Below are positions 1 through 64,000 of a stretch of DNA of 64,000 nt, piece by piece; position 1 is the first letter of the stretch, and the number at the start of each line of letters is the position of its first letter. Origin of the DNA: an uncultured delta proteobacterium (lineage in GTDB: Bacteria > Myxococcota_A > UBA9160 > JAFDET01). The notes beneath the pieces were generated by a model. That model saw only the letters and a list, made by a program, of their open reading frames with translations. It did no database searches and was not told where the DNA came from. The DNA is taken from NCBI GenBank assembly GCA_947259215.1, contig CAMYLJ010000011.1:114531-178530 (forward strand). The letters are read 5' to 3'. Made by a program: the position numbers and the translations under genes.

Positions 1-142
1 GTGGGAGTCGCAGGAAGCGCTGGACGCCCACTTCAAGACGCCCCACATGGCCAGCTTCCAGTCCGCCATGGGCGGATTCGGGATCTCGGAAGTGAAGATC
101 CAGCGCTACGAGGTGTCTTCGGTCGGCCCGCTCATGGGCTGA
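1..142 (+). CDS. ABM/YgiN-like monooxygenase, C-terminal part only
   Basis: The window opens inside this gene; 47 codons in the frame starting at base 2 and the TGA at 140-142 remain. The peptide carries ESQEALDAHFKTPHMASF, the conserved C-terminal helix of the antibiotic-biosynthesis-monooxygenase (ABM/YgiN) ferredoxin-like fold, followed by a short strand. Members are small dimeric proteins, often cofactor-free monooxygenases of quinol-type or polyaromatic substrates, but substrates cannot be told from this fragment. The next gene follows on the same strand 28 bases later but has its own promoter-like hexamer. Confidence 0.7.
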   Translation, partial: WESQEALDAHFKTPHMASFQSAMGGFGISEVKIQRYEVSSVGPLMG

Positions 143-157
143 GCGCGGCGGGCCGGG

Positions 158-163
158 TATCCT
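158..163 (+). promoter_or_regulatory. -10-like TATCCT, leaderless spacing
   Basis: TATCCT lies exactly six bases before the GTG at 170, and there is no purine-rich ribosome binding site between them. RNA polymerase would start about seven bases downstream, on or next to the start codon. The same geometry recurs before 9033, 31839, 37057 and 43525. No recognisable -35 box. Confidence 0.45.
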
Positions 164-169
164 GGCCGC

Positions 170-1135
170 GTGCGTGCTCCGTGCCGACCGCCGGTCTTCC
201 TGGAACGCGTGCTCGACGACCCGGGTCTCGTGCGCCGGCTGCTGGAGGAAACCGCGCCCCACTACCCGGTGCAGCGCTACTTCTCGAGCGGCGCGGAGAT
301 GCGCTCGCAGTCGGGTCCGGGTGCGATGATCGTCGCACCCAACTTTCGGGGCGACTGGGCGACCGCCGCCAGTCGGGTTCCGGGGATCGAGCCGATCCTG
401 GAACACCCCCGGCTCGTGGACGCCGCCGCGCGCCTGTTCGGAAGCGAATTGGTCCGGCCCTGGGGCGTCTACGCCAACGTCACCTGGCAGCTTCCCTTCC
501 ACCAGGGCAACGGCCACACGGACGTCCCCGCCTTCGTGGGCATCGATCGCAGCCGCTACCCCACCTGGTTCCTGTCCGCGATGGGTCACTCGGGGCTCTT
601 CGAGAAGGAGCGAGTGGACATCGCCACCGCCGTGGCGTGGTTCTACCAGGGCAGCGACGGCGGCTTCGCCTACTGGCCCGACGGCCCCGAACGCCCGCAC
701 CGCGTGCACGAGGGCCGCATCTTCAACACCGCCTGCGTGGGCGACAACGACCGCATGTACCACCGCGTGCGCCCGGTCGGCGCTCCCGAGCAGGGTCTGC
801 TGGCGGGCATGGACCTGGAAACCCGGCTCGAGCACGACGCGGGCGACGCCTGGGCGATCCGCCGGCGCGGCGAGACCCTCGCCGAGATGCCGGGGTCCGA
901 GCTGCGCATCAGCGTGTCGTGGAAGGCGTACGTCTACCGCGACGGGGAGCAGCGCCGGCGCCACGAGGACGGACGCGACGCGCTCGCGCTGGACGCGGTG
1001 CTCGACCGCTTCCAGGACGACCTCCGCGGACGCGGCGTCCCCTTCACGCGCCCGCAGGACCCGCTGCACGAGGAGCCCTTCGTGGACCTCCTGACGCGCA
1101 GCTACGTGCGGGCTCCGAGCGTGTTCGACGGCTGA
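170..1135 (+). CDS. Putative Fe(II)/2-oxoglutarate oxygenase-like protein
   Basis: 321 residues, cytosolic, no signal peptide. I do not recognise the subfamily. It has a candidate metal-binding triad of the cupin-fold dioxygenases: HTD near residues 115-117 (GNGHTDVPAF) and a distal His near 198 in DNDRMYHRV, with Arg residues just after that could bind 2-oxoglutarate. The spacing fits phytanoyl-CoA-dioxygenase-like enzymes, which hydroxylate small molecules or acyl chains. The GTG at 170 is favoured because TATCCT sits six bases upstream. It follows the ABM gene and is convergent with the small gene at 1189-1314. It could also be a non-enzymatic member of the fold. Confidence 0.5.
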   Translation: MRAPCRPPVFLERVLDDPGLVRRLLEETAPHYPVQRYFSSGAEMRSQSGPGAMIVAPNFRGDWATAASRVPGIEPILEHPRLVDAAARLFGSELVRPWGVYANVTWQLPFHQGNGHTDVPAFVGIDRSRYPTWFLSAMGHSGLFEKERVDIATAVAWFYQGSDGGFAYWPDGPERPHRVHEGRIFNTACVGDNDRMYHRVRPVGAPEQGLLAGMDLETRLEHDAGDAWAIRRRGETLAEMPGSELRISVSWKAYVYRDGEQRRRHEDGRDALALDAVLDRFQDDLRGRGVPFTRPQDPLHEEPFVDLLTRSYVRAPSVFDG

Positions 1136-1188
1136 GAAGCGCCGGGGCGGGCGGCGGTCGCCGGCACCCCGGCCTGCCTGGAGGCGGG

Positions 1189-1314
1189 CTAGCGGGCGGC
1201 GAGGCGACGGCGGCGGGTCAGCTCCTGGTAGAGCCACAGGAACGGGCCTCCCAGGGGCAGCGGATCGGTGGTCCGCACGGGCTTTTTGGGAGTGTCCTTC
1301 CGGGTCGACATCAT
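1189..1314 (-). CDS. 41-residue basic small protein
   Basis: Short ATG-to-TAG frame of 41 codons on the minus strand. It is supported by a strong ribosome binding site, GGAAGGAGGG just upstream of the tandem ATG-ATG. The peptide begins MMSTRKDTPKKP, has a central PLPLGGPFLWLYQEL segment (a short hydrophobic or amphipathic helix), and ends in RRRRLAAR. Basic ends around an aromatic core suggest a membrane- or nucleic-acid-associated peptide; this is inference only. It stands alone between convergent neighbours. Function unknown. Confidence 0.55.
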   Translation of the reverse strand: MMSTRKDTPKKPVRTTDPLPLGGPFLWLYQELTRRRRLAAR

Positions 1315-1416
1315 GGCTCCCTCCTTCCGATGCCAGGTATCGCCCGGAAACCCCCGTGACTCCTGTGAAGAGGTTCACAGGGCAGCAAGAAAAATTGCTG
1401 GGAGGTGAAATTCCCT

Positions 1417-4041
1417 TCAGCGGCCCCCTCGCCCGGATCCCCCGGGGGGATCCAGCCAGGTGAGCAGCGCCGGAAGCACGATCAGGTTGCAGATCAGGAC
1501 CAGGCTCAGCCCGACCACCAGCAGCCCCGCCAGGCTGGAGATGCCCCGGTGCGAGGCCAGGCCGAGGCTGGCGAAGCTGGCCAGCGAGGTGAGGGCGCTG
1601 AAGAAGACGGCTCGGGCCGTGCTCGTCTGCAGCACGTCGGCCTCGAGGCGCAGCCGATGCCGGTGCACCAGGTGGATGCCGCTGTCGACCCCGATGCCCA
1701 GGATCAGGGGCAGCACGATCACGTTGGCGAAGTTGAGCGGCAGTCCCACCGCGACCGTCACCGCGGCCGTCAGAAGCGCGCCGAGCACGAGCGGCACCAG
1801 GGCGAAGAGCGCGTAGCGCGGGCTCCGCCAGAGCACGAGCAGAAGCGCCGCGATCACCACGACCGCCAGGCCGAATGCCTGACGCAGCGAGCGCACGATC
1901 GCGCGCGCGAACTCGACGGTCCCCACCACCGCGCCCCCGGCGTCGGGGCGGACCGCGCGCACGGCGTCGGCGAAGCGGTCGAGGGCGCCGGGCTCGCGCA
2001 GGTTCTCGCGCGGGAAGATCTCGACGCGCGCGCGCCCGTCGGCGGCCACGTAGCGCCGCCGCAACTCCGGAGGCAGGGCGTCCAGACGCACGGGCGGCGT
2101 CGCGAGCTTCTCGCCCAGCTCGCGGACCGTCGTCGCCAGGTCGTCGAAGAGGGCGCGCTCGAGGTCCGAGATCGGCCCGGGCAGGCGCCCCGCGCGGCGT
2201 GCGGCGTCCACCTGCCCCAGGGTCTCCGCCAGGCTGGTCAGACCCGGGTCCCAGTCTGCGTCTGCCTCGACCCGTCCCCCCCACGCGCGCTGCAACGAGT
2301 CGAAGGCCTCGTCGAGCGACGCGGCGCGGCCCGGCGCGGGATCCGCCAGGCCAGCCGCGGCGCGCGCCAGCAGCGCCGCCCGTTCCTCGCTGCGGAAGGG
2401 CAGGAAGTCCTGGATCGTCACCACCCGACTCACCTCGGGCAGCGCCTCCAGCGCGGGGCGCATGGCCTGCGCGTCCTGGGGGTCGCGGGCCAGCACCTCG
2501 ATCGTCCAGGGTGCTTCCTGGCCGCCGGACAGGAGGTCCACCATCGTCACCACCGACTCGACGCGCGGGTCGCGCACGTTCAGCGGGTCGCCGTCGAAGC
2601 GGACCTTCGGCGCCGCGACGAGACCCGCCAGGGCCGCGAGCCCTGCCAGCGCGCACACCCGGCGCGGCCTGCGCAGGGGAAACGACGGCAGCCCGATGCG
2701 CAGGGCCGCGGTGTCCGGCTCCTCGAGCTTGCGCGAGACCCCGAGGCCCAGGGACAGGAGCGCCGGCAAGAGCGTCAGCGTGGCCAGCAGGCTGAGGAAG
2801 ACGCCGGCGCCCGAAATGATGCCGAGCTCCGCGACGCCCGTGTAGCGGGTCGGGATGAATGCGAAGAACCCGATGGCCGTGGTGAGCGCGCAGAAGACCA
2901 GGGAGCTTCCGACCAGGCGGCTGTTCGCGCGCAGCGCGCGCGGGACGCCGTCGCCGGCGGCGCGGCGCTCGCGAAACCCCAGGGCGAAGTGGATGCCGAA
3001 GTCGACGCCGAGGCCGATGTAGAGCACGGCGAACGCGGTGGTCAGCACGTTCAGGTGGCCGACCGCCAGGGCCGCGAAGCCTGCGGTCCAGGCGAGCCCG
3101 GCCAGCAAGGTGACCACCGTGGCGAGCAAGAGGCGGAACGAGCGCAGCGCCACCACCAGCACCGCGGTCACCAGCAGCAGCGAGGCGATCGAGACCAGCA
3201 GCATCTGGGATTGGACCTGGGACATCTCCTCCGAGAGCACGGCCACGTCGCCGGTGATCCGCACGCGCAGGCCCTGGCGTGGCTCCAGGCCCGCAGCGGC
3301 CGCGCGCACGGCGGACATGGACTCGCGCGCCGGCCCGAAGCCGAGGAAGTCGCGGGTCGGCTGGACCGAGAGGATCTGGCGACGCCCGTCGCGGCCGCCC
3401 GCCCACGCCGACAGCAGCTCGCCCCATCCCAGCGGCCGCGCGTCGCCCGCGAGCCAGCGCGCGCTGGTGCGGTCCATCGCCTCGAGCCACAGGGTGGACC
3501 CGTCGAGGACCTCCAGCCACGGCTCGTCGCCGGCGAGTCCCGCCGCGACGAGTGCCACCAGCTCGGCCAGCGCGGGGCGTTCGGCCAGACGCGCCAGCAG
3601 CGGACCCGACGTCTCCAGTGCGTCCGCCAGCCACCGCGTGCGCTCGACCTCCAGGTACTGAAGCCCGTGCTCTTCGAAGAACGGATGGCCCTCCGGATAG
3701 AAGACGGACGAGAAGCGGATCGTGTCTCGCGCCAGCTCCGCGGCCAGTACGCGGGCGGCCTCGCGGGCGTCCGCCGCCGTGTCGGCCTCCACCACCACGA
3801 CCAGGTTGTCCACGAGCTCCGGGAAGCTCGCCTCGATGCGGGCGTTGGTCTTCCGGTAGGGCAGCTCCGCCGAGATCATGCGGTCGGGATCGCTGTCGAC
3901 CTCGAGCCGCGTGGCGGCCGCCCAGAGGGACGCCGCGGTCAGCGCGAGGGCCAGCAACGCGACGACGCCGGGCCGCGCGCGAGAACCCTCCACCAGGAAC
4001 GCCGCGACCCGCCCCAGCGCGCTCTCGATCGGGTCGCTCAT
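1417..4041 (-). CDS. hpnN: HpnN-type hopanoid RND transporter (MMPL family)
   Basis: 874 residues, the usual length of hopanoid-associated RND transporters, which move hopanoids from the inner to the outer membrane. The N-terminus has a first membrane helix (about 26-44) and the periplasmic signature LVDNLVVVVEAD (76-87) and SVFYPEGHPFFEEHGL (112-127), typical of HpnN. Two RND half-repeats each carry the membrane motif G-V-D-x-G-I-H: GVDFGIHF near 345 and GVDSGIHL near the C-terminus. Its start lies 53 bases from a REP-like inverted repeat, across which a glycosyltransferase is divergently transcribed. A TAGGCT hexamer at 4077-4072 could be its -10. A generic MMPL exporter is the alternative. 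Confidence 0.82.
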   Translation of the reverse strand: MSDPIESALGRVAAFLVEGSRARPGVVALLALALTAASLWAAATRLEVDSDPDRMISAELPYRKTNARIEASFPELVDNLVVVVEADTAADAREAARVLAAELARDTIRFSSVFYPEGHPFFEEHGLQYLEVERTRWLADALETSGPLLARLAERPALAELVALVAAGLAGDEPWLEVLDGSTLWLEAMDRTSARWLAGDARPLGWGELLSAWAGGRDGRRQILSVQPTRDFLGFGPARESMSAVRAAAAGLEPRQGLRVRITGDVAVLSEEMSQVQSQMLLVSIASLLLVTAVLVVALRSFRLLLATVVTLLAGLAWTAGFAALAVGHLNVLTTAFAVLYIGLGVDFGIHFALGFRERRAAGDGVPRALRANSRLVGSSLVFCALTTAIGFFAFIPTRYTGVAELGIISGAGVFLSLLATLTLLPALLSLGLGVSRKLEEPDTAALRIGLPSFPLRRPRRVCALAGLAALAGLVAAPKVRFDGDPLNVRDPRVESVVTMVDLLSGGQEAPWTIEVLARDPQDAQAMRPALEALPEVSRVVTIQDFLPFRSEERAALLARAAAGLADPAPGRAASLDEAFDSLQRAWGGRVEADADWDPGLTSLAETLGQVDAARRAGRLPGPISDLERALFDDLATTVRELGEKLATPPVRLDALPPELRRRYVAADGRARVEIFPRENLREPGALDRFADAVRAVRPDAGGAVVGTVEFARAIVRSLRQAFGLAVVVIAALLLVLWRSPRYALFALVPLVLGALLTAAVTVAVGLPLNFANVIVLPLILGIGVDSGIHLVHRHRLRLEADVLQTSTARAVFFSALTSLASFASLGLASHRGISSLAGLLVVGLSLVLICNLIVLPALLTWLDPPGGSGRGGR

Positions 4042-4093
4042 GCGGATCGCAGGGCCCCGCCCACGCGCGCCAGCCTACCCGAATCACGCAACT

Positions 4094-4177
4094 GCGGGGA
4101 CGTTCCTCGACTCTTGCGTCGAGGTACACTCCTGCGGAGGACTGGCACCTGGCGCAAAAGTCGAGGAACGTCCCCGC
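4094..4177. repeat. REP-like inverted repeat with internal hairpin
   Basis: Two 25-base arms, 4094-4118 and 4153-4177, are inverted copies of each other with one mismatch. Each contains GGGGACGTTCCTCGACT or its complement. The left arm also folds with its right flank: CCTCGAC-TCTTGC-GTCGAGG. The layout (paired arms in an intergenic gap, GTTCC/GGAAC core) resembles REP/BIME elements mobilised by RAYT (IS200-like Y1) transposases; no RAYT gene is in the window. The right arm abuts the GTG at 4178, so the element occupies the 5' leader of that gene. A TACACT hexamer lies in the centre (4125-4130). Confidence 0.7.
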
Positions 4178-5398
4178 GTGGAACTCGCCATTCTCGCGGG
4201 CGTCGCGCTGCTGGGGGGGCTCGTCTGGCGCGAGCAGCGCGCATTGCTGCGCGCCATGCAGCCCCGCCGGCGGCCGCCCGAACTCGAGCAGCATCCGTCC
4301 CTCAGTGTGATCCGTCCCGTCAAGGGTCGGGACGTGGAGCTGGATCAGAACCTCCGCAGCGCGCTGCAGCACGGCTACCCCGGCGCCGTGCAGACGATCT
4401 TCGTCTTCGACCACGAGCGCGAGCCCGCGGTGCCCCTGGTCGAGAAGGCCATCGCGGAGCACATCGACTCCGGGCGACCCGGAAGCGCGGAGATCATCTA
4501 CTGCGGCCAGCCGCCCCGCGGTCGCACGGGCAAGCTGAACGCCATGATCCAGGGCGCGCGCCAGGCCAAGGGCGAGCTGATCGCCTTCGCCGACTCGGAC
4601 ATCCGCAGCGACCCGGACTCCCTGCGGCTGCTGGTGGAGACGCTGCTCGGAGCGGAGCGGGCGGGAGCCGCCTTCGCGCCCATCGTGGTGTCCGAGTACA
4701 ACGAGACGCTCTCCGACGCGGTCTGCGCCATGATGCTGAACGGGCTCTACACGCCCTACGCCTGTCGCGAGCTGCGGCGAAACGACGGCGAGCTGCCCTT
4801 CCTCCTGGGGCAGCTGATGGTCTTCACGCGCGAGGCCCTGGAAGCCGTCGGCGGCCTCGAGCAGCTGAGCGGCCAGCTGGTGGACGACCTCTACCTCGGC
4901 CAGCTCCTGCGCGAGGCCGGGCTGCGCAACGTGGCCTCGCCCGAGCCGATCCGGATCATCCAGTCCGGACTGCCCCTGGCCGAGGGCTACCGGCGCTACG
5001 AGCGTTGGCTCACGTTCTCCCGGACGGGCATTCCCCAGTGGTCATTCAAGCTGCCGATCATCTTCCGCGCGCCGCTCATGCTGCTCGGTCTCGCGGGTGG
5101 CGTCGCCGCGGCCACCCAGGGCATGTGGCTGGCGGCCGCGGCCGGGATCTCACTCGGCGTGGGCGTCATCGCGGCCATCAACCAACTGCACAACCACACG
5201 GGCTGCGCGCCCCTGCGGCCGCGCCACTGGCTCGCGCCGCTGATGATCGTGGTGCTGGCCCCCTGGGCCCTCTTGCGGATCTACGTGTTGCAGCGGCGGA
5301 TGGCCTGGCGGGGCCGGGTCTACGATCTGCGCCGGGGCCGCCTCGACGTGGAGGTCGACCCCGCGGCCCCCACCACGCGCCGTTTCGACTCTGCCTGA
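4178..5398 (+). CDS. GT21-like (HpnI/ceramide glucosyltransferase-type) glycosyltransferase
   Basis: 406 residues from the GTG right after the inverted repeat. An N-terminal membrane anchor (about 2-16) precedes a GT-A domain. The motifs match the ceramide-glucosyltransferase/HpnI pattern: RPVKGRD (46-52), the DxD-type ADSDIR (138-143), VDDLYLG (235-241) and an (R/Q)xxRW-type YRRYERW (271-277). Several C-terminal membrane helices follow. HpnI transfers N-acetylglucosamine to bacteriohopanetetrol; the divergent hpnN next door makes a hopanoid or other lipid acceptor plausible. The open frame extends upstream through the repeat, but translation there would read the repeat, so I start at 4178. 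No other hopanoid gene is in view. Confidence 0.65.
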   Translation: MELAILAGVALLGGLVWREQRALLRAMQPRRRPPELEQHPSLSVIRPVKGRDVELDQNLRSALQHGYPGAVQTIFVFDHEREPAVPLVEKAIAEHIDSGRPGSAEIIYCGQPPRGRTGKLNAMIQGARQAKGELIAFADSDIRSDPDSLRLLVETLLGAERAGAAFAPIVVSEYNETLSDAVCAMMLNGLYTPYACRELRRNDGELPFLLGQLMVFTREALEAVGGLEQLSGQLVDDLYLGQLLREAGLRNVASPEPIRIIQSGLPLAEGYRRYERWLTFSRTGIPQWSFKLPIIFRAPLMLLGLAGGVAAATQGMWLAAAAGISLGVGVIAAINQLHNHTGCAPLRPRHWLAPLMIVVLAPWALLRIYVLQRRMAWRGRVYDLRRGRLDVEVDPAAPTTRRFDSA

Positions 5399-5405
5399 CC
5401 CAGGC

Positions 5406-6122
5406 TTGCCGGCTCCAGAATCATTCGGGAGAGTCCGCGCCCGAGAACCGCTGGAGGCCCCCGCCATCACCTCGAAGCTCGCCACCCCTGCCGCGTCCGC
5501 CGCGGACGTGCCCACCCGGGACCGCATCCTCGAGGTCGCCGAGCAGATCATCTCGCGCAGCGGCATGGAGGGGATGCGGCTCAAGGACGTGGCGGCCCAG
5601 GTGGGCATCCAGCCGCCCTCGATCTTCGCCCACTTCGAGGGCCGGGAGGCCATCGGCAACGCCGTGGCGGCCCGGGTGCTGGACCAGCTGGCCGCGCTGG
5701 TCGAGCGCGAGACGGCGGATCGGACCGACCCCGCCCGGGCGCTGCGCCGGGGTGTGCGCGCAGTGGCGGGCCACCTCTACGACCGCCCGGCCCACGCGCG
5801 CCTGCTGCTGCGCGACCTGGCCCGCACCCGGTCCAGCCCGGAGGAGCTGGAGATGTGGACGCCCGCCCAGAACCGCATCGAGGTCCGGATCGCGGCGCTG
5901 CTCGAGGCGGGCATCGGACAGGGCCAGTTCCGGCCGCTGGCGCCGGAGGCCTTCCTCCCGATCCTGGAGGGGGCCATCCTGGCCCTGATCGGCTGGAGCG
6001 GCTTCGACGCCGAGGGGCTCCCCACCTCCCCCTTCTCCCGGGCCGAGATCGAGAGCCGGGCGGTGGACGTGGCCACCCTCTGGGTGGGCCTGGACCCGAA
6101 GGCCTTCGCGTCCGACGGCTGA
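5406..6122 (+). CDS. TetR family transcriptional regulator
   Basis: Up to 238 residues from a TTG at 5406; a later GTG near 5508, just before the helix-turn-helix region, is an alternative start. The N-terminal TetR DNA-binding domain is clear: TRDRILEVAEQIISRSG, then MRLKDVAAQVGIQPPSIFAHF with the recognition helix at its end. The C-terminal ligand-binding part (LLLRDLARTRSSPEEL onward) is diverged. It follows the glycosyltransferase by seven bases on the same strand and may be co-transcribed. The ligand and target are unknown. A perfect 21-bp palindrome of TetR-operator type lies far away at 38178-38198, with nothing to link the two. Confidence 0.85.
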   Translation: MPAPESFGRVRAREPLEAPAITSKLATPAASAADVPTRDRILEVAEQIISRSGMEGMRLKDVAAQVGIQPPSIFAHFEGREAIGNAVAARVLDQLAALVERETADRTDPARALRRGVRAVAGHLYDRPAHARLLLRDLARTRSSPEELEMWTPAQNRIEVRIAALLEAGIGQGQFRPLAPEAFLPILEGAILALIGWSGFDAEGLPTSPFSRAEIESRAVDVATLWVGLDPKAFASDG

Positions 6123-6143
6123 AGGATTCCTGCCGGCCGCTCG

Positions 6144-6353
6144 CTACCAGGCCTCGTCGTCGCTGAAGATCCGTTCGTCCGCGCTCTTCGCCATCTGGAT
6201 GGCGGCGCTGATCGACGCCTCGAGGACCTGGCCCTGGTTCTCGGACGTGACCTTCCCGGCCGCGATCCAGGCGGCGAAGATGCGGCTGGCGGCGTGGAGC
6301 ACGGCGGTCTCGCTGGGCTGGAGCTTCAATGAAGCGACGGCTGCCTCGGACAT
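6144..6353 (-). CDS. 69-residue conserved-looking small protein
   Basis: ATG at 6353 has an excellent ribosome binding site, AGGGAGGT, six bases upstream. The 69 residues begin MSEAAVASLKLQPSETAVL and read as two or three amphipathic helices (ASRIFAAWIAAGKV; LEASISAAIQMAKSAD) with an acidic tail FSDDEAW. There is no signal peptide or membrane segment. Convergent with the TetR gene and divergent from the zinc peptidase gene at 6461. I do not recognise the family; it is probably a small helical cytosolic protein. Further in-frame codons upstream (to 6389) lack a better start. Confidence 0.6.
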   Translation of the reverse strand: MSEAAVASLKLQPSETAVLHAASRIFAAWIAAGKVTSENQGQVLEASISAAIQMAKSADERIFSDDEAW

Positions 6354-6460
6354 CGGAAACCTCCCTTTGCGCAATCGCTCCCCCCGCATCGGCGCGCGCG
6401 CGGCCCGGCTGGAGTCGCACCGCCCCCCCCACGCGGTAGGATGCGCAGCCAGGAGCCCCC

Positions 6461-7393
6461 ATGCGCTGGACCCCCGGACGCCGCAGCCGGAATCTCGAGG
6501 ACCGACGGGCGGAGACCGCCCGCGGCGGCGGCCGGGGCCGGCTGCCCTTCCCGCTGCCCATGGGCCGCGGCGGGCGCGCCCCGCGCCTCAGCCTGGGAGG
6601 CCTGCTGCTGCTGCTCGTCCTGGCCTGGTTCATGGGCGGCGACCTGCTCCAGATCCTGGCCGGGGCCGGCGGGGGCGGGATCGAGGTGCCGATGCCGGCG
6701 CCGGGCGGGGAGCGGGGCCCGGGTCCGCTCGGCGCGCCGGGCGCCGGTCCGGTGGCTTCCGCCGACGAGGAGCGACTGGTGGACTTCGTGTCGTTCGTGC
6801 TGGACGATCTCCAGGCCAGCTGGTCGCGCGATCTGCCCGGCTACCGCGAGGCCCAGCTCGTGCTCTTCCGCGACGCCATCCGCTCGGGCTGCGGCTTTGC
6901 GGGCGCCCAGATGGGCCCCTTCTACTGCCCCGCGGACGAGAAGCTCTACGTGGACCTGAGCTTCTACGGCGACCTCCGCCGCCGCTTCGGAGCCCCGGGC
7001 GACTTCGCCCAGGCCTACGTGCTGGCCCACGAGATCGGCCACCACGTGCAGAAGCTGACCGGCGTCGAGCCCCAGGTGCGCCGCGCCCAGCGCGCGCGCC
7101 CCCAGGACGCGAACGCGCTGTCGGTGCGCATGGAGCTCCAGGCCGACTGCCTGGCCGGGGTGTGGGGCCACTCCGCCGGCCGGCGCGGGCTGCTCGAGGA
7201 GGGCGACATCGAAGAAGGGCTGCGTGCGGCCGCCGCGATCGGCGACGACAACATCCAGCGCAAGTCCGGCGGCCGGGTGCGCCCCGAATCCTTCACCCAC
7301 GGCTCGTCGGAGCAGCGGGTCGGCTGGCTGCGACGCGGCCTCGAGTCCGGCGACCCGAACGCCTGCGACGCGTTCGCCGCCGCGGCCGGCTAG
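6461..7393 (+). CDS. ypfJ: YpfJ-like neutral zinc metallopeptidase
   Basis: 310 residues, matching the KPN_02809/YpfJ family (Pfam Zn_peptidase). The N-terminus is MRWTPGRRSRNLEDRR, then one membrane helix (about 46-62). The catalytic part follows: HEIGHHVQ zinc motif near residue 190 and the third-ligand region ELQADCLAG near 225, plus the family motifs GAQMGPFYCPADEKLY and DDNIQ. The HGSSEQRVGW-type C-terminus is intact. It is probably a membrane-anchored protein with its peptidase domain outside the cytoplasm; the substrate is unknown. Its stop shares CTAG (7390-7393) with the convergent cyclase gene. TAGGAT at 6437-6442 may be its -10. Confidence 0.9.
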   Translation: MRWTPGRRSRNLEDRRAETARGGGRGRLPFPLPMGRGGRAPRLSLGGLLLLLVLAWFMGGDLLQILAGAGGGGIEVPMPAPGGERGPGPLGAPGAGPVASADEERLVDFVSFVLDDLQASWSRDLPGYREAQLVLFRDAIRSGCGFAGAQMGPFYCPADEKLYVDLSFYGDLRRRFGAPGDFAQAYVLAHEIGHHVQKLTGVEPQVRRAQRARPQDANALSVRMELQADCLAGVWGHSAGRRGLLEEGDIEEGLRAAAAIGDDNIQRKSGGRVRPESFTHGSSEQRVGWLRRGLESGDPNACDAFAAAAG

Positions 7394-8961
7394 GCCAGCT
7401 CGCGGAGGGTGAACACCTCGACGGGCTCGCGCACCCCGCGCAGCGCGTGCCGGCCCAGGGACACGCTCTCGTCGGGCACCAGCTTGGCGAAGTCGCCCGA
7501 GGCCACGATCGGCTTGCCGACGGTCTTGGCCACGTGCTCGAGCCGGGCCACGGCGTTTACCGCCGGCCCCGTGACCGTGAAGTCGAGCCGCCCCTCGATG
7601 CCGATGTTGCCGTAGGTGACCTCGCCCAGGTGCAGCGCCAGGGCCATGCCGATCTCCGGGCCGCCTTCGGAGTGCGCATTCCAGCGCTCGAGCTGGCCCT
7701 GGGCGTCGCGCGCCGCGGCCAGGGCTCGTGCTCCCGCGTCCGGATGGCCCTTCACGGGAAAGATGGCCAGCACCGCGTCGCCGATGAACTTCAGCACCTC
7801 GCCGCCGTGGTCGATGGCGGCGCCCGCGGTGCTCTCGAAGAAGCGGTTCAGGAGCTCCAGATAGCGCTGGCGGGGCAGCTCCTCCGCGAGCTGGGTGGAG
7901 CCGCGCAGGTCCGCCCACCAGATCACGGCCGGGATCAGCTCTCCGTCCCCACGCCGGATCAACCCTTCGAGCACGCGTTCGCCCGTGTGCACGCCGAGGT
8001 AGGTGTCCAGCAGCGTTCGCGCCGTGCGACGCATGGCGTGCACCTCCACGATCCGGCTCACCAGGGGCAGGATCTCGTGCACGTGCCCCATGTTCTCGGT
8101 TGCGAATCCCCCCGCTACGTCGGTCGCGAAGGTGACGGCGTGGATCTGGCCGTCGGAGAACGTGAGCGGCATGGCGGCGTAGTCGGTGGCGCCCTGCTCG
8201 TGCAGGTCGCGCAGGATCGGGAAGTCGAGCACCACGTCCTCGCCTTCGAGCCGCCGGCGCACCCCGCCCCGCCCCTCGAAGATCGGCACCATCGGGCTCG
8301 ACAGGAAGCGCTCCTCCTCGCCGCTGGCGTGGGAGAGCTCGATCTCCTCGACGCCGTCCTCGGGATGGCTCCAGAGGTGCACCGTGCCCATCACCTGGGG
8401 ATGCAGGGTCCGCACCAGCAGGTTCATCCGCGTCACCGGGATGCCGGCGATGCGCAGCTGGCGACCGAGCCTCGCCACCAGCTCGCCGGTGCCCTGGGCC
8501 TCCCAGGCGTCGCGCAGCAGCCAGTCCACCAGCGGGTTGCCGTGCTGGTGCCGATCGGTCAGGGGCCGGATGCTGACCTCGGCTCCGCCCTCGTACCAGG
8601 CGTCCATGCGGGTGCGATAGAAGGCCACGTAGTCGCGCAGCGGCGCCACCTCCGGGTCGGGATCCTCGTAGGACCAGACCGCGTTGTCGGCGTGCCGCTC
8701 CCCGACGCGCAGGGTCCAGTAGCAGGCGTCGCCCTTGAACGGGCAGTGGGTGCGGTAGTCCGTGCGCTCCAACAGATCCATGCGCACGTCTTCGCGGGGC
8801 AGGTAGTAGGCGGGCGGCAGCCGCGTCTCCAGCAGCACCAGCGCCCGATCGCTGTCGGCCACGGTGACCCCCGCGAAGATCACCTTCACGTTCCGCTCGC
8901 TCGGCTCGATCTCGAGCCGGTAGTCGCTCGGGGCCGCGGTCTCGGAGCTGGACTGAGACAC
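7390..8961 (-). CDS. DUF427 - class III adenylate/guanylate cyclase fusion
   Basis: 523 residues, GTG start, no membrane segment. Residues about 24-117 form a DUF427 domain, with VADSDRALVLLET, YYLPREDV, THCPFKGDACYWT and the aromatic tail VWSYEDP. Residues about 130-320 are the sensor-like region that often precedes cyclase domains (TLHPQVMGTVHLW, FPILRDLHEQGATDYAAMP). Residues about 340-520 are a class III catalytic domain: metal-binding Asp351 in WWADLRGST and Asp395 in FIGDAVLAIF, then GNIGIEGRLDFTVTGPAVN. Both metal Asp residues are present, so cAMP (or cGMP) synthesis is likely. TAGACT at 8987-8982 is a candidate -10. DUF427 fused to a cyclase is the odd point. Confidence 0.88.
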   Translation of the reverse strand: MSQSSSETAAPSDYRLEIEPSERNVKVIFAGVTVADSDRALVLLETRLPPAYYLPREDVRMDLLERTDYRTHCPFKGDACYWTLRVGERHADNAVWSYEDPDPEVAPLRDYVAFYRTRMDAWYEGGAEVSIRPLTDRHQHGNPLVDWLLRDAWEAQGTGELVARLGRQLRIAGIPVTRMNLLVRTLHPQVMGTVHLWSHPEDGVEEIELSHASGEEERFLSSPMVPIFEGRGGVRRRLEGEDVVLDFPILRDLHEQGATDYAAMPLTFSDGQIHAVTFATDVAGGFATENMGHVHEILPLVSRIVEVHAMRRTARTLLDTYLGVHTGERVLEGLIRRGDGELIPAVIWWADLRGSTQLAEELPRQRYLELLNRFFESTAGAAIDHGGEVLKFIGDAVLAIFPVKGHPDAGARALAAARDAQGQLERWNAHSEGGPEIGMALALHLGEVTYGNIGIEGRLDFTVTGPAVNAVARLEHVAKTVGKPIVASGDFAKLVPDESVSLGRHALRGVREPVEVFTLRELA

Positions 8962-8981
8962 GGGGACGAACCTCGCCGGGA

Positions 8982-8987
8982 AGTCTA
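8982..8987 (-). promoter_or_regulatory. -10-like TAGACT before the cyclase gene
   Basis: On the minus strand TAGACT lies 20 bases before the GTG at 8961, with a GAGG ribosome binding element in between. The identical hexamer occurs before genes at 15341, 31839, 37057 and 50424. Confidence 0.35.
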
Positions 8988-9020
8988 GCCCCGGTTCGAT
9001 GCCGGTCCCGCGGCGTGCGA

Positions 9021-9026
9021 TACGTT
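9021..9026 (+). promoter_or_regulatory. -10-like TACGTT, leaderless spacing
   Basis: TACGTT ends exactly six bases before the ATG at 9033 and no ribosome binding site intervenes. It is the second of five such arrangements in the window. Confidence 0.4.
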
Positions 9027-9032
9027 GCTGCC

Positions 9033-9704
9033 ATGGCCTCCCATTCCCCCGTCGTCTGCGTCGTCCACACGAGCCGCCTGTCGCTCGAGCCCTTCTCGCT
9101 GCTCTTCCGCGAGCTCGGGCCGGGGGTTGCGGTGCGCCACGCCGTGGACCCTGGCCTGCTGGACGCCGTCGTCGCCGACGGCGAGGTCGGCCCGGCCACC
9201 CGCGAGCGGATCCGCTCCCGCTACCAGGAGGAGGCGCGCCGCGGCTGCGACCTGCTCTTCAATCCGTGCTCCTCCGTGCGGGAAGCGGTCGAGGCGCTGG
9301 CGCCGGAGCTGCCGGTCCCGGTGGTCCAGGTGGACGCCGCCATGGCGCGGGCGGCGTGCGCACGCGGCTCCCGCATCGGGGTCCTCGCCACCCTGCCCAC
9401 CACGCTGGGCCCGACGACGCGGCTGCTGGAGCGGACCGCGGGCAAGGCGCAGCGCGATCTGAGGACGACCGCCCAGCTGGTGGAGGGCGCCTTCGACGCA
9501 CTGGAACGGGGCGACCGCGCCGAGCACGACCGGCGCGTCGCACGCGCGGCCGGGGAGCTTCTGCCCCGCGTGGACGTGCTGGTGCTGGCCCAGGGCAGCA
9601 TGGCACCCGCGCTGGCGGCGCTGGCGGACATCGGCACGCCCGTCTTCACCAGCCCGCGCCTGGGCGTGTCCGACGCTCTGGCCCGGCTGGACGTGCCCTG
9701 CTAG
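9033..9704 (+). CDS. Asp/Glu/hydantoin racemase superfamily protein
   Basis: 223 residues from ATG 9033; an in-frame GTG at 9015 lies upstream of the -10-like hexamer and is less likely. Two Rossmann-like halves carry the expected cysteine-containing loops: NPCSSVREAV in the first half, where Cys would be one catalytic acid/base, and SRIGVLATLPTTLGPTT opening the second. The second catalytic Cys of classical racemases is not obvious: the matching loop reads VLAQGSMAPAL. The protein may therefore be a one-cysteine member of the superfamily (arylmalonate decarboxylase- or maleate isomerase-like). It is convergent with the lipoprotein gene ending at 9706. Cytosolic; substrate unknown. Confidence 0.7.
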   Translation: MASHSPVVCVVHTSRLSLEPFSLLFRELGPGVAVRHAVDPGLLDAVVADGEVGPATRERIRSRYQEEARRGCDLLFNPCSSVREAVEALAPELPVPVVQVDAAMARAACARGSRIGVLATLPTTLGPTTRLLERTAGKAQRDLRTTAQLVEGAFDALERGDRAEHDRRVARAAGELLPRVDVLVLAQGSMAPALAALADIGTPVFTSPRLGVSDALARLDVPC

Positions 9705-9705
9705 C

Positions 9706-10137
9706 TCAGGGGCCGGACGCCGGGTCCAGGCGCCAGAGGTTCGGCTCGCTCGAGCGGAACGGCGAGATCAGCTTGTCCTCGAAGCCGTACTTCTCACGGA
9801 AGCGGGCCTCGATCCGGGCCCGCAGATCGGAGTCCTCGACGCGCGTGACGCCGACCGGGTAGGCGTGCCCGCCGATCCAGAGCTCGGCGCGGGGGTCGCG
9901 CTCCAGGTTCGCATTCCAGCGCGAATCGCTGGTGCGGAGGTAGGCCCGTCCGTCGAGGACGCTGATCCAGAGCTTCGTGATCCGCTCGTCCCCGTCGGCG
10001 TCGTGGGTCACGAGCCGCGGCACCTTCTCGTCGGCGAGCGAGGCCCAGTCGGGCGCGCCCGTGGCAGGCGGCGGCGGCGTGCTGGCACACGCCAGGACCA
10101 GGGGGACCCACGCCAGCGCTACGAGGAGACGATCCAT
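9706..10137 (-). CDS. Lipoprotein with split-barrel (DUF2255/PNPOx-like) domain
   Basis: 143 residues from ATG 10137; a GTG two codons earlier is possible. The signal is MDRLLVALAWVPLVLAC with a lipobox-like VLAC, so it is probably lipidated and exported. The mature part reads like a small split beta-barrel: TKLWISVLDGRAYLRTSDSR, WNANLERDPRAELWIGG, RFREKYG. The same order of motifs (reading strand, W...L-E-R-D-P, gly-arg turn, FxxKYG helix) appears in the products at 16744-17235 and 17232-17753, so I treat the three as relatives. Cytosolic relatives bind flavin or F420; an exported version is unusual and the ligand is unknown. Confidence 0.55.
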   Translation of the reverse strand: MDRLLVALAWVPLVLACASTPPPPATGAPDWASLADEKVPRLVTHDADGDERITKLWISVLDGRAYLRTSDSRWNANLERDPRAELWIGGHAYPVGVTRVEDSDLRARIEARFREKYGFEDKLISPFRSSEPNLWRLDPASGP

Positions 10138-10256
10138 CGCCACACCATATCGCGCTCCGGCTGGAGACGCGGGCCCGGCTGCGATCCGCCCGATGGAAGA
10201 CCCGGTTGCCGGCGACGGCCGACACCGGGCACACTCCCGGGTGGGAGGTATCGGCG

Positions 10257-10724
10257 ATGGATGTGGGGACGGCTCTGGTGGCGGACGTGGCGGGGCAGCT
10301 CGAGGGCCAGCCGCCGGACCTGGCGCGTTACCTGGGCGCCTTCGCCTGCGTGCTGGCCCGAGTGGCCCACGCCGACCTCCACATCGCCGAGGCCGAGGAG
10401 GCCGTCATGCGCCGGCGGGTGGCGCGCTGCGCCGAGCTCAGTGACGAGGAGGCCGCCCTGGTGGTGGAGCTTGCCGCGCGTCAGAGCGAGTCGCTCACGA
10501 GCGACCAGAAGAGCGCCGTGACCCGGGTCTTCCGCAACCTCGCCACCTCCGCCCAGCGCACCGAGGCGCTCTTCTGCCTCTACGCCGTGGCGGCGGCCGA
10601 CGGCCGGGTCAGCGAGGACGAGTCGTTGGAGATCGAGGCGATCGCCGACGAGCTCGGCGTGCAGCGGGCGACGGGATCCGGCCTGCGCCTGGACCGCCGC
10701 TTCGTCGAGCGGATCCTGCGCTGA
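10257..10724 (+). CDS. TerB-like family protein
   Basis: 155 residues from ATG 10257, with GGGAGG eight bases upstream. All-helical and acidic, with the paired motifs of the TerB fold: CVLARVAHADLHIAEAEEAVMRR in the first half and LYAVAAADGRVSEDESLEIEAIADELG in the second. The D-G-x-(I/V)-x-x-x-E pattern matches metal-binding TerB/DjlA-type domains. TerB proteins sit at the inner membrane face in stress-response modules, but no tellurite-resistance partner is nearby. It precedes the MscS channel gene by 82 bases on the same strand. Confidence 0.75.
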   Translation: MDVGTALVADVAGQLEGQPPDLARYLGAFACVLARVAHADLHIAEAEEAVMRRRVARCAELSDEEAALVVELAARQSESLTSDQKSAVTRVFRNLATSAQRTEALFCLYAVAAADGRVSEDESLEIEAIADELGVQRATGSGLRLDRRFVERILR

Positions 10725-10791
10725 GACGCCGCCGGCGGCCGGGATCTCCCCCCTCCAGCCCACTGCCATGGCCGGAAGCGCCGGCTGCCCC

Positions 10792-10797
10792 TACGTT
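10792..10797 (+). promoter_or_regulatory. -10-like TACGTT before mscS-like gene
   Basis: TACGTT lies nine bases before the ATG at 10807, which would leave a leader of only a few bases. No Shine-Dalgarno is present. Confidence 0.3.
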
Positions 10798-10806
10798 GCT
10801 CGCGGA

Positions 10807-13311
10807 ATGCGGGGACGCGCGCGCGCATGGCAGGGCCTCGGAATCGCCGTGTGGCTGGCCGCGGCCGCGCTGGGAGAGCCGGCCGGGGCCCAGGAAGCCC
10901 CCGCCCCCGAGGCGCCGGCTGCCGAGGCGGCGGCGCCCGAGCCGCCGCCGCCGCCGGCGGCCTTCCCGCCCGAGCGGGTTCCCGACGAGGCGGAGCGGCT
11001 CGCCTCCACCCTGGCGCAGCTGGCGTCGGACCAGGCCACGGACGACGCGGTCACGCGCATCGGCGAGGAGATCTCCAAGCGGGCACCCGAGGCGAAGCAG
11101 CGCAAGCAAGAGGCGCGCGCGGCCCTCGAGCAGGGCGCCAGCATCGGCGTCCTGCGCGAGCAGCGCGCCCTGGTGGCCGCCACGCGCGACCAGCTCCGCC
11201 AGCGCGCCGCGGAGCTCGACGAGCACGCTCAGCGCGTCGCCGCCTCGCTGGAGCAGCTGGCGGCCATCGACGAGCGCTGGGTCAAGACCGAGGAGCTCGC
11301 CCGCGAGAAGGCCGCGGGGTCGGTGGTGCGCCGGCGCATCCGCGAGACCCGCGCCGCGATCGCCGAGACGCAGAAGACCCTGCGCGCGCGCCGGAACGAG
11401 ATCCTGGCTCAGCGCGACCGGATCGGGGCCCTCAGCGCCGAGTTCGACGCCATCCTGCGCGACCTGGACGCCGCGCTGACCGGAGGCGTGCAGCAGCTCC
11501 TGCGCACCCGCGACGCCTGGGTCGGGAGCGGCCTGCTCCTGACGCAGCTGCGCGAGGAGCTGTCGGGGCTCGTCGTGCCGAGCCTCGAGGCGCGCTTCGC
11601 CGGCCTGGCGACGTACACGAGGCGCCAGCCCGGCGCGATCGCAGCGGAGCTGACGCTGCTGCTGGTGCTCGCGGGGATCCTGTCGGCCCTGGCCCGGCGC
11701 GCCCGGCTGCGGGCCGCCGGGGACTTCGGGCTGAGCGAGGCCCGGCGGGTGTGGCGGCATCCATGGGCCATGGCGCTCATCCTGACGACGCTGGTCGGGA
11801 TCCGGTTCCACCCGCTGGCCCCGCCCCTGCTGCGCACGCTCCACGCGATCCTGCCCTTCTTCGCCGCGCTGTGGCTCGTCCGCAGCATCTCCGGCAGCCG
11901 CGGTCCGGAAATCCCACTGCTGGGCGCCGTGTTCCTGCTCGACGTCCTCCGGCTCGTGTTGAAGGACACGCCCGCGACGTCGCGGGCGGTCTTCCTGCTG
12001 GCGCTGCTGGCGGCCCTCGGCCTGGTGCTGCTGCTGCGGCGCGGGTCGCGCCTGGAGCAGCTCACGCCGGAGCAGGCGCGCGATCCCATCTACCGTCTGC
12101 TGGCAATCGCCACCCGGCTCCTGATCCCGATCCTGGCGCTCGCCCTCTTGGTCGACCTCGCCGGCTGGTCCCCGCTGGCCGAGCTGCTGGGCGGCGGCCT
12201 GCTCTGGAGCCTCTTCCTGGCGGTCTTCTTCTACGCGGCGGCGGCGGCGGTGAAGAGCATCTTCGCCTACGCCTTCACGGCCCGTCCGCTCCGGCTGCTG
12301 CGGATGGTGCAGCGCGACCGGCGCCTGATCCAGGAGCGGGTGCACCGCGCGGTGGACGTCGGAGCGGTCCTGTGGTGGTCCGTCTACGCCCTCGACCAGT
12401 TTGCGCTGCGGGACTGGATCTGGAACGGCTTCGTGGAGGTGCTCGCCGCGGGCGTCTCCGTCGGCGCCGTCAAGATCGAAATCGGCGACGTGGTGGCGTT
12501 CGCGCTCACCTTCTGGCTGTCCTTCCTGCTGGCGCGCTTCCTCACCTTCGTGCTGCAGGAGGACGTCTTCCCGCGCGTGCGCCTGGCGCGCGGCGTGCCC
12601 TACGCCCTGTCCTCCCTGGCGCGCTACAGCGTGCTCTTCTTCGGCTTCATGCTGGCGCTGGCGGCGGGCGGCTTCTCCCTCGACCGGGTGGCGTTCCTGG
12701 CGGGCGGCCTGGGGGTCGGCATCGGCTTCGGCCTCCAGAACGTGGTGAACAACTTCGTGTCGGGGCTGATCCTGCTCTTCGAGCGCCCGGTGCAGGTGGG
12801 CGACAGCGTGCAGCTCGCGGACCAGTCGCTCTTCGGCACGATCCGGCGCATCGGGATCCGCGCCAGCGTGATCCGCACCTGGGACGGCGCGGAGGTGATC
12901 GTGCCCAACGGCGACCTCGTGTCCAGCGTGGTCACCAACTGGACGCTCTCGGACCGCGAGCGGCGCCTGACCGTCCTCGTCGGCGTCGCGTACGGGAGCG
13001 ACCCCGATCGCGTGCTCGAGATCCTGCGCGAGGCCGCGGCCAGCCAGGAGAACGTCCTGGAGAACCCGGCGCCCCTGGCCCTGTTCAAGGGCTTCGGCGA
13101 CAGCAGCCTGGACTTCGAGCTGCGGGTCTGGGTGCGGGACTTCGACGTGACTCTGTCCAGCCGCAGCGCCCTGATGGTCGCCATCCACCGCGGGCTGCGG
13201 GAAGCGGGCATCGAGATCCCCTTCCCGCAGCGCGACATCCACGTCCGCGACGTCTTCACGGACGAGCATCCCACCCGCGCCGAGGACGAGTCGGACGGGC
13301 CCGGCGACTGA
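10807..13311 (+). CDS. Large MscS-family mechanosensitive channel
   Basis: 834 residues from ATG 10807 (an upstream ATG at 10768 would bury the signal peptide). The order is: signal peptide ending near AGAQEAP; a Pro/Ala/Glu-rich stretch; a long coiled-coil periplasmic region (to about 270) rich in Arg and Glu; many membrane helices; then the MscS pore helix GGLGVGIGFGLQNVVNN near 633-650 and the beta domain VGDSVQLADQSLFGTIRRIG, with the VIVPNGDLVSS signature. It thus resembles the long MscK-type channels that open on hypo-osmotic shock. Preceded by the TerB gene and followed by a hairpin and the PilZ gene. Confidence 0.9.
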   Translation: MRGRARAWQGLGIAVWLAAAALGEPAGAQEAPAPEAPAAEAAAPEPPPPPAAFPPERVPDEAERLASTLAQLASDQATDDAVTRIGEEISKRAPEAKQRKQEARAALEQGASIGVLREQRALVAATRDQLRQRAAELDEHAQRVAASLEQLAAIDERWVKTEELAREKAAGSVVRRRIRETRAAIAETQKTLRARRNEILAQRDRIGALSAEFDAILRDLDAALTGGVQQLLRTRDAWVGSGLLLTQLREELSGLVVPSLEARFAGLATYTRRQPGAIAAELTLLLVLAGILSALARRARLRAAGDFGLSEARRVWRHPWAMALILTTLVGIRFHPLAPPLLRTLHAILPFFAALWLVRSISGSRGPEIPLLGAVFLLDVLRLVLKDTPATSRAVFLLALLAALGLVLLLRRGSRLEQLTPEQARDPIYRLLAIATRLLIPILALALLVDLAGWSPLAELLGGGLLWSLFLAVFFYAAAAAVKSIFAYAFTARPLRLLRMVQRDRRLIQERVHRAVDVGAVLWWSVYALDQFALRDWIWNGFVEVLAAGVSVGAVKIEIGDVVAFALTFWLSFLLARFLTFVLQEDVFPRVRLARGVPYALSSLARYSVLFFGFMLALAAGGFSLDRVAFLAGGLGVGIGFGLQNVVNNFVSGLILLFERPVQVGDSVQLADQSLFGTIRRIGIRASVIRTWDGAEVIVPNGDLVSSVVTNWTLSDRERRLTVLVGVAYGSDPDRVLEILREAAASQENVLENPAPLALFKGFGDSSLDFELRVWVRDFDVTLSSRSALMVAIHRGLREAGIEIPFPQRDIHVRDVFTDEHPTRAEDESDGPGD

Positions 13312-13349
13312 GCCGGCCCGGCCCTGTCTGCCGGCGGAGTTGCCGGCTC
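13310..13349. terminator. Inverted repeat after the mscS-like gene
   Basis: GAGCCGGC at 13310-13317 and its exact complement GCCGGCTC at 13342-13349 flank a 24-base loop that itself has CCGGCC/GCCGG pairing. It overlaps the stop codon of the channel gene. There is no T-run, so if it ends transcription it would do so poorly or with Rho; it may just be an RNA-stabilising hairpin. Confidence 0.3.
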
Positions 13350-13399
13350 CTGAAGTGGGCTCAAACCCTGGCGCCATCTGGCCGAAGATCCCCTCTGAG

Positions 13400-14110
13400 A
13401 TGGCAGATGAGGGGTCCATCCTGCTCCTGGGCTTCGGGGACCAGCGCAAGGCGCTGGCGGGGCGGGTCTTTCTGCTTCGGCTCAAGACCGCCTGGGCGGA
13501 GACGCTGGAAGAGGCCCGCGAGACCGTCGCCGGGGGCGAGCCCCGGGCGATCGTGATCCACTCACGGCCCCGCTTCGACGTCGCCGGACTCGCCGACCTG
13601 GGCAAGGACTCGCCCCACGGCCGCCTCACGCTCGGCGTCCTGGGACCCCGCCCGCCGGAGCGCCAGCTGGAGGCCCTCCGGCAGGCCGGCGCCACGCTCT
13701 GCCTGTGGGACCCCTTCAGCGACGGCGAGCTCCGCTTCGTGTTGAACCAGGCGCTCCACGGCCTCCAGGATTGCAGCCGCGGCGAAGTGCGCGTGCCGAC
13801 GGACCTCGCCGCCCGGATCGAGTCGGCGACCGGCGAGAAGCCGGCCAGCGTCTACAACCTCTCGGTGAGCGGCGCCTACCTGGAGACCATGCGACCCACC
13901 TCCAACGGCGGTCGGGTCATGGTGGAGCTGCCCATGCCGGGCGGCACGCTGCGCGTGCAGGCGCGCGTCGTCAGCACCAACGTCCCGGGCAACCTGCAGC
14001 GCCCCAACCTGCCCATGGGTATGGGCGTGCAGTTCTTCGGCGTGGAGCCCGCTACCAGCAGCGCCCTGGCCGGCTACGTCGAAGAGCGCGGTCGCGGCTA
14101 CCGGCTCTGA
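13400..14110 (+). CDS. PilZ-domain protein with degenerate receiver-like N-terminus
   Basis: 236 residues from ATG 13400; a TTG at 13340 lies in the hairpin region. Residues about 1-115 look like a Rossmann/receiver fold (GSILLLGFGDQRKALAGRVF, then DSPHGRLTLGVLG). The Asp and Lys of a working receiver are not evident. Residues about 125-230 form a PilZ domain with both cyclic-di-GMP motifs intact: RGEVR (RxxxR) and NLSVSG ((D/N)xSxxG), then MGMGVQFFG. It is probably a c-di-GMP effector; the target is unknown. No diguanylate cyclase is nearby. Confidence 0.8.
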   Translation: MADEGSILLLGFGDQRKALAGRVFLLRLKTAWAETLEEARETVAGGEPRAIVIHSRPRFDVAGLADLGKDSPHGRLTLGVLGPRPPERQLEALRQAGATLCLWDPFSDGELRFVLNQALHGLQDCSRGEVRVPTDLAARIESATGEKPASVYNLSVSGAYLETMRPTSNGGRVMVELPMPGGTLRVQARVVSTNVPGNLQRPNLPMGMGVQFFGVEPATSSALAGYVEERGRGYRL

Positions 14111-14197
14111 CCCGAGCGCCGGCGCACGCCCGCGCCACCCCGCAACCGGACCCGCCCTGAGGCATCCTAGGGAGGCATCCCGGGGGAGGAGACCGCC

Positions 14198-15286
14198 ATG
14201 ATCCTACGCGCCGCCACACGGCTCGGACCGCTGCTCGTCCTGGCCGCCCTCGCGTGCGGCGAGGCCCGCAGCGAGACCGCCGCGCCGCCGGCCGGCGGGG
14301 CGGCGGTGGCCAGCTTCGCCGGAGGCTGCTTCTGGTGCATGGAGCCGCCCTTCGAGAAGCTCGACGGGGTTCACGACGTGGTCTCGGGCTACGCCGGCGG
14401 GAGCGAGCCGAGCCCGACCTACGAGCAGGTCGCGTCGGGCCGCACCGGCCACGCCGAGGCGGTGCAGGTCCGCTACGACCCGGTGCGCATCTCGTACGCG
14501 GAGCTGCTCGAGGTCTTCTGGCGCCAGGTCGATCCCACCGACGCGGGCGGGCAGTTCGTGGATCGCGGCCGGCAGTACCGCACGGCGATCTTCGTGCACG
14601 ACGCCGAGCAGCGGCGCCTGGCCGAGGCCTCGAAGGCGAAGCTCGCGGCCAGCGGGCGCTACTCGAGCCCCCTGGTCACCGAGATCGTCGACATCGGCGA
14701 CTTCCATCGCGCCGAGGACTACCATCAGGACTACTACAAGAAGAATCCCATTCGCTACAAGTTCTATCGCAGCCGCTCGGGGCGCGATTCCTACCTCGAG
14801 AAGGTGTGGAGGGCCGAATCCGTGTCGCAGGAGAAGCCGGAGGCGCGCTGGCAGAAGCCGTCCGACGAGGAGCTCCGCTCCCGCCTGACACCGCTCGAGT
14901 ACGACGTCACCCAGAACGAAGCCACCGAACGCCCCTTCACGCACCCGCTCCTGGAAGAGAAGCGCGAGGGCATCTACGTGGACGTGGTGAGCGGGGAGCC
15001 GCTCTTCAGCTCGCGAGACAAGTTCGACAGCGGCACCGGCTGGCCCAGCTTCAGCCAGCCGCTGGATCCGGCTCACATCGTCGAGCACGAGGACCGCAAG
15101 CTCTTCATGGCGCGCACCGAGGTCCGCAGCCGCAACGGCGACAGCCACCTGGGCCACGTGTTCCCGGACGGCCCGCAGCCGACGGGCATGCGCTACTGCA
15201 TCAACGGCGCCTCCCTGCGCTTCGTGCCCCGAGAAGACCTGGAGGAGCAGGGTTACGGCCGCTACCTGGCCCTCTTCGAGGACTGA
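14198..15286 (+). CDS. msrAB: Exported MsrA-MsrB methionine sulfoxide reductase fusion
   Basis: 362 residues with a signal or lipoprotein leader ([20 protein letters not shown]). The MsrA domain starts at [16 protein letters not shown] near residue 42 and includes the family regions SGYAGG and [12 protein letters not shown]. The MsrB domain (about 225-350) has [20 protein letters not shown] and the catalytic [12 protein letters not shown]. The two CxxC zinc pairs of MsrB are absent (VVSGEPLF and NGDSHLGH in their places), as in the zinc-free subclass. It repairs Met-S- and Met-R-sulfoxide in cell-envelope proteins. GGGGGAGGAGA precedes the ATG. The electron donor (CcdA/DsbD type) is not in the window. 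Confidence 0.93.
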
Positions 15287-15309
15287 CCGCCCGGGAAGGT
15301 CCGCTCCGC

Positions 15310-15315
15310 TAGACT
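15310..15315 (+). promoter_or_regulatory. -10-like TAGACT before the WS/DGAT operon
   Basis: TAGACT lies 25 bases before the GTG at 15341, leaving room for the ribosome binding site GCGGAGG that is indeed present. Confidence 0.4.
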
Positions 15316-15340
15316 CTCCTGCGGGGGCGGAGGTCCTCCG

Positions 15341-16747
15341 GTGGCCGAGACCGTCTACGACGACCGCATGAACGACAGCGACGCGCTCACCTGGACGGTC
15401 GAGCGCGACCCGCTGCTCCGCTCCACCATCGTCTCCGTCTGGGTGCTGGACCGCATGCCGGACGCGGACCGCCTGCTGGCGAAGATCGAGCAGACGGTCG
15501 CCGGCATTCCGCGCCTGCGCCAGCGCGTGGTGGAGGATCCGCTGGGCGTGGCTCCGCCGCGCTGGCAGACCGACGCCCGCTTCGAGCTCGGCTACCACCT
15601 GCGGCGCGCCGGCGCGCCGGGCAAGGGCTCCCTGCGAGACGTGCTCGACCTGGCCGAGCCGGTGGCGATGCAGGCGTTCGACCGGGACCGGCCGCTGTGG
15701 GAGCTGACCGTGGTGGACGGACTGGAGGGGGGTCGGGCGGCCGTCATCCTGAAGATCCATCACGCCATGTCCGACGGCGTGGGTCTCGTGCGCATGACCG
15801 CCGGCCTGGTGGAGCGCTCGCCGGAGGCCGACCCGGAGGCCGCGTCGCGCCCTCCCCGGTCGCCGGACCCGGTGCCGGAGCCCTGGAGTCCGATCGACGA
15901 GACGGTGGAGGCGGTCCGCTACCAGGCGGCCCGGCGCATCGAGCAGGGAAGGACCGCGGCCGGGGCGGTCGTGCAGGGCCTCGGACGCCTGGTGCGCGGC
16001 CCCCGGGGCGCCATCCAGGACGCCGCGGAGCTGGCCACCTCTGCGGGACGCCTGCTGACGCCGGCCAGCGAGCCCATGAGCCCGCTCATGCGCGAACGTT
16101 CCCTCGGCCTGCGCCTGCACACCTTCGTGCGCCCGCTCGAGAGCCTGAAGCGCGCGGGCAAGTCCGTGGGCGGGACCGTGAACGACGCCTTCGTGGCGGG
16201 CATCGCGGGCGGTCTGCGCTTCTACCACGCGGAGCACGGTTGCAACGTGGACGAGCTGCGCATGAGCATGCCGATCAACCTCCGCCACGGAGCGAAGGCG
16301 CGCCACGCGGGCAACCAGTTCGCACCCGTGCGCTTTCCGGTGCCCGTCGGCATCGCGGATCCCCGCGCGCGCATGGCCGAGATCCGCCGGCGCGTCGGCG
16401 CCGAGCGGGCCGAGCCGTCGCTCCCGGCCCTGGACGTGATCGCCGGCGCCCTGAACCGCCTGCCCGCGGTGGCCACCACCGCCGCCTTCGGCGGCATGCT
16501 GAAGACCGTAGACTTCGTGACCAGCAACGTTCCGGGCCCGCGCTTCCCCGTCTACGTGGCCGGCGCGCGCATTCTGGAGATGGCTCCCTTCGGCCCCCCG
16601 GCCGGCGCGGCCGCCAACATCAGCCTCTTCAGCTACGACGGCCGCGCCCAGGTCGGCGTGAACAGCGATCACGCCGCGGTTCCCGACGCGGGAGCCTTCG
16701 CCGCCTGCCTGGAGCGGGGCATGGACGAGGTCCTGGAGCTGGCGTGA
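15341..16747 (+). CDS. Wax ester synthase / diacylglycerol O-acyltransferase (WS/DGAT)
   Basis: 468 residues, the family's normal length. The condensation-type motif is HHAMSDGVG near residue 139. Downstream are the family's NDAFVAGIAGGLR and the C-terminal TSNVPGPRFPVYVAGARI with GPPAGAAANISLFSYDG. The enzyme joins fatty acyl-CoA to a fatty alcohol or diacylglycerol at the inner membrane, giving storage lipid. The start at GTG 15341 follows GGAGG; an ATG at 15368 is possible. It heads a tightly packed five-gene operon (overlaps GTGA, GTGA, TGATG) ending in an acyl-CoA thioesterase, which fits fatty-acyl turnover. Confidence 0.92.
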   Translation: MAETVYDDRMNDSDALTWTVERDPLLRSTIVSVWVLDRMPDADRLLAKIEQTVAGIPRLRQRVVEDPLGVAPPRWQTDARFELGYHLRRAGAPGKGSLRDVLDLAEPVAMQAFDRDRPLWELTVVDGLEGGRAAVILKIHHAMSDGVGLVRMTAGLVERSPEADPEAASRPPRSPDPVPEPWSPIDETVEAVRYQAARRIEQGRTAAGAVVQGLGRLVRGPRGAIQDAAELATSAGRLLTPASEPMSPLMRERSLGLRLHTFVRPLESLKRAGKSVGGTVNDAFVAGIAGGLRFYHAEHGCNVDELRMSMPINLRHGAKARHAGNQFAPVRFPVPVGIADPRARMAEIRRRVGAERAEPSLPALDVIAGALNRLPAVATTAAFGGMLKTVDFVTSNVPGPRFPVYVAGARILEMAPFGPPAGAAANISLFSYDGRAQVGVNSDHAAVPDAGAFAACLERGMDEVLELA

Positions 16748-17235
16748 GGCGATTTCTGCTCGCGTCGGCGCTGGCGGGGCTCGCGTGCGGACCCTGGGGC
16801 CCCCAGGGCATCCTGGCCGGGGGCCCGCTCCTCGGGAGCGCCGAGCCGACCCTCGACGCCCGGGCCTGCGCCGACGAGGTGTCCACGGTCGCCGTCGAGA
16901 CCCGCTCCGGCTGGCTCTCCCACTCCGTCAGCGTGCTCTGCATCGAGAGCGGCGGCCGGCTCTACCTGCCCGCCCGCCGCGGCAGCGAGAAGCGCTGGGT
17001 CCGGAACGCCCTGGAACGACGCAGCGTGCGGCTCGAGATGGACGGCCGGATCTTCGCGGGCGAAGCGAGCCGCGTGACCGATCCGGCGGAGAGCGCCGAG
17101 GTCGCCCGGCGCTTCGTCGAGAAGTACATCGGGCTGGAGGCACCCGACGCACGCTGGCTGCTAGACCCGCCCGCCCGCGGCGACGACCGCTTCGACGTCT
17201 GGCTGCTGCGGATCGATCCCCCGGAGTCCGCGTGA
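16744..17235 (+). CDS. Exported split-barrel-like protein 1 of the WS/DGAT operon
   Basis: 163 residues; GTG at 16744 overlaps the stop of the acyltransferase gene by four bases, so it is translationally coupled. The leader VRRFLLASALAGLAC could be a lipoprotein signal. The core reads VSVLCIESGGRLYLPAR, then KRWVRNALERRSVRLEMDGRI, then ARRFVEKYIG and a final VWLLRIDP. This order matches the lipoprotein at 9706-10137 and the next gene. I see no metal or catalytic motif. Function unknown; the tight coupling suggests a role with storage lipid or envelope acyl chains. Confidence 0.6.
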   Translation: MRRFLLASALAGLACGPWGPQGILAGGPLLGSAEPTLDARACADEVSTVAVETRSGWLSHSVSVLCIESGGRLYLPARRGSEKRWVRNALERRSVRLEMDGRIFAGEASRVTDPAESAEVARRFVEKYIGLEAPDARWLLDPPARGDDRFDVWLLRIDPPESA

Positions 17236-17753
17236 GGCGCCGCCTCCTGATCGGGATCGGCGCGCTGGTGGGGCTCGGCACCGCGGCCGCGGCCTGGGTC
17301 CGGCTCGGCGCCGGCGGCCCGGTACAGCCGTTCCCGGGCGGCTGGCTCCGCGGAGACCTCCAGGCCGAGGCTCCGGCAGACTGGGACTTCGCGGCGGCCG
17401 AGGCGTACCTGGACGTGGAGAGCCGCGCGGGCCTCCTCCCCTACTCCGCCACGGTATGGTTCCAGGTTCATGAGGGACGCATCCACCTGCTTCTGCCGAG
17501 CCTGTTCGGCGACGGCCTCCAGCGCCGGCTCGAACGGGATCCGCGGATCCGGGTGCGCGTGGACGGACGCATCTGGGAGCTCGAGGCCGTGCGGGTCGAG
17601 GGCGACGAGGTCCTCGGAGCGTTGGTTGGGCCCATGATGCGGCGGCAGCTCGCGATCGACCTCGGCCGCGAGGTGACGCGCCTGCCGGCGACGCAGCGTC
17701 CTGCCGGGGTGGACATGTGGGTGTATCGGCTCGAGAGCCGGAGGGAGACGTGA
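17232..17753 (+). CDS. Exported split-barrel-like protein 2 of the WS/DGAT operon
   Basis: 173 residues; GTG 17232 overlaps the previous stop by four bases. There is an uncleaved or cleaved N-terminal hydrophobic segment (LLIGIGALVGLGTAAAAW). The fold resembles the preceding product: VWFQVHEGRIHLLLPS, LQRRLERDPRIRVRVDGRIWE, then a helix and VDMWVYRLES. Sharing the L-E-R-D-P-R motif with the 9706-10137 lipoprotein supports a three-member family. It precedes by one overlapping base the gene at 17753. Function unknown. Confidence 0.55.
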   Translation: MRRRLLIGIGALVGLGTAAAAWVRLGAGGPVQPFPGGWLRGDLQAEAPADWDFAAAEAYLDVESRAGLLPYSATVWFQVHEGRIHLLLPSLFGDGLQRRLERDPRIRVRVDGRIWELEAVRVEGDEVLGALVGPMMRRQLAIDLGREVTRLPATQRPAGVDMWVYRLESRRET

Positions 17754-18496
17754 TGAAGAGGATGACTGCACTGGTCGTGTGCATGGGGATCGCGGGCGCC
17801 GCCGGGGCGGGAACCGAGGTCGACACCGAGACGCGCAAGGCGAACGGCGAGGTGAGCCCCGGGCACGCCCTCTTCGACGGCCGGCGTGTGCGGATCGACA
17901 CCTCCAGCGGGCGCCGCGCGTTCGTGTACCGCGGCGACGAGGGCCTGATCTGGGTGATCGACCACAAGAAGCAGAACTACCTGGAAGTCGCGCGGCCGAG
18001 CGCCCAAGGGCTGGCGGCGGCGGCGCGCTCGCAGCTCGACGACAAGCAGCGCGGGGCGGTCGACGTGGCAGGGGGCATCGACCCGAAGCTCGAGATCCGC
18101 GAGACCGGCTCGCGCTCCACCGTGACCGGCGTCCCCTGCGACGAGCTCCAGCTCTACCAGGGTGGCCGGCGCGTGGCCGACGTGTGCCGGGCCAGCTACG
18201 CCGACGCCGGCGTCTCGCGCGAGAGCTTCGCCGGGGTGGACGAGGTGCAGGAGCTGCTCCAGGGCGCGCTGGCCACGTTCCTGGACGACGACGATCGCAG
18301 CGAAGGCCTCGCGGCCCTGGAATCCTTCGGACGCCTGGACGGCGTGCCCATGCGCGTGCGCGCCTACAACGACGGCAGCTTCAACAGCGAGACCGTGGTG
18401 ACGAAGATCCAGCGCAAGGCGCTGCCGAAGAGCGCATTCGAGCTGCCCCAGGGCTATCGCTCGAAGCTCAGCATCAGCATCCGCGGGGGATCCTGA
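17753..18496 (+). CDS. Periplasmic protein, DUF4412-like
   Basis: 247 residues; its ATG overlaps the previous TGA (TGATG). A signal peptide (MKRMTALVVCMGIAGAAGAG) is followed by a beta-rich domain: VRIDTSSGRRAFVYRGDEGLIWVIDHKKQNYLEV then KLEIRETGSRSTVTGVPCDELQLY and VADVCRASYADAGV. Two cysteines (VPCDEL, DVCRAS) could pair. The pattern of a reporter-like strand set reading out a hydrophobic ligand recalls LolA/DUF4412 lipoprotein-carrier-like barrels, which would suit a lipid-linked operon; that is inference. Ends eight bases before the thioesterase start. Confidence 0.5.
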   Translation: MKRMTALVVCMGIAGAAGAGTEVDTETRKANGEVSPGHALFDGRRVRIDTSSGRRAFVYRGDEGLIWVIDHKKQNYLEVARPSAQGLAAAARSQLDDKQRGAVDVAGGIDPKLEIRETGSRSTVTGVPCDELQLYQGGRRVADVCRASYADAGVSRESFAGVDEVQELLQGALATFLDDDDRSEGLAALESFGRLDGVPMRVRAYNDGSFNSETVVTKIQRKALPKSAFELPQGYRSKLSISIRGGS

Positions 18497-18504
18497 GCCG
18501 GCCG

Positions 18505-18996
18505 ATGACCGACGCTCCGGGCGACGAGCCCCCCTTCCGCCGGGCCTGGACCCGGCGCGAGCCGGGCCGGCTGATCGGGCGCGGCCATTCGGCCGGCGAC
18601 TTCCTGGAGGCGTGGGACTGGCAGCTGCTGGAGGAACGCGCCGGCCACCTGCGCATCCGCGCCCAGCTGCCGGACCACGTGAAGAACCCCCGCGGCCAGC
18701 TCTTCGGCGGCTTCACGCCCACCTACGTGGACCTGGTGGCGCTCTTCACGGTGCGCGCCGGGGAGGACCGCGCCGAGCTGCGCTTTCGCAGCTGGCTCGC
18801 CACCACCAACATGCGTGTCGACTACTTCGAGCCCATCCTGGGGCCGGAGTTCGAGATCGAGAGCCAGCTGCTGAAGCGGCGCGGCCGCACCTGCTTCGTG
18901 GAGACCCGGTTCTTCGACGGCGACGACCAGCTCGCGGTCTTCGCCGTCACCACCTTGCGCGAGGTGCCCCTGGACCGACCGCTGGGCGACGTCTAG
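18505..18996 (+). CDS. PaaI-type hotdog acyl-CoA thioesterase
   Basis: 163 residues. A single hotdog domain: HVKNPRGQLFGGFTPTYVDLVALF is the N-terminal helix with the catalytic Asn/Gly/Asp region (NxxG...GG...D), followed by TTNMRVDYFEPILGPEFEIESQLLKRRGRTCFVETRFF, the classic strands. Members hydrolyse acyl-CoA to free acid and CoA in the cytosol. It is last in the WS/DGAT operon and could supply or relieve acyl-CoA pools. The 30 N-terminal residues (GDEPPFRRAWTRREPGR) are extra to the fold. Confidence 0.82.
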   Translation: MTDAPGDEPPFRRAWTRREPGRLIGRGHSAGDFLEAWDWQLLEERAGHLRIRAQLPDHVKNPRGQLFGGFTPTYVDLVALFTVRAGEDRAELRFRSWLATTNMRVDYFEPILGPEFEIESQLLKRRGRTCFVETRFFDGDDQLAVFAVTTLREVPLDRPLGDV

Positions 18997-19030
18997 GCCG
19001 CCGCGGGCCGCCTGCAACGGCCCGCGAGGC

Positions 19031-19450
19031 TCAGTTGCGGAGTTCGACGTACTCCTTGAACTGCTCGAGCGCCCGCTGGATCACCCGGCCCACCACGCCC
19101 AGCTCGTCACCCAGGTTCTGCAGGACGCCCTTCGGCTCGTAGTCCAGGTGCAGCGTCATCAGGGTGCGGTCGTTCGCGATCGCGTGGAAGTTGACCATCC
19201 CCGCATTGGTCGACCCCTGCAACGTGCGCCAGGCGCGCCGCTTGTCCGGGATGACCTCCGTGATCTCCGCCACCCATTCCTGGTAGCGGAAGCCGAAGTT
19301 CACCCGCCAGCACGAGCGCTTCTCGTCGATCCTGCGCACGGACTCGATCGCGTCGACGAAGCGGGGAAAGTCCTCGATCCGGGTCCAGTGGTCGTAGGCG
19401 ACGGCTGCGGCGGTCTCGATCTCGATGGATGCGTCGATGCTCGTCCTCAT
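19031..19450 (-). CDS. SRPBCC (START-like) ligand-binding protein
   Basis: 139 residues from ATG 19450, which has GGGAGGT four bases upstream; the ATG at 19462 lies before that site. A polyketide cyclase/dehydrase-type SRPBCC fold: SIEIETAAAVAYDHWTRIEDFPRFVDAIESV, then RVNFGFRYQEWVAEITEV and the closing helix VVGRVIQRALEQFKEYV. The D-F-P-R-F-V element is typical of the COQ10/cyclase subgroup, which binds quinones, hopanoid-like or other lipids. Single-domain, cytosolic. Convergent with the WS/DGAT operon. Ligand unknown. Confidence 0.8.
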   Translation of the reverse strand: MRTSIDASIEIETAAAVAYDHWTRIEDFPRFVDAIESVRRIDEKRSCWRVNFGFRYQEWVAEITEVIPDKRRAWRTLQGSTNAGMVNFHAIANDRTLMTLHLDYEPKGVLQNLGDELGVVGRVIQRALEQFKEYVELRN

Positions 19451-19784
19451 GGCACCTCCCATGAGTCGTTGCGATCCGGATCCGAATCCGTCGCAGTGCG
19501 TCTCGGAAGGATTGCCGCGAGGACGTGAGCTCCGAGCGAACTGCTGCGGGGCGCTCCAGGAAACGATCGCGACGGAGGAGGCCCCGGACCGTTTTGGCCA
19601 TCATACACTGCCGGAAGGATCGTCGCTGCATCGCCCGCCCACCGGGGTGGGGCACAACGCCCCTCCTGGCAGCGCGGAGCCGGCCCCCCGAGCCCACGTG
19701 ATCGACGGCGCGTGGTATCCTGTCAGGCTGACGGACAGGCTTGCGAGGGCGAGTCAGCCCGTCCCGGCGCGCCGAAGGAGTTGC
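19451..19784. other. Intergenic gap between divergent genes
   Basis: 334 bases with no convincing gene. On the minus strand TATGAT (in CCATCATACAC, about 19600) could serve the SRPBCC gene. On the plus strand TATCCT at 19716-19721 could serve the PAS gene, and it overlaps an inverted repeat, CCTGTC (19719-19724) and GACAGG (19734-19739). No start or RBS supports a small ORF. Confidence 0.4.
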
Positions 19785-20345
19785 GTGGACGAACGCGCCT
19801 TCGCCTATTCGATCGACGCCAAGGACACGATCGTCTCGCTGAGCGATGCCTGGCTCGAGTTCGCTCGCGAGAATCGGGCGTCCGAGCTGACGCGGGAGCG
19901 CGTGATCGGCCAACCGCTCTGGAGCTTCGTCTCCGGGTGGGAGACGCGACGCCTCTACGAGGAGGTATTCGTCCGGGTGCGCAGCCGGAAGCAGTCCATC
20001 GAACTCCCGTTCCGTTGCGACTCACCGGACTGCTTCCGCTTCATGCGCCTGCTCCTCAGCCCCGGGTCCGGGGACGGAGTCGAGTGCATGGGCATTCTCG
20101 TCCGCGAACAGCAGCGCCCGTTCTTCTCGATCCTCGATCGGGCCTTCCCGCGCACGAGCACCAGCCTGCCCATGTGCAGCCTGTGCAAGCGGATCTACGT
20201 CTTCGGCGCCCGCTGGCTCGAGCTGGAGGACGCCATCCGCGAGCTCGACCTCTTCGGACATACACGGCTGCCCCGGATCGACTACGTGGTCTGCGACGGG
20301 TGCGCCCCGCCGCAGCGGCTGACGCAAGGCGGCGCTGCCGCGTGA
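19785..20345 (+). CDS. PAS-like domain protein with C-terminal Cys4 motif
   Basis: 186 residues from GTG 19785, with AAGGAG four bases upstream. Residues about 5-110 resemble a PAS sensor: AYSIDAKDTIVSLSDAWLEFARE, then VIGQPLWSFVSGWETRRLYEE and IELPFRCDSPDCFRFMRLLL. The C-terminus has CSLCKRI and CDGC, a CxxC...CxxC pair that could bind zinc or iron. There is no kinase, cyclase or DNA-binding output domain, so it may act by partner binding. It is first in a three-gene set with a nitroreductase and a haem-binding protein. The redox theme of the neighbours suggests redox or oxygen sensing (inference). Confidence 0.6.
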   Translation: MDERAFAYSIDAKDTIVSLSDAWLEFARENRASELTRERVIGQPLWSFVSGWETRRLYEEVFVRVRSRKQSIELPFRCDSPDCFRFMRLLLSPGSGDGVECMGILVREQQRPFFSILDRAFPRTSTSLPMCSLCKRIYVFGARWLELEDAIRELDLFGHTRLPRIDYVVCDGCAPPQRLTQGGAAA

Positions 20346-20404
20346 CGGCACGGGGGTCGGGAGTTCCACTCGGCGTCCGGGCACGATCCGATGAGAGGTC
20401 GACC

Positions 20405-21136
20405 GTGAATCTCGAAATGACGCTCGAAGAGGCCATGCGGACGCAGCGTTCCATCCGTCGCATCAAGCCGGATCCGGTCGACGACGCCTTGATCCTGCAG
20501 CTGCTCGAGCTCGCGTTGAAGGCGCCCTCGGGCGGAAACCGTCAGAACGCCGAGTTCGTGGTCGTTCGAGAGCGGGAGGTGAAGAAGAAGCTCGCGCGCC
20601 TCAATCGGATGGCCTGGGGCACGTACGGGCGCGTGTGGAAGTTCTTCGCCCGGAACGACCCGAAGACCTTGCGAACCATGAAGGCGGTGGACTGGGAGCT
20701 GGATCACTACGAAGAGATTCCCGTCGTGATCGTCGCCTGCCTGCGCTGGACGGCGTACGGCCCGATCGTGAGCGGGTGGCGTCCCCCCTTCCCTCCCTTC
20801 CTCGGGGCGATCTACTACGGCTCGATCTTTCCCGCCGTCCAGAACCTCCTGCTCGCAGCCCGGGCGGCAGGTCTGGGCGCGTCGCTGACGGTGATGCCCC
20901 TCTGGAGCGTTTCGCTGGCACGACGCGCCCTCGGCCTGCCGGTCTGGGTCTCTCCGGTGGCGGCCGTGCCGATCGGCTGGCCGATCGGGCGCTACGGCCC
21001 GACGACCAGGCGCCCCGTCGGCGATCAGGTGCACTTCGACCGCTACGGCAACCAGCCGTATCGGGGCATCACGGCCGAGTCCGTCGAACACGCAGCGCGA
21101 GACGGTCGGGCCGATGCCCGGGAGGATTCTCCGTGA
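20405..21136 (+). CDS. Nitroreductase-family FMN oxidoreductase
   Basis: 243 residues from GTG 20405 (RBS AGAGGTC); an ATG at 20417 is also possible. Nitroreductase fold: MRTQRSIRRIKPDPVDDALI at the N-terminus gives the R-S-I-R phosphate-binding motif, LKAPSGGNRQNAEFVVV the FMN-contact loop, and IFPAVQNLLLAARAAGLGASLTVM the core helix and strand. It would use FMN and NAD(P)H in the cytosol to reduce quinones, nitro compounds or a similar acceptor. Its stop overlaps the start of the haem-binding gene (GTGA). Confidence 0.88.
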   Translation: MNLEMTLEEAMRTQRSIRRIKPDPVDDALILQLLELALKAPSGGNRQNAEFVVVREREVKKKLARLNRMAWGTYGRVWKFFARNDPKTLRTMKAVDWELDHYEEIPVVIVACLRWTAYGPIVSGWRPPFPPFLGAIYYGSIFPAVQNLLLAARAAGLGASLTVMPLWSVSLARRALGLPVWVSPVAAVPIGWPIGRYGPTTRRPVGDQVHFDRYGNQPYRGITAESVEHAARDGRADAREDSP

Positions 21137-21666
21137 GGCGCTGCTTGCTTCTCGCCGCCGGCCTGGCCCTCGCAGCGGGCGTCGTCCGGGCGCAGCCCTC
21201 CGAGCCCACCCGAGGAGCCGAGCTGCTGGCGCCGTTCAAGCGCGATCTCCAGGCGGCCCTGGGTCAGGGACTGGCCCAGGGGACCGTCGAGGCGATCCGC
21301 ACCTGCCAGCTGCGAGCGCCCGCCATCGCGCAGGCGCGCTCGGTCGACGGCGTGCGACTGGGTCGCGCCAGCCATCGCCTCCGCAACCCGGCCAACGCTG
21401 CCCCCGAATGGGTCGCTCCGATCCTGGACGCGTACGTGGCCGACCCGTCGGATCGCGCGCCCCGGACCGTCTCCCTGCCCGAGCGCCGCTCCGGGTACGT
21501 GGAGCCGATCCTGCTCCAGCCCGCCTGTCTGACGTGCCACGGGGAGACGCTGGCCCCCGACGTCGCGGCGCGGATCGAGCAGCTCTATCCGGAAGACCGG
21601 GCGGTCGGCTTCCGGGTCGGCGATCTGCGCGGCGTCTTCTGGGTCGAGTTCCCGACCGAGAGGTGA
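21133..21666 (+). CDS. Tll0287-like (DUF3365) exported haem-binding protein
   Basis: 177 residues, GTG start overlapping the nitroreductase stop. Signal peptide VRRCLLLAAGLALAAGVVRAQ. The DUF3365/Tll0287 pattern is present: AIRTCQLRAPAIAQ, GRASHRLRNPANAAPEWV and, near the C-terminus, CLTCHGETLAP, where CxxCH attaches c-type haem. It therefore probably functions as a periplasmic haem redox sensor or electron carrier. Known Tll0287-like domains also sit in sensor kinases; here it stands alone, coupled to a flavoprotein and a PAS protein. Confidence 0.78.
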   Translation: MRRCLLLAAGLALAAGVVRAQPSEPTRGAELLAPFKRDLQAALGQGLAQGTVEAIRTCQLRAPAIAQARSVDGVRLGRASHRLRNPANAAPEWVAPILDAYVADPSDRAPRTVSLPERRSGYVEPILLQPACLTCHGETLAPDVAARIEQLYPEDRAVGFRVGDLRGVFWVEFPTER

Positions 21667-21682
21667 GCTGGCGCAGGCGCTG

Positions 21683-21997
21683 TCAGGCGGCGCACGCGAC
21701 GCAGACGTTGGTGTAGGGAACCGCCTCGAGCCGCTTAGAGCCGATCTCCGATCCGCACGCCGAGCAGGTCCCGTACGAGCCCGCGTCGATCCGCCCCAGG
21801 GCGGCCTGGATCGCCTCGATCTCGCCGCGTTCCGCTTCTTCGAGGCGCTCGTACACCTCTTCGTTCTCCAGCTCGATCGCCCGCTCCTGCGAGTCCTTCG
21901 AGCCGGGGTCGCGCAGATGCGACTCGATCCGGGAAACCCGGTCCGTCAGGACCGAGAGTCGCTCTTCCAGCCCCCGCTTCACCTCGTCGAGATTCAC
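21683..21997 (-). CDS. DksA/TraR-type zinc-finger protein
   Basis: 104 residues from GTG 21997, chosen because GGGAGGTTGGCC lies just upstream. A coiled-coil N-terminus (VKRGLEERLSVLTDRVSRIE; LEEAERGEIEAIQAALGRID) is followed by a Cys4 zinc finger: CSACGSEIG and CVAC, with the family's YGTC and RLEAVPYT. DksA relatives bind the RNA polymerase secondary channel and tune stringent-response transcription. The acidic coiled-coil tip (D-x-x-D-A) of DksA proper is not evident, so it is a TraR/DksA-like family member rather than certain DksA. Convergent with the haem-binding protein gene. Confidence 0.8.
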   Translation of the reverse strand: MNLDEVKRGLEERLSVLTDRVSRIESHLRDPGSKDSQERAIELENEEVYERLEEAERGEIEAIQAALGRIDAGSYGTCSACGSEIGSKRLEAVPYTNVCVACAA

Positions 21998-22066
21998 GGC
22001 CAACCTCCCTGCCAGATGCCTGGCGCCAGAGGATGCCACGGCCAAGCGCAGGCCGACAGGGTATTG

Positions 22067-24445
22067 CTAGCCAGAGATCTCGACCGAGGTCGGCACCACG
22101 GCCCGCGGCGAGAGCTCGCGCACGTCGCCCTCGAAACGGAAGCGCCCCTCGAGGCGCACGTCTTCGCTCGACGCGCCGACACGGACCGCCACCTCGCCGG
22201 GCTCGACCACGAAGCGCATGTCCCGGTCGTAGAAGGCGAGCTGGCTCGGGTCGAGCCGGAAGCGCAGGCTGCGCGTCGCCCCGGGCTCGAGCGCCACCCG
22301 GGCGAAGCCGGCCAGCTGCTGAACAGGCCGCGTCACGCTGGCCACCCGGTCCTGGACGTAGAGCTGGACCACCTCCTCGCCGGCCCGCTGGCCCCGGTTC
22401 GCGAGCGTGAGCGCGATCTCGATCGGCGCGTCGGGCGCCGCGGCCTCGGGCGCGACGGCGAGGTCCGCGTACTCGAAGCGCGTGTAGGAGAGCCCGTGAC
22501 CGAAGGGGAACAGGGGCGCGGCGGGTCCGTCCGCGTAGTCGGACGAGAAGGGGCCGACGCCGACCGCCAGCACCCAGCGGCGCGCGTGGTGGATCGGCAC
22601 CTGACCCACGTGGCGCGGGATCGTCACCGGCAGCCGACCCGACGGGCAGGCCGCTCCGAAGAGCACGTCCGCCAGCGCGGAGCCGCCCTCTTCCCCGGGC
22701 GGCCAGGCGCAGAGCAGGGCCGGCACGTGCTCGGCGATCCACGGCAGCGCGAGCACCCGTCCGGCGATGAGCACGACGACCGTCGGCGTGCCGGTCCCGA
22801 CCACCGCCTCCACCAGCTCCTGCTGGGCGCCCGTGAGCCCCAGGTCGCAGGCGTCCCGGAACTCGCCGCTGGTGCTGTCGGGCATCAGCCCGGAGCGGCT
22901 CCCCACGCAGACCACCGCCACCTCGGCAGCGCGGGCGGCCTCGACCGCCTCGCCGATCCGTGAGGCATCGGGGTCCAGGACGTCGCAGCCCGGCGCGTGG
23001 AGCACCTTCGCCTCCGCCGACACGGCGGCGCGAATGCCTTGCAGGGGCGTCACGCTCGGCGGGAAGTAGGGTCCGGTGGCAAAGCCGCCCTCGTCCGCGC
23101 GCGGCAGCACCGAGCCCAGGTCCTGCTCGCGGCGCTGGTAGATGATCTCCAGGTGGGCGGGATAGTGGTAGTCGCCCTGGAGCAGCCGCGGGTCGTCCGC
23201 GCAGGGACCGATCACCGCCACGCATCCGACGCCCGGATCGAGGGGCAGCAGGTCGCCCTCGTTCTTCAGTAGCACCAGTGAGCGCACCGCCAGCTCGCGC
23301 GCCAGGACGCGCGCCTCGGAGCGACCGAAGGCCGCCTTGGCGGCGGACTCGTCCACCAGGGGCGCCTCGAAGAGACCGAGCTGGAACTTCTGGCGCAGCA
23401 CGCGCTGGACGGAGCGGTCCACCAGCGACTCGTCGAAGCGTCCCTGGCGCACCCACCCAGGGAGCTCCGCGTAGCAATCCAGGGCGGGCAGCTCGACGTC
23501 CAGCCCCGCCGCCAGCGCCATCGCCGCCGACTCGGCCTTATCGCCCGCAACCCGGTGGGCTGCGATCAGGAGCAGGGTGGTGAAGTAGTCCGCCACCACC
23601 ACGCCGTCGAAGCCGAGCTCATCGCGCAGCAGGCTGTCCAGGATCTCCGCCGAGCCGCCGCACGGGAGACCGTCGACCTCGTTGTAGGCGTTCATCATCG
23701 AGGCGAGTCCCGCCTCCTGGATGGCGGCCAGGAAGGGCCGCGCGTATACCTCCCGCAGCTCCCGAGGTCCGATGTGCGCCGGCTTGTGGTTGTGACCGCC
23801 CTCGGAGGCGCCGTAGCCGAGGAAGTGCTTGCCCGTCGCGACGACGCCCCGGGAGAGGTCGTCGCCCTGGACACCCTGCACGTAGGCCACGCCCATCCGA
23901 GACGCCAGGTACGGATCCTCGCCGTAGGTCTCCTCCAGACGACCCCAGCGCGGGTCGCGCGCCACGTCGAGAACCGGCGCCAGGGTCTGGCGCGCACCGA
24001 CCGCGAGCATCTGCTGGCGGATCACGTCGGCCGCGGCGCGCACGCGCTCCGGATCCCAGCTGGCGGCCAGGCCGATCGCCTGGGGAAACTGGTCGGCGTC
24101 GCGCGCCATGAAGCCGGCGGTGCTCTCCTCGTGCACCAGGGCGGGAATGCCGAGTCGCGTCTCCTCCCGCAGCCAACGCTGGATCCGGTTGGCGAAGGCC
24201 GCCAGTCCATCGGGCCGCAGGCCCGTGGCGCCGGCGATGCGCGTGATCTGGCCGGTGCCGTGGGGCATGCGCTCGGCGGCGCGCGCGGGGGCGAAGGCGT
24301 CTTCCTCCACCAGCGACACCGACCACACGCAGCCGAGCTGGGCCACCTTCTCGTCCAGGCTCATCCGCGCCAGCAGGTCGTCGGCGCGCCGGGAGGGGTC
24401 GAGACCCGCGTCCCGGTACGCCGCCCCCGCGAGCTCCCGATCCAT
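22067..24445 (-). CDS. Glycoside hydrolase family 3 (beta-glucosidase/xylosidase-like)
   Basis: 792 residues from ATG 24445 with GAAGGAGG nine bases upstream. The N-terminal GH3 barrel has ARMSLDEKVAQLGCVW, KHFLGYGASEGG and the nucleophile loop DGVVVADY, where the Asp replaces the usual SDW context as in the xylosidase-like subgroup. The (alpha/beta)6 sandwich domain follows (VAVIGPCADDP) and a fibronectin-like C-terminus, starting at GFARVALEPGATRSLRF. No signal peptide, so cytosolic. It is 11 bases downstream of the sulfatase stop and probably in one operon: removal of sulfate and hydrolysis of glycosides would be complementary. Confidence 0.9.
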   Translation of the reverse strand: MDRELAGAAYRDAGLDPSRRADDLLARMSLDEKVAQLGCVWSVSLVEEDAFAPARAAERMPHGTGQITRIAGATGLRPDGLAAFANRIQRWLREETRLGIPALVHEESTAGFMARDADQFPQAIGLAASWDPERVRAAADVIRQQMLAVGARQTLAPVLDVARDPRWGRLEETYGEDPYLASRMGVAYVQGVQGDDLSRGVVATGKHFLGYGASEGGHNHKPAHIGPRELREVYARPFLAAIQEAGLASMMNAYNEVDGLPCGGSAEILDSLLRDELGFDGVVVADYFTTLLLIAAHRVAGDKAESAAMALAAGLDVELPALDCYAELPGWVRQGRFDESLVDRSVQRVLRQKFQLGLFEAPLVDESAAKAAFGRSEARVLARELAVRSLVLLKNEGDLLPLDPGVGCVAVIGPCADDPRLLQGDYHYPAHLEIIYQRREQDLGSVLPRADEGGFATGPYFPPSVTPLQGIRAAVSAEAKVLHAPGCDVLDPDASRIGEAVEAARAAEVAVVCVGSRSGLMPDSTSGEFRDACDLGLTGAQQELVEAVVGTGTPTVVVLIAGRVLALPWIAEHVPALLCAWPPGEEGGSALADVLFGAACPSGRLPVTIPRHVGQVPIHHARRWVLAVGVGPFSSDYADGPAAPLFPFGHGLSYTRFEYADLAVAPEAAAPDAPIEIALTLANRGQRAGEEVVQLYVQDRVASVTRPVQQLAGFARVALEPGATRSLRFRLDPSQLAFYDRDMRFVVEPGEVAVRVGASSEDVRLEGRFRFEGDVRELSPRAVVPTSVEISG

Positions 24446-24456
24446 GCCTGCCTCCT

Positions 24457-25965
24457 TCAACCGCCGCCCGCGTCGCGCCAACCGCGGGGATTGTCGCGCA
24501 GGGAGTCGCGCATGGCCTCCAGCGCCCCGGCCAGACGCTCCTCGGCCTGTGGATGCTTCCGGGCGAGACCGTGGTTCTCCTGGTCCAGGTCCAGACGGGT
24601 CAGGTGGCCGCGGCTGCGTCCCCAGTCGCCGGTCTCGCGCAGGTACTTGAAGCGAGCGTCCCGGACCGCCTCGGGCAGACCGTCGCCGAAGGCGGAGAAG
24701 TAGAAGAGCCACTCGTGGGGGCTGGCGTCGGAGTCGCCCACCAGGAGCGGCGCCAGGCTGCGACCGTCGATCTTCCGGTCCCGGGGCAGCGGCAGGCCCG
24801 CCAGCTCGAGCAGCGTCGGCAGAACGTCGATCTGCATGCCCATCGCGTCCCGGGTACGGCCGGCAGGCACGCGGCCCGGCCAGCGGGCCACCAGCGGCAC
24901 CCGCTGACCGCCTTCGAGCACCTCGCCCTTGCGCCCGCGCAGGCCGCCAGGGCTGCCCGCGTAGTCCGGCCCGTTGTCGCTCGTGATGAGCACCAGGGTG
25001 CGCTCGGCGATGCCAAGCCGGTCGAGGGCGTCGAGCACGGCGCCGGTGCTGCGATCCAGGTCTTCGACGACGTCGCCGTAGGGCCCGGCTTCCGACGAGC
25101 CGGCGAACGCCATGTCCGGGTAGTGCGGTACGTGGGGCGCCGTGTGCGACAGGTACAGGAAGAACGGTCTCTCCCGGTTCGCCTCCAGGAAGGCGACGGC
25201 CTCGCGGGTGTAGGCGGCGGTGAGCGTACCCTGGTCGACACCGCCCGCGCCGAGCGGCCGCTCCTCGTCGCGCTCGCCACGCCAGAAGCCGCCGCGGCGT
25301 TCGTCGCGCTGCTCGATGGCGTCGTCCCGCCAGAGGTGGAGCGGCCACATGTCGTTGCTCCACAGCAGCCCGTAGTAGGAAGCGAAGCCGAAATCGCGGG
25401 GTCGATGACCGGGCCGACCGCCCAGGTGCCACTTCCCGACCATCCCCGTCGCGTAGCCCGCCGCCGCCAGGACCTCCGCGACCACGATCTCGTCGGCGGG
25501 GAGCGCGTTGCCCCAGCCGGCCACGCGCCGCACCCAGCCGCCGGCGCTCTCCTCCGGGAAGAACACGTGCTTCGTGATCCCGGCGCGCGGCGCGTAGCGC
25601 CCGGTCAGCAGCGCCGCCCGCGCCGGCGTGCAGACGGACGAGGCGGCGTAGAAGGCGGTGAAGCGCGTCCCCTCCGCCGCCGCGCGATCGATGTGCGGCG
25701 TGCGGATCGAGCGGCTGCCGTAGGCGCCCAGGTCCCCGTAGCCCAGGTCGTCGAAGTAGATCACCACGAAGCTCGGGGCCGTAGCCGGATCAACCTCCGG
25801 CAGGTCCGCCAGGTAGGCGGCCTTGGCGGCCGCTCCCTCGGCGGACGGTTCGGGGTCCCACACGGACACGTACGCAGCCCGCCCCAGCAGGAGCGCGATC
25901 CCCCCGACCGCGACCAGCAGCACGAGGGCGCCCAGGCCGGTGGCGAGCAGCCGCAGCAGGCGCAT
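24457..25965 (-). CDS. Type I sulfatase
   Basis: 502 residues with an N-terminal membrane anchor (LLATGLGALVLLVAVGGIALLL) and GGAGGGAGGG before the ATG. Sulfatase signature: YFDDLGYGDLGAYG binds calcium and SSVCTPARAALLTGRY near residues 108-123 contains the CxPxR sequence whose Cys becomes formylglycine. Metal- and substrate-site motifs MVGKWHLG and TSDNGPDYAGSPGGLRG follow. The enzyme would hydrolyse sulfate esters (arylsulfates or sulfated glycans) at the outer face of the inner membrane; a formylglycine-generating enzyme is needed elsewhere. Operon with the GH3 glycosidase. Confidence 0.93.
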   Translation of the reverse strand: MRLLRLLATGLGALVLLVAVGGIALLLGRAAYVSVWDPEPSAEGAAAKAAYLADLPEVDPATAPSFVVIYFDDLGYGDLGAYGSRSIRTPHIDRAAAEGTRFTAFYAASSVCTPARAALLTGRYAPRAGITKHVFFPEESAGGWVRRVAGWGNALPADEIVVAEVLAAAGYATGMVGKWHLGGRPGHRPRDFGFASYYGLLWSNDMWPLHLWRDDAIEQRDERRGGFWRGERDEERPLGAGGVDQGTLTAAYTREAVAFLEANRERPFFLYLSHTAPHVPHYPDMAFAGSSEAGPYGDVVEDLDRSTGAVLDALDRLGIAERTLVLITSDNGPDYAGSPGGLRGRKGEVLEGGQRVPLVARWPGRVPAGRTRDAMGMQIDVLPTLLELAGLPLPRDRKIDGRSLAPLLVGDSDASPHEWLFYFSAFGDGLPEAVRDARFKYLRETGDWGRSRGHLTRLDLDQENHGLARKHPQAEERLAGALEAMRDSLRDNPRGWRDAGGG

Positions 25966-26045
25966 GACCCTCCCTCCGCCGGCCGCGAATGGAGCGCGCT
26001 GGCGACGGAGGCAGCATGGCAGCGCGGAGCGCGTCCGCGCAAGGC

Positions 26046-27794
26046 TCAGGCTTCGGGCGGCGCCGCGGGTAGCTCGATCGTGAAGCGGGTGCCGTGCCCC
26101 TCCTGGGACTCCACCTCGAGCTCACCCCCGTGCTTGCGCACGATCTCGTAGCAGGCCGGGAGGCCGATCCCGAGGCCGCCCGAGGGCAGGTCGGGTGCGA
26201 ACACCGGATCGAAGAGCCGCTCCACCGCGTCCGGGGACATGCCGCCCCCGTCGTCGTAGACGTGCACGCGCACCTGATCGGCGTCGCCGTCCGTGTGGAC
26301 GTAGATCACGCCGTCCCGCCCCACGGCGTTGGCGGCGTTCAACAGCAGGTTCAGGAAGAGCTGGCGCAGCTCCTGGGGGGCGCAGAGCACGGGCGGGATC
26401 TCGGCGTAGCTCTGCTCCAGGCGTGCTCCCCGATACTTCAGCTTGGGCTCGGCCACGTGCGCGGCGCTCTGCACCAGCTCGTTCACGTCGGCCAGCTCGC
26501 GCTCGCCGAGGCCCGCATGGGAGAAGCTGCGCACCGACTCGACCAGCCGTGAGATGCGCTCCACGCCCTCCAGGGATTCCTCGATCACCTCGGAGCCCTC
26601 GCCCACGACGCCGGCCAGCGCGGGCTCGTCCTCGCCCACGCTGCCCTCGAAGCGACCCCACAGGCGCCGCAGCTCGAAGAGGTTGGCCTTCATGAAGGCG
26701 ATCGGATTGTTCACCTCGTGAACCACGCCGGCCGCGAGCTCTCCCATGGCGGCGAGACGACCCGTGGTGACCAGCCGGTTGCGCATGGCCCGGGTCTCGC
26801 GCATGTCGCGGATCGCGAAGACGCGGCCGATGGGCGAGTCGGAGCGATCGCGCAACACGCTGGAGGAGACCGACACCGGGATCTGACGCCCCGACGCGTC
26901 CAGCAGCCCCAGGTCCAGGCCTCGCAGCTCCAGACCGGAGCCGTCGGAGAGCTCCGGCAGGAAGGTCCGCAGGGACACCCCCGCCAGCGCCTCGGCGGGG
27001 AGTCCCACCAGGCGCGCGAGCGCATCGTTGGCCACGGCGATCTCGCCCCCGGTGCCGAGCAACGCCGCACCGTCGGGCAGGGCTCCGAGGATCCGCTCCG
27101 CCAGCGCATTGGGCGTCAGCACGAAGTAGTCGTGCCGCGCCAGCCCCTGGGCCAGGATGCCCGCGAAGAGCACGATGCTCGCGCTGCCGAGCCGCGGGCC
27201 GCGGATCTCCAGCGCGGGCAGGAGCACGTCGGTCACCAGCGCCGCCACGATCGTAAACGCGATGGCCGAGATACCGAGTCGGGCCTGGCGCCGCTCCAGG
27301 GCGGACGCGGCCGGGTTGAGGAGCTTGTGCCAGCGCACCACGCCCAGCACGGCCCAGAACACCGCCGGCCCGCAGACCAGCGGGAAGAGCGGTCCCAGCT
27401 CATAGCTCCAGCCCCAGTCCGTGGGCACAGCGCGCGCCAAGCCGAGGTCGGTCGTCAGGTAGAGCAGCGCCGACGCCGCGGCGAAGACGTAGGCCCCGGG
27501 CAGCGCCTTCCGGGCCCAGGACCGCGCGTCGTCCTGCACTTCGAGCACCATGTGGAGCACCAGCGGGCCGAGGAAGAACCAGCCGAAGCCCGAGAGGCGA
27601 ATCGTACGGATCACCCACACGGGATCGTCCAGGTTGTTCCAGACGGTCTCGCAGAAGGACCAGTGTGCGGCGCAGGCCAGCATGGCGGCCATCAGGCGGT
27701 TGCTGCGTTCGCCCGGTCCACGCACGAAGACCGCCGCGGCCAGGCTCGCCGCGACCAGGCAGGCGGCGAGCGAGATCAGGCTGATGGGCGTCAC
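26046..27794 (-). CDS. 7TM-PAS histidine kinase (second of a tandem pair)
   Basis: 582 residues; GTG 27794 overlaps the stop of the upstream kinase by four bases. An N-terminal seven-helix membrane domain (about 1-235) of the HisKA_7TM type includes LYLTTDLGLARAVPTDWGW. Then comes a PAS domain (ALPDGAALLGTGGEIAVANDALARLVGL), the phosphoacceptor box VVHEVNNPIAFMKANL with His359, and the ATPase domain: N box LFLNLLLNAANAV, G1 DDGGGMSPD, and the G2 loop SGGLGIGLPACYEI. The G2 segment is shorter than in the partner kinase. Same layout as the next gene, so likely a duplicate. No response regulator is in the window. Confidence 0.9.
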   Translation of the reverse strand: MTPISLISLAACLVAASLAAAVFVRGPGERSNRLMAAMLACAAHWSFCETVWNNLDDPVWVIRTIRLSGFGWFFLGPLVLHMVLEVQDDARSWARKALPGAYVFAAASALLYLTTDLGLARAVPTDWGWSYELGPLFPLVCGPAVFWAVLGVVRWHKLLNPAASALERRQARLGISAIAFTIVAALVTDVLLPALEIRGPRLGSASIVLFAGILAQGLARHDYFVLTPNALAERILGALPDGAALLGTGGEIAVANDALARLVGLPAEALAGVSLRTFLPELSDGSGLELRGLDLGLLDASGRQIPVSVSSSVLRDRSDSPIGRVFAIRDMRETRAMRNRLVTTGRLAAMGELAAGVVHEVNNPIAFMKANLFELRRLWGRFEGSVGEDEPALAGVVGEGSEVIEESLEGVERISRLVESVRSFSHAGLGERELADVNELVQSAAHVAEPKLKYRGARLEQSYAEIPPVLCAPQELRQLFLNLLLNAANAVGRDGVIYVHTDGDADQVRVHVYDDGGGMSPDAVERLFDPVFAPDLPSGGLGIGLPACYEIVRKHGGELEVESQEGHGTRFTIELPAAPPEA

Positions 27795-29551
27795 CGGCCC
27801 ATCTCCGGCGCGTCGCCGCGGGGCAATCGGATCGCAAAGCGCGTGCCCAGGGCCGGATCGGAGCGGACACTGAGCTCGCCTCCGTGGTCGCGCACGATCT
27901 GGCGCGAGATGGCCAGCCCGAGCCCCGTGCCCTCGCCGACGGCCTTGGTGGTAAAGAACGGATCGAAGATGCGCTCGATCACCTCGGCCGGGATGCCGCT
28001 GCCATCGTCCTCCACGTGGATCGACACGGCGTCGCCGTCGTCCGCGGTGTGGACCGTGATGGTCCCGCGCTCTCCCACGGCCTGGGCCGCATTGCTCAGG
28101 AGGTTCAGGAAGACCTGCACCAGCTGCTGGGGCGCGCACGCCAGGGGAGCCAGCTCGCCGTAGCGGCGCTCGACGCGCACGCCGTCGCGCAGGGTCGGCA
28201 GCAGCACCCGCAGCGCCTCCTCACACAGGCGATTCACGTCGACGCTCTCCCGCTCCCGGTAGCCCGCGCCCGAGAAGCGCTGGACGTCGCGCACGATCGC
28301 GGCCACCCGGTCGGCGCCGTCGCGGGTCTCCTGGACCAGCTCGTGCCCCTCCTTCAGCTCTTCGGCCAGGGTCTCGTCGCGGCTCGTCTGGGCGGCCTTT
28401 TCGAGGGCGTCGAGGTCGCGCGACAGCACACCCAGGTTGCTGCGGATGTAGGCAATGGGGTTGTTGATCTCGTGCGTGATCGCCGCCGCCAGCTCGCCCA
28501 CCGCCGCGAGGCGCCCGGTGGTCACGAGCCGGGTGCGCAGCTGCACGACCCGGTACAGATCGCGCACCGTCACGACGTGCCCGATCCGGGTGCCGCGCCT
28601 CTCGCGCAGGGCCGACGACGAGACGGCCACGAGCGAGGCGCTCCCGTCCGCGGCGAGCAGCTCGCACTCGACGGCGTCGAGGTCGCGCGTGGGGTCGAAG
28701 TCCGGCCCGCGCACGAACTCCGCCAGCACGCGGCCGCGCAGCGGCTCGCGCTCGCGGTCGAGCAGCTGGGCGAGATTCCGATTGGCGGAGCGGATGCGGC
28801 CGTCCCGGTCGAGCAGGGCAACGCCGTCGGGGAACACCTCGAAGATCTCCTTGGCCAGGACCCCGGGCGTCACCACCGTGTAGCCGTAGCGGTACATCGC
28901 CCACAGGCCTCCGGCCACGGCGAGCGCGACGCTCGCGCTCCCCAGGCGCGGGAAGGCGACGCCCGCCAGCGGCAGCACCACCTCCGTCAGCGGTGCCACG
29001 ACCATCGGGAACACCGCGAACGCGTAGAGGGGCCGGATCCGAGTCAGCCAGACGGCACCGGGCCGTTCCCGGCGCCGCGCAGCCGCGACGGCGAGCGCCG
29101 CGGGCCAGCCCGCCGCCCACGCGAGGGCCACGCCGAAGGCCGGACCGAAGCGAGGCGACCAGCCCCAGGGCACGCGCTCGACGCCCGCGATGAACCAGGG
29201 CGTTCCCAGGTAGAGCAGCGCCAGCAGGGCGCTGACGGCGTACACCCCGGGCAGCCAGCGGCCGAGCCGCGACGCGCGGCCCGCGTGGGCGGAGCCCACC
29301 ACGAACAGATGCAGGCTCAGCGGCGCGAACCCCAGGACCCCCAGGCCCGCCAGGCGGGCGAAGGCCAGCGCCGACTCCGGCGAGGCGGCGCCGTTCCAGA
29401 ACAGCTCGCAGGTGGCCCACACGGCATTCGCGGCCACCACGCCCGCCAGCAGGCGATTGCCGCTGCCGTGCGGATCGCGGGCGTAGATCGCGCTCGCCAT
29501 CGCGCAGGAGGCGATGCCGGTCGCCAACGGAATCAGGGCGTACGGGTGCAT
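27791..29551 (-). CDS. 7TM-PAS histidine kinase (first of a tandem pair)
   Basis: 586 residues from ATG 29551. A seven-helix membrane sensor (about 1-240, including LYLGTPWFIAGVERVPWGW) is followed by PAS (VFPDGVALLDRDGRIRSANRNLAQLL), the H box ITHEINNPIAYIRSNL with His360, then the ATPase domain: N box FLNLLSNAAQAV, G1 DDGSGIPAE, F box FDPFFTTKAVGEGTGLGLA. All catalytic boxes are intact. In both kinases an aromatic PWGW or DWGW motif sits in the same extracellular loop, so the two may sense the same ligand, possibly as a heterodimer. It follows the ATP-grasp gene by 104 bases. Confidence 0.9.
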   Translation of the reverse strand: MHPYALIPLATGIASCAMASAIYARDPHGSGNRLLAGVVAANAVWATCELFWNGAASPESALAFARLAGLGVLGFAPLSLHLFVVGSAHAGRASRLGRWLPGVYAVSALLALLYLGTPWFIAGVERVPWGWSPRFGPAFGVALAWAAGWPAALAVAAARRRERPGAVWLTRIRPLYAFAVFPMVVAPLTEVVLPLAGVAFPRLGSASVALAVAGGLWAMYRYGYTVVTPGVLAKEIFEVFPDGVALLDRDGRIRSANRNLAQLLDREREPLRGRVLAEFVRGPDFDPTRDLDAVECELLAADGSASLVAVSSSALRERRGTRIGHVVTVRDLYRVVQLRTRLVTTGRLAAVGELAAAITHEINNPIAYIRSNLGVLSRDLDALEKAAQTSRDETLAEELKEGHELVQETRDGADRVAAIVRDVQRFSGAGYRERESVDVNRLCEEALRVLLPTLRDGVRVERRYGELAPLACAPQQLVQVFLNLLSNAAQAVGERGTITVHTADDGDAVSIHVEDDGSGIPAEVIERIFDPFFTTKAVGEGTGLGLAISRQIVRDHGGELSVRSDPALGTRFAIRLPRGDAPEMGR

Positions 29552-29655
29552 CGGGTCGGGGTCCGCTCCGCATCCCTCTTCGGCAGGACGCGGGGCGACC
29601 CTGGGTCGCGTGAGACGCGAAACTGGAGCGAAAACGCGATGCGCCGCTGGCGGGG

Positions 29656-30681
29656 TCAGGCGCGCTTCCACTGCGGCCGGTAGCGCATGCCCAGGTCGAG
29701 GATGCGCTGGATCAGGTCCGGGTAGGCGACGCCGGCGGTCTTCGCCGAGCGCGCGAGATCCTCGTCCCGTTGGACGTCGGGCGTGGCGTTGGCCTCCAGC
29801 ACCCAGGCGCGCCCGTCGGGAGCCAGCCGCAGGTCGATGCGCGCGTACCCGCAGAGCCCGAGCGCACGGTAGATGCGCCGGGCCACGCTCGCGATGCGCT
29901 CGGCAGCGCCTTCGGGCAGGTCTCGCGCCGGGCCGGTGTGGATCCCGACCTTCTTCTGGTACGCCAGGTCGTGCTTGGCCCGATCGGTGGCGATGGGAAT
30001 CGTTCCCTCGGGCAGGTTGCGGAACTCCATCTCCCACACGGGGAACGTCTCGAGCCGGGTGTTGCCGAGCACGCTGATCGTCAGCTCGCGCCCGTCCACG
30101 TACTGCTCCGCCAGCGCGTCGCTGCCCACCTTCTCGTGGATGAACTTCACCCGCTCCTGGAGCTGCTCCTCGCTGCGCACCACCGACGCCTGGGCGATCC
30201 CGAGCGACGCCTCCTCGTCCACCGACTTCACGATCAGCGGAAAGCCGAGGCGCTTGGGCGCCCGGATCCGCCCGCCGGGCGAGAACACCCGGAAGTTCGG
30301 CGTGGGGATGTGGTGGTAGCGGAGGATCTGCTTGGACACGGCCTTGTCGCGCGCCAGCAGGATGCCCCGCGAGTTGCAGCCGGTGCTGGGCACGCCGAGC
30401 AGCTCGAGATAGCTCGCCACGTGGACCTGGAACGCGCCCACGTCCCGGAACTCCATCAGCAGATTGAAGACGACGTGGGGCTGCCATTCCTCCACGAGCT
30501 GGCGGATCGGCCGCAGGTCGTCGGAGATGCCCAGGAAGCGCGCCTCGTGCTTCAGCTCTCGCAGCGCACGCATCACGTCCCACTCCGTGGCCCAGGCCTC
30601 GATCTCCTGCTCGCTGTGGCCCTTCAGGGTCTCGGGCGGGATCAGGTCCTCGTGGGTCAGGACGGCGACGCGGAGGCTCAT
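29656..30681 (-). CDS. ATP-grasp ligase (D-Ala-D-Ala ligase-like)
   Basis: 341 residues; its ATG overlaps the stop of the metallopeptidase gene (ATGA). An N-terminal Rossmann part (VVFNLLMEFRDV; YLELLGVPSTGCNSRGILLARDK) is followed by the ATP-grasp domain: FPLIVKSVDEEASLGIAQ binds the triphosphate, EQYVDGRELTISVLG provides the adenine and Mg contacts, and YARIDLRLAPDGRAWVLEANATPD carries the metal-binding E-x-N. ATP-grasp enzymes make amide or peptide bonds via acyl-phosphate. This one is not Ddl: it has an unfamiliar middle and C-terminal part. The coupling to a peptidase hints at a peptide-bond-making and -breaking pair. Substrate unknown. Confidence 0.85.
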   Translation of the reverse strand: MSLRVAVLTHEDLIPPETLKGHSEQEIEAWATEWDVMRALRELKHEARFLGISDDLRPIRQLVEEWQPHVVFNLLMEFRDVGAFQVHVASYLELLGVPSTGCNSRGILLARDKAVSKQILRYHHIPTPNFRVFSPGGRIRAPKRLGFPLIVKSVDEEASLGIAQASVVRSEEQLQERVKFIHEKVGSDALAEQYVDGRELTISVLGNTRLETFPVWEMEFRNLPEGTIPIATDRAKHDLAYQKKVGIHTGPARDLPEGAAERIASVARRIYRALGLCGYARIDLRLAPDGRAWVLEANATPDVQRDEDLARSAKTAGVAYPDLIQRILDLGMRYRPQWKRA

Positions 30682-31748
30682 CGGAAGAGCTCCCGGTGCC
30701 GCACGGGCCAGAGGTGTGCGGCGTGCACCGTCAGCACCACGGCCGCACCCTCGCCGCTCTCGCGCTCCGAGTGGGCGAGCCGCAGGCCCAGCACGCGGCA
30801 GCGGTGGATCATGCCCTTGAGCACGTCGTCCACCACGAAGCGGTGCTGGCCGGTCCACTCCGCCACCAGACTCACCAGCTCGCGGCGCCGCTCGTTCAGG
30901 AACGACACCGCGGACTTGCGCCGGCGATGGGAAGGATCGTCCGAGAACAGGTACAGCAGGTCGTCGTCGTAGACCTCGTAGTCCTCCTCCCCGTAGTGCT
31001 CGCGCTTGAGCTCGTAGTACTCGCGCAGGGTCATGCGCAGCCGGGGCAGCGAGTCCGGGCGCTCGCGTGAGCGCACGGGCGGCGGTCGGCCGGCGATCTC
31101 GCGCATCAGCTCGTCCACGTACTCGAGCTTCTTCAGGGCCCCGGTGCCGCGGTAGGTGCGGCGCCAGCGGCTTCCCGGGCGCAGCCAGACCGCGAAGGTC
31201 TCAGCGAAGTCCTCCACCGGGTGGCTCTGGGCGTAGAAGTTGTAGAGGTGGAAGACGTGGCGGGTGCTCCCGGGGTCGGGCACGTAGGTGGGCCGGTAGG
31301 GCGTGCTGGCGCGCCCGAAGACCTCGCGCCAGCGCTTGCGGCGACGCAGCCGGTAGGCGTGGTCCAGCGCGTGACCGGCCTCGTGACGCAGCAGCTTGCG
31401 CTGCCAGCCCAGGTTGCCGCCCTCGACCTCCAGCATCTGCTGGCGCTCCAGTCGCGCCAGGCGCGGGTGGGCCAGGTAGAAGGGGATCGCGAAGCCCGGC
31501 ACGCCCTCGGGCGAGAACCAGTCGGTGGAGAGCCAGATGTGGGGTCGGATGGAGAGGCCCGCCCGCGCCAGCTCGGCATGCAGCTCGCGTACGCGATCCT
31601 CGAGCGGCGTGCCCTCGAGCTTCAGGCCCAGGTCGCACAGGCGCAGGTCGAGGAGCTCCTGGTCGCGAAGCCCCTCCCACGGGAAGCGGGTGTCGGGGCG
31701 CCGCCGGCCCGTCGCGCTCGCGGCTCCCCCGCGACCGATCCGTCTCAT
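30678..31748 (-). CDS. Putative zinc metallopeptidase (HEAGH)
   Basis: 356 residues from ATG 31748, apparently cytosolic. The zinc motif HEAGHALDH lies at about 122-130; a third ligand is likely the Glu in DFAETFAVWL near 180-189. The layout (HExxH, ~55 residues, D-x-A-E-x-F) resembles the putative zinc-binding metallopeptidase families that are often found next to ATP-grasp genes. The C-terminal part is rich in Arg and Tyr (RREHYGEEDYEVYDDD) with no known domain. The next gene, an ATP-grasp ligase, is translationally coupled. Substrate and role unknown. Confidence 0.75.
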   Translation of the reverse strand: MRRIGRGGAASATGRRRPDTRFPWEGLRDQELLDLRLCDLGLKLEGTPLEDRVRELHAELARAGLSIRPHIWLSTDWFSPEGVPGFAIPFYLAHPRLARLERQQMLEVEGGNLGWQRKLLRHEAGHALDHAYRLRRRKRWREVFGRASTPYRPTYVPDPGSTRHVFHLYNFYAQSHPVEDFAETFAVWLRPGSRWRRTYRGTGALKKLEYVDELMREIAGRPPPVRSRERPDSLPRLRMTLREYYELKREHYGEEDYEVYDDDLLYLFSDDPSHRRRKSAVSFLNERRRELVSLVAEWTGQHRFVVDDVLKGMIHRCRVLGLRLAHSERESGEGAAVVLTVHAAHLWPVRHRELFR

Positions 31749-31826
31749 GGCCGGATTCCTACCACATGCCGCGGCGTCCGGCCGACGGCCGACGGCCGGC
31801 GGCTGGTGGCGCGCGGCCGCGCTACG

Positions 31827-31832
31827 TAGACT
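31827..31832 (+). promoter_or_regulatory. -10-like TAGACT, leaderless spacing
   Basis: TAGACT ends six bases before the ATG at 31839, with no Shine-Dalgarno in between. Confidence 0.45.
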
Positions 31833-31838
31833 GCGGCC

Positions 31839-33206
31839 ATGCCCATCGAATCCGTGAATCCCGCCACCGGCGAGGTCCTGGAGCGCTTCGACGAGCTCGA
31901 CGCCGCGGCCGTGGACGCCGCCCTCGCGCGCGCCGAGCAGGCGTTCGCCCACTGGCGCGAGACCTCGTTCGCGGAGCGCGCGGACGTCGTGCGGCGCGCC
32001 GCCGCCCTGCTGCGCGAGGACTCCGGCGCCCACGCGCGCCAGATGGCGCTGGAGATGGGGAAGCCCGTCGTCCAGGGCGAGGCGGAGGCCGAGAAGAGCG
32101 CCTGGGGCTGCGAGTTCTACGCCGAGAGCGCGGAGCGTTTCCTGTCGCCCGAGCCCATCGAGAGCGACGCCGAGCGCAGCTACGTGCGCTTCGATCCGCT
32201 GGGACCGCTGCTGGCGGTGATGCCCTGGAACTTCCCCTACTGGCAGGTCTTCCGCGCCGCGGCCCCGGCCCTGATGGCCGGCAACCCGCTGCTCCTGAAG
32301 CACGCCTCCAACGTCCCGCGCTGCGCGCTCAACATCCACGAGATCTTCGAGCGCGCCGGCGCACCGCCGGGGGTCTTCCAGACCCTGCTGCTGTCCGCGA
32401 GCGCTGCCTGCGCGCTCCTCGAGCGGCCCGAGGTGCGCGCCGCCACGCTCACCGGGAGCGATCCCGCGGGCCGGGCCGTGGCGGAGGCCGCGGGACGCAA
32501 CCTGAAGAAGACCGTCCTCGAGCTGGGCGGCAGCGACCCGTTCATCGTGCTGGACGACGTGGACGTGGAGGCGGTGGCCCGGCAGGCCGCGGCGGCCCGC
32601 AGCGTGAACTCGGGCCAGAGCTGCATCGCCGCCAAGCGCTTCATCGTGCTGGACGCGGTGGCGGACGCCTTCAACGACGCCTTCCGCGCCGCCCTGGAGG
32701 CGCTGGTGGTGGGCGACCCGCTGGAGCGCGAGACCGACGTGGGGCCGCTCGCCCGGCCCGACCTGGTGGACGACCTGGACGACCAGGTGAAGCGCGGCGT
32801 CGCCGCCGGTGCCAAGCTCGTGACCGGCGGCCGGCGCCTGGACCGGCCCGGGTTCTTCTACGCACCGACGCTCGCGACCGACGTCGCGCCGGAAAACCCG
32901 CTGGCCCGCGAGGAGACCTTCGGGCCCGTGGCGGCCGCGCTGCGGGTCGCGAACGAAGAAGAGGCGGTGGCCCTGGCCAACGCCAGCCCCTTCGGCCTGG
33001 GCGCCAGCGTCTGGAGCGGTGACGCCGCCCGCGCGGAGGCCCTGGCGCCGCGGATCGAGGCGGGCTGCGTCTCGATCAACGACATCGTGAAGAGCGACCC
33101 GCGGCTGCCGTTCGGCGGCGTCAAGCTCTCCGGCTACGGCCGCGAGCTGTCGTCGTTCGGGGTGCGCGAGTTCGTGAACATCAAGTCCGTCTGGGTCGGA
33201 CGCTGA
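31839..33206 (+). CDS. NAD(P)-dependent aldehyde dehydrogenase (succinate-semialdehyde-type)
   Basis: 455 residues, the short length typical of GabD2/SSADH-like enzymes. NAD-site strand PWNFPYWQVFRAAAPALMAGN; general base ELGGSDPFIVLDD near 227; nucleophile NSGQSCIAAKRFI with the Cys near 261; and the closing EETFGPVAAALR and FGGVKLSGYGRE. It oxidises aldehydes such as succinate semialdehyde to acids in the cytosol. The ATG has a -10-like TAGACT six bases upstream and no RBS. The GH13 gene follows ten bases after its stop, likely co-transcribed. Confidence 0.9.
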   Translation: MPIESVNPATGEVLERFDELDAAAVDAALARAEQAFAHWRETSFAERADVVRRAAALLREDSGAHARQMALEMGKPVVQGEAEAEKSAWGCEFYAESAERFLSPEPIESDAERSYVRFDPLGPLLAVMPWNFPYWQVFRAAAPALMAGNPLLLKHASNVPRCALNIHEIFERAGAPPGVFQTLLLSASAACALLERPEVRAATLTGSDPAGRAVAEAAGRNLKKTVLELGGSDPFIVLDDVDVEAVARQAAAARSVNSGQSCIAAKRFIVLDAVADAFNDAFRAALEALVVGDPLERETDVGPLARPDLVDDLDDQVKRGVAAGAKLVTGGRRLDRPGFFYAPTLATDVAPENPLAREETFGPVAAALRVANEEEAVALANASPFGLGASVWSGDAARAEALAPRIEAGCVSINDIVKSDPRLPFGGVKLSGYGRELSSFGVREFVNIKSVWVGR

Positions 33207-33216
33207 GGCGCTGTCC

Positions 33217-34749
33217 GTGAGCGAGCCCTGGTGGAAATCGGCGGTCGTCTACCAGATCTACCCGCGCAGCTTCGCGGACGCGAACGGGGACGGCGTAGGA
33301 GACGTGGCGGGCATCCGCGCGCGCCTCGATCACCTGGCCTGGCTCGGCGCGGACGCGATCTGGATCTCGCCCTTCTTCCCCTCGCCCATGAAGGACTTCG
33401 GCTACGACGTCTCCGACTACTGCGGTGTCGACCCGCTCTTCGGCACGCTGGACGACTTCGACGCGCTGCTTCGCGACGCCCACGCCCGCGACATCCGCGT
33501 GCTGCTGGACTGGGTTCCCAACCACACGAGCGACGAGCACCCCTGGTTCCAGGAGGCGCGCACCGCGCGCTCCTCGCCGCGCCGCGACTGGTACGTGTGG
33601 CGCGATGGGGGGCCAGAGCGTCCGCCGAACAACTGGCGCGCCGCCTTCGGCCCCCCCTCCGCCTGGACCTGGGAGGAGAAGACAGAGCAGTGGTACCTGC
33701 ATCTCTTCCTGCCCGAGCAGCCGGACCTGAACTGGGAGAACCCCGACGTCGTGGCCGCGATGCACGACACCCTGCGCTTCTGGCTCGACCGCGGCGTGGA
33801 CGGTTTCCGGATGGACGTGGTGCACTGCATCGGCAAGGACCCGGCGCTGCCCAACGTGCCGCCGGAGCGCGAGCGGATTCCGACCTGCGCGCTGATCGAC
33901 GATCCGCGCACCCACGCCCACCTGAGGGAGATCCGGCGCCTGATCGACGCCTACCCGAACGACCGGGTCATGGTGGGCGAGGTGGCGATGCCCTGGATCG
34001 AGCGCATGGCCACCTACTACGGCGACGGCGACGAGCTGCACCTGGCCTTCAACTTCCCCCACATCTGGGCGCCGTGGCAGGCGGCGGCCTGGCGCCGCTG
34101 CATCGACCAGACCACGGACGCCCTGGCGCCGCGCGACGCCTGGCCCACCTGGGTGCTCTCCAACCACGACAACAAGCGCCACCGGACGCGCTACGGCAGC
34201 GAGCCGCGGGCGCGCGCCGCCGCCGTGGCCCTGCTCGGCCTGCGCGGCACGCCCTTCCTCTACGCCGGCGAGGAGCTGGGCCTGACGGACGCGGAGATTC
34301 CGGAACACCGGATCGTCGACCCCGGCGGCCGCGACGGCTGCCGCGCACCGATCCCCTGGGACGACACGCCGGGGCGCGGCTGGGGTCCCGACCCCTGGCT
34401 TCCCTGGCCGCCCGCGAACGACGCGGCGAGCGCCGCCGCACAGCGCGACGACCCCGGCTCGACCCTGCACCTCTACCGCGCGCTGCTGGCAGCGCGCCGG
34501 GACTCGCCCGCACTCCGGCTCGGCGACATGGAGTGGCTCGAGACGCCGGACGACGTGCTCGCCTGGACCCGGCGCCACGACGGCGACGTGCGCGCCGTGG
34601 CGGTGAACTTCGCCGCAGCCGAGCAGGAGGTCGAAATCCCCGGGCGCTGGCGCATCGAGCGGACCAGCGACCGGCGCCGCGAGGGCGACGCCTTCGACGG
34701 CCGCCTCGACCCGGAGCAGGCCGTCCTGCTGACGCGGGACTTGCCCTGA
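33217..34749 (+). CDS. GH13 alpha-glucosidase
   Basis: 510 residues from GTG 33217. Alpha-amylase barrel with all catalytic residues: nucleophile in DGFRMDVVH near 195-203, acid/base in MVGEVAMPW near 253, and the transition-state Asp in LSNHDNKRH near 316. The N-terminus WWKSAVVYQIYPRSFADANGDGVGD and the DFGYDVSDYCGVDPLFG loop are typical of alpha-1,4-glucosidases and oligo-1,6-glucosidases. No signal peptide, so it acts on intracellular maltooligosaccharides, trehalose-like sugars or glycogen products. Exact linkage not determinable here. Confidence 0.92.
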   Translation: MSEPWWKSAVVYQIYPRSFADANGDGVGDVAGIRARLDHLAWLGADAIWISPFFPSPMKDFGYDVSDYCGVDPLFGTLDDFDALLRDAHARDIRVLLDWVPNHTSDEHPWFQEARTARSSPRRDWYVWRDGGPERPPNNWRAAFGPPSAWTWEEKTEQWYLHLFLPEQPDLNWENPDVVAAMHDTLRFWLDRGVDGFRMDVVHCIGKDPALPNVPPERERIPTCALIDDPRTHAHLREIRRLIDAYPNDRVMVGEVAMPWIERMATYYGDGDELHLAFNFPHIWAPWQAAAWRRCIDQTTDALAPRDAWPTWVLSNHDNKRHRTRYGSEPRARAAAVALLGLRGTPFLYAGEELGLTDAEIPEHRIVDPGGRDGCRAPIPWDDTPGRGWGPDPWLPWPPANDAASAAAQRDDPGSTLHLYRALLAARRDSPALRLGDMEWLETPDDVLAWTRRHDGDVRAVAVNFAAAEQEVEIPGRWRIERTSDRRREGDAFDGRLDPEQAVLLTRDLP

Positions 34750-35126
34750 CTGCTGGCGCGATCTAGCGCTGCCAAGAACGCAGCCAATAATCCCTATGCC
34801 CCGCTCGCTGATGGTTTTGAGTCCGGGCTCCCTGGACATGACGATGCGCTTCCTTCAATCGTGACCTTGGCCGTACGGCCGGTCAGGACGCGGGTGGTCC
34901 GAGCTGCTGCGGCGCGTTTTCGCGTTCGACGTCCTCGAGTGCCGTAGGCGACGCCTTTGCGCGCAGCTGTTTCTTTTCGGCTGGCGTAGCGATCTGCGCC
35001 ACGCCTACGCCTTTTTCCCGGTTCTCGAGCAAGCGAACTACCGAGTAGCGGCCCCTCGCGGCGCTCGAATGGGTAATTCGCCCGAGCATTTTCAAGCCGA
35101 TCCTCCGACGACCGAAAAACGACGCC
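34750..35126. other. Gene-free gap of lower G+C
   Basis: 377 bases with runs of T and A (for example TTTTTCCCGG near 35010 and GAAAAACGACG before the ATG at 35127) unlike the flanks. No start with an RBS, no tRNA-like cloverleaf, and no repeat was seen. A minus-strand open frame crossing it and the collagen gene start looks accidental. It marks the left edge of the atypical collagen island. Confidence 0.5.
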
Positions 35127-36374
35127 ATGGAGCGCGCGACGATCCGGCTTCGCTGCACAGGGTCCACTCGCCTTCGGGCAAGCTGGAGCCTGGCGATCTT
35201 CCTCATCGCACCCGCCCTCCTCTTTGCGGGCGCGGCTGGCGCCGGCCCGTTCGCGGTCGACTACCTGCTCGAGAAGAAGAATTTCCAGAAGCAGACCCGC
35301 GCGGACTCGCTCCTCACCTTCGAGCTCTACAGCGACAACGCCTGCACGACCCTCTTGCACAGCGAGACTCTCTTCGCGGCGGATTCGTTCATCACCTACA
35401 ACAAGGTGAAGCTCCAGCGGGTGAAGGGCGGGCCGAAGCCGCCGAAGGGGATCGGCCTGCACGCCGTGCTGAATCCGCCCCCCCTGGCCGCCGCCCCCTA
35501 TCTCGCGGTGAACGGGCCCGGCATGCTCGCCGCCGGAGAAACCTGTCAACTCCAGGCGGGGACCGGTACCGGCGGCGCGGGCGCGGCCGGAGCAACCGGC
35601 CCCGCCGGACCTCCCGGTGCCGACGGCGCGATTGGACCCGCCGGAGCAACCGGTGCCGACGGCGCGACCGGACCCGCTGGAGCGACCGGACCCGCCGGTG
35701 CCGACGGCGCGATTGGACCCGCCGGACCCGCCGGAGCGACCGGACCCGCCGGTGCCGACGGCGCGATTGGGCCCCCCGGTGCCGACGGAGCGATCGGACC
35801 CGCCGGACCCGCTGGAGCGACGGGACCCGCCGGTGCCGACGGAGCGACCGGATCTCCCGGTGCCGACGGCGCGATCGGACCCGCCGGACCCGCTGGAGCG
35901 ACCGGACCCGCCGGTGCCGACGGAGCGACCGGACCCCCCGGTGCCGACGGCGCGATTGGACCTGCCGGACCCGCCGGACCGACCGGACCCACGGGCGCGT
36001 CCGGCTTCGAAGACTACGAGTATTCCGAGAGCGAGGGGGAGAGCATCACCAGCTCGACCACTTACGTAATGAAGCACCGGATGACCACCAGCTCGTTGAC
36101 GGCCGGCAACTACAGGATCGGCTACAGCCTGGAGCTCCGCAGCGGGGGGCACGATGACCACTCGTCGGTGCGCGTGCAGATCGACGACACCACGACGATC
36201 GCCGAGGCCGGGGATGCCAAGACCAAGACCGACGGCCAGTTCACTGCGGTCTCGGGCTTCCGCACCGTGGGCCTCGCGGGCGGTGTGCACACGATCGACG
36301 TGGACTTCCAGAGGGACGACGGCACCGACGCGTACCTCCGGCGCGTGCGACTGGAGCTACAGCCGGTCCCCTAG
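35127..36374 (+). CDS. Collagen-like secreted protein
   Basis: 415 residues. A signal peptide with an extended N-region (cleavage near [10 protein letters not shown]) precedes an N-terminal globular domain of about 110 residues ([29 protein letters not shown]-like). Residues about 150-292 are some 47 uninterrupted Gly-X-Y triplets, mostly G-P-A, G-A-D, G-A-T and G-A-I, which would form a collagen triple helix. The C-terminus ([21 protein letters not shown] to the end) is a beta-rich domain with SLELRSGG and [18 protein letters not shown], likely a trimerisation or head domain. Such proteins form surface filaments. The G-x-y codons are repetitive at DNA level, so length may vary between strains. 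Confidence 0.85.
35709..35951 (+). repeat. 81-bp tandem repeat in the collagen-like gene
   Basis: Three in-frame copies of 81 bases (27 residues, nine triplets) begin at 35709, 35790 and 35871, each reading [18 protein letters not shown] plus a variable nine-residue end ([27 protein letters not shown]). A fourth, diverged partial copy follows to about 36005. Such exact DNA periodicity is prone to slippage. Confidence 0.85.
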
Positions 36375-36522
36375 CGGACGAGGAAGACCTCCAGCTTGCG
36401 CCCCGCGCGGGCGAGGAGGGCCGGTCGAGCTGACCCGGGAAGAACGAGCTGGCCAGAGCAGCAGCCTCGGGTCGGCGGCCAGGGTGCAGCGCAGGCGCGT
36501 TCCCAGCGCGCAGTCCGGTCGA

Positions 36523-36828
36523 TCACTTTGAAGTCGGGGCTCGATAGGATCCGATCGAGCTGCGCACGCACGGCCCGGGCGGAGATGGGAAAAAAGCCGA
36601 GACAGGGGGGGCCTGCCAGGGGGCACCGCCCGCCGGATCCGCTTCGGCGTCGGCCAGACGCCGCTCGAGGTCCTGTCGCTGTTCATCCGTGAGCGGGTAG
36701 GGCTCGCGTTCGCAGTCCGCGGCGATGCTGTCCCACAGCTCCTGGACGAGCTCGAGCCGCTCGGCAACCGAGCGCTTCAGGAGCTCCTCGCGCAGTTCGT
36801 GGCTCACTTCGGTGACGCTCCGATGCAC
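36523..36828 (-). CDS. Putative addiction-module antitoxin, C-terminus degraded
   Basis: 101 codons from GTG 36828. The first 70 residues match the putative addiction module component family (PF09720): VAERLELVQELWDSIAADC, PLTDEQRQDLERRLADAEADP, GGAPW. Normal antitoxins of this family end soon after the G-x-P-W element. Here the frame runs on through QAPPVSAFFPSPPGPC, a stretch with a seven-G run (plus strand 36605-36611) and a six-A run that invite frameshifts. No intact ParE/RelE-type toxin frame follows in the 36375-36522 remainder. It is probably an orphan or decaying antitoxin gene. Confidence 0.5.
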   Translation of the reverse strand: MHRSVTEVSHELREELLKRSVAERLELVQELWDSIAADCEREPYPLTDEQRQDLERRLADAEADPAGGAPWQAPPVSAFFPSPPGPCVRSSIGSYRAPTSK

Positions 36829-37044
36829 CGGCGGAACCTCTTCTTCGAGTCCGGCGCCGCACTGGTGCGCGAGCCGTCCGCTGCGCTCCTCCTTGGCTGC
36901 GGGCTGGCCGGGCTACTACTCGCTCGACGGGGCACTACTCTCTAGAAACGGACTCTACCGGCAGCCGGTGTCTGCCTCGAAACGACCGCAGTGATCGTGC
37001 TGCGGCAGTGATCTCGCTGCGGCGCGGGGCGAGGACGTAGCGAG

Positions 37045-37050
37045 TAGACT
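37045..37050 (+). promoter_or_regulatory. -10-like TAGACT, leaderless spacing
   Basis: TAGACT ends six bases before the GTG at 37057, with no Shine-Dalgarno. This is the same hexamer and spacing as at 31827-31832. Confidence 0.45.
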
Positions 37051-37056
37051 CGACGC

Positions 37057-38118
37057 GTGCCCGAAGAGCTCCCGAAGCGGCTGCTCGACTACCTGCGCAG
37101 CACGCTCGAAGACGACACGCTCGCGTATGCGACGCAGCCCGAGCGGCTGTCGGGCGGCGCCGAGACCTTCATCTACGCCTTCGAGCTGTCGGAGCCGCCG
37201 GAGGCGCTGCGGGGCCCACTCGTGCTCAGGCTGTTCCGCGAAGGCGAGCCGGACCGCGCGCGCTTCGAGGCGGCGGTGCAGAACGCGCTCGTGGAGGCGG
37301 GCTTCCCGGCGCCGCGAGCGCCACTCGCGACAGACGACCCCTCGCACCTGGGCGGAGCCTTCGTGATCATGCACCGATGCTCCGGGCGCATGCTCGGCGA
37401 GACGATCTACGAGCTGTCGGCGGACGGAGACCTCCGGATCTGGCCGTCTCCCGGTCTTCTGCGGCGCTACTTCGAGATGCTGCGCACGCTCACGGCCGCC
37501 CAGGCGCGACTGCACGCCATGGACCCCGAGCCCGTGCTGCGGGCGTGCGAGCACATCGGTCGCCCCCGCGACGGCCGCGGCTTCGAGGGACGTGCCGAGT
37601 GGGTGCGCGAGCGCGTCGACCGGGCGGGCCTCGACGGGCTGCGACCCGGGCTCGCGTGGCTGGACGAGCGGCGACCGCCGCCGCCCGCGCGCCTCTCCGT
37701 CTGCCACGGCGACTTCAACCCGAACAACCTGCTGGTCGAAGACGGCGAGCTGCGGGGCGTGCTCGACTGGACCCACGCGACGATCGCCGATCCGGCGCTC
37801 GACGTAGCCTACATGCTGATGGCCTTCGCAACGGTGCCCGTCTCCATGCCGCGCTGGCTGGGGGCCATCGGACGCCTGGGACAGCGCGCGTGCGGCAGCG
37901 CCTACCTCCGCAGCTACGAGCGGCACCGGCGCCTCGACCGCGAGGCGCTCCGCTACTACGAGGCGCTTCGCTGCCTCGAGGTCCTCGCCTACCGTGGCGT
38001 TCACCGACGCGAGGGCAGCGACATCCCCGACGCCTGGAACGGTCCCGACGGCGAGGCCAACCTGCTCGGACGGACGCGGAGACTGACCGGACTCTCGCTG
38101 GAGATGCCCTCGATCTAG
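37057..38118 (+). CDS. APH-fold phosphotransferase (ACAD10-type)
   Basis: 353 residues, cytosolic. Aminoglycoside-phosphotransferase/choline-kinase fold: SGGAETFIYAFEL is the ATP loop, and LVLRLFREGE carries the possible base-contacting residues. The catalytic loop CHGDFNPNNLLVEDGEL contains the Asp and Asn pair, and GVLDWTHATIADPALDVAYML the metal-binding Asp. The sequence is unlike antibiotic kinases and closer to the ACAD10-type domains seen beside acyl-CoA and small-molecule catabolism genes, so the substrate may be a hydroxy acid or CoA-pathway metabolite (inference). Confidence 0.85.
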   Translation: MPEELPKRLLDYLRSTLEDDTLAYATQPERLSGGAETFIYAFELSEPPEALRGPLVLRLFREGEPDRARFEAAVQNALVEAGFPAPRAPLATDDPSHLGGAFVIMHRCSGRMLGETIYELSADGDLRIWPSPGLLRRYFEMLRTLTAAQARLHAMDPEPVLRACEHIGRPRDGRGFEGRAEWVRERVDRAGLDGLRPGLAWLDERRPPPPARLSVCHGDFNPNNLLVEDGELRGVLDWTHATIADPALDVAYMLMAFATVPVSMPRWLGAIGRLGQRACGSAYLRSYERHRRLDREALRYYEALRCLEVLAYRGVHRREGSDIPDAWNGPDGEANLLGRTRRLTGLSLEMPSI

Positions 38119-38177
38119 CTGGCCGGCGGCTGCCCGCTCTCCCGGGTCGCGCCGCAACGCAAGCCGGCGCCCGCATC

Positions 38178-38198
38178 GATCTGACGCACCGTCAGATC
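38178..38198. promoter_or_regulatory. Perfect 21-bp palindrome, probable TetR-type operator
   Basis: Arms GATCTGACG (38178-38186) and CGTCAGATC (38190-38198) are exact inverted copies around CAC. The site lies just upstream of TACCCT (38204-38209), the probable -10 of the amidohydrolase gene, so a bound dimer would block the promoter. The TGACG...CGTCA symmetry suits a TetR-family dimer. Confidence 0.65.
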
Positions 38199-38203
38199 CA
38201 TGC

Positions 38204-38209
38204 TACCCT
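38204..38209 (+). promoter_or_regulatory. -10-like TACCCT downstream of the palindrome
   Basis: TACCCT lies 25 bases before the ATG at 38235; the ribosome binding site GGGAGG follows. The palindrome at 38178-38198 ends five bases before it. Confidence 0.4.
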
Positions 38210-38234
38210 GCTCTCTCGCGCCGGGAGGTTCCCC

Positions 38235-39416
38235 ATGGCCTTGCCCTTCCCCGTCTTCGACGCCGACAACCACTACTACGAAGCCGAGGACGCCTTCATC
38301 CGCCACATGCCGAAGCCGCTGCGCAAGCGCGCGGTGCAGTGGGCGGAGGTGAACGGGCGCAAGCGCCTCCTGGTAGCGGGACGCGTCAACAAGTTCATCC
38401 CGAACCCGACCTTCGATCCCGTCACGAAGCCCGGCGCCCTCGACGCCTTCTTCCGCGGCAAGAACACGAAGGGCCTCGACCCGGCGGCACTCTTCGGCGA
38501 GCTCGAGTCGATCCGCCCGGCCTACCGCGACCGCGACGCCCGGCTCGAGCTGATGGACGAGCAGGGCGTGGAACGGATCCTGCTCTTCCCGACCCAGGCG
38601 GTCGGGATCGAGCAGCCGCTGCGCCGCGACGCGGAGATCACCTGTGCCACGCTCCACGCCTTCAACGAGTGGCTCCTCGACGACTGGGGCTTCAACTACC
38701 GCGACCGCATCTACGCCGTCCCCCTGATCTCGCTGATGGACCCCGACCGCGCGGTGGAGGAGCTGGAGTGGTGCCTCGAGCGGAGCGCGGTGATGGTGCA
38801 CGTGCGCGCCGCGCCCGTCCCCGGGGCGGGGCGCAGCCGCTCGCTCGGCGACGCCAGCCACGATCCCTTCTGGGCACGAGTGTGCGAGGCCGGGATCCCG
38901 GTGGCCTTCCACGCCGGCGACCACGGCTACGGCCGCTACGCCGCCGACTGGGGCGAGAGCGGCCCCATGGAGGCCTTCCGCGCCAACCTCTTCGGCATGG
39001 TGACCCAGGCCGGCCGCGCCATCTTCGACAGCATGGCCGCGCTGGTCCTGCACGGCGTCTTCGAGCGCCACCCGGGCCTGCGGGTCTACAGCGTCGAGAA
39101 CGGCGCCGAGTGGGTGCCCTACCTCCTGGACAAGCTGAAGAAGGCCCACGGCCAGATGCCCCAGGTCTTCAAGGAAGACCCGGTGGAGACCTTCCGCCGC
39201 CACGTCTGGGTCTCGCCCTACTACGAGGACGACATCCGCGGCCTGGCCGACCGCATCGGGGTGGAGCGCGTGGTCTTCGGCTCGGACTTCCCGCACGCCG
39301 AGGGGCTGGCCGATCCCCTGTCGTTCGTGGACGACTTGGCCGGCTTCTCCGAGGCCGAGGTGCGCGAGGTCATGCGCGAGAACGCGCTGCGGCTGATCGC
39401 GCCGGAGCCGGCCTAG
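38235..39416 (+). CDS. Amidohydrolase-2 family metal-dependent hydrolase
   Basis: 393 residues from ATG 38235 with GGGAGG upstream. Metal-site motifs: DADNHYYE at the N-terminus (an Asp/His opening as in D-x-H), FHAGDHGYGRYAADWG for the central His, ENGAEWVPYLLDKL, and GSDFPHAEGLADP for the catalytic Asp. Members hydrolyse or decarboxylate ring or amide substrates; many mycobacterial and deltaproteobacterial homologues lie beside steroid or aromatic-ring catabolism genes. Its stop shares CTAG (39413-39416) with the convergent glnS. The palindromic operator upstream suggests control by a ligand-responsive repressor. Confidence 0.85.
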   Translation: MALPFPVFDADNHYYEAEDAFIRHMPKPLRKRAVQWAEVNGRKRLLVAGRVNKFIPNPTFDPVTKPGALDAFFRGKNTKGLDPAALFGELESIRPAYRDRDARLELMDEQGVERILLFPTQAVGIEQPLRRDAEITCATLHAFNEWLLDDWGFNYRDRIYAVPLISLMDPDRAVEELEWCLERSAVMVHVRAAPVPGAGRSRSLGDASHDPFWARVCEAGIPVAFHAGDHGYGRYAADWGESGPMEAFRANLFGMVTQAGRAIFDSMAALVLHGVFERHPGLRVYSVENGAEWVPYLLDKLKKAHGQMPQVFKEDPVETFRRHVWVSPYYEDDIRGLADRIGVERVVFGSDFPHAEGLADPLSFVDDLAGFSEAEVREVMRENALRLIAPEPA

Positions 39417-41098
39417 CCGCCCTTCTTCGCGATCTTCGCCCAGCTGTCACGCAGGGTGACGGTGCGGTTCACCAGCGGCCGCTCGGGCGTGCCGTCGGGA
39501 TCGAGGCAGAAGTAGCCGAGCCGCTCGAACTGGAAGGTGGTGCCGGGCTCGGCGGCGCCGATGCTCGGCTCTCCCCAGCCCTCCACGGTCTTGCGCGACT
39601 CCGGGTTCAGGTACTCGCTGAAGTCGCCCTCCTCGGCCAGGGGCTTCTCGACCGTGAAGAGCGGCTCGTACAGGCGCGTCGCCACGGGCAGGGCGTGGGA
39701 GGCCGACACCCAGTGCAGCGTCCCCTTCACCCGGCGCCCATCGGGCGCGTCGCCGCCGCGGGTGGCCGGGTCGTACGTGCAGCGCAGCTCCACAACGTTG
39801 CCGTCGGCGTCCTTCACCACCTCGCTGCAGGTGACGAGGTAGGCGTAGCGCAGCCGCACCTCGCGGCCGGGCGACATGCGGAAGTACTTGCGCGGCGGGT
39901 CCTCGCGGAAGTCGTCGCGCTCGATCCAGAGCTCGCGGGAGAAGGGCACGCGCCGGGTCCCGGCCGACGGGTCCTCCGGGTTGTTCACGCACTCCATCTC
40001 CTCGACCTGCCCTTCCGGGTAGTTCTCGATCACCACCCGGATCGGGTCGAGCACGGCCATCACGCGCGGCGCCACGCGGTTCAGCTCCTCGCGCACGCAG
40101 GCTTCGTAGCGGGAGAGCTCCACCAGGCTGTCGCCCACGCGGGTCGTCCCGATGGCGTCGCAGAAGCTGCGGATCGCCCGGGGCGGCACGCCGCGCCGGC
40201 GCTGGCCCGAGAGCGTGGGCATGCGGGGATCGTCCCAGCCGTCCACGTGGCCTTCGGAGACGAGCCTTGAGAGCACCCGCTTGCTCACCACCGTGTGGCT
40301 CAGGTTCAGGCGCGCGAACTCGATCTGCTGGGGATGGCACTCCCGTTCCAGGGAGTCGAGGACCCAGTCGTACAGGGGGCGATGGTCGACGAACTCCAGA
40401 CTGCACAAGGAGTGGGTGATGCCCTCGATCGAGTCCGACAGGCAGTGGGAGAAGTCGTACATCGGGTAGACAGACCAGGCGTCGCCCTGGCGATGGTGGG
40501 TCGCCTTGACGATCCGGTAGATCACGGGATCGCGGTTGGGGAGCACGGGAGAGGCCATGTCGATCTTCGCCCGCAGCACCCGCGCTCCCGGCTCGAACTC
40601 GCCGGCCTTCATGCGCCGGAAGAGATCCAGGTTCTCCTCCACGGAGCGGCCCCGGTAGGGGCTCTCCTGACCGGACTCGGTCAGGGTCCCGCGCCGTGCC
40701 TCGATCTCCTCGGAGGAGAGGTCGCAGACGAAGGCCTTGTCCCGGCGGATCAGCTCCTCCGCGCAGGCGTAGAGCTCGTCGAAGTAGTCCGACGTGAAGA
40801 AGAGGTTCTCGCCCCAGTCGAAGCCCAGCCAGCGGATGTCGCGCTGGATGGCGTCCACGAACTCCTGGCTCTCGGCGGCGGGGTTGGTGTCGTCGAAGCG
40901 CAGGTGGTAGACGCCGCCGTACTGGTCGGCGATCCCGTAGTTGATGCAGATCGCCTTGGCGTGGCCGATGTGGGGGTAGCCGTTGGGATGGGGCGGAAAG
41001 CGCGTCACCACGCGGGAGACCTTCCCCGAGGCCAGGTCGGCCTCGACGATCGCCCGGATGAAGTCCCTCGGGGCCGCGTCTTTTTCGGGTGCACTCAC
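39413..41098 (-). CDS. glnS: Glutaminyl-tRNA synthetase
   Basis: 561 residues from GTG 41098, close to the usual length; an upstream ATG (41152) would add 18 unlikely residues. Class I synthetase: PPHPNGYPHIGHAKAICINYGIAD with HIGH, FDDTNPAAESQEFVD, a GlnRS-type acceptor-binding region (SHTVVSKRVLSRL contains the KMSKS-like VSKR), and the C-terminal anticodon-binding beta barrels (PLYDWVLDSLEREC to VEKPLAEEGDFSEYLNPESR). It charges tRNA-Gln directly, so this organism probably does not rely on the GatCAB transamidation route alone for Gln-tRNA. Confidence 0.96.
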   Translation of the reverse strand: MSAPEKDAAPRDFIRAIVEADLASGKVSRVVTRFPPHPNGYPHIGHAKAICINYGIADQYGGVYHLRFDDTNPAAESQEFVDAIQRDIRWLGFDWGENLFFTSDYFDELYACAEELIRRDKAFVCDLSSEEIEARRGTLTESGQESPYRGRSVEENLDLFRRMKAGEFEPGARVLRAKIDMASPVLPNRDPVIYRIVKATHHRQGDAWSVYPMYDFSHCLSDSIEGITHSLCSLEFVDHRPLYDWVLDSLERECHPQQIEFARLNLSHTVVSKRVLSRLVSEGHVDGWDDPRMPTLSGQRRRGVPPRAIRSFCDAIGTTRVGDSLVELSRYEACVREELNRVAPRVMAVLDPIRVVIENYPEGQVEEMECVNNPEDPSAGTRRVPFSRELWIERDDFREDPPRKYFRMSPGREVRLRYAYLVTCSEVVKDADGNVVELRCTYDPATRGGDAPDGRRVKGTLHWVSASHALPVATRLYEPLFTVEKPLAEEGDFSEYLNPESRKTVEGWGEPSIGAAEPGTTFQFERLGYFCLDPDGTPERPLVNRTVTLRDSWAKIAKKGG

Positions 41099-41123
41099 GG
41101 GAGAAGCCTCGCTCGGACCGGAG

Positions 41124-41129
41124 TATAAT
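41124..41129 (+). promoter_or_regulatory. Consensus -10 TATAAT
   Basis: A perfect TATAAT 34 bases before the ATG at 41164, followed by CGGAGG. A clear -35 is not visible. It is the only full sigma-70 consensus -10 noted in front of a gene here. Confidence 0.6.
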
Positions 41130-41163
41130 GCTTCCGCAGAAACCGGGAGCACGGAGGACCGTC

Positions 41164-42207
41164 ATGGCCACCAAGGACCGCTACGCAGTGCCGATCGAGG
41201 AGGACGCCTGGGCCGTCCCCGGGAGCTTCGACACCAACTTCCGCTGGGAGTACCAGGATGGGACGGACTCGCTTCTGAACCTCTACTCCAAGGGCAAGAC
41301 CCTCCAGTGGGACGCGGAGCGCCGGATCGACTGGTCCGTGGACCTGGACCCGGAGAACCCGGAGGGATTGCCCGACGAGGCCGTCGCCATCCACGGCTCC
41401 GACATCTGGAACCGCATGACGGACCAGGAGAAGGCCGCCGCCCGCCGCCACACCCAGGCCTGGCAGCTCTCCCAGTTCCTGCACGGCGAGCAGGGTGCGC
41501 TGATCTGCTCGGCCAAGATCGTGCAGCAGGTTCCCCGGGTGGACGCCAAGTACTACGCCGCCACCCAGGTGGCCGACGAGGCCCGGCACGTGGAGGCCTA
41601 CGCCCGGCTCCTGCACGACAAGTTCGAGCTGGCCTACCCCATCAACCCGCAGCTGAAGAGCCTGCTCCAGGACGTGCTCTCGGACTCGCGCTGGGACATG
41701 ACCTACCTGGGCATGCAGGTCCTGATCGAGGGGCTGGCCCTGGCGGCCTTCCAGCAGATCCGGGACACGGCCACCAACACCCTGGCCGCCCAGGTGAACG
41801 CCTACGTGATGCAGGACGAGGCGCGCCACGTGGCCTTCGGGCGCATCGCGCTGCGCGAGTACTACCCCGAGCTCACGGAGAAGGAGCGCGACGAGCGCGA
41901 GGAGTTCGCGGTGGAGGCCTGCTACCTGATGCGTGATCGCTTCCTGGCCGAGGAGGTCTGGGAGGCGCTCGGGCTGCCGGTCGAGGCCTGCCTGGGCTAC
42001 GTGGAGGAGTCGCAGAACATGCGCGAGTTCCGCTCGCGCCTCTTCAGCCGCATCGTCCCCACCATCAAGGACATCGGCCTCTGGGGTCCGCGCATCCGCC
42101 GCGCCTACGCCAACATGGGCATCCTCGGCTACGCCGACGCGGACGTGGAGGCGCTGATGAAGGAAGACGAGCGCGTGGCCCAGGAGTTCGACGCTCGCAA
42201 CGCCTGA
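41164..42207 (+). CDS. Ferritin-like diiron protein (R2/AurF-like)
   Basis: 347 residues from ATG 41164. A four-helix bundle carries two E-x-x-H sites: LHGEQGAL, VADEARHVEAYARL, then VLIEGLALAAFQ and MQDEARHVAFGR. This gives the pattern E...ExxH...E...ExxH of diiron oxygenases (AurF-like N-oxygenases, R2-like oxidases). A tyrosyl-radical Tyr as in RNR R2 is not evident. It probably oxidises a small substrate with O2. A larA-like gene starts eight bases after its stop, suggesting one operon with larA and pyk. Confidence 0.82.
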   Translation: MATKDRYAVPIEEDAWAVPGSFDTNFRWEYQDGTDSLLNLYSKGKTLQWDAERRIDWSVDLDPENPEGLPDEAVAIHGSDIWNRMTDQEKAAARRHTQAWQLSQFLHGEQGALICSAKIVQQVPRVDAKYYAATQVADEARHVEAYARLLHDKFELAYPINPQLKSLLQDVLSDSRWDMTYLGMQVLIEGLALAAFQQIRDTATNTLAAQVNAYVMQDEARHVAFGRIALREYYPELTEKERDEREEFAVEACYLMRDRFLAEEVWEALGLPVEACLGYVEESQNMREFRSRLFSRIVPTIKDIGLWGPRIRRAYANMGILGYADADVEALMKEDERVAQEFDARNA

Positions 42208-42214
42208 GGCGCGC

Positions 42215-43528
42215 ATGCGCGTGAGCCTGGACTACGGCCCCGGGCAGCTCGCGATCGAGCTGCCCGACGAGCGCCCGCTGGACGTGCTGGAGAAGGCGGC
42301 CGTGCCGGCGCTGGCCGACCCGAACGCCGCGCTGCGGGCCGCCCTGGCCGCGCCCATCGGCACTCCGCCCCTGCGCGAGCTGGCCCGCGGCCGCCGCGAT
42401 GCAGTGATCGTGGTGTCGGACGGGACGCGCCCGGTCCCGAACCGGCTGCTGCTCCCCGGGCTGCTCGACGCCCTGGCCGAAGGCGGCCTGTCGGCCGAGG
42501 CGGTGACCGTGCTGGTCGCCACCGGGCTGCACCGGCTGGCCACGCCGGAGGAGCTGGACGCCCTCCTCGGCGCGGAGCTGGCGCGCAGCCTCCGCATCGA
42601 GCAGCACGACGCGCGGGACCGCGACGCCCACGTGCATCTCGGCACCAGCCCGGCCGGCATTCCGATCTGGATCGACCGTCGCTACCTCGACGCGGACCTG
42701 CGCATCCTGACGGGCCTGGTCGAGCCGCACCTGATGGCCGGCTACTCCGGCGGCCGCAAGGCTGTCTGCCCGGGCCTGGCGGCGGTGGACACGATCCGGG
42801 TCGCCCACGGCCCCGCCCTGCTGGAGGCGCGGGTCGGCGCCGGCATCGTGGACGGGAACCCGCTGCACCGGGATCTGGTGGCCATCGCGCGCCAGGCGGG
42901 CGTCGACTTCATCGCCAACGTGGCGCTCGACCGGGAGCGCCGGGTGTCGGGCGTCTTCTGCGGGGACCTGGAGGCGGCCCATGCGGAGGCCATGGGCTTG
43001 GTCGCCGACGAGTGCGGGGTCTCGCTCAACGAGCCGGCAGAGCTGGTGGTCACCTCCGGCGGCGGCGAGCCCCTGGACGCGACCTTCTACCAGGCCATCA
43101 AGGGTGTGGTGGCGGCCGCCGCCCTGGTCCGGCCCGGCGGCACGATCCTGCTCTGCGCAGCGCTGCGAGAAGGGATTGGGAGCGCTTCCTTCCAGGGCTT
43201 GCTGGAGGCGGCGACCGACCCGCAGGCCTTCGAGCGGCGTCTCGCCGACCCGGAGTTCTTCGCGGTGGATCAGTGGATGGTCCAGCACCTGTGCCAGGCG
43301 CACCGCCGTGCGCGCGTGCTGCTCTACACCGACGGGCTCCCCGAAGCGCGCGCCGGCGAGCTGCTGGTGGAACCGGTGGCGAGCCCCGAGGACGGCGTGC
43401 GCCGCGCCCTGGCGGGCGCGTCCCGCGACGCACGCGTCGCGGTCCTGCCCCAGGGCCCGTACCTGCTCACCAGCGTAGGCGGACGCCCGCAACCCCTGGG
43501 ACGCGGGAGCGCTACCCTGGCTCCATGA
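42215..43528 (+). CDS. larA: LarA-like nickel-dependent 2-hydroxyacid racemase/epimerase
   Basis: 437 residues. N-terminal half: VSDGTRPVPNRLLLP binds the cofactor, and VATGLHRLATPEE has the first catalytic His. Second half: GLVEPHLMAGYSGGRKAVCPGLA brings the second His and the Lys that anchors the NPN (nickel-pincer) cofactor. Members epimerise lactate or other alpha-hydroxy acids. LarBCE, needed to build the pincer cofactor, is not in the window. Its stop overlaps pyk's start (ATGA), so hydroxyacid epimerisation and pyruvate formation may be linked. Confidence 0.8.
   Translation: MRVSLDYGPGQLAIELPDERPLDVLEKAAVPALADPNAALRAALAAPIGTPPLRELARGRRDAVIVVSDGTRPVPNRLLLPGLLDALAEGGLSAEAVTVLVATGLHRLATPEELDALLGAELARSLRIEQHDARDRDAHVHLGTSPAGIPIWIDRRYLDADLRILTGLVEPHLMAGYSGGRKAVCPGLAAVDTIRVAHGPALLEARVGAGIVDGNPLHRDLVAIARQAGVDFIANVALDRERRVSGVFCGDLEAAHAEAMGLVADECGVSLNEPAELVVTSGGGEPLDATFYQAIKGVVAAAALVRPGGTILLCAALREGIGSASFQGLLEAATDPQAFERRLADPEFFAVDQWMVQHLCQAHRRARVLLYTDGLPEARAGELLVEPVASPEDGVRRALAGASRDARVAVLPQGPYLLTSVGGRPQPLGRGSATLAP
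43513..43518 (+). promoter_or_regulatory. -10-like TACCCT, leaderless spacing for pyk
   Basis: TACCCT ends six bases before the ATG of pyk at 43525, with no RBS between. It lies inside the larA-like coding region, so it would be an internal promoter. Confidence 0.3.
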
Positions 43529-44964
43529 GCCGCAGGAGCGTCCGCAAGACCAAGATCGTCGCCACCATCGGCCCCGCCTGCGACGACGTCGAGACGCTGA
43601 AGCAGATGATCGAAGCGGGCATGAACGTGGCCCGCCTGAACTTCTCCCACGAGACCCACGCCGAGCACAAGCGGCGCCTCGACCTGATCCGCCAGGCCGC
43701 CCGCGAGAGCGAGACCGCGGTCGCCACCATGCTGGACACCAAGGGCGCCGAGGTGCGGACCGGCTCCGTCGAGAACGGGCTGGTGGAGCTGATACCGGGC
43801 AGCGAGTTCACCCTCTACCCCGAGGCCGACCGCCTGGGCGACGCCGCCGGCGCGTCCATCTCCTACCCCGGCCTGGTGCGTCAGGTGAGCCCCCACGACG
43901 CGATCCTGATCGACGACGGCAAGCTCGAGCTGGAAGTCGAGGCGGTGGAGGTGGACTCGATCCGCTGCCGCGTGATGCGCGGCGGCGAGCTCTCCAACCA
44001 CAAGGGCGTGAACGTGCCGGGGATCGCGCTGCTGCTCGACGCCATGAGCGACGCCAACCGCGCGGACCTGGAGTTCGCGGTGGAGCACGACATCGACTAC
44101 ATCGCGGCCTCGTTCATGTGCCGCGCGGGCGACGTGCTGGAGATCCGGCGCTTCCTGGAGGAGCAGGGCTCGTCGATCCCGATCATCGCGAAGATCGAGA
44201 ACGCCGAGGGGCTCGACAACCTGGAGGCCATCGTGGCCGCGGCGGACGGCGCCATGGTGGCCCGCGGCGACCTGGGAGTGGAGCTCCCGCCCCAGGAGGT
44301 GCCGGTGGTGCAGAAGCGGATCATCCGCACCACGGTGGGCTCGGGCAAGCCGGTCATCACCGCCACCCAGATGCTCGACTCCATGGAGCGCAACCCGCGG
44401 CCCACCCGGGCGGAGGCCAGCGACGTGGCCAACGCCATCCTCGACGGCAGCTCGGCGGTGATGCTCTCCGGCGAGACCGCGCGCGGCCGCTACCCGTTGG
44501 AAGCGGTCCGCACCATGAGCGACCTGGCCCGGCATGCCGAGGCCTCCCTGCGCGAGTACGGCTACCTGCAGCAGATCGACCCGCATCCGACCGCCGCCGT
44601 CACCGAGGCCATCAGCCAGGCCGCCATCACCATGGCGGGGCACCTGCGCGCGGCAGCCATCCTGACGTTGACCGAGAGCGGGTTCACCTCGCGCGCCATC
44701 TCGAAGTACCGGCCCGAGTGTCCGATCCTCGCGGTCACCCGCTCCAACGACGTGGTGCGCCGGCTGTGCATGAACTGGGGCGTGACGGCGACGCTCTACG
44801 AGGGCACGGGCGGGGACGAGAAGCGCCTGGCCTTCGGCATCGGCTGGGCCCGGGATCGCGGGATGGTGGAGCCCGGCGACCTGGTGGTGGCCACCGCGGG
44901 CATCTCCAGCGAGACCGGCACCACCAACATGGTGAGTCTCGTGACCGTCGCCGAGCCCGACTGA
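43525..44964 (+). CDS. pyk: Pyruvate kinase
   Basis: 479 residues, the normal length. KIVATIGPACDD at the N-terminus, the A-domain barrel motif GMNVARLNFSHETHAEH, IPIIAKIENAEGLDNLE with the catalytic Lys and Glu, MVARGDLGVELPP for Mg and substrate, and the C-terminal regulatory domain to the end. It converts phosphoenolpyruvate and ADP to pyruvate and ATP in the cytosol. It overlaps larA by four bases. Its TGA abuts the TCA (minus-strand stop) of the membrane protein gene in the palindrome TGATCA. Confidence 0.97.
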   Translation: MSRRSVRKTKIVATIGPACDDVETLKQMIEAGMNVARLNFSHETHAEHKRRLDLIRQAARESETAVATMLDTKGAEVRTGSVENGLVELIPGSEFTLYPEADRLGDAAGASISYPGLVRQVSPHDAILIDDGKLELEVEAVEVDSIRCRVMRGGELSNHKGVNVPGIALLLDAMSDANRADLEFAVEHDIDYIAASFMCRAGDVLEIRRFLEEQGSSIPIIAKIENAEGLDNLEAIVAAADGAMVARGDLGVELPPQEVPVVQKRIIRTTVGSGKPVITATQMLDSMERNPRPTRAEASDVANAILDGSSAVMLSGETARGRYPLEAVRTMSDLARHAEASLREYGYLQQIDPHPTAAVTEAISQAAITMAGHLRAAAILTLTESGFTSRAISKYRPECPILAVTRSNDVVRRLCMNWGVTATLYEGTGGDEKRLAFGIGWARDRGMVEPGDLVVATAGISSETGTTNMVSLVTVAEPD

Positions 44965-45984
44965 TCAGCCGAGGGCGCGCTCGAGCAGCCGCTCCACCAG
45001 GGCGGCGCCCACCCAGGAGCCGGCACCGATCGCCACGTAGAGTCCGAAGCGCAGCCAGGTGGCCACGTCGAACGGCCACTCCTGCACCGACTCCACCAGG
45101 CCATGGTAGGCCACCAGGTTGGCCAGTCGGGGACCGGGCTCGCCGTCGGAGGCGAGGCCGAGCTCGCGCTCCGCCATGATGGCCGTGCGCAGCCGCTCCA
45201 GCTCGGCCCGCTTGGCCGCGCGAATCCGGCGGTGGACGCCACGCACGGGGAGGACCAGGGCGCCGATCGAGATCACGAGCAGGGGACTCAGCCCCAGCCA
45301 GTTGAGGGGGTGCGTCGGCTCGGGGGCGACGAAGAAGAGCGCCATGGCGGCGAACCACACGGCCCACACCAGGACGATCTGGAGGCCCCAGCCCACCAGC
45401 GGCGCCAGGGGACGCAGGTCCAGCAGCTCGATGCGGATGCGCTGCCCACCGAGGCGGGAGAGCACGCGCGCCACGTGGAGGTGGGCGAAGATCGCCCGAA
45501 AGAGCAGCCAGCCGAGCAGGCCGAGCCACGCGAAGCCGCCCAGCCGATACGGCCCCCAGCCGCCAACGTCGGTGACGCTCCCCAGGGTCACCAGAATGAT
45601 CGCGCCCAGGGCGCCGGCTGCGCGCAGGGCCGCCGGGCGCGCGTCCACGAGGGCACCCATGGCCGCTCGGTGGTCCTCCTCGCCTCCGACGAGATTCGGC
45701 CGCAGCTCGTCCAGGCAGCGCGCTCCGGTGCGATAGCCGACGCCGACCAGGGTGATCGTGTAGCCGAGCACGAGGGAGCGGACCGTCGTCTCGAGCCAGG
45801 AGTCCTCGCCCCAGAAGGTGATCTGGACGGACGCGCCGCCCATCGCCACCACGATGGCGAGCCAGAGCAAGAAGTACCCCGCGCCGAAGGCCACGCCGAT
45901 CACGGCCAACCGAGCGGGCTCGCCGCGCCCGAAACGGACGCTCCAGGGAGCGCCGGAGGGGTGCGCGGTGCTTGCCTCGCTCAT
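44965..45984 (-). CDS. Multi-pass membrane protein, unknown
   Basis: 339 residues with about six membrane helices (for example LAVIGVAFGAGYFLLWLAIVV, ALGAIILVTLGSV, LLGWLLFRAIFAH). The hydrophilic part RAAKRAELERLRTAIMAERELG suggests a coiled coil. The C-terminal helix pairs with YVAIGAGSWVGAALVERLL. No channel, transporter or enzyme motif was recognised. It sits on the minus strand, 28 bases beyond the stop of the ABC permease genes, and could be the last gene of that operon. Confidence 0.7.
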   Translation of the reverse strand: MSEASTAHPSGAPWSVRFGRGEPARLAVIGVAFGAGYFLLWLAIVVAMGGASVQITFWGEDSWLETTVRSLVLGYTITLVGVGYRTGARCLDELRPNLVGGEEDHRAAMGALVDARPAALRAAGALGAIILVTLGSVTDVGGWGPYRLGGFAWLGLLGWLLFRAIFAHLHVARVLSRLGGQRIRIELLDLRPLAPLVGWGLQIVLVWAVWFAAMALFFVAPEPTHPLNWLGLSPLLVISIGALVLPVRGVHRRIRAAKRAELERLRTAIMAERELGLASDGEPGPRLANLVAYHGLVESVQEWPFDVATWLRFGLYVAIGAGSWVGAALVERLLERALG

Positions 45985-46011
45985 GGGCGCAGGATACCCC
46001 CGACGCCCACG

Positions 46012-47244
46012 CTAGAGCGAGCGCAGGGAGATCGCCGGCTCGATCCGCGAGGCGCGCCGCGCGGGCCAGACGCCCGACGCGATCCCCACCCCGACCAGCA
46101 CCGCCGCCAGCACCACGGCCGTACCCGGCTCGAGGTAGGGGCGCGGCGCCAGGGTCGCGTCGGGCACGACCGAGGCCAGCCACTGCACGAACGCCCAGCC
46201 GAGCACGCCGCCGACGAGCCCCGCCACGGACGTCATCGCCACCGCCTCGGCCAGGAACTGCAGGAAGATCGCCCGCTGTGACGCACCGAGTGCCTTCAAC
46301 AGTCCCACCTCCCGGGTGCGCTCGCCCACCACCACCAGCATGATGTTCATGACCCCGATCGCCCCCACCAGCAGAGTGACGAGGCCCGCCGAGGTGAGGA
46401 AGATCTCGAGCCCGAGGCCCAGTGCGTCGATCACCTGCGCTGCCTCCCGCACGCTCACGAAGCTGAGCGCGCGATCGTCCTCGGGCACGAAGCCGTGGCG
46501 CAGCCCGAGCAGCTCGCGCACGTCGTCCTGGGCGGCGAAGGTGCCCTCCCGGGTGGTGGGGGCGAAGACCATGGCTCCGATCGAGTCGTCGTGGGTGAAA
46601 CGGCGCTGGGCTGTGGTGATCGGGATCAGGGAGAGCTCGTCGTCCCGGGGGCCCAGGTTGACGATCTGATCGCCCTTCTCGCGACCCACGCCCACCACGC
46701 GGAAGGGCACGCCTTCGATGTGGACCCTCCTGCCTACCGCCTCCCGCTCGCCGAACATCCGCTCCGCCGCGACGGCTCCCAGGTAGACCACGCGCGCGCT
46801 GCTCTCCACGTCCGCCTGAGAGAGGAAGCGGCCCTGCGCCACCTCCAGGCTGCGGATCGAGGCGGACTCGGGCGACATGCCGTAGGTCCAGAGCAGCTTC
46901 GTCGTGCGCCCGCTGCGGTGGATGCGGGCGCCCACCATGAGTTGGGGCGCCGCGTGCTCCACCCGCAGGAGCGCCGCCACGTGAGCCGGATCCTCGTTCT
47001 CCAGCTCGACGCGGCGCGCGTTGCGCTCCCCCACCCGGTCCTTCACCACGATGCCCGGGAACATCCACACCACCCGCGGCCCGACCTTGTCGATCTGGGC
47101 CTTGAAGTGACGTTCGTAGCCGTCGTTGTAGGCGGTGAGCACGGTCAGCATGGCCGTGCCCCACACGATCCCCATGGAGGTCAGGGTGAAGCGGGTCGCG
47201 TGGGCGCGCAGGCTGCGGGCGGTGCGGAGCAGGAGGTCCAGCAT
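46012..47244 (-). CDS. MacB-like ABC transporter permease 2
   Basis: 410 residues with the MacB_PCD plus FtsX layout: an N-terminal helix (HATRFTLTSMGIVWGTAMLTVLTA), a periplasmic domain of about 220 residues (including QIVNLGPRDDELSLIPI), then three helices with TLLVGAIGVMNIMLVVVGERTREVGLLKALGA, the FtsX signature, and the ending GIASGVWPARRASRIEPAISLRSL. It follows the first permease gene (stop 47248) by three bases. It probably pairs with the adjacent permease and the ATPase to move a substrate (lipoprotein, peptide or lipid) out of the inner membrane. Confidence 0.9.
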   Translation of the reverse strand: MLDLLLRTARSLRAHATRFTLTSMGIVWGTAMLTVLTAYNDGYERHFKAQIDKVGPRVVWMFPGIVVKDRVGERNARRVELENEDPAHVAALLRVEHAAPQLMVGARIHRSGRTTKLLWTYGMSPESASIRSLEVAQGRFLSQADVESSARVVYLGAVAAERMFGEREAVGRRVHIEGVPFRVVGVGREKGDQIVNLGPRDDELSLIPITTAQRRFTHDDSIGAMVFAPTTREGTFAAQDDVRELLGLRHGFVPEDDRALSFVSVREAAQVIDALGLGLEIFLTSAGLVTLLVGAIGVMNIMLVVVGERTREVGLLKALGASQRAIFLQFLAEAVAMTSVAGLVGGVLGWAFVQWLASVVPDATLAPRPYLEPGTAVVLAAVLVGVGIASGVWPARRASRIEPAISLRSL

Positions 47245-47247
47245 CGG

Positions 47248-48482
47248 CTACTCCACCCGCAGGATCAGCGAGGGATCCACCCGCGCGGCCCGCCACGCCG
47301 GGACCAGCCCGGCCAGGACGCCGACGCCCGTCATCACCCCCACCGCCGTGGCCACGGCCCAGCCCTGGAGCACGGGGATGGGCACCACGTCCGGCACCTC
47401 GAGCGAGCCGAGGGCGAGGGAGCCCGCGATGCCCAGGCCGACGCCCGCCAGACCCCCGATTCCGGTCATGGCCACGGTCTCGAGGAAGAACTGGGCCACC
47501 ACATCCCGGCGCCGGGCGCCCACCGCCAGCCGCACGCCAATCTCGGAGCGCCGCTCCTGCACCGAGTCCAGCATCATGTTCATGACGCCGACGCCGCCGA
47601 TCACCAGGGTCGTCACCGCCAGGATCAGGAAGAGCCCCTGCATGTCGTCGATCGGGATCTGCTTCAGCGCGTCCGCCGCACTCACCACATGGATCGCCTC
47701 CTCGTCACGCGTGGAGACCCGCAGCCGCTTGGCCAGGATCGAGCGCACCTCCCGCTTGGCGGCGTCGTACGCGTGGCGCCCGGGGTAGCGGAACAGGATC
47801 ATGTCGGTGATCTCGTCGTCGATGCCGTAGCGCGGCCCGATCGCGAGGAGCGTCGTGATCGGGATCCATACCTGCTCGTCGATCTCGGCGCTGTCGCGCC
47901 AGAGCTGGGTTCCCACCCGCTCGAGCAGGCCGATCACCTCGTAGCGGTTGCCGTGGATGCGCACCGTGGAGCCCACGCGACCCTCGGCGCCGAGCAGCCG
48001 GTCCCGCGCCTTCACTCCCAGCACCGCCACGCGGCGGCGGTGCTGCACGTCGAAGCGCGAGATCGGACGGCCGGACGCCACCGACACGCTGCGCAGCTCG
48101 AAGTTCGCCGCCTCGACGCCCCGCACGCTCATCGTGAAGGCGCGCTGGCCGAACCCCACGACGGTCCAGAGCTCCGACTCCGCGCCCACCAGGGTCGCCA
48201 GCCGCGCGCGCCGGGCCACGGCCTCCTCGTCCTCGCGCGTGAACCACAGGTAGCGGCGGTCGATGGCCGGGGTGAAGTTCTCGCCGATCTGACCGGCCCA
48301 GACCGTGGCCATGTCCTTTCCGATCTTCGTGAAGCCGGACTCGAGCATCTGCCGCACGCCCTCGCCCCAGGAGAGCAGGAAGATCACCGAGGCGGTGCCC
48401 CAGACGACGCCGAACATGGTCAGGAAGGTCCGCAGGCGCTGGAGGCGCAGGGTGACGATCGCCTGCCGGATGGACTCGAGGA

Positions 48483-48486
<4 letters not shown>
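47248..48486 (-). CDS. MacB-like ABC transporter permease 1
   Basis: 412 residues, same layout as its neighbour: N-terminal LRLQRLRTFLTMFGVVWGTASVIFLLSWGEG, a periplasmic domain, then ILAVTTLVIGGVGVMNMMLDSVQERRSEIGVRLAVGARRRD and the ending GLVPAWRAARVDPSLILRVE. Its start overlaps the stop of the ATPase gene by four bases. Two separate permease genes instead of one MacB fusion suggest a heterodimeric channel. Confidence 0.9.
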
Positions 48487-49165
<679 letters not shown>

Positions 49166-49169
<4 letters not shown>

Positions 49170-50215
49170 TGGAGCCGGACCTCCGTACCCTCCTCGAGCC
49201 CGCCGAGGATCTGGACGCGATCGTCGTCCACGATTCCGACTTCGACATCCACCGGCACCCCGCGCCACGAGTTCTCCCGCACGACGGTCTCGACGTACGT
49301 CCGGTCGCCGTCGTAGCGGATCGCGGTCTCGGGCACGATGATGGCGTCCGCGACCACCTCGCTGACGATGTCCGCGTCCGCCGACATGCGGGGGCGCAGC
49401 AGCGAGGCCTCTTCGTCCACCACCTCCACCTCGACCTCGAAGTAGGTCACGTTCTGCTCGCGCTGGCCCATCGGCGCGATCTCGCGCACGCGCCCGACGA
49501 ACTCGCGCCCGGGGTACGCCTCGCTGCGGATCCGGGCCGGCTGGCCCACGGCGACCCGCGCCACCTCGTTCTCGTCCACGAGCCCCTCGAGGTGGAGCGC
49601 CGACGTGCCTGCCAGCGAGATCAGGAGGGTGCCCCCCGTGACGGCGGTGACCGGCGAGACCGCGTCGCCCTCCTCCACGTAGACGTCGAGGATCTTGCCC
49701 TGGATCGGGGCCTCGATCTGCGTGTACCCGAGCTGCACCTCCAGGCTGTCCACGGCCGCGCGGGCGCGCGCCTGGGCAGCGCCTGCGCTCTCCCAACGCG
49801 AACGCGCGTCATCGAGGCTGCGGTCCGAGGTGGCGCCCCGATCGCGCAGGGCGCTCGAGCGGTCCAGGTCGATCTTCGCGTAGCGGCGCTCGACGGACGC
49901 CTGGGAGAGCGCCGCCCACGCCTCGCGCACCCGCGCCTCCAGCAGCTCGCGCTCCATCGTGGCCAGGGGAGCGCCCGCCTCCACGCGGTCGCCGGCGGCA
50001 ACGTGGATGCGCTCCACGATGCCCGCAATGCGCGAGCGGATCTCCACCTCCTTCTCCGGCTCGATGGTGCCGGTGGCGACGACGATGCGCTCGATCGGCC
50101 CGCGCTCGGCGCGCGCCGTGGGTCCGAGCTCGTCCGCGTCGTCGCCGCCGCACCCGAAAAGCAGGCAGAGTGCCAGGGCTCCGCCAAGCGAACGCAGTGG
50201 GAACGGGCGGTGCAT
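49166..50215 (-). CDS. HlyD/MacA-like periplasmic adaptor lipoprotein
   Basis: 349 residues from ATG 50215. Lipoprotein signal (LGGALALCLLFGCGGDD, lipobox-like LFGC). Order: barrel-sandwich lipoyl half VVATGTIEPEKEVEIRSRIAGIVERIHV, an alpha-helical hairpin rich in Ala, Glu and Arg (RYAKIDLDRSSALRDRGATSD), then QIEAPIQGKILDVYVEEGDAV and the C-terminal barrel ending EIGGLEEGTEVRL-like. The MacA family links the MacB permeases to an outer-membrane TolC channel, which is not in this window. It leads the minus-strand export operon. Confidence 0.9.
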
Positions 50216-50372
50216 GGGTGGCCTCCGGGCGCGGCGCACGGCGTCCCCCTTCGTGCTCGCGGCGCCGAGCGCCCGAGGGCGTCGCGGCCACGAGACGCTG
50301 GCTGCCCCAGCCTGGAAAGACGCTAATCCGGATCCGCGCCCCGGGAAAGTGCCAGGGGGGGCCTGCATCTCC

Positions 50373-50378
50373 TAGACT
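50373..50378 (+). promoter_or_regulatory. -10-like TAGACT before the MDR oxidoreductase
   Basis: TAGACT lies 45 bases before the ATG at 50424 on the plus strand, within the divergent gap to the adaptor gene. The ribosome binding site GGAGGTGA follows. Confidence 0.35.
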
Positions 50379-50423
50379 CCGCCCGGAGCTGGACTCGGGT
50401 GCCAACGCGCGGAGGTGACCGGA

Positions 50424-51443
50424 ATGCGCCAGATCTGGATCCCGAAGGCCGGCCCGCCGGAGGTGCTCGAGCTGCGCGAGGCGCCGGACCCGCTGCCCGC
50501 GGCCGGCGAGCTGCGCGTCCGGGTGGAGGCGTCCGGCGTGAACTTCGCCGACGTGATGGGCCGGCTCGGCACCTACCCGGACCTCCCCCCGATGCCGGTC
50601 GTGCCCGGCTACGAGGTGGCCGGGCGTGTGGACGCCGTGGGCAACGAGGTCGAGACCGACTGGATCGGTCGCGACGTCCTGGCCTTCACGCGCTTCGGCG
50701 GCTACTCGGACGTGGTGTGCGCGCCCGAGATCCAGGTGCACGCGCGACCGGCGGGCATGTCCGCGGCGGAGGGCGCCGCCCTGCCCGTGAACTACCTGAC
50801 CGCCTGGCAGCTGATGGTCGTGATGGGGAGCCTCAAGTCTGGCGAGTGGGTCCTGGTGCACTCGGCCGGCGGCGGAGTCGGCATCGCCGCCATCCAGATC
50901 GCGAAACGGATCGGCGCGCGGGTGATCGGCACGGCCTCGGCCGGGAAGCACGACCTGCTGAAGTCCATGGGTGTGGAGGCCTGCATCGACTACCGCAGCG
51001 AGGACTTCGAGGCGCGGGTGGCGGAGATCACGACGGGACGCGGCGTCGAGCTGGCCCTCGACGCCGTCGGCGGCGCCTCCTTCGGCAAGAGCTACCGCTC
51101 GCTGGCCGCCACGGGACGCCTCGGCATGTTCGGCATGTCCGCCGCGGCGCCCGGCAAGACCCGGTCGTTGGTGGCGGGCCTGAAGGCCCTCTTCCGGACG
51201 CGTTGGATCTACACCCCCATGGCCCTCATGAACGAGAACAAGGGTGTCTTCGGCGTGAACCTCGGGCACCTGTGGGACGAGGGCGACCGCGTGCGGGCCT
51301 GGTTCGAGGAGCTGCTCCGGGGCTACGAGGACGGCTCCCTGCGCCCGGTGGTGTCCGAGACGTTCCCCTTCGAGCGCGCCGCCGAGGCGCATCACTACAT
51401 CCAGGACCGCAAGAACCTGGGCAAGGTACTGCTCACTCCCTAG
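50424..51443 (+). CDS. Zinc-free MDR-family NADPH:quinone oxidoreductase
   Basis: 339 residues from ATG 50424 with GGAGGTGA five bases upstream. Medium-chain dehydrogenase fold without the zinc ligands: GVNFADVMGRLGTYP and GYEVAGRVDAVG at the N-terminus, then VLVHSAGGGVGIAAIQIAKRIGARVIGTAS as the NADPH-binding Rossmann motif. The catalytic part resembles QOR and VAT-1-like quinone reductases. It reduces quinones or enones in the cytosol. A cyclophilin gene follows 16 bases later. Confidence 0.9.
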   Translation: MRQIWIPKAGPPEVLELREAPDPLPAAGELRVRVEASGVNFADVMGRLGTYPDLPPMPVVPGYEVAGRVDAVGNEVETDWIGRDVLAFTRFGGYSDVVCAPEIQVHARPAGMSAAEGAALPVNYLTAWQLMVVMGSLKSGEWVLVHSAGGGVGIAAIQIAKRIGARVIGTASAGKHDLLKSMGVEACIDYRSEDFEARVAEITTGRGVELALDAVGGASFGKSYRSLAATGRLGMFGMSAAAPGKTRSLVAGLKALFRTRWIYTPMALMNENKGVFGVNLGHLWDEGDRVRAWFEELLRGYEDGSLRPVVSETFPFERAAEAHHYIQDRKNLGKVLLTP

Positions 51444-51459
51444 CGAAAGGAACCGAACC

Positions 51460-52050
51460 GTGACCGAATCCGATCCCGCCGTCTCCGCCGCCGACGCCTA
51501 CATCGCCGAGCAGGGCGTCGACCAGAGCGCCGACGGCTGGCGCACGCGACTGCCGCAGCCGCCGAGCCTGTCCTTCAACGGAGACCGCAGCTACTTCTGG
51601 GAGCTGGAGACCAACGTCGGTCCGGTGCGGGTGAAGCTCCTCCCGGACGTCGCGCCCGCCCACGTGGCCAGCACCATCTACCTGACCCGGCTCGGCTTCT
51701 ACGACGGCCTGGCGTTCCACCGGGTGATCACGGAGTTCATGGCCCAGGGCGGCTGCCCCGAGGGCCGCGGCACCGGTGGCCCGGGCTACGAGTACGACGG
51801 CGAGTTCGACCCAGCCGTGAAGCACGACCGGCCCGGCCTGCTGTCGATGGCGAACCGCGGCCCGGGCACCGACGGCAGCCAGTTCTTCCTCACCTTCGTG
51901 CCCACGCCGTGGCTCGACGGCAAGCACACGATCTTCGGCGAGGTGGCCGAGGGCGAAGCGACCCTGCGCGAGCTCGAGAGCCGCGGCAGCGAGAGCGGCC
52001 GCACCCGCGAGCCCCTGCGCATCGAGCGGGCGACGATCGCGGTAGGCTGA
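51460..52050 (+). CDS. Cyclophilin-type peptidyl-prolyl isomerase
   Basis: 196 residues from GTG 51460 (AAAGGA upstream). An N-terminal 55-residue extension precedes the cyclophilin barrel. Active-site motifs: FHRVITEFMAQGG (Arg) and TDGSQFFLTFVPTPWLDGKHTIFG. The extension and the FWELETNVGPVRVKLL opening suggest a cytosolic or periplasmic prokaryotic PPIase; no signal is visible, so cytosolic is likely. It speeds prolyl cis-trans isomerisation in folding. Confidence 0.9.
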   Translation: MTESDPAVSAADAYIAEQGVDQSADGWRTRLPQPPSLSFNGDRSYFWELETNVGPVRVKLLPDVAPAHVASTIYLTRLGFYDGLAFHRVITEFMAQGGCPEGRGTGGPGYEYDGEFDPAVKHDRPGLLSMANRGPGTDGSQFFLTFVPTPWLDGKHTIFGEVAEGEATLRELESRGSESGRTREPLRIERATIAVG

Positions 52051-52079
52051 GGGCCCCGTGTCGGACGGGACTCTTCCGT

Positions 52080-52811
52080 CTAGCGGCCGCGCTCCGCACG
52101 CAGGCGTTCGGCCAGCTGCCCCACGTCCGGGCTGCGTTCGCAGTCGACTTCTTCCCAGTCGTCGAAGGGATCCAGCAGCAGCGCGTGCACGCCGGCGGCG
52201 CGGGCGCCCACCACGTCGGCGGCGTAGAGGTCGCCCACGTGCAGGGTGCGCGCCGGATCGCTCCCGGCCAGCTCCAGGGCCGAGTGGAAGATGCGGGGGT
52301 CCGGCTTCTCGAAGCCCACCAGGTGGGAGTCCACCACCTCGTCCACCAGCGGACGCAGGCCCTGCTCCACCAGCCCCTGCTCGACGGTGCCGTCGGAATT
52401 GCTGACCACGACCAGGCGCAGGCCCAGACTGCGCAGCGCCGCCAGCGCCTCGGGCACACCGGGCATGACCCGGGACCACAGGCGCTGGGTGCCACGACTG
52501 CGCAACACCGGGACCAGCTCGGCCACCAGCGCGCTCCGCCGCTCCAGCGCGGCGTCGAGGCGCTCGAGCACGGCGTCCAGGTAGAACGAGAAGGCGTCTC
52601 CGCCTTCGGTTCCCGTGCCGCGCCGGGACACCGCCTCGGAGACCGCCGGGCGCGCAGCCGCCTCGGCGCGGCACAGCGCGTCGGGATCGCACGGGACGTC
52701 GCGCTCCTGAAGCTCCTCGCAAACCCACTCGAAGTCGATGGAGACGAGGGTGTTGCCCGCGTCCAGGAAGAGCGTATCGACATCGTCGTAGGGAATCGGC
52801 GGAGGCGGCAC
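52080..52811 (-). CDS. HAD-superfamily hydrolase
   Basis: 243 residues from GTG 52811. Motif I FLDAGNTLVSI: the catalytic nucleophile is the Asp, with the second Asp replaced by Asn (D-x-G-N-T) as in the phosphoglycolate/REG-2-like subgroup. Motif II VVVSNSDGTVEQGL, motif III GFEKPDPRIF with the Lys, and motif IV HVGDLYAADVVGARAAG. A helical cap lies between. It hydrolyses a phosphate ester or a related substrate. Its start lies three bases from the stop of the lipoprotein gene upstream, so they are probably co-transcribed. Confidence 0.88.
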   Translation of the reverse strand: MPPPPIPYDDVDTLFLDAGNTLVSIDFEWVCEELQERDVPCDPDALCRAEAAARPAVSEAVSRRGTGTEGGDAFSFYLDAVLERLDAALERRSALVAELVPVLRSRGTQRLWSRVMPGVPEALAALRSLGLRLVVVSNSDGTVEQGLVEQGLRPLVDEVVDSHLVGFEKPDPRIFHSALELAGSDPARTLHVGDLYAADVVGARAAGVHALLLDPFDDWEEVDCERSPDVGQLAERLRAERGR

Positions 52812-52814
52812 CGC

Positions 52815-55187
52815 TCAGTCGTCGTTCTCGATCGTGCAGGGCAGGCCGCCGCAGGTGTCGAAGACGGCGCCCTCGGGCGTCAGGAAGAGCGACTTCTGGA
52901 GCCGCGCCTCGGGCTCGCGGCGGGGGCACTCGTGGGGGTCGCCGCCGCGGCGGGCCGCGCAGCCCGCCAGCCCCGGCGAGTTGCCCCGCGGCGGCACGTT
53001 GCTCGTCGGCGGCGGCGGATTGCCCGCGTCCCAGTAGACCAGCACCGAGCCGTCGAAGGGATACTCCTCCACGGGCTCGATGCCCCAGAGCGGCTCCTGG
53101 TCCGGATGATTCACGGGCGGCAGCGCCGTGCGGGCCCCCATGCTGCGCGCCCAGATCTCGGCGGTCCAGGTGGACACCTGGTGGTCCGCGAAGGCGACCT
53201 GGAAGAGCAGCTTCTTCGGCGGCGTGTCCGGATAGGTGTCCTCCACCAGGTGATACACGTGGCCGTTGGCTTCCACCCGCTCCCACATGATCTCCGCGAT
53301 CGAGAGCAGGAGCACGCGCTCCAGGGGCTGCTTGTAGACGCCTCGCAGCAGGTCGTTGAACGGATCGAAGTCCACGCTGCGCTTCAAGAGCGTGCTGTAG
53401 TTCATCCCGGGCACGCCCATCACGAAGCGGGTGATGTCCTGGCAGAAGGCCGCCAGCGCGCCGGACTGGATTCCGCCCTGGCTGTTGCCGTCGTAGAAGA
53501 TCTCGCGGTTGTCGAAGACCGGGGTCGTGCCGCCCTCGCCGTCGTCGAGTCGGAACGCCGGGTCCGACAGGAAGCCCAACTCGTGCTTCAGCAGCCGCGC
53601 CAGGAAGAGCTGGTTCAGCTGGCCCTGGTGCAGGCGCTCGGGGAGCTGGGGGAAGGTGGAGAAGTCGAGGATGATGCCGAAGGCCGGCAGCTCGTCGTCG
53701 TCGTCCATGCCCACCCAGCGCGTCGCGCAGAAGACGAAGCCCTGCTCGTCCGCCATGGCGTCCACGTGGCTGCTGCCCACCTCGTTCTCCGTGCCGAAGA
53801 GGCCGTGGCCGTAGAGCGAGCCGCGGGCGGCGCGCACGCCGCCGGCGGGGTCCAGCACCCAGCGCGGGATGTTGCAGCGGAAGGCGGCGGTGAAGGTGCC
53901 GTTCTGGAACGGCAGCCCATCGGGGCCGCGGGTCAGCCGCGAGCCGGGGCTGCCGTCGCCCGTCAGATACTGGGGCACCTCGTAGGTGCCGAAGACCTCG
54001 CGCAGCACCCGCGCGTCCTCCTGCTCGGTCTTGTCGATGACGTTCGTCACCGTGAAGACGGGAGCGGCCCCGTCCAGGCCTTCGAAGGACTCGTCGCGCA
54101 TCTTCAGCAGCCGTTCGGACAGGCTGCGGGTGCTCTGCACCGTGAAGTCCCAGGCCAGATAGAGGTCTTCGCGCGGGACCCCTGCCTCGGACAGGCGCAG
54201 GAAGACGTCCTCCATGTGCTCGCGCCGATCCTCGACGGCCGGGATGTAGGTGGGAATGCCGTCGCGGTAGAGCAGGAAGCCGCGGCTCGGCGGGACCGGC
54301 AGGCCGGCGGCGTCCACCAGACCCCGCATCGCCACCAGGTAGCGATGCCCGTCGCGGAAGTTCACGCCCGGGCGCACGATCAGCGTGCGGTCGGCCGGGT
54401 CCGGCGGCACGGGCGGATTGGGGGGATCGAGCGGAGGCGCCACGTGGATGTCGTCGTCGATCTCTGCCCAGATGGGGACGCGCTCGCCGGTCTCGGCGTC
54501 GATCACGACGATCGGCGCGGCCTCCTCGCGCAGCGAGCGCGGGATGTCGGTGATGGGCGCCGCGCCCGAGCGGCCGAGGTCCACCCCGGGCACGTGGACC
54601 AGCAGCGTGTTGCCGATGCTGAAGCCGTCGGACTCGTTCGGGACCGAGGGATCGACGTGGACGTCGAAGAGGTTCTGGGGCATCGACTCGCGCACGATCG
54701 CCAGGCGGCGGCCGGTGTCGCTGGTCGGGTCCTCGCGGGTGAAGTGGTCGTTGGGCCAGGGGAACAGGCACAGGCGCGGGTCGAGGACGTCGCAGCGGTC
54801 GGCGCTGGCCTCGTCCACGTCGGGCTCCCAGGAGAAGACGGACTCGAGGGCCGCCTCCGGGGTTCCGTCGCGGTCCCGGTCGATCTCCACCCGCAGGACC
54901 TGGCGCCCCGGCACGAGGTCCGCCGGCCCCAGGGTGTCGGTCAGGCGGCTGCCCGCGATCGTCACCCGCGCCGTGAGGTCCTGCTCGGCCGAGCTGGGGC
55001 CGTCGATCCCGGTCTGGAGCAGCACCCGGAGCTGGTCGCGGGCCAGCGTGTCGCCGAGCTCCACGTCCACCGGGACGGTCCCGCTGCGGTCCGCCTGGCT
55101 CGCGTCCGGGGGGCTCAGGATTGCCGGCCCGCAGGCGGCCAGGAGCGGGATCAGGAGGACGGCCAGGGATGCGAGGGATCGCTGCAT
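52815..55187 (-). CDS. Large exported alpha/beta-hydrolase-like lipoprotein
   Basis: 790 residues with a clean lipoprotein signal (MQRSLASLAVLLIPLLAAC, lipobox LAAC). Residues about 30-330 are beta-rich, with Ig-like repeats (DVELGDTLARDQLRVLL; VIDAETGERVPIWAEIDDD). Further on an alpha/beta-hydrolase-like core appears: LYGHGLFGTENEVGSS, an oxyanion-type H-G, and IFYDGNSQGGIQSGAL, a G-x-S-x-G nucleophile elbow. A C-terminal His candidate lies in FADHQVSTWTAEIWAR. Cys residues near the end (CAARRGGDPHEC) may pair. Probably an outer-membrane esterase or peptidase. Family not recognised. Confidence 0.6.
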   Translation of the reverse strand: MQRSLASLAVLLIPLLAACGPAILSPPDASQADRSGTVPVDVELGDTLARDQLRVLLQTGIDGPSSAEQDLTARVTIAGSRLTDTLGPADLVPGRQVLRVEIDRDRDGTPEAALESVFSWEPDVDEASADRCDVLDPRLCLFPWPNDHFTREDPTSDTGRRLAIVRESMPQNLFDVHVDPSVPNESDGFSIGNTLLVHVPGVDLGRSGAAPITDIPRSLREEAAPIVVIDAETGERVPIWAEIDDDIHVAPPLDPPNPPVPPDPADRTLIVRPGVNFRDGHRYLVAMRGLVDAAGLPVPPSRGFLLYRDGIPTYIPAVEDRREHMEDVFLRLSEAGVPREDLYLAWDFTVQSTRSLSERLLKMRDESFEGLDGAAPVFTVTNVIDKTEQEDARVLREVFGTYEVPQYLTGDGSPGSRLTRGPDGLPFQNGTFTAAFRCNIPRWVLDPAGGVRAARGSLYGHGLFGTENEVGSSHVDAMADEQGFVFCATRWVGMDDDDELPAFGIILDFSTFPQLPERLHQGQLNQLFLARLLKHELGFLSDPAFRLDDGEGGTTPVFDNREIFYDGNSQGGIQSGALAAFCQDITRFVMGVPGMNYSTLLKRSVDFDPFNDLLRGVYKQPLERVLLLSIAEIMWERVEANGHVYHLVEDTYPDTPPKKLLFQVAFADHQVSTWTAEIWARSMGARTALPPVNHPDQEPLWGIEPVEEYPFDGSVLVYWDAGNPPPPTSNVPPRGNSPGLAGCAARRGGDPHECPRREPEARLQKSLFLTPEGAVFDTCGGLPCTIENDD

Positions 55188-55295
55188 GGGGTCTCCGTGT
55201 CGCCGGGTCGGGTTCAGCGTCCGGGTCGACCCTGGGAAGTGGGCCCGTTTCGGGGGACCGTGTCAATCGAAACTCAACCTGCTCCCCCAGGGGAG

Positions 55296-56306
55296 TCAGC
55301 GGAGGTATAACGGAAAGACGGCGTTCGCGAGCAGGCCGGCCACCAGCAGGACCCCGGCCAGGCGCGTCAGCAGGAAGGCCCAGGCCACATACCAGAGCGG
55401 CCAGATGGGGTAGTTGGGGGGCGGCTCGGCCGGGCGTGGCCGGGAGAAGACGCCCAGCACCTGACGCAGGCGCGGCACGGCGGCGAAGACCGCCAGGGTC
55501 CACACGCCGAACGTGCCGGCGGCGACCAGCAGTGCGACCACCGCGAAGAACGAGATCATCAGCGCCTGGCTCCAGCGGCGCGCGCGGGCGTCGCCCAGCA
55601 GCACCGGCAGGGTGTGGATGCCCTTGGCGGAGTCAGCAGGCAGCTTGTCGACGTGCTTTCCGAACAGCACCGTCGTCACCAGGATCGCGTAGGGCAGGCT
55701 CGCGGCCCAGACCCAGGCCGGGAGCTGGCCGGTGGTCACGAAGTAGCTGCCGCCGATCATGAGCGGCCCCCACACCACGAACACCCCGGGCTCACCCAGG
55801 CCGCGATGCTTCAGCTTCAGGGGCGGCGCCACGTAGAAGACGCTGATGAACAGACCCGCGAGAGCGAACGCGAGCACGGGCCAGCCGCGGGCCGCGGTCA
55901 GGTACAGCAGGATGGCCAGGTCGATCGCGTTGGCGAGCGCGATGGCGGCCAGCAGGCCGCGCTTCGAGATCAGGCCCGAAAGAATGGGATGCGGCGCGTA
56001 CTCGGCGCGCACGTACTCGTCGGAGTCGACCCCGCTCTCCAGGTCGAAGTAGTCGTTGATCATGTTGTTGGCGGCGTGGGCCACCAGCAGACCGAGGAAC
56101 GCCAGGGCGAAGTAGAGCCAGTTGGCGGCGGCCGTCGTCGGCCCGGCCACGGCCAGCAGTCCGCCGATCGCGGCGGACGTCAGCGTCATGGGGAAGACGC
56201 TCGCGCGCGTGATCAGGAGCCAGCGCGAGACGGCGTCCATCTGCCGCTCGCTGGAGAGGTTCTGGGTGCGGAGGACTTCGCTCCAGTTGCCGAGGACCGA
56301 CGCCAT
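55296..56306 (-). CDS. UbiA-family prenyltransferase (MenA-like)
   Basis: 336 residues from ATG 56306, with GGGAGGT upstream; a TTG (56324) is an alternative. About eight to nine membrane helices. First Asp-rich motif NNMINDYFDLESGVDSDEYV (NDxxDxxxD) binds Mg-prenyl diphosphate; second KHVDKLPADSAKGIHTLPV has the DxxxD-type Asps. The ending FSVFYVAPPLKLKHRGLGE is typical of MenA/UbiA enzymes. It attaches a polyprenyl chain to an aromatic or related acceptor, for quinone or similar lipid biosynthesis. A TAGCCT hexamer (56342-56337) could be its -10. Confidence 0.85.
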   Translation of the reverse strand: MASVLGNWSEVLRTQNLSSERQMDAVSRWLLITRASVFPMTLTSAAIGGLLAVAGPTTAAANWLYFALAFLGLLVAHAANNMINDYFDLESGVDSDEYVRAEYAPHPILSGLISKRGLLAAIALANAIDLAILLYLTAARGWPVLAFALAGLFISVFYVAPPLKLKHRGLGEPGVFVVWGPLMIGGSYFVTTGQLPAWVWAASLPYAILVTTVLFGKHVDKLPADSAKGIHTLPVLLGDARARRWSQALMISFFAVVALLVAAGTFGVWTLAVFAAVPRLRQVLGVFSRPRPAEPPPNYPIWPLWYVAWAFLLTRLAGVLLVAGLLANAVFPLYLR

Positions 56307-56339
56307 GGGGGGGCGACCTCCCAATCGAGAGGCGCGAGG

Positions 56340-56618
56340 CTAGCGGCCGCTCCCCTCCTGGGCCAGCTCCCGCAAGAGCCGTCGCATGCGGTCTTCGAGG
56401 CAGAGCAGGCGGCGGCGCAGCTGGAGTGCCACGTCGACGCCGGCCGGGTTCACGCCGAGCTCGCGCACCCAGGTGGCGGCCACCCGCAGCTCCTCGGCGT
56501 CGCGGGCGGTGAGCTCGTCGTCGAGGAAGAGCCCCTCGCGCCGCAGCTCGTCCAGCCAGGCGGCCGTCTCGGTGTCGAGGAAGCGCAGCACCTCATCGAT
56601 GCGGATGCGACCCGTCAC
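56340..56618 (-). CDS. cbpM: CbpM-like chaperone modulator
   Basis: 92 residues from GTG 56618, overlapping the cbpA stop by four bases. MerR-like helical protein: RIRIDEVLRFLDTETAAWLDELRREGLF, then DAEELRVAATWVRELGVNPAGVDVALQLRRRL. In enterobacteria CbpM binds the J-domain of CbpA and restrains it. The tandem layout cbpA-cbpM is kept here, in an hsp20 operon rather than with a DNA-binding partner, which is unusual. Confidence 0.82.
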   Translation of the reverse strand: MTGRIRIDEVLRFLDTETAAWLDELRREGLFLDDELTARDAEELRVAATWVRELGVNPAGVDVALQLRRRLLCLEDRMRRLLRELAQEGSGR

Positions 56619-57580
56619 GTGCCGAGCCCTCCGCGCGGATCCTCGGGCTCGAAGCGCGCCAGCTCGGCCACGGCCTCGCGGCCGCGGTCGTCCAGCTCGC
56701 GGGGCACCCGGATCTGTACCACGGCGTAGAGGTCGCCGGCGGGAGCGCTGCCGACGCCGGGAATTCCCTTGCCGCGCAGACGCAGCCGGGCGCCGCCGTC
56801 GGTGCCGGGGGGCACCGTCACGGTGGCCTTCCCGTCGAGGGTCGGGATCTCGACCTTCGCGCCCAGGGTCGCCTCGCTCACGGTGACGGGAAGCGTGACG
56901 GAGAGGTCGCGCCCGTCGCGGCGAAACACCGGGTGCGGCCGCACGCGCAGCTTCGCGTAGAGGTCGCCGGGTGGGCCGCCACCGATTCCCGGGCTGCCTT
57001 TTCCGGGCACCCGGATGCGTCCGCCGCTGTCCACGCCCGGCGGAATGCGCACGGTCACGTTCTCGCGCACGACGCCGCCCTGGGCGTCGGGCCGCGCCAG
57101 CGCGAGCTGCTTCTGCGTACCGCGCGCCGCCTCCAGGAACTCGAGCTCGAGCTCGCTCTCGAGATCGGCGCCACGCAGGGCGAAGCCCGCCGCCTCGCCG
57201 CCGCCGCGTCCCGCGCGTCCGAACAGGTGCGACAGCATGTCGTCGAGATCGCCGTACGAGTACGCCTCGCCCGCGAAGCCCGGCTCGCCTCCGGCCCCGA
57301 AGCGCGCGCCGAATGCCTCGCGCGCGCGCTGGGCGGCTTCGCGGTCGAACCCGCTCTCCAGCGACACCTCTCCGAACTCGTCGTAGTCGCGACGACGCTG
57401 GTCGTCGGAGAGGACCGAGTAGGCCTCGGAGACCTGCTTGAAGCGGTCCTCCGCGGCCTGGTCGCCGGGGTTGACGTCCGGGTGATACTGCCGCGCGAGG
57501 TGGCGGTAAGCCTTGCGAATGGCCTCCGACTCCGCCTCGCGCGGCACGCCGAGCGTCTCGTAGAGATCCCGTCGGGCCAC
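56615..57580 (-). CDS. cbpA: DnaJ-type co-chaperone CbpA
   Basis: 321 residues from GTG 57580. J-domain with HPD: DLYETLGVPREAESEAIRKAYRHLARQYHPDVNPGD. Gly/Phe-rich linker, then two beta-barrel substrate domains (RIPPGVDSGGRIRVPGKG; VTVPPGTDGGARLRLRGKG). The Cys4 zinc-finger of true DnaJ is absent, so it is CbpA-type. It stimulates DnaK in the cytosol. It follows the second hsp20 gene by nine bases. Confidence 0.92.
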   Translation of the reverse strand: MARRDLYETLGVPREAESEAIRKAYRHLARQYHPDVNPGDQAAEDRFKQVSEAYSVLSDDQRRRDYDEFGEVSLESGFDREAAQRAREAFGARFGAGGEPGFAGEAYSYGDLDDMLSHLFGRAGRGGGEAAGFALRGADLESELELEFLEAARGTQKQLALARPDAQGGVVRENVTVRIPPGVDSGGRIRVPGKGSPGIGGGPPGDLYAKLRVRPHPVFRRDGRDLSVTLPVTVSEATLGAKVEIPTLDGKATVTVPPGTDGGARLRLRGKGIPGVGSAPAGDLYAVVQIRVPRELDDRGREAVAELARFEPEDPRGGLGT

Positions 57581-57589
57581 CCGGGGATG

Positions 57590-57982
57590 CTACCCGATCT
57601 GCACCGGGATCGTGCGCGGCTGCGCGGCCTCGGCCTTCGGCAGGTGGAGGTGCAGCACGCCGTGCTCGATGCGGGCGCCGATGCGGCTCGCGTCGATGCG
57701 GTCGGAGATGCGGAAGCGCCGCTCGAAGTTGCCCACGTTGTACTCGCTGTACAGCGGGCGCAGCGTCTCGTACTCGTCCAAGGCCACCTGGGCCTCGATG
57801 GACAGGACGCCATCCTCGAGATCCACCCGCACGCTCTTCTCGTCCACGCCCGGCAGATCCACCGCCAGCCAGACACCCTCGGACGTCTCCCCGATGTCGG
57901 CGTTCGGCCGATAGCTGTGTCCGGGTCGCGTGCTCTCCTCCACGCCGGCCGGCTGCTTCACGCTCACGTCTCGGCGGGCCAT
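57590..57982 (-). CDS. Small heat-shock protein (Hsp20), copy 2
   Basis: 130 residues from ATG 57982, overlapping the copy-1 stop by one base (TGATG). Alpha-crystallin domain: VWLAVDLPGVDEKSVRVDLEDGVLSIEAQV, then NVGNFERRFRISDRIDASRIGARIEHGVLHLHLPK with the G-V-L motif. It forms oligomers that hold unfolding proteins. Only a short N-terminus (MARRDVSVKQPAGVEE) precedes the fold. Confidence 0.93.
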   Translation of the reverse strand: MARRDVSVKQPAGVEESTRPGHSYRPNADIGETSEGVWLAVDLPGVDEKSVRVDLEDGVLSIEAQVALDEYETLRPLYSEYNVGNFERRFRISDRIDASRIGARIEHGVLHLHLPKAEAAQPRTIPVQIG

Positions 57983-58428
57983 CACTTCTCCTCCTGGTGG
58001 GTGCGGATCTCGATGCGCCGCGGGCGCGCCTCTTCGCGCAGCGGCACGTGCACGGTGAGAACGCCGTGCCGGCACTCGGCTCGGGCACGGCTCGGGTCGG
58101 CGTCCTCGGGGAACTGGAAGGAGCGGGAGAAATCGCCGCTCCAGGTCTCGCGCCGGTGGAGACTGCCCTTCGCGGGAGCCAGCGGCTCGCGCTTGCCGGA
58201 GACGGTCAGGGACCGGCCGTGCGCCTCGACGCTGACGTCGTCGGAGCCGAGCCCGGGAACTTCGAAGCGCGCCACGTAGCCATCCTGCCCCTGGAACACG
58301 TTCACGGGCGGGAAGGCGCCTCGACCGGAGATCCCCACTGCGGGACCCAAACCGAACGGCCGCTCGAAGGCGCGCTCGATCTCCTCCTGCAGCCGCACGA
58401 GGGAGTTGAACGGATCGTACAGACGCAT
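57982..58428 (-). CDS. Small heat-shock protein (Hsp20), copy 1
   Basis: 148 residues from ATG 58428, with AAGGAGG upstream. The N-terminus RLYDPFNSLVRLQEEIERAF is followed by the alpha-crystallin domain (FPPVNVFQGQDGYVARFEVPGLGSDDVSVEA; RSFQFPEDADPSRARAECRHGVLTVHVPL). First gene of the heat-shock operon. A TTGACA on its strand at 58500-58495 may be a -35 of its promoter, but no good -10 follows at 17 bases. No CIRCE element was found. Confidence 0.93.
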   Translation of the reverse strand: MRLYDPFNSLVRLQEEIERAFERPFGLGPAVGISGRGAFPPVNVFQGQDGYVARFEVPGLGSDDVSVEAHGRSLTVSGKREPLAPAKGSLHRRETWSGDFSRSFQFPEDADPSRARAECRHGVLTVHVPLREEARPRRIEIRTHQEEK

Positions 58429-58526
58429 GGATCCAACCTCCTTCCGCGGGAAACCTCCCCGCGATGGGCCAAACGCTGTGCACGCTCCCCAGGCTGTCAA
58501 ATCCCCGACTCCCCCGCGGGACGGCC

Positions 58527-58532
58527 TATACT
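58527..58532 (+). promoter_or_regulatory. -10-like TATACT before the enoyl-CoA hydratase
   Basis: TATACT lies 23 bases before the ATG at 58556, with CAGGAGGACC between. Confidence 0.4.
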
Positions 58533-58555
58533 GCGCCTTCCAGGAGGACCTCCCC

Positions 58556-59329
58556 ATGCCCGAGTTCTGCAGCGCCGAGTCCGACGGCCGCGTGCTCACG
58601 ATCACGATCCGACGCCCGGAGGTGATGAACGCCCTGCACGCGCCTGCGAGCCGCGAGCTGGCGGAGGTCTTCGACGCGTTCGCCGCGGACGACGAGCTCT
58701 GGGTCGCCATCCTCACCGCCGAGGGCGACCGCGCCTTCAGCGCGGGCAACGACCTCAAGTGGCAGGCGTCGGGCGGCGAGATGGGTTGGCCCGGGTCCGG
58801 CTTCGGGGGCCTGACGAACCGCTTCGACCTGTGGAAGCCGATCATCTGCGCGGCGAACGGCCTGGCCCTGGGCGGCGGGTTCGAGCTGGTGCTGGCCTGC
58901 GACATCGTGGTGGCTTCCGAGAAGGCCAGCTTCGGGCTGCCGGAGGTGCGGGTCGGCCTGGCGGCCCTGGCGGGCGGGCTGCATCGGCTGCCGCGCTCGA
59001 TTCCGCTGAAGCAGGCCATGGGCATGATCTTGAGCGGCCGCCGCATCGATGCCGCCGAGGCCCAGCGGCTCGGCCTGGTGAACGAAGTGGTGCCCGGGGG
59101 CGAGGTCCAGGACGCGGCGCGGCGCTGGGCAGACGCCATCCTCGAGGCCGCGCCGCTCTCGGTACGCGCCAGCAAGCAGGCGGTCCTCGAGGGCCTCGAC
59201 CACGCGTCTGTGCAGGAGGCGATGGCTGCCCGCTACGACGGTCTGCGCCGGATGGGGAAGAGCGAGGACTTCGTGGAAGGACCGCGCGCGTTCGCCGAGA
59301 AGCGTCCGCCGCGCTGGCAGGGCCGCTAG
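58556..59329 (+). CDS. Enoyl-CoA hydratase/isomerase (crotonase family)
   Basis: 257 residues from ATG 58556 (CAGGAGG upstream). Crotonase fold: FSAGNDLKWQASG, the oxyanion loop ICAANGLALGGGFELVLACDIVVAS, and the catalytic Glu region SFGLPEVRVGLAALAGG. The C-terminal trimerisation helix follows to ...KRPPRWQGR. It hydrates 2-enoyl-CoA or isomerises acyl-CoA in beta-oxidation. Its stop shares CTAG (59326-59329) with the convergent glycosyltransferase. Confidence 0.9.
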   Translation: MPEFCSAESDGRVLTITIRRPEVMNALHAPASRELAEVFDAFAADDELWVAILTAEGDRAFSAGNDLKWQASGGEMGWPGSGFGGLTNRFDLWKPIICAANGLALGGGFELVLACDIVVASEKASFGLPEVRVGLAALAGGLHRLPRSIPLKQAMGMILSGRRIDAAEAQRLGLVNEVVPGGEVQDAARRWADAILEAAPLSVRASKQAVLEGLDHASVQEAMAARYDGLRRMGKSEDFVEGPRAFAEKRPPRWQGR

Positions 59330-60162
59330 CCCGCCTCGGCCCGGGGCCCGGCGGTGGGGGCGATCGCGTCGGCTCGCGTCGACGCCAGGGCCTCCACCAC
59401 TTCACCGGCGCCGCGCTCCGCCCACTCGCGGCGCCAGGCCGCCATCTCGGAGCCGAAGCGGAAGCCGAGGAGCTTGCGCAAGAAGGTCCAGACGGTGGTG
59501 GCCTCCACCTTGGACATCCCGTGCTCGCGCATGCGCGCGAACACGTTCATCTCGATGATCTTGAGGCCCATGATCTGGGCCTTGATCATCATCTCCGGAT
59601 CCAGGAGCCAGTCGTTCGAGCGCAGCTTCATGGCCCGGATCAGCGAGGCGTGCATCATCTTCGGGCTGCCGTTCACATCGGAAAGGCCCAGCTGGGGCCA
59701 CAGCAGGCGCATGAAGCCGTTGTAGCCGAAGGAGACGACCGCCCGGATCGGGCCGTCGAGCCGGAAGCGGCGGTAGACCTTGGCGAGCACGCGCCCGTCC
59801 GAGCGCGACACGGACTCGTAGACCCGGACCACGTCCTCGGCGTCCACCTGGCCGTCGGCCGGGATGATCCCGATCCAGGGCGAGGTGCAGACCGGGATCG
59901 ACTCGAGCACGCCCTTGCCGTAGCCCTCGTTCCGCTCGATCCGGTGGATCACCACGGGCAGACCCTGGGCCTCGAGGTCGCGCAGGATCTCGCCGGTGCG
60001 GTCGGTCGAGCCGTTGTCGCAGGCCACCAGCTCGAGCCGGTAGCCGGCGGCGGCGAACGCCCGGCACAGACGCGGGATCGTGTAGCCGACCACCTGCTCT
60101 TCGTTGTAGCAGGGCATGATGAGGGACAGGTCGGGAGGCGACGTCGCGGCAACCGCGCCCAC
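59326..60162 (-). CDS. DPM1-like family 2 glycosyltransferase
   Basis: 278 residues from GTG 60162, three bases after the radical SAM stop. GT-A fold: LSLIMPCYNEEQVVGYT, ACDNGSTDRTGEIL, and the DxD-type PADGQVDAEDV. The central part resembles dolichyl-phosphate-mannose-type enzymes; there is no C-terminal membrane helix. It would transfer a sugar to a lipid or other acceptor. Operon with the radical SAM enzyme, with which it may act on the same molecule. Confidence 0.8.
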   Translation of the reverse strand: MGAVAATSPPDLSLIMPCYNEEQVVGYTIPRLCRAFAAAGYRLELVACDNGSTDRTGEILRDLEAQGLPVVIHRIERNEGYGKGVLESIPVCTSPWIGIIPADGQVDAEDVVRVYESVSRSDGRVLAKVYRRFRLDGPIRAVVSFGYNGFMRLLWPQLGLSDVNGSPKMMHASLIRAMKLRSNDWLLDPEMMIKAQIMGLKIIEMNVFARMREHGMSKVEATTVWTFLRKLLGFRFGSEMAAWRREWAERGAGEVVEALASTRADAIAPTAGPRAEAG

Positions 60163-60164
60163 GC

Positions 60165-62189
60165 TCAGTCCTCGAAGCTGCGCCGCAGGTCGCGCGCGAA
60201 CATCGAGCGGGTGAACTTGCCCAGGCCGGAAGGGTGCTCGCCGAAGGTCTCCACCTTCTCGCGGATCAGGGTCGCGCGCTCCGCCGGCACCGAGGCCCGC
60301 AGCGCGACCGGCTCCTCGCGCCGGTAGTCGGCGAGCGCCTTCTTGTAGCCGTCGTTGGCCCACGCCTCCACGTCGTAGGCGGACGTCCAGCGCACGTCGG
60401 CCGCCAGCGATTCGGCGAATGGCGCGTGCAGCATCACCTTGCGCAGGTAGTCGATCACGCCTTCGCGCTCGTCGCGGTCGGCGCGCGCGCCCGCCACGTG
60501 GGTCGCCTCGTCGATGGCGACGCCGAGGAAGTCGAGCGCCGGCCCGATGGCGTAGAAACGGCCGATCATCGAGTACTTCGAGAGAAGATTCCCGCCGAGA
60601 TCCCCCGACACGAGACCGGCGTAGTTCTGGTGGGCCCACTCCAGGCACGCCTGCCGCGTGTCGAAGAGCTCCTCCACGCTCTCGCGCAGGAACTCGTCGA
60701 TCACGGCCCGGAACTCCGGCACCCGGTCGAGCAGGGCCGGCATGCCCGCGACCAGGTCGTACGGCTTCACGCCCGCCAGCCGCGCGAACTCGAAGGCCTC
60801 TTCGAAGTTGCCCTCGTAGTAGAAGATCGTCAGCAGCAGGTGGAAGACGCGCGTCTCGAGATACTCGTCGTAGGAGAACTGGGGCGTCGACACCACCATC
60901 TCCTCCACCTCGATCACCGACTCGCCGGTGTAGTCGCCGATGTTGCGGGCCACCACCCGGAAGCGGGTGTCGAAGCCGAACTTCTCGCGGCTTTCGGGAT
61001 TCGAGAGCTCGGCCCCGTGCAGCAGCATGAGCTGGTGCGCCGAGATGCGCTTGCAGCCGCCGTCCAGGAGCTTCTCCACCGAGTCCATGAAGCTCTGACG
61101 CGTCTCGCCCGGCAGGCACAGGATCAGCTCGCCGTAGGACTGCATCCCCTGCCGGCGCAGCTCCTCCTGGAGCACCGTGTAGGTCTCGAGCTTGATGTTC
61201 GAGCGCTTGATGTTCGCCAGCGCCACGGGATTGAGGGACTGCACCGCGGAGGTCATGGGCAACGCGCCGCGGGCCTTGCGCATCACGCGCACGATGCGCT
61301 CGCCGTTGTTCTTGCCCGTCGTGGTGCGGATGTAGCGCGGCCAGTTGTAGCGGTCCTGGAGCCAGCCGATGTAGTCGGCGATCTCCTCGTCGCGCTTGTA
61401 CATGCCGAAGTTGTCGTCCGCGAAGCAGAGCGTGACCTCGGGCTTCACGCGCTCGGCGATGTAGGCGAGGTCCGCCTTCACGTTCTCCACCGAGTGGGCG
61501 TTGATCTTGCTGTTCTGCGTGACGCCCGAGTTGCAGAAGGCGCAGGTGAACGGGCAGCCGCGGGCGATCTGCATCAGCGGGAAGTACCCGGTCTCGAAGA
61601 ACGGGTCCATCCAGCCGCCGAGATAGGGCGACGGGATGTCGTCGAGGCTGGTGAGCCGGGGAACCGTGCCGCCGTGGACGAAGTCCCCGCTGCGCGGATC
61701 GATCCAGACGCTGCCGGGAAGCGGCTCCTCGAAGACGCCCTCGCGGCGCTGCCCGACCTCGTAGAAGCGGGTCACGAGCTCGAGGAAGGCGCGCTCGCCC
61801 TCGTAGGTCGGGCCCTCCACGTAGGCGTCCACGTGACGCAGGCTGCGCAGGAAGCTCTCCTGCACGTCCGGGGTCAGCGGCCAGTTCGGCCCGCCCATGC
61901 AGGTCAGGGTGTCGGGCCGCACGCGCTTCGCATAGGCCGCGAAGTGGTGGGCCAGCTCCTCGTTCCAGGCGTAGTTCGAGAGCGCCAGCAGGTCCGGCGG
62001 CGCGGCGTCGATAGCGGTCTTCAGGTCCTGGGGCTCGCGGAACAGGCGCAGCTCGAGATCCGCCGCCCCCCCGATCCGCTCGGGAAGCTGCGACGCGAGG
62101 TAGGTCGCCAGGTTGGCCACGCCCAGCGGATAGGTGTCCGAGGACAGGGTCAGCAGATTGTGGCCGAGGTCCGCGAGATAGATGCGGAT
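60165..62189 (-). CDS. B12-binding radical SAM enzyme, ATC start
   Basis: 674 residues if read from an ATC at 62189 that lies six bases after GGGGAGGA. No ATG, GTG or TTG occurs in frame near that site; the next in-frame ATG upstream (62456) would add 89 unlikely residues. N-terminal cobalamin-type Rossmann domain (IRIYLADLGHN, DTYPLGVANLATYL), then the radical SAM core with RGCPFTCAFCNSGV, where CxxxCxxC (about residues 211-218) binds the 4Fe-4S cluster. The C-terminal part (VFHLLLTIFYYEGNFEEAF) is helical. Methyl transfer or a rearrangement is likely; the substrate is unknown. Confidence 0.82.
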   Translation of the reverse strand: MRIYLADLGHNLLTLSSDTYPLGVANLATYLASQLPERIGGAADLELRLFREPQDLKTAIDAAPPDLLALSNYAWNEELAHHFAAYAKRVRPDTLTCMGGPNWPLTPDVQESFLRSLRHVDAYVEGPTYEGERAFLELVTRFYEVGQRREGVFEEPLPGSVWIDPRSGDFVHGGTVPRLTSLDDIPSPYLGGWMDPFFETGYFPLMQIARGCPFTCAFCNSGVTQNSKINAHSVENVKADLAYIAERVKPEVTLCFADDNFGMYKRDEEIADYIGWLQDRYNWPRYIRTTTGKNNGERIVRVMRKARGALPMTSAVQSLNPVALANIKRSNIKLETYTVLQEELRRQGMQSYGELILCLPGETRQSFMDSVEKLLDGGCKRISAHQLMLLHGAELSNPESREKFGFDTRFRVVARNIGDYTGESVIEVEEMVVSTPQFSYDEYLETRVFHLLLTIFYYEGNFEEAFEFARLAGVKPYDLVAGMPALLDRVPEFRAVIDEFLRESVEELFDTRQACLEWAHQNYAGLVSGDLGGNLLSKYSMIGRFYAIGPALDFLGVAIDEATHVAGARADRDEREGVIDYLRKVMLHAPFAESLAADVRWTSAYDVEAWANDGYKKALADYRREEPVALRASVPAERATLIREKVETFGEHPSGLGKFTRSMFARDLRRSFED

Positions 62190-62469
62190 GGGTGTTCCTC
62201 CCCAGGGCCCGCGCGGCGCGGCCCCGCAAGGTGAGTCTCCCGGGCCCGTGGAAGGTGACGCCTCCGGAGGCCGCCGAGGCCAAATGGGAGTGTACCAACG
62301 CGCCCACGCCCGGGAAGATCGGTTTCGGGACGGCGTTTGACTTCCCTGAGGGGAAAATCGATCCCCCTGGGGAACCGGGCGGGACGGACGGCAGCCCGAG
62401 CGAGCCTCAGCAGCCGGCGCGGGTCTGCCGATACGCAGAGCCACGCACTGCGACACCGGAGCTTTTGCG
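62190..62469. other. Divergent gap with imperfect inverted repeat
   Basis: 280 bases between the radical SAM gene and the FHA gene. Around 62346-62377, CCTGAGGGGA and CCCCTGGGG-type sequences flank ATCGAT, an imperfect palindrome that could be an operator. On the minus strand TACACT in GGTACACTCC (about 62293) is a possible -10. No further gene seen. Confidence 0.35.
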
Positions 62470-63297
62470 ATGGCCCATCTCTATTTCATGTGGAAGGAGC
62501 CCGGCCGGGAGGACCGGATCCTCGTGTGGGACACCCAGACGATCTCGGTCGGCCGTGCCGCCGAGAACGACATCGTGCCGGACGACGACGAGGTCTCGCG
62601 CAAGCACGCGCACCTGGAGAAGACCGGCGACGGCCTGCGGGTGGGTGACTACCGCACGGGCAACGGGACCTTCGTGAACGGCGAGCGCGTGAAGCAGCAC
62701 GCACCGATCAAGCCGGGCGACGTCATCGGGATCGGCAAGCTCGAGCTGACCCTGCAGCAGAGCGAGGAGCATCCGGCCAAGCTGGGGCTGCGCCTGGAGT
62801 TCGCCTCGCAGCTCAAGACCGTCGGCATGATCCCGGGCGGGACCGACGCCGGCGCCACCATGCTCGGGCTGGGTGACACGGGTCCGCCGATGGACGACTT
62901 CGTCGTGGAGCCCGAGCGCGGCTCCGGCCAGTCGGCCTTCGTGGCCGGCGATGGCCGAGGCGGCGAGTTCCAGATGAAGGAGCTCGAGGAGGGCGACTTC
63001 GCCCCGTCGCCCGTGGACATGGGCGGCGAGCTGGAGCTCGAGCTCGACGACGGCCTGGGGCCGTCCGACGCCTCGGACATCCCGCCCCCGCCCGAGACCC
63101 GGCCGCTCGAGCTGGACCTGGAGCCCGCGGCTCCGGCGGCACCGCAGCCGGCGCCCGCCGCAGCGGCCGCACCGGCCCGCAAGGCCGGAGGCGATCCGAG
63201 CGAGCGGTTGCGCAAGCTCAAGGTGCTGCACGACGAGGGCTTGATCTCCGACGAGGAGTTCGAGGAGAAGCGCTCGCAGATCCTGGCCGAGATGTAG
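62470..63297 (+). CDS. FHA-domain protein with C-terminal SHOCT
   Basis: 275 residues. Residues about 1-95 are an FHA domain: [35 protein letters not shown] with the phosphothreonine-binding G-R and S-R-K-H, and [13 protein letters not shown] long acidic, Pro/Ala-rich linker follows ([27 protein letters not shown]). The end, [29 protein letters not shown], is a SHOCT domain. It would bind a phosphothreonine partner; no Ser/Thr kinase is nearby. Confidence 0.88.
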
Positions 63298-63332
63298 CCT
63301 CCGCGGCTCCGGCACCCGACCGCCCGGCGCGA

Positions 63333-63338
63333 TAGCAT
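63333..63338 (+). promoter_or_regulatory. -10-like TAGCAT before the dehalogenase
   Basis: TAGCAT lies 26 bases before the ATG at 63365. Confidence 0.3.
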
Positions 63339-63364
63339 GGGCGGCGGCGGGTTCCGAGGATCCC

Positions 63365-64000
63365 ATGGAGGCGCTGCGCACCCCCGACGAGCGATTCGCC
63401 GACCTCTCCGGCTACCCCTTCGAGCCGCACTACGCGGAGATCGACGGCCTGCGCATCCACTACGTGGACGAGGGCCCCCGCTCCGCCGACCCGGTGCTGC
63501 TCCTCCACGGCGAGCCGTCCTGGTCCTACCTGTACCGGAAGATGATCCCGGTGCTGGTCGAGGCGGGACACCGGGCCGTGGCGCCGGACCTCATCGGGTT
63601 CGGACGCTCGGACAAGCCCGTCCGCCGCGAGGACTACACCTGCCAGCGGCACGTGGACTGGGTCCGGGGCCTGCTCGAGCAGCTGGACCTGCGCAACATC
63701 ACGCTGGTGTGCCAGGACTGGGGCGGCCTGATCGGGCTGCGACTGGTGGCCGAGGACACGCCGCGCTTCGCCCGGGTGGTGGCCGCCAACACGATGCCGC
63801 CCACGGGCGACGATCATCCCGGCCCGGGCTTCGAAGCCTGGCTCAAGTTCTCCCAGGAGGTCCCGGAGTTCCCGACCGGCCAGATCCTGCAAGGCGCGAC
63901 CGTCGGCGACCTGCCCGACGACGTGGTGGCGGCCTATGACGCGCCCTTCCCTGATGAGTCCTACAAGGCGGGCGCGCGCCAGTTCCCGACGCTGGTCCCG
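63365..64000 (+). CDS. Haloalkane dehalogenase, 3' end cut by window
   Basis: The first 212 codons of an alpha/beta-hydrolase from ATG 63365. [17 protein letters not shown] forms the oxyanion motif (the HGEPSW-Trp is a halide-binding residue), and [12 protein letters not shown] contains the nucleophile Asp in C-Q-D-W-G-G. This pair is typical of haloalkane dehalogenases (DhaA/DhlA type), which cleave carbon-halogen bonds. The catalytic His and acid lie beyond the window. Confidence 0.88.

Follow-up and report, generated by a model that had tools for sequence, protein, structure and literature searches.

A two-gene peptidase and ATP-grasp ligase module beside tandem 7TM histidine kinases, relatives of pairs with complementary catalytic losses, in an uncultured delta proteobacterium

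Four neighbouring genes of an uncultured delta proteobacterium, encoding a metallopeptidase, an ATP-grasp ligase and two tandem 7TM-PAS histidine kinases, are two separable modules, an enzyme pair (module A) and a kinase pair (module B), that are neighbours only in this organism's own bacterial family. The enzyme pair is an autonomous two-gene module, conserved in order and in its active sites. In a sister family the tandem kinases have lost their catalytic sites reciprocally, the first of each pair keeping the histidine site and the second the ATP site, which suggests, as far as residues can tell, that complementary point losses have given rise to a heteromeric ‘split’ histidine kinase. With a modest preference, we lean towards reading the separable modules as a make-and-break enzyme couple and a heteromeric membrane sensor.

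Results

The window, by which we mean the whole stretch of 64,000 nucleotides that was analysed, comes from a draft genome (5.7 Mb in 128 contigs). Its four genes lie on the minus strand in the order peptidase, ATP-grasp ligase, kinase 1 (HK1) and kinase 2 (HK2), and all of them, together with the overlap of the two enzyme genes and the GTGA overlap of the two kinase genes, are present where a preliminary description of this DNA had placed them (Table 1). A gap of 104 bp separates the stop of the ligase gene from the start of the first kinase gene. Upstream of the block lies a divergent aldehyde dehydrogenase gene, and downstream lie sulfatase and family 3 glycosidase genes. None of the four proteins has a match in the PADLOC-DB defence library. 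Elsewhere in the window, a minus-strand open frame (34794-36290) translates as long Gly-Ser/Gly-Thr-rich repeats and may do no more than mirror a repetitive gene of the opposite strand.

Table 1. Positions in the window of the four genes and of the overlap between the enzyme genes.
Feature	Position	Strand	Description
Peptidase (module A, gene 1)	30678..31748	-	356 aa, cytosolic Peptidase_Mx-type zincin metallopeptidase
ATGA stop/start overlap, peptidase/ATP-grasp	30678..30681	-	joins both enzyme genes
ATP-grasp ligase (module A, gene 2)	29656..30681	-	341 aa, Ddl fold, changed acceptor pocket
Kinase 1 (HK1, module B ‘first’)	27791..29551	-	586 aa, 7TM-PAS-HisKA-HATPase, catalytically complete by motifs
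Kinase 2 (HK2, module B ‘second’)	26046..27794	-	582 aa; His box kept, ATP lid and G2 box degenerate

A scan for the peptidase with one genome per species found 175 encoding stretches, 80 of which were kept. The homologues come from Planctomycetota, Alphaproteobacteria (many of them Bradyrhizobium), Gemmatimonadota and Myxococcota, with a further one from an Acidobacteria MAG contig that showed no neighbouring ligase; the plasmid collection yielded no homologue. An ATP-grasp gene is also held by 105 of 110 peptidase loci, and in every one of these 105 it comes directly after the peptidase gene, adjacent, on one strand and in one order, most commonly with a four-base overlap (68/105), so that the earlier claim of two families linked as a unit stands. 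Removal of near copies leaves 59 pairs, all within 150 bp and 30 of them with the four-base overlap, and the two proteins share their inheritance, their distance matrices being correlated at r=0.94 with none of 1000 permutations as high. Within the phylum sample the peptidase has a patchy distribution (45 of 284 genomes, with a strong match in 43), and in 38 of the 43 strong-match genomes the ligase adjoins it in the usual order. Among the rest, one has the order swapped (G203), two hold both genes within 3 kb on opposite strands (G178, G256), one has the peptidase at a contig end (G094) and one has the two genes unlinked (G269); among the named loci, L042 and L084 have a peptidase with no adjoining ligase. 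The association thus survives rearrangement, and a shared function of peptidase and ligase can therefore be argued. One genome (G159) encodes an ATP-grasp homologue of 44% identity (L175, 8468-9469 of G159:C23) and no detectable partner peptidase.

The ligase has the fold of Ddl and its ATP- and Mg-binding residues, and has not kept the residues of the D-Ala pocket. It matches Pfam Dala_Dala_lig_C (PF07478) at 92.6 bits, and its AlphaFold model (mean pLDDT 92.7) has DdlA as best Foldseek match over the whole length (E=5.9e-26, TM about 0.76-0.85). In an alignment of 47 ligases with E. coli DdlB as the reference, residues K97, K144, E180, E187, R255, D257, E270 and N272 of DdlB are kept in 47/47, the invariant residues being K113/K152/E199/R281/D283/E296/N298 in the numbering of the window ligase. 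The positions which, from established knowledge of DdlB, we take to be those holding the D-Ala carboxylate behave otherwise: that of G276 is occupied by E, D, N, Q or Y, that of S281 by E in 44/47 and that of S150 by A, S or G (A in 31/47), and E15 is unconserved. Y216 aligns to a Y in 44/47, and the adjacent K215 is not kept, so that the alignment of this loop is uncertain. An acid at the place of carboxylate binding in Ddl suggests that the acceptor is cationic or has no carboxylate; it would be an amine other than D-Ala, probably cationic or belonging to a larger molecule. The fold and the family match to Ddl could also be taken as the mark of a secondary cell-wall ligase of the D-Ala-D-Ala or D-Ala-D-Lac type, a reading that we find extremely improbable given that the protein scores far under the cut-offs of the NCBIfam Ddl and Van models (best 126.5 bits, cut-off 243), that none of E15, S150, G276 and S281 is conserved, and that a normal Ddl is encoded elsewhere in the same genome (on contig C12). 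Unlike Ddl, moreover, the ligase has a fixed partner peptidase gene. The phylum also has double Ddl-like ATP-grasp proteins of about 700 aa with two homologous halves (L179 6685-8862 and others), which are related but distinct families.

The peptidase matches Pfam Peptidase_Mx (PF15887) at 29.8 bits (cut-off 27) over only about 70 of its residues. It carries HEAGH at aa 122-126 and EDFAETFAVW at aa 179-188, and H122, E123, H126, E179, D180 and E183 are invariant in an alignment of 51 diverse sequences, as would suit an HExxH zinc motif with a downstream acidic residue as the putative third ligand. Its AlphaFold model (mean pLDDT 90.9) gave by Foldseek no structural relative over the whole length, and weak matches to the zincin core only of 4l7a, PPEP-1 and anthrax lethal factor. 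The likeness to lethal factor and PPEP-1 was set aside, as its E values are 0.06 or worse and only the zincin core is shared, and these fold matches say nothing on toxicity. The match to 4l7a, the solved Peptidase_Mx structure from Bacteroides caccae, is weak in profile as well as in fold, and in comparison with the Pfam family the window peptidase adds a helical C-terminal region, has no membrane or signal segment and belongs to a family nearly always paired with an ATP-grasp gene. Neither the peptidase nor the ligase has a clear membrane segment. Catalytic inactivation among the homologues, which the preliminary description had named as evidence against its proposal, did not appear: the active-site residues of both enzymes are not lost. 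Judged by residue conservation, then, module A would consist of a cytosolic zinc hydrolase and an amide ligase, both of them active.

The kinases are not part of this conserved unit. Within the window's own family they follow the enzyme pair in G285, where the block is kept, are separated from it in G286 by a 2.7 kb metal-transport insertion, and in G207 lie on contigs where both modules reach the ends, which is compatible with a block across a contig break. The insert of G286 (L132 2744-5259, G286:C137) carries genes for a CsoR-like regulator and a metal P-type ATPase. Outside that family, none of the other loci holding the pair has a related kinase adjoining it, many phylum loci of the first search reaching only 1.5 kb past the peptidase and the 80 named and 20 later-fetched loci reaching further. 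In the other families of the order, different genes surround the tandem kinases, namely a PEP-mutase/isocitrate-lyase-family gene immediately downstream of the second kinase in 10 loci (among L134-L146), a DUF3516 helicase gene nearby in 8 loci, and AmtB and P-II genes close by in several.

These neighbourhoods bear on the earlier view of the block as an unfamiliar four-gene cluster, of which the enzyme pair has held and the kinases, adjoining it only in the window's family, have dropped out. They bear equally on the proposal that all four genes form a single operon-encoded system for making, cleaving and sensing a peptide-like molecule. Such a system would fit the single strand, the short gap between ligase and HK1, and the block that is kept in G285, interrupted in G286 and compatible with G207. 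It is at odds with the absence of related kinases beside the pair at the other loci that hold it, with the CsoR-like and P-type ATPase genes that split the modules in G286, and with the different company that the kinases keep in other families of the order; adjacency did not prove to be conserved beyond the window's family, and we regard the single system as highly unlikely. The preliminary description had asked which response regulator accompanies these families; none was seen among the conserved neighbours of the enzyme pair or of the kinases.

Both window kinases have PAS, HisKA and HATPase_c domains by Pfam, and their sensors are 36% identical. Against HisKA_7TM (PF16927; cut-off 28.6), HK2 scores 43.6 bits and HK1 scores 19.4 bits, aligned over the whole model. 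This type of sensor was found, within the phylum sample, only in this class. The W-G-W element noticed earlier is indeed present in both kinases (PWGW at aa 128-131 of HK1, DWGW at aa 126-129 of HK2); as a mark specific to the pair it was dropped, since solo relatives commonly have W-G-W or W-G-Y and it is thus a family trait. HK1 is catalytically complete by motifs, with HEINNP (aa 360-365), FDPFFTTK (aa 529-536) and GTGLGL (aa 541-546, in the G2 box GEGTGLGL). HK2 keeps HEVNNP (aa 359-364) and has no normal ATP lid, reading FDPVFAPD (aa 528-535) and GGLGIGL (aa 539-545, in the G2 box SGGLGIGL), through which unusual lid it could still bind ATP; the preliminary description had missed this degeneracy of the lid and the G2 box. 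The lid of HK2 is lost in G207 and G285 too.

Comparison of the H, N, G1, F and G2 boxes in 32 tandem and 42 solo kinases of the 7TM family reveals how differently the two kinds have fared. Nearly all solo kinases are intact (41/42), and the tandem ones divide into 6 that are intact, 15 with the His site only, 11 with the ATP site only and none without both. The single exception among the solo kinases (L192, 3356-5185 of G259:C22) has a lost ATP site, with Q in the N-box and the lid FDPVVGAD, and no partner kinase for it was found within 8 kb. In the sister family f4, whose genomes are drafts with approximate gene starts, all 11 complete pairs are reciprocal and in the same gene order (L134-L141, L143, L145, L146): the first kinases keep HE[VL]NNP and have lost the lid, the G2 box or the N-box, and the second have lost the His site, where His is replaced by G, N, E, D, T or A, and keep FDPFFTTK and GxGLGL. 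The second kinase of L141 still has its His, the Glu that follows having become T, and the first kinase of L135 has a CA domain that is only partly decayed. Identity follows the same division, the H-box helix standing at 0.82 among firsts, 0.61 among seconds and 0.84 among solos, and the CA domain at 0.30, 0.58 and 0.56, respectively. Pfam detects no HATPase_c domain in the first kinases of L140 and L141 and no HisKA domain in their second kinases; in L137, L136 and L139 one sees the decay only in the individual residues. A Fisher test on the losses gives p=3e-13, a value inflated by closely related genomes and not to be read as an independent-sample probability. A better argument is the reciprocity itself, which extends over six different replacements of the His and several f4 genera. 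In G076, of family f7, both tandem kinases are intact.

When the tree of the kinases is computed on the sensor and PAS columns alone, leaving out those of the trait, the firsts all fall together and so do the seconds, whose group takes in two solo genes as well. The three labels require 3 changes on this tree, compared with 27.6 for shuffled labels; several of its inner branches are weak, the group of firsts carries no support value and a single branch is very long. HK1 of the window groups with the firsts and HK2 with the seconds. One tandem pair thus probably predates families f1 (that of the window), f4 and f7. From that pair onwards, to judge by the residues, G076 of f7 would have retained both kinases intact, f4 would have divided the labour, and f1 probably lost the second lid and kept the first kinase whole.

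Discussion

Adjacent genes, shared inheritance, intact active sites and the loss of the D-Ala pocket characterise the enzyme pair, in which the ligase probably makes an amide bond and the peptidase is the enzyme that would cut it. The ATP-grasp enzyme would activate a carboxylate as acyl phosphate and join it to an amine other than D-Ala, and the zinc peptidase would trim a precursor or hydrolyse the product of the ligase, so that together they would control how much there is, in the cytosol, of a single amide-linked compound or protein modification. The common substrate, the cationic nature of the acceptor and the direction of such a cycle are what we infer, and it is adjacency that points to the substrate being shared. 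The literature searched gives no function for the ligase-peptidase pair, which is weak evidence of novelty as most subscription journals were not covered. RimK with its partner genes and the N-acetylglutaminylglutamine amide cluster with its M42 peptidase are ligase-plus-peptidase cassettes and, as here, place an amide-forming ATP-grasp ligase beside a metal-dependent peptidase; the present pair, however, has another ligase subfamily, another peptidase clan and two genes only.

RimK is an ATP-grasp ligase that tags proteins, and peptidase genes often accompany ATP-grasp enzymes acting on proteins or peptides. In graspetides, it is peptides that ATP-grasp ligases close (PMC8939145). The existence of such ligases lends some weight to another reading of the pair, in which the ATP-grasp enzyme modifies a protein or a ribosomal peptide and the peptidase matures that substrate, and no small molecule is made and broken in a cycle. 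We hold this to be rather unlikely, considering that no small ORF of the kind expected for a RiPP-like precursor, such as stands beside the ATP-grasp gene in a graspetide cluster, is shared beyond close relatives within 700 bp either side of the pair, and that clustering of the neighbours at 80 named and 20 unnamed loci gave no third gene conserved beside it beyond close relatives.

As for the kinases, from the losses, their reciprocity and the tree we infer a heterodimer, trans-phosphorylation and a target for it. Module B would be a heteromeric sensor in the membrane that goes back to a single tandem duplication. In f4, on the simplest reading, the first subunit would supply the phospho-accepting His and keep the HExxN phosphatase motif, and the second would supply ATP and catalysis; since the His site and the ATP site are on separate subunits, phosphorylation would have to be in trans. 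We give an even chance to the view that a tandem duplicate has turned here into an obligate two-subunit kinase, in which one receptor would only accept phosphate and the other would only give it, the window's family having gone the opposite way with the loss of the lid from the second gene. A split kinase is known in Rhodobacter sphaeroides, where CheA3 and CheA4 miss whole domains and act by trans-phosphorylation, and the authors of that work, who use the HE/DxxN/T phosphatase motif, put the share of kinases that could be both split and bifunctional at up to 1.7% (PMC3591291). That motif is kept by the f4 first kinases. Like CheA3/CheA4, the f4 pairs appear to have the His and phosphatase functions on one protein and the ATP-binding part on the other, neither of which would work alone. 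CheA3/CheA4, however, are chemotaxis proteins without whole domains, whereas the twins here keep 7TM, PAS, DHp and CA and show complementary point losses. The hybrid kinase heterodimers of GacS and RetS in Pseudomonas (PMC12189002) resemble the present case in that two different membrane kinases may pair, and differ from the f4 pairs, which are tandem and have lost their catalytic sites reciprocally.

The window pair departs from CheA3/CheA4 in another respect, as its loss is on one side only: HK1 has both the His and the ATP site, and the two are thus not divided between separate proteins. Since HK1 is complete and HK2 has a His and no normal lid, HK1 could act alone and would phosphorylate itself and HK2. 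Whether HK1 also phosphorylates HK2 or HK2 is a regulatory pseudokinase seems, on the motifs, about evenly balanced. The wider proposition that HK2 is a regulatory pseudokinase, or a plain decaying copy, that modulates HK1 or is bypassed by it, would agree with this one-sided loss and with the H-box of HK2, which is also eroding in G207 and G285 (HEISSP, HEISNP). We treat it as a tentative possibility, in view of the open frames of HK2, which are kept in the window and in G207, and of the f4 pairs, with their reciprocal losses and with either half as conserved as in the solo kinases. The PEP-mutase-family, AmtB and P-II neighbours in other families (L134-L146) offer a lead, namely a nitrogen or carbon-acid signal for the receptors.

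The ligase-peptidase pair, which spans four or more bacterial phyla and shows strict conservation of the two active sites, is a compact target in the search for a new amide-bonded metabolite or protein modification. The kinase pairs are a natural experiment in degeneration and complementation after duplication, in a series that runs from intact (G076) through half-degenerate (the window's family) to fully reciprocal (11 genomes), all of them apparently orthologous, and in which trans-phosphorylation between two full-length membrane kinases becomes directly testable. If the heteromeric reading is true, a receptor of this kind would fire only when both sensors act together, and would be a natural two-input or AND gate.
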